The notes beneath the pieces are model-generated. The model ran no database searches. It had not been told where the DNA came from and saw only the letters and a list, made by a program, of their open reading frames with translations. From positions 1 through 7,130 of the forward strand of contig JACOVV010000025.1 in the NCBI GenBank assembly GCA_016177145.1: 7,130 bases of DNA, read 5' to 3'. This DNA comes from Candidatus Omnitrophota bacterium (GTDB taxonomy: Bacteria; Omnitrophota; Gorgyraeia; JACOVV01). The position numbers and the translations under genes were made by a program. Shown piece by piece: positions 1 through 7,130 of this stretch (positions are counted from its first letter, which is position 1; each line of letters opens with the position of its first letter).

Positions 1-510
1 CATTTTGGTTTCAGCGGACCGGCGGCGCTGGATATCAGCCGGCATGTCGCAAGGAGCAAGCAGCTAGAAGATTATGAAATCCAAGCTAATTTCGTCCCGC
101 AGGAAAACGAGGAGTCCCTGAAAAAGAAGATCGCTCTCTTTGACGCGCGCCGCGGGAAGAAATTACTCGAAAATTTCCTGCGAAGTGAATTTTCACTGCC
201 GGAACGATTTGTCAAAACATTGCTCAAGAAGGTAGGAACAGAGGCGAGAAACAAAATCAGCCAGTCCCTTTTGGCCTATCCCTTGCCGGTTTCTGGAGTG
301 GTCGGCTACAAAAAAGCCGAAGTCACCGCCGGCGGAGTGGACTTAAACGAAATCCACCATTCAACGATGGAATCAAAGCGGGTCCCCGGCCTTTATTTCT
401 GCGGCGAGATACTCGATGTAGACGGCCGGATCGGCGGGTTTAATTTTCAGTGGGCCTGGTCGAGCGGGGTTTTGGCTGGGCGCGGAGCGAGTCAAAGTCT
501 CGTTTCTTGA
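1..510 (+). CDS. BaiN/HI0933-family NAD(P)/FAD-dependent oxidoreductase, C-terminal part (5' end outside window)
   Basis: The reading frame is open from the first base and gives 169 residues before the TGA at 508-510; the N-terminal FAD-binding Rossmann part lies upstream of the window. Family signatures are plain: HFGFSGPAALDIS at the very start, a VTAGGVD segment near residues 108-114, TMESKRVPGLYFCGEILDVD at about 122-141, and GGFNFQWAWSSG at about 145-156. These are the C-terminal FAD-contacting motifs of the HI0933/BaiN/RdsA family of roughly 400-residue flavoproteins. The family is widespread and soluble, and most members have no proven substrate, so a specific reaction should not be assigned. 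It lies on the same strand as the hydrogenase-like operon, but a strong promoter starts at its stop codon and it has no known functional tie to such complexes, so it is probably a separate unit. Family assignment is firm; function is unknown. Confidence 0.92.
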   Translation, partial: HFGFSGPAALDISRHVARSKQLEDYEIQANFVPQENEESLKKKIALFDARRGKKLLENFLRSEFSLPERFVKTLLKKVGTEARNKISQSLLAYPLPVSGVVGYKKAEVTAGGVDLNEIHHSTMESKRVPGLYFCGEILDVDGRIGGFNFQWAWSSGVLAGRGASQSLVS

Positions 511-536
511 CAGGAGAGATAGAAGCGCGCTATACT
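507..536 (+). promoter_or_regulatory. Candidate sigma-70-type promoter for the hyf-like operon
   Basis: A perfect -35 hexamer TTGACA (507-512) is followed after 18 bases by TATACT (531-536), one mismatch from the -10 consensus. Transcription would start near 543 and leave a leader of about 75 bases before the ATG at 618. The -35 box overlaps the stop codon of the upstream flavoprotein gene. I saw no sigma-54 type (GG-N10-GC) element, unlike the E. coli hyf promoter. Visible match only; not experimentally known. Confidence 0.65.
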
Positions 537-557
537 ATGTTCCCAGCACGAAAATAA

Positions 558-598
558 CACCTTCCTTCAATCGTATAATCCTATTGATCAAAAAGGTG
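558..598 (+). promoter_or_regulatory. Possible leader hairpin that buries a Shine-Dalgarno sequence
   Basis: CACCTT (558-563) can pair with AAGGTG (593-598), and inside it TCAAT (567-571) can pair with ATTGA (583-587), with an 11-base loop and a 3/5 internal loop between the two stems. The outer right arm lies within the strong Shine-Dalgarno-like AAGGTGAT (593-600). If formed in the leader RNA, the fold would hide this ribosome site. The stems are short and mostly A-T in the inner part, so stability is doubtful. No known riboswitch is recognised. Confidence 0.25.
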
Positions 599-600
599 AT
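593..600 (+). promoter_or_regulatory. Strong Shine-Dalgarno site, better placed for the ATG at 602 than for hyfB
   Basis: AAGGTGAT is an excellent match to the anti-Shine-Dalgarno complement. It is correctly spaced for an ATG at 602, which is out of frame with hyfB, but lies 17 bases before the hyfB ATG at 618. The hyfB ATG itself has only AAGG (614-617), directly abutting it with no spacer. Confidence 0.5.
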
Positions 601-601
601 A

Positions 602-697
602 ATGAAAGCTCTTAAGGATGATAACGTCTTTATTTTTATTACAGTTAGCGCTGTTGGTTTTTGGGGCTGTTGCCGGTTTTCTCTGCAGGCGGAGTGA
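602..697 (+). CDS. Possible 31-codon leader ORF overlapping the start of hyfB
   Basis: An ATG at 602 with a well-spaced Shine-Dalgarno opens a 31-codon frame ending at TGA 695-697, in a different frame from hyfB. The product would begin MKALKDDNVFIFITVSAVGF and resembles no family I know. Most of it is read from DNA that must also encode the hyfB N-terminus, so its sequence is constrained and may mean nothing. It is listed because its ribosome site is the best one in the leader, and a ribosome translating it would pass over the hyfB start; it could serve translational coupling or attenuation. It may equally be chance. Confidence 0.2.
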   Translation: MKALKDDNVFIFITVSAVGFWGCCRFSLQAE

Positions 698-2645
698 AGA
701 ACAAGCGAATTGGGCGGTCCACCTCTCGGCAGTTTTCGCCGGGGCGGTGGGGGTCATCTATTCGCTGACCGCTCTAACCGGCGGCAGGAGCTTTGATCTG
801 GGATTCTTTTCGATCTCTCCGGTCGGCCCGCTCCGCTTAGCCATTGATCCCCTTTCCGCTTTCTTTGTGCTGGTGATTTCCTTCCTCTCGACAGTCACCT
901 CGATTTACGCCATCGGCTACAGCCGCCACTACCAGGGGGACGGGCGGGACAGCCGCATCGCTTGTCTGGGATTCCTCTATAATCTCTTTATCCTCTCCAT
1001 GATCCTGGTCGTGACGGCGCGGGACGCTTTTTATTTTCTAATCTTCTGGGAAGTTATGTCGCTAGTCTCTTATTTTTTGGTTGTTTTTGAGCATACCAAG
1101 CCGGAGGCGAGGCAGGCCGGGATTTTTTATTTTGTCATGACCCACGCCGGCACGGCATTGATCGCCGCCGCTTTCTGGCTTCTTTTTATCGAGACCGGTT
1201 CTTTTTCCTTTGACGCTTTCCGTCTTCACGCGAACAATCTCCCCAGCGTTGTCAAGAACGCCGTTTTTCTCTGCGCTCTCGCCGGGTTCGGCACAAAGGC
1301 GGGACTGGTGCCGGTGCATGTCTGGCTCCCGCGGGCGCACCCGCAAGCCCCCAGCCACGTCTCGGCCTTGATGTCGGGGGTGATGATCAAAACCGCCGTT
1401 TACGCGTTGATTCGCTTTCTATTCACTTTCTTGGGAGAGATCCCGCTCTGGTGGGGGACTCTTCTTTTAACGGTTGCGATTCTTTCGACTCTTTTTGGGA
1501 TTCTCTACGCCTTGATGGAGCACGATCTCAAGCGGCTGCTCGCTTTTTCCAGCATCGAAAACATGGGGATTATCTTTCTGGGTGTTGGAATGGCGGCGGT
1601 GTTCACCTCACTGGGAGAGCCGCTCTACGCCGGTTTCGCTCTGATTGCCGCGCTGTATCATTTGATGAATCACGCTTTCTTTAAGGGGCTCCTCTTTTTA
1701 GGGGCCGGTTCGGTTCTCTCCCAAACTCATACCAGAAATATGGAGCAGTTGGGCGGACTCATCCGGAAGATGCCCTGGACTGCCGGCGCTTTTCTCATCG
1801 GGTGCCTGGCGATCTCGGCGCTCCCGCCGATGAATGGGTTTGTCAGCGAATGGATGACCCTGATGGCGCTTTTGGCCGGGAGCGGGTTTGATGGAGAAGG
1901 GCTGCGGTTTTTCACTCCGGTGCTGGCTTCTCTGCTGGGGTTCGCGGGGGCGCTGGCGGCAACCTGTTTTGTCAAAGCGTTTGGGATCACTTTTTTGGGA
2001 AGCCCGCGCTCTTCTCATTCCGAGCAGGCAACAGAGGCGAGCGTTTCCATGAAAGTAGGGCTGGGCATTCTTTCGGCCGGCTGTGTGGCGCTGGGGATTT
2101 CTTGCGGATGGATGATTCCCTTGTTGAACCGAGCCGCCAATTCGGCGCTGGGATACTCTGACGAAAATTTATTTAGTTTTAGCCGACAAGGGTTCCTGGT
2201 GAGCCCCGCGGGAATGAGCCAGATTTCTCCGCTAGTCATTTTCTTCACGCTGGCCGTTCTCTTGATCGCACTGGTGGTTTTATTGGGGAAGGGGGTTTAT
2301 CGGATCGGCCCCAGTTGGGCTTGCGGGATGCCGGCGCTCTCCCCGCGGATGCAATACTCGGCGATCGGTTATTCGAAACCGATGCGGCGTGTTTTTTCTT
2401 TTCTCTATCGTCCCACCCGCCGGGTGGAAGTAGAGGAAGAGGGGCACGATCTGCTTCGCACGGCACAGCGGTTTGAGGTTAAAATCGAACCGTTTTTCGA
2501 AAAAATTCTCTATCGCCCCGCTGTCCAATGGATCAGCCGTCTTTCTGAAAGAGCCAAACAGATTCAGAGGGGACATATCCAGCTCTATTTGAGTTATATT
2601 TTTATCACACTGCTCCTGCTCTTGATTTTCGTGAGGATGTCATGA
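618..2645 (+). CDS. hyfB: HyfB-like antiporter-type membrane subunit of a group 4 hydrogenase-related complex
   Basis: The 675-residue polytopic protein is close to the length of E. coli HyfB (about 672). It belongs to the Mrp-antiporter/NuoL-NuoM-NuoN family (Proton_antipo_M) and should form part of an ion-translocating membrane arm. Visible key residues are Glu145 in FWEVMSLVSY (TM5-type glutamate), Lys227 in GFGTKAGLVP (TM7 lysine), histidines 234, 241 and 247 in the following loop, Lys258 in SGVMIKTAVY, Lys305 in EHDLKRLLAFSSIENMG, Lys356 in NHAFFKGLLF, and Lys453 in CFVKAFG. The C-terminal extension carries the CGMPALSP...MQYSAIGYSKPMRRVF region (569-593) typical of HyfB/HycC, then a charged stretch and a last membrane helix (about 655-673). 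The start is the first possible one: an in-frame TGA lies at 603-605 and no ATG, GTG or TTG lies between it and 618. Its ribosome site is poorly placed. The stop overlaps hyfC by ATGA. Confidence 0.93.
   Translation: MITSLFLLQLALLVFGAVAGFLCRRSEEQANWAVHLSAVFAGAVGVIYSLTALTGGRSFDLGFFSISPVGPLRLAIDPLSAFFVLVISFLSTVTSIYAIGYSRHYQGDGRDSRIACLGFLYNLFILSMILVVTARDAFYFLIFWEVMSLVSYFLVVFEHTKPEARQAGIFYFVMTHAGTALIAAAFWLLFIETGSFSFDAFRLHANNLPSVVKNAVFLCALAGFGTKAGLVPVHVWLPRAHPQAPSHVSALMSGVMIKTAVYALIRFLFTFLGEIPLWWGTLLLTVAILSTLFGILYALMEHDLKRLLAFSSIENMGIIFLGVGMAAVFTSLGEPLYAGFALIAALYHLMNHAFFKGLLFLGAGSVLSQTHTRNMEQLGGLIRKMPWTAGAFLIGCLAISALPPMNGFVSEWMTLMALLAGSGFDGEGLRFFTPVLASLLGFAGALAATCFVKAFGITFLGSPRSSHSEQATEASVSMKVGLGILSAGCVALGISCGWMIPLLNRAANSALGYSDENLFSFSRQGFLVSPAGMSQISPLVIFFTLAVLLIALVVLLGKGVYRIGPSWACGMPALSPRMQYSAIGYSKPMRRVFSFLYRPTRRVEVEEEGHDLLRTAQRFEVKIEPFFEKILYRPAVQWISRLSERAKQIQRGHIQLYLSYIFITLLLLLIFVRMS
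2633..2636 (+). promoter_or_regulatory. Ribosome binding site for hyfC
   Basis: GAGG, 5 bases before the ATG at 2642, lies inside the 3' end of hyfB and supports the 4-base overlapping start. Confidence 0.6.
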
Positions 2646-3547
2646 GCCCGATTTTTCTTTCGATCCTTCAGGTAATACTAGTCATGGCGCTGGCCCCTGG
2701 CGTCAGCTGGTTCATCAAAAAATTAAAAGGGGCTTCTCAAAACCGGGTCGGCCCGGCGCTGGGACAGGTTTATTTTGATTTGATCAAACTCTTCCGCAAG
2801 GAGATGGTGGTTTCGGAGACCGCTTCCTGGGTTTTTCACGCCGCCCCGTTTGTTCTGTTCGCTTCGACCCTCTTGGCGGCGGGGCTAGTCCCTTTTTTCT
2901 GGAAAGAGACACTGCTCGGATTTGCCGGCGACGCGATTTTGTTGGTCTATCTTTTAGCGCTGGGTCGTTTCTTCATCGCCCTGGCGGCGATGGACGCGGG
3001 GACTTCCTTCGGAGGAATGGGGTCGAGCCGTGAGATGTTTCTTTCTTCCCTGACGGAACCAGCATTGCTTCTTTCTTTTTTCGCTTTCTCTGTGCACACC
3101 AAAACCACTTCGCTCCAGACGATGGCTGCCTCCCTGGGAAGCGAACCGCTGACAGCGACCCTCTTTTTCACCGCGCTGATCTTTGGAGCGATGCTGATCG
3201 TCACTCTGGTGGAGAGCGCGAGGATTCCGGTGGATAATCCGGCAACCCATCTGGAATTGACGATGGTCCATGAGGCGATGATTCTGGAATATTCGGGACG
3301 ATACCTCGCCCTGATCGAGTGGAGCCATCAGATCAGACAGCTTTTGTTCTTCAGTCTACTGGCGAATCTTTTCTTCCCTTTTGGTTTTTATCTATTGAAG
3401 GTTTTCGCTCTGGCTCTTTTGGTCGGCTGGATCGAGATTCACTCGGCCAAACTGCGTCTGTTCCGGGTCCCTGACTTGATCGCGATCGCCTTTGTCCTGG
3501 CGCTTCTTTCACTTCTGGGGCAGTTGATCATCGGGAGGCCGTCGTGA
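2642..3547 (+). CDS. hyfC: HyfC-like (NuoH-family) membrane anchor subunit
   Basis: This 301-residue membrane protein belongs to the NADH dehydrogenase subunit 1 (NuoH/HycD/HyfC) family; E. coli HyfC and HycD are 307-322 residues. In such complexes it docks the peripheral redox arm to the membrane and forms the start of the proton path. Visible signatures in order: SQNRVGPALGQVYFDLIKLF (32-51), AAMDAGTSFGGMGSSREMF (115-133), LTEPA (137-141), ESARIPVDNPATHLELTM (191-208), and HEAMILEYSGRYLALIEWS (210-228). The last segment, with acidic residues Glu205, Glu211, Glu216 and Glu226, is close to the Hyf type rather than the Hyc type. The start ATG overlaps the hyfB stop (ATGA) and the gene's own stop overlaps the hyfE start (GTGA), so the three are translationally coupled. 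Confidence 0.93.
   Translation: MSPIFLSILQVILVMALAPGVSWFIKKLKGASQNRVGPALGQVYFDLIKLFRKEMVVSETASWVFHAAPFVLFASTLLAAGLVPFFWKETLLGFAGDAILLVYLLALGRFFIALAAMDAGTSFGGMGSSREMFLSSLTEPALLLSFFAFSVHTKTTSLQTMAASLGSEPLTATLFFTALIFGAMLIVTLVESARIPVDNPATHLELTMVHEAMILEYSGRYLALIEWSHQIRQLLFFSLLANLFFPFGFYLLKVFALALLVGWIEIHSAKLRLFRVPDLIAIAFVLALLSLLGQLIIGRPS
3533..3538 (+). promoter_or_regulatory. Ribosome binding site that fixes the GTG start of hyfE
   Basis: GGGAGG sits 5 bases before the GTG at 3544, inside the end of hyfC. This supports the GTG as the true start of hyfE. Confidence 0.65.
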
Positions 3548-4203
3548 GCGCCGATCTGATTCCTTCGTTGATTCATTTAACCGGAATGCTTTTACTCGCC
3601 GCGGCGCTGGCGATCATCGCCTCGCCGCAATTGTTCGCCTGCATCCGCCTCTACGCGGCTCATTCTTTTCTCCTGGCCGCGACGACGATCCTAGTGGCCT
3701 GCCACGAGGGAGTAACGCATTTGTGGATTCCGGCGCTGTTGACGCTTCTATTAAAAGTGATCGTGATCCCGCAGGTTTTCTTCCGGATGATCCGGCGCCT
3801 CGGCATCCGCAGAGAAGTGGAAAGTTATATCAACATTCCATTTTCGTTGATCCTGGCGGTGGCGCTTCTTTTTCTCTCTTTTTATGGAACAGCTCACCTG
3901 CCGGGGTTAAGCGGCGTGGAAGAGAGGGAATTCATCCCGATGGCTGCCGCGACGGTCTTTTGGGGAATGCTGATGATGGCGACGAGAAAAAAAGCGCTGA
4001 CGCAGATCGTGGGGCTTCTGTTGATGGAGAACGGCCTTTTCCTGATGGCGATCACGCTCACTTCAGGGATGCCGCTTTTGGTCGAGTTGGGGATCTTCTT
4101 CGACGTGCTGGTCGGCGTTATCATTATGGGAGTTTTCGTCTTTAAAATCCGGGACGCGTTCGAAGGGATTGACGTGGATGATTTGACGGTGTTGAAAGGG
4201 TAA
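3544..4203 (+). CDS. hyfE: HyfE-like (NuoK-type) membrane subunit
   Basis: The 219-residue protein starts with GTG and matches hydrogenase-4 component E (about 216 residues in E. coli). It is almost wholly hydrophobic, with roughly six to seven membrane segments. The C-terminal half is NuoK-like: TRKKALTQIVGLLLMENGLF (147-166) with Glu162, and ELGIFFDVLVGVIIMGVFVF (181-200) with Glu181 and Asp187. These correspond in kind to the buried glutamates of NuoK that carry protons in complex I. The N-terminal half has Lys71 in a membrane segment (LLTLLLKVIVIPQVFF), another plausible proton-path residue. The gene follows hyfC directly with a 4-base overlap, so there is no room for the hyfD gene found between them in E. 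coli. The C-terminus has a short acidic tail (EGIDVDDLTVLKG). Confidence 0.9.
   Translation: MSADLIPSLIHLTGMLLLAAALAIIASPQLFACIRLYAAHSFLLAATTILVACHEGVTHLWIPALLTLLLKVIVIPQVFFRMIRRLGIRREVESYINIPFSLILAVALLFLSFYGTAHLPGLSGVEEREFIPMAAATVFWGMLMMATRKKALTQIVGLLLMENGLFLMAITLTSGMPLLVELGIFFDVLVGVIIMGVFVFKIRDAFEGIDVDDLTVLKG
4194..4200 (+). promoter_or_regulatory. Ribosome binding site for hyfF
   Basis: GAAAGGG lies 6 bases before the ATG at 4207, at the end of hyfE, and supports that start. Confidence 0.6.
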
Positions 4204-4206
4204 AAA

Positions 4207-5670
4207 ATGATTCTGAATTTATTAATCGTTCCATTGATCGCGGCGTTATTCTGCCAGATATCACCGACAATCAAGGTGAACCGTTTTTCTTTTGTTGCCG
4301 GGGCATTGGCATCAGCGGTTTTAGGATGGCGGGCTGTTTTCTTCTCAAGTTTTGAGAAGACGGTTTTCGCCATGGGCGGGAAACTGCTGATGGACCCGCT
4401 GTCGGCGGTTTTTGTTCTCCTCATTGTGTCGGTGGGACTCTTATCGGTTGTCTACGGGGCGGGGTATCTTTTTAGAGAAGATTCCGGGATTTCATTTCCC
4501 AAGCTCCGCCGGTATACCTGTTTTTTTCATCTCTTCCTTTTTACGATGCTGTTGACGGTCCTCTCCAATAACCTGGGAATCATGTGGATCGCCATCGAGG
4601 GGACAACGCTCGCCTCCGCGTTTTTGGTGAATGTGGACGATAAAAAAAGTTCCATCGAAGCGGCGTGGAAATATTTGATCCTCTGCACCGTCGGGATCGC
4701 CCTGGCGCTCTTCGGGATCATTCTCGTCTATTATTCGGCCGTGTCGGGAGCGGCGGGGGAGAGCAAAGATTCCCTGAACTGGACCTTTCTGTTAGAGCAC
4801 GCGCGGCAGTTGAATCCGGAAGTGATGAAACTCGCGTTTATCTTTATTCTCGTCGGGTATGGAACCAAGGCGGGGTTGGCCCCGTTTCACTCATGGCTTC
4901 CGGACGCCCACAGCCAGGCCCCCAGCCCCGTGAGCGCGCTTTTATCAGGAGTGTTGCTTAGCTGCGCTACGCTAGGAATCTTACGGTTCCATCTTTTGAC
5001 GCAAGCCGCGACCGGTTCTCTTTTTTCATCCCATCTTCTTGTTTTCTTCGGGATCCTTTCTGTCGCCGTCGCCGTCCCCTTTATTTTGGAACAGGCCGAT
5101 TACAAGCGGCTCTTCGCTTATTCCAGCGTCGAGCATATGGGGCTGGTCGTGACCGGGATCGGGTTCGGCAGTCCGTTGGCTATTTACGGAGCGATCTTCC
5201 ATGTCATCGTCCACGCTTTCAACAAATCGCTCCTCTTTTTCAGCTGTGGGCATCTCCTGTACCACTTTGAAACCAAAGAGATTAAAAAGGTCAGAGGGAT
5301 TTTAAGAACGCGCCCGTTTTTAGGAGTGATTTTCTTTCTGGGGACAATGGCGATTACCGGACTGCCTCCCTTCGGCACTTTTGTCAGTGAGTTCATGATC
5401 TTAAGCGGGGGATTTAGCGCCCACCGGTGGGCCGCCTGCGGGATTCTTCTGTTTTTGCTGGTGTTTATTTTTGCCGGATTCCTGCGCCACGCGAGCCGCA
5501 TGACCTTTGGAGAGAGTTCCGCTTCCGGCCATTCGCAAAAGAACCTTTGGATGGATGGAGTTTTGCTCGCGGGAATGGTTTTGATTCTTGTGATGGGGTT
5601 TTACCTGCCGAGTCCATTGCATCAGTTGATACAAAAAGCGAGCGTTATCGCCGGCGGAGTCTCCTCATGA
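4207..5670 (+). CDS. hyfF: HyfF-like antiporter-type membrane subunit
   Basis: This 487-residue member of the NuoL/M/N-Mrp antiporter family is paralogous to the HyfB above and somewhat shorter than E. coli HyfF (about 526). The central segment shows WIAIEGTTLASAFLV with Glu131, EAAWKYLILCTVGIALALFG (151-170), VGYGTKAGLAPFHSWLPDAH (217-236) with Lys221, QADYKRLFAYSSVEHMG with Lys300, VHAFNKSLLFF (335-345) with Lys340, and GLPPFGTFVSEFMI (385-398) with Glu395. The EAAWKYL block and the position after hyfE favour HyfF over HyfD. Compared with HyfB, the TM8-type lysine is Ser252 and the TM12-type lysine is aligned with Arg427, so its proton path differs. It sits 3 bases after hyfE and its stop overlaps the hyfG start (ATGA). 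Confidence 0.9.
   Translation: MILNLLIVPLIAALFCQISPTIKVNRFSFVAGALASAVLGWRAVFFSSFEKTVFAMGGKLLMDPLSAVFVLLIVSVGLLSVVYGAGYLFREDSGISFPKLRRYTCFFHLFLFTMLLTVLSNNLGIMWIAIEGTTLASAFLVNVDDKKSSIEAAWKYLILCTVGIALALFGIILVYYSAVSGAAGESKDSLNWTFLLEHARQLNPEVMKLAFIFILVGYGTKAGLAPFHSWLPDAHSQAPSPVSALLSGVLLSCATLGILRFHLLTQAATGSLFSSHLLVFFGILSVAVAVPFILEQADYKRLFAYSSVEHMGLVVTGIGFGSPLAIYGAIFHVIVHAFNKSLLFFSCGHLLYHFETKEIKKVRGILRTRPFLGVIFFLGTMAITGLPPFGTFVSEFMILSGGFSAHRWAACGILLFLLVFIFAGFLRHASRMTFGESSASGHSQKNLWMDGVLLAGMVLILVMGFYLPSPLHQLIQKASVIAGGVSS
5656..5659 (+). promoter_or_regulatory. Ribosome binding site for hyfG
   Basis: GGAG lies 7 bases before the ATG at 5667. It favours this start over ATG codons further up in the same open frame, which would overlap hyfF by as much as 244 bases and add residues unlike the family. 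Confidence 0.6.
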
Positions 5671-7121
5671 AAATAAATCAGGAATCGCGCCTAGTGGTCG
5701 AGAAGGACGAGATCATTCGTAAGGTACAAACACTGGTCCAGGATTCAAAAATGCGGTTTCTATTTCTCTTTGCTTCGGATGAAAGAAGAGAGAGGGGAAA
5801 TTTTTGCCTCCGATACCTGTTTTCCTATCCCCAGCAGGACCGGTTCCTGACGCTCGAAGTTGACATTTCAGAGAAAGCGCCCAGTTTCCCTTCGGTGACG
5901 CCGCTGTTGCCCCAGGCCGATTGGATGGAGAGAGAAATTCAGGACCTCTACGGACTTGTCCCCCAGGGGCATCCCGACCCGCGCCGGCTCGTCCTCCACG
6001 GAAAAGAGGGGGAATATTCCTTTGACCGGGTCGAAGGAGAAGGGGTTTTTGAAATTCCGGTCGGGCCGGTTCACGCGGGGATCATCGAACCGGGGCATTT
6101 CCGTTTTTCCTCGGCCGGTGAAAGTATTCTCAAACTTGAAATCCGGCATTTTTACACCCACAAGGGGATTGAAAAACTCGGTGAAGGGAAAAGCGCCGAT
6201 CATCTGCTCTGTTTAGCGGAGCGGATCTCAGGAGACAATTCTCTGGCCCACGCGACCGCCTGCGCGCAAGGGTTAGAAGACCTCTGCGGCCTTTCAGCGC
6301 CGCCGCGCGCCCATCTGCTGCGCGTGATTTTTCTCGAGATGGAACGGATCTACAACCATTTGGGAGACATTTCCGGGATGAGTATGGATGTGGCTTTCGG
6401 TTTTGGCGCCGCGCAACTGGCGAGGATCAAAGAACAGATGATGCGGCTCAACGAACGCCTCACCGGCAGCCGCCTGCTCCGTTCGGTGGTCATCGTCGGC
6501 GGCGTCCGGAGAGATATCTCTAAAGATCAGCAGGCCTTTCTTCTCAATGAACTGAAACGAATCAAACAAGATTTTGACAGCGTCATTCAATTTTTGTGGA
6601 GCGTCAGTTCCTTGATGGATCGAATCCAGGGGACCGGCGTCATCACCAAAGAGATCGCCGAGGTTTTAGGGGCGGTTGGCCCGGTCGCGAGGGCTTCAGG
6701 GATTGACCGTGACCTGCGGCGGGAACATTCCTACGCCGCGTATCAGAACCTCTTTTTTATGGTTCCTGTTTTCCCTGAAGGAGACGTGGAGAGCCGGATG
6801 AAGGTGAGAGTGCAGGAAATTTATGAATCTTTTAAACTGATTCAGGAAGCGGTGGAAGCGCTCCCCCAGACTCCTTGTCGTGTTCCCGCGGGAGATCTGC
6901 CCCCCAACCAAAGCGCTCTTGGGTATGTCGAATCGCCGCGCGGTTCCTGTTTCCATTGGATACAGACCGACTCGAAAGGGAAGATCGCGCGGTGGAAAAT
7001 TCAATCTCCCTCTTTTACCAATTGGCGGTTGATCGAATACGCGGTCCTCGGGAACATCGTTCCGGATTTCCCGCTGATCAATAAAAGCATGAATCTTTCT
7101 TACTCGGGAAACGACAGATGA
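5667..7121 (+). CDS. hyfG: HyfG-like large subunit (NuoC-NuoD fusion type) lacking all NiFe-binding cysteines
   Basis: This 484-residue soluble subunit has a NuoC-like N-terminal domain (about 1-120, signature EREIQDLYGLVPQGHPDPRR at 88-107) fused to a NuoD/NiFe large-subunit domain, the arrangement of HyfG/HycE. The second domain shows IPVGPVHAGIIEPGHFRF (130-147), HKGIEKL (165-171), ERISGDNSLAHATA (185-198), RAHLLRVIFLEMERIYNHLG (214-233) and VGGVRRDISKD (277-287). In E. coli HycE the NiFe ligands lie in RVCGICGFAH and DPCYSCTDR; here the same places read RISGDNSLAH and NLSYSGNDR, so the four Cys become Ser188, Asn191, Ser478 and Gly481. The six cysteines present (47, 182, 199, 207, 404, 428) form no CxxC pair. 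The protein ends at the Arg matching HycE's processing site. This is the pattern of Ehr (energy-converting hydrogenase related) complexes, not of a working hydrogenase. The redox substrate is unknown. The stop overlaps the next start (ATGA). Confidence 0.92.
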   Translation: MKINQESRLVVEKDEIIRKVQTLVQDSKMRFLFLFASDERRERGNFCLRYLFSYPQQDRFLTLEVDISEKAPSFPSVTPLLPQADWMEREIQDLYGLVPQGHPDPRRLVLHGKEGEYSFDRVEGEGVFEIPVGPVHAGIIEPGHFRFSSAGESILKLEIRHFYTHKGIEKLGEGKSADHLLCLAERISGDNSLAHATACAQGLEDLCGLSAPPRAHLLRVIFLEMERIYNHLGDISGMSMDVAFGFGAAQLARIKEQMMRLNERLTGSRLLRSVVIVGGVRRDISKDQQAFLLNELKRIKQDFDSVIQFLWSVSSLMDRIQGTGVITKEIAEVLGAVGPVARASGIDRDLRREHSYAAYQNLFFMVPVFPEGDVESRMKVRVQEIYESFKLIQEAVEALPQTPCRVPAGDLPPNQSALGYVESPRGSCFHWIQTDSKGKIARWKIQSPSFTNWRLIEYAVLGNIVPDFPLINKSMNLSYSGNDR

Positions 7122-7130
7122 GTAGATTAC
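7118..7130 (+). CDS. Start of the next operon gene, cut by the window end
   Basis: An ATG at 7118 overlaps the hyfG TGA in the same ATGA manner as two earlier junctions; only M-S-R-L is visible. A modest GGGA lies 8 bases upstream (7106-7109). From known hyf and Ehr gene orders the product is expected to be an iron-sulfur subunit, either the small subunit (HyfI/NuoB-like) or a ferredoxin-type HyfH/NuoI-like protein. That identity is inference from context only. Confidence 0.6.

Follow-up and report, generated by a model that had tools for sequence, protein, structure and literature searches.

The window analysed here, a stretch of 7,130 nucleotides, ends in a gene for a protein resembling the large subunit of group 4 [NiFe] hydrogenases, and it raises the question of what such a protein does once the residues that hold the NiFe centre are gone. 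The gene (5667..7121, + strand) encodes a product of 484 aa, EhrL, in which a NuoC-like (30 kDa) part is fused to a NuoD/HycE-like one; the translation terminates in NLSYSGNDR, without C-terminal extension. When EhrL is aligned with HycE (PDB 7z0s chain E), the segment RISGDN of the former N-terminal NiFe motif (RISGDNSLAH, residues 186-195, including Asp190; 6222..6251, + strand) falls on RVCGIC, and the former C-terminal motif (NLSYSGNDR, residues 476-484; 7092..7118, + strand) falls on DPCYSCTDR, as the original prediction had it. The codons of the four replaced residues lie where they had been placed (Ser188 at 6228-6230, Asn191 at 6237-6239, Ser478 at 7098-7100 and Gly481 at 7107-7109), and a second alignment sets HycE Cys531 against Ser478 and Cys534 against Gly481. 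All four cysteines of the RxCGxC...CxxC signature that marks group 4 [NiFe] hydrogenases are absent from EhrL and, because these are the residues that hold the NiFe centre, a hydrogenase function of the complex is very improbable.

Loss of the cysteines is a conserved state, not decay. About 8000 matches to EhrL were scored; among the 120 listed as best (the window's own protein cluster included), R[IV]SGD[N/H] is found in 120 and LSY[S/A]G[N/S]D in 119, the row lacking the C-terminal motif being a truncated sequence. The replacement thus runs through these top-scoring matches and the reading frames are intact, which bears out the view that this is a substitution and no decay, frameshift or sequencing error. 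Named homologues among the matches listed belong mostly to Omnitrophota, those of Methanoperedens/ANME-2 being more distant. Counts free of selection come from this list of 120, from a set of 86 rows (Omnitrophota-like relatives plus the window) picked by homology alone, and from the sorting of genomes by type described below; two further families, of 187 and 87 rows, were selected by Ser478, Tyr479, Gly/Ala481 and Asp483, and invariance at these positions there is by construction. In the 86 rows, Gly189, His231, Arg425, Ser478, Tyr479 and Asp483 are present throughout, as is Asp241 (6387..6389, + strand), with Gly481 in 85 and Asp190 in 83. Cysteine occurs in none of these rows at positions 191, 478 and 481 and in six at position 188, which otherwise holds S (42), A (35), E, T or V; position 191 holds T (36), S (29), N (12) or A (9), with E and H occurring elsewhere.

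The residues flanking the motifs had been described as still aligned and conserved. They do align, but their conservation is below what was claimed: Arg186 is present in 27 of the 86 rows (Cys in 27, Ser in 26), His195 in 69 (Asn in Nitrososphaeria-labelled rows) and the terminal Arg in 12, the last residue being Leu in the other 74. Inspection of the 187-row alignment revealed no other conserved cysteine at the ligand places: Cys is present in at most 102 rows of any column, and the columns with more than 20 Cys avoid those places. As to a second large subunit that could pair with the membrane subunits, the sole other PF00346 protein found in the window's genome (G000; 1.23 Mb, 60% complete) is of NuoD type and lies on a separate contig.

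Homologues of EhrL occur in 74 of 384 genomes of a class sample (E<=1e-80) and in 12 of 384 genomes of a phylum sample (E<=1e-125), the window's genome being counted in both. Among 20 named-genome loci, the SGD motif type appears in those labelled Thaumarchaeota/Nitrososphaera, Methanomassiliicoccales, Euryarchaeota, Micrarchaeota and Acidimicrobiaceae, one of these being cut short; rows from Sphingobium, Solirubrobacterales, Spirochaetota and Thermoplasmatota show different replacements, and two Bacillota rows retain all four Cys. In the phylum sample, the window's EhrL type is otherwise found outside the window's class, in 11 genomes all of the same phylum, so that gene transfer or a mis-binned contig may be involved. 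In the assembly of G415 the EhrL frame is split (L091:9276-10812).

Membership of EhrL in the published Ehr kind is supported by features: the large subunit is homologous to those of group 4 hydrogenases with the NiFe ligands absent, and antiporter-like and NuoH-like membrane genes probably lie in the same operon, judging from gene order and overlaps. HypD is needed for building the NiFe cofactor. It was not found in the window's genome (60% complete), nor in nine of the 11 other genomes with the window's type of EhrL (type i below); two of the 11 have it. As 7 of 12 genomes with other types of EhrL have HypD, its absence is no mark of the gene as such. With the four ligands absent, this state conserved, HypD mostly not found and published Ehr descriptions matching, the assignment to an Ehr-type complex that is no hydrogenase appears sound. 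The warning that automatic annotation would mislead also proved apt: NCBIfam names the neighbouring HyfB "hydrogenase 4 subunit B" above its cut-off, and some sources label EhrL homologues "Ni,Fe-hydrogenase III large subunit".

The window contains five genes of the six-gene complex, all on the + strand; it spans its whole contig, which ends nine bases past the EhrL stop. A HyfB-like antiporter-type subunit (618..2645; Glu145/Lys227 pair and Glu411 kept) is followed by a HyfC/NuoH-like membrane anchor (2642..3547; Glu139, Glu205 and Glu216 kept), a HyfE-like membrane subunit (3544..4203; matches under curated cut-offs), a HyfF-like antiporter-type subunit (4207..5670; Glu131/Lys221 and Glu395 kept) and EhrL. 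Four-base overlaps join HyfB to HyfC (ATGA), HyfC to HyfE (GTGA) and HyfF to EhrL (ATGA). Conservation of the charged residues extends to the relatives: HyfB Glu145, Lys227 and Glu411 are kept in 35 of 35 sequences passing length and score filters, HyfC Glu139 and Glu205 in 32 of 32, and HyfF Glu131, Lys221 and Glu395 in 37, 39 and 38 of 39, respectively. In E. coli HycC the lysine is missing. Two E-channel glutamates of NuoH/HycD are replaced in HyfC (NuoH Glu216 by Ala201, Glu218 by His203), and the place of NuoM Lys265 is taken by Ser252 in the window's membrane arm. The main pump residues are kept. Like the original prediction, we infer that ion pumping by this complex would be driven by a redox reaction of another kind.

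A comparison of 40 neighbourhoods shows that SGD-type loci, as far as their contigs extend, repeatedly have the gene order HyfB-C-E-F-EhrL-small subunit; in several loci the frame picker passed over one membrane gene or chose a wrong frame for it. No recurring dehydrogenase was identified beside the operon in these 40 neighbourhoods, whose flanks were mostly compared by position and with the window's six genes. The 3′ end of a gene for an HI0933-like FAD-binding flavoprotein (1-510, + strand) lies 107 bases upstream of HyfB. This protein was considered as a partner and set aside, a relative being near the operon in just one other of the 40 neighbourhoods (L089). One neighbourhood, L099 (G331), carries two sets of HyfB-C-E-F genes in tandem.

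The small subunit gene of the window's genome lies beyond the contig end. It follows EhrL in L081-L090, with a fragment in L091. The small subunits of L081-L090 are about 300 aa long; nine carry two [4Fe-4S] ferredoxin motifs and the tenth one (pattern CxxCxxCxxxC, by which variants can be missed), and all ten have the four Cys of the proximal (N2-like) cluster. Pfam finds both domains, Fer4-type and PF01058, in one small subunit of the closest type, and among the matches listed both are present in 119 of 120 relatives of that same subunit, the other being partial. By analogy with these relatives, the window's own small subunit would bear ferredoxin-type clusters. A search for it elsewhere in the assembly gave, over the 20-kDa domain, only NuoB-type matches. 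One of these (G000:C54:2-349) is closer to E. coli NuoB (50%) than to the small subunit of a relative (42%), and another, on C66, adjoins the NuoD gene; two more weak matches cover the ferredoxin part only. In Micrarchaeota archaeon REEA49, the small subunit beside a Cys-free EhrL (L015:11372-11887) has lost the proximal-cluster Cys (CGSSNDVE ... GDGA ... GNPP), so that a redox cluster may be missing from that place in this complex.

Genome G421 has a Cys-free copy of the operon (L084) and a Cys-bearing one (L092), which gives access to a sister family. All 120 rows among the matches listed for the L092 type (own cluster included) have the four Cys and end in ELCY[SA]C[TC]DR; among these 120, position 241 is always Gly, position 190 is Val (103), Ala (14), Ser (2) or Thr (1), and Ile140 and Glu141 are invariant. 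Between EhrL and its Cys-bearing sister, absence of the metal ligands accompanies two acids near the site, Asp190 and Asp241. Asp241 is not unique to Cys-less proteins, since Asp is found at the equivalent place in complex I (where Glu also occurs) and, by alignment, in MbhL. The counterpart of position 190 in E. coli HyaB is, by alignment, Val78, a residue that presumably lines the hydrogenase gas channel. Members of the sister family (P0241-P0360) end at C[TC]DR without C-terminal extension and therefore would need no HycI-kind maturation protease; in the 91%-complete assembly of G421, HypD was not found despite the Cys-bearing copy. We take the sister family to be, probably, HydDB group 4f. 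A remark in the accessible part of PMC10284858 helped in this assignment.

In trees built without the motif columns, the SGD rows, the other Cys-less rows and the Cys-bearing sister form one superclade (100/100 support), separate from HycE/HyfG, Ech-like and NuoD rows. These trees exclude near-copies as well as rows with fewer than 230 filled columns, and L023 was omitted from the second one. Tests of the SGD rows as one clade, and of these plus the other Cys-less rows, returned p 0.35 and p 0.40, respectively; an earlier test of a single loss, with a smaller row set, gave p 0.52. The cysteines may thus have disappeared once or several times.

What the emptied chamber retains can be read by projecting onto EhrL the residue roles given for HycE in the available text of PMC9474812. 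In the beta1-beta2 loop, Asp192 corresponds to Ile140 and the proton donor Glu193 to Glu141 (6087..6089, + strand). Ser283 becomes Asn230, and the proton-path residues His284, Arg395, Glu437 and Arg478 are kept as His231, Arg342, Glu384 and Arg425. The place of the canopy aspartate, Asp529, is taken by Asn476 (Asn/Ser in 149 of 187 family rows); replacing this aspartate by a non-protonatable residue harms complex I, according to the same partial source. The chamber of EhrL has thus kept the proton path, the arginine of the canopy and a single proton donor; the metal ligands and the canopy aspartate are missing from it. At the ligand places stands a conserved polar set, Ser188-Gly189-Asp190-Asn191 ... 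Ser478-Tyr479-Ser480-Gly481-Asn482-Asp483. The quinone-site residues of complex I (Nqo4) are absent, with Ile140 at the place of His38 (187 of 187 rows) and Gly189 at that of Tyr87, and EhrL scores 189 bits vs an NCBIfam NuoD cut-off of 459 (TIGR01962). Confidence of the structure model is low at residues 133-148 and 480-484.

A clue to the substrate came from sorting 85 genomes, the window's included, into three EhrL types. Markers for menaquinone synthesis were MqnA/D and MenD, the MenD search covering 80 of the 85 genomes and the other five being counted as unknown. In type i, that of the window, Glu141 is kept, a marker is present in 11 of 12 genomes, and 10 of 11 small subunits have a ferredoxin motif (the eleventh is a fragment). 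Type ii (S[IV]AGDT/LSYAGHDL-like) keeps Glu141; of the 25 small subunits seen, 5 carry a ferredoxin motif, and a marker is present in 20 of 28 genomes (6 MqnA/D, 14 MenD above cut-off). In type iii ([C/R][IV]SGD.../DLSY..ND-like), Glu141 is lost in 44 of 45, the ferredoxin motif is found in 0 of 45, and none of the 40 genomes tested for both MqnA/D and MenD has a marker. Over all types, a marker occurs in 31 of 41 genomes with Glu141 vs 0 of 39 without (second G331 copy left out). The raw counts give a Fisher p of 8e-14, which is not taken as proof: phylogenetically independent pairs include at most one that is informative, and they yield no significance. Since the tree shows roughly a single loss of Glu141, the contrast lends no independent support. 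It is the best clue to the substrate that was found, a lead and not proof.

The markers themselves are imperfect companions. MqnA/MqnD-family genes occur in 11 of 12 type i genomes (the missing one is 72% complete; the window's has two), and ten Glu141-bearing genomes are without both markers, five of them more than 90% complete. MqnA/D as a requirement was rejected, as 67 of the 74 class genomes with a homologue are without it. In the phylum sample, co-occurrence is weak, because only 10 of 43 genomes outside the window's class with MqnA/D have EhrL (E<=1e-125). A UbiA search was undiscriminating (21 of 24 genomes match). Methanomassiliicoccales-labelled members retain Glu141 and the ferredoxin motifs; Methanomassiliicoccales are not known to synthesize menaquinone. 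A gene of the pyruvate:ferredoxin-oxidoreductase type (PF01855) is present in 12 of 12 type i genomes, including the window's, which has complex I genes as well.

Taken together, these data make it quite possible, if still tentative, that the complex is a ferredoxin:menaquinone oxidoreductase coupled to ion pumping. Ferredoxin would deliver electrons to the small subunit, and these would end at the proximal cluster next to the emptied NiFe chamber; menaquinone would enter the chamber, accept two electrons and be protonated by Glu141, which would play the part that a histidine has in complex I, and this reduction would drive ion pumping via the membrane arm. Family-wide ligand loss, the mostly missing HypD, the recurring operon order, PF01855, the ferredoxin motifs of the small subunits, the Glu141/menaquinone pattern and the kept pump residues all speak for a pump of this kind. 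This reading is argued against by the absence of His38/Tyr87 equivalents, the canopy aspartate and two E-channel glutamates, by the Glu141-bearing genomes and type iii members without quinone markers, by the weak co-occurrence in the phylum, by the Methanomassiliicoccales-labelled members and by the low model confidence at 133-148 and 480-484. Furthermore, the presence of another quinone reductase in a genome with complex I genes would call for an explanation. Extended to the whole SGD type, the reading becomes more doubtful: these Ehr complexes might be quinone reductases outside the complex I line that protonate through Glu141, and lineages that lost menaquinone would have shed Glu141 and the ferredoxin domain while retaining all other parts of the complex.

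An alternative is a small substrate other than quinone, such as polysulfide, reduced by the proximal cluster in the emptied chamber with pumping coupled to it. The precedent is the Pyrococcus MBS: according to the accessible part of PMC7684303, two of its four NiFe ligands are gone, as are the quinone residues of complex I, and the proximal cluster is where polysulfide is reduced. Such a substrate fits the members without quinone markers. However, the same text describes the MBS cluster as held by three Cys, the fourth being in a shortened loop, whereas all ten closest-type small subunits have four (that of the window's genome lies past the contig end); it also reports that the equivalent of MbhL Glu21 is absent from MBS, whose catalysis needs no proton, whereas EhrL retains Glu141. 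The latter contrast is weakened by the mention, in the part of PMC9474812 available, of one acidic residue on the MbsL loop. We regard a chamber of this sort as unlikely for EhrL, although it is one of the two chief alternatives, the other being a pump with a separate partner.

Neither do we think it probable that the pump is driven by a partner encoded elsewhere, such as a formate dehydrogenase, whether or not a quinone is the acceptor. PMC6349859 (seen in part) puts forward such an FDH-Ehr complex for other phyla, among them Riflemargulisbacteria, and considers quinone as an acceptor that it might use, while noting that the genomes concerned revealed no quinone pathway; moreover type iii members, being without ferredoxin motifs, must receive electrons from another protein. 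But no recurring dehydrogenase was identified beside the operon, in flanks compared mostly by position and with the window's six genes, and the window's relatives have ferredoxin motifs of their own.

Fainter still is the prospect that the polar replacements bind another metal or cofactor, so that redox chemistry would persist where the NiFe centre used to be. The near-invariant Asp190 (83/86), Asp241 (86/86) and Asp483 (86/86) could ligate a hard metal, but the first two ligand places, 188 and 191, are variable, unlike strict ligands. A decaying hydrogenase or non-functional relic, for which the split gene in L091 and the HypD not found in the window's genome might be invoked, is hardly credible given the replacement in all of the 120 best matches listed (EhrL itself included), the intact overlapping frames and the near-invariant new residues.

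Cys-less Ehr complexes have already been published, and quinone has been suggested as an acceptor of Ehr (in the part of PMC6349859 available). Reports of Ehr cover comammox Nitrospira, ammonia-oxidizing archaea, CPR bacteria and Sulfobacillus, and in the available portions of these papers the function is mostly called unknown or H2 unlikely (PMC10284858, PMC4378227, PMC10432482, PMC7304191, PMC12342949); one of them (PMC12342949) reports that H2 did not raise Ehr expression in Nitrospira moscoviensis. The SGD/SYSGND motif, the newly conserved residues, the Glu141 pattern and the sister family are unmentioned in the accessible parts of the Ehr literature covered, a body from which subscription papers were mostly absent, and the accessible parts of PMC8542988, PMC13386864 and PMC2799521 hold nothing bearing on the motif. 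From the replacement motif, the sister family with cysteines and the pattern of Glu141, ferredoxin motifs and menaquinone markers come a concrete substrate guess and named residues for Ehr. If the ferredoxin:menaquinone reading is true, the Ehr family gains a substrate, and a second case of a hydrogenase pocket turned quinone site is added.

Set against known systems, the complex resembles published Ehr in its HyfB/C/E/F-like arm, its hydrogenase-like large and (in relatives) small subunits and its absent NiFe ligands; what sets the SGD/SYSGND type apart is a NuoC domain fused to the large subunit and, in close relatives, the ferredoxin motifs of the small subunit, which the available Ehr texts do not name. 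It differs from E. coli Hyd-3 and Hyd-4 (HycE/HyfG) in that all four Cys, Asp192 and Asp529 are changed, and in that HycE and HyfG continue for 32 residues beyond the motif whereas EhrL has no extension. With the Cys-bearing sister it shares the superclade, Ile140, Glu141 and the lack of extension; the sister has four Cys, Gly241 and Val/Ala/Ser/Thr190, whereas EhrL is Cys-free with Asp241 and Asp190. Like complex I (NuoD/Nqo4), it has lost the four Cys and has an acid at the Asp241 place and the main membrane-arm pump residues; unlike complex I, it is without His38/Tyr87 equivalents, has Glu141 instead, and is accompanied by no NADH module in the window. Pyrococcus MBS, as described in the accessible part of PMC7684303, differs in keeping two of the four Cys, in its Mrp-type arm and in its three-Cys proximal cluster, and is like the EhrL complex in having an emptied NiFe chamber that adjoins the proximal cluster.
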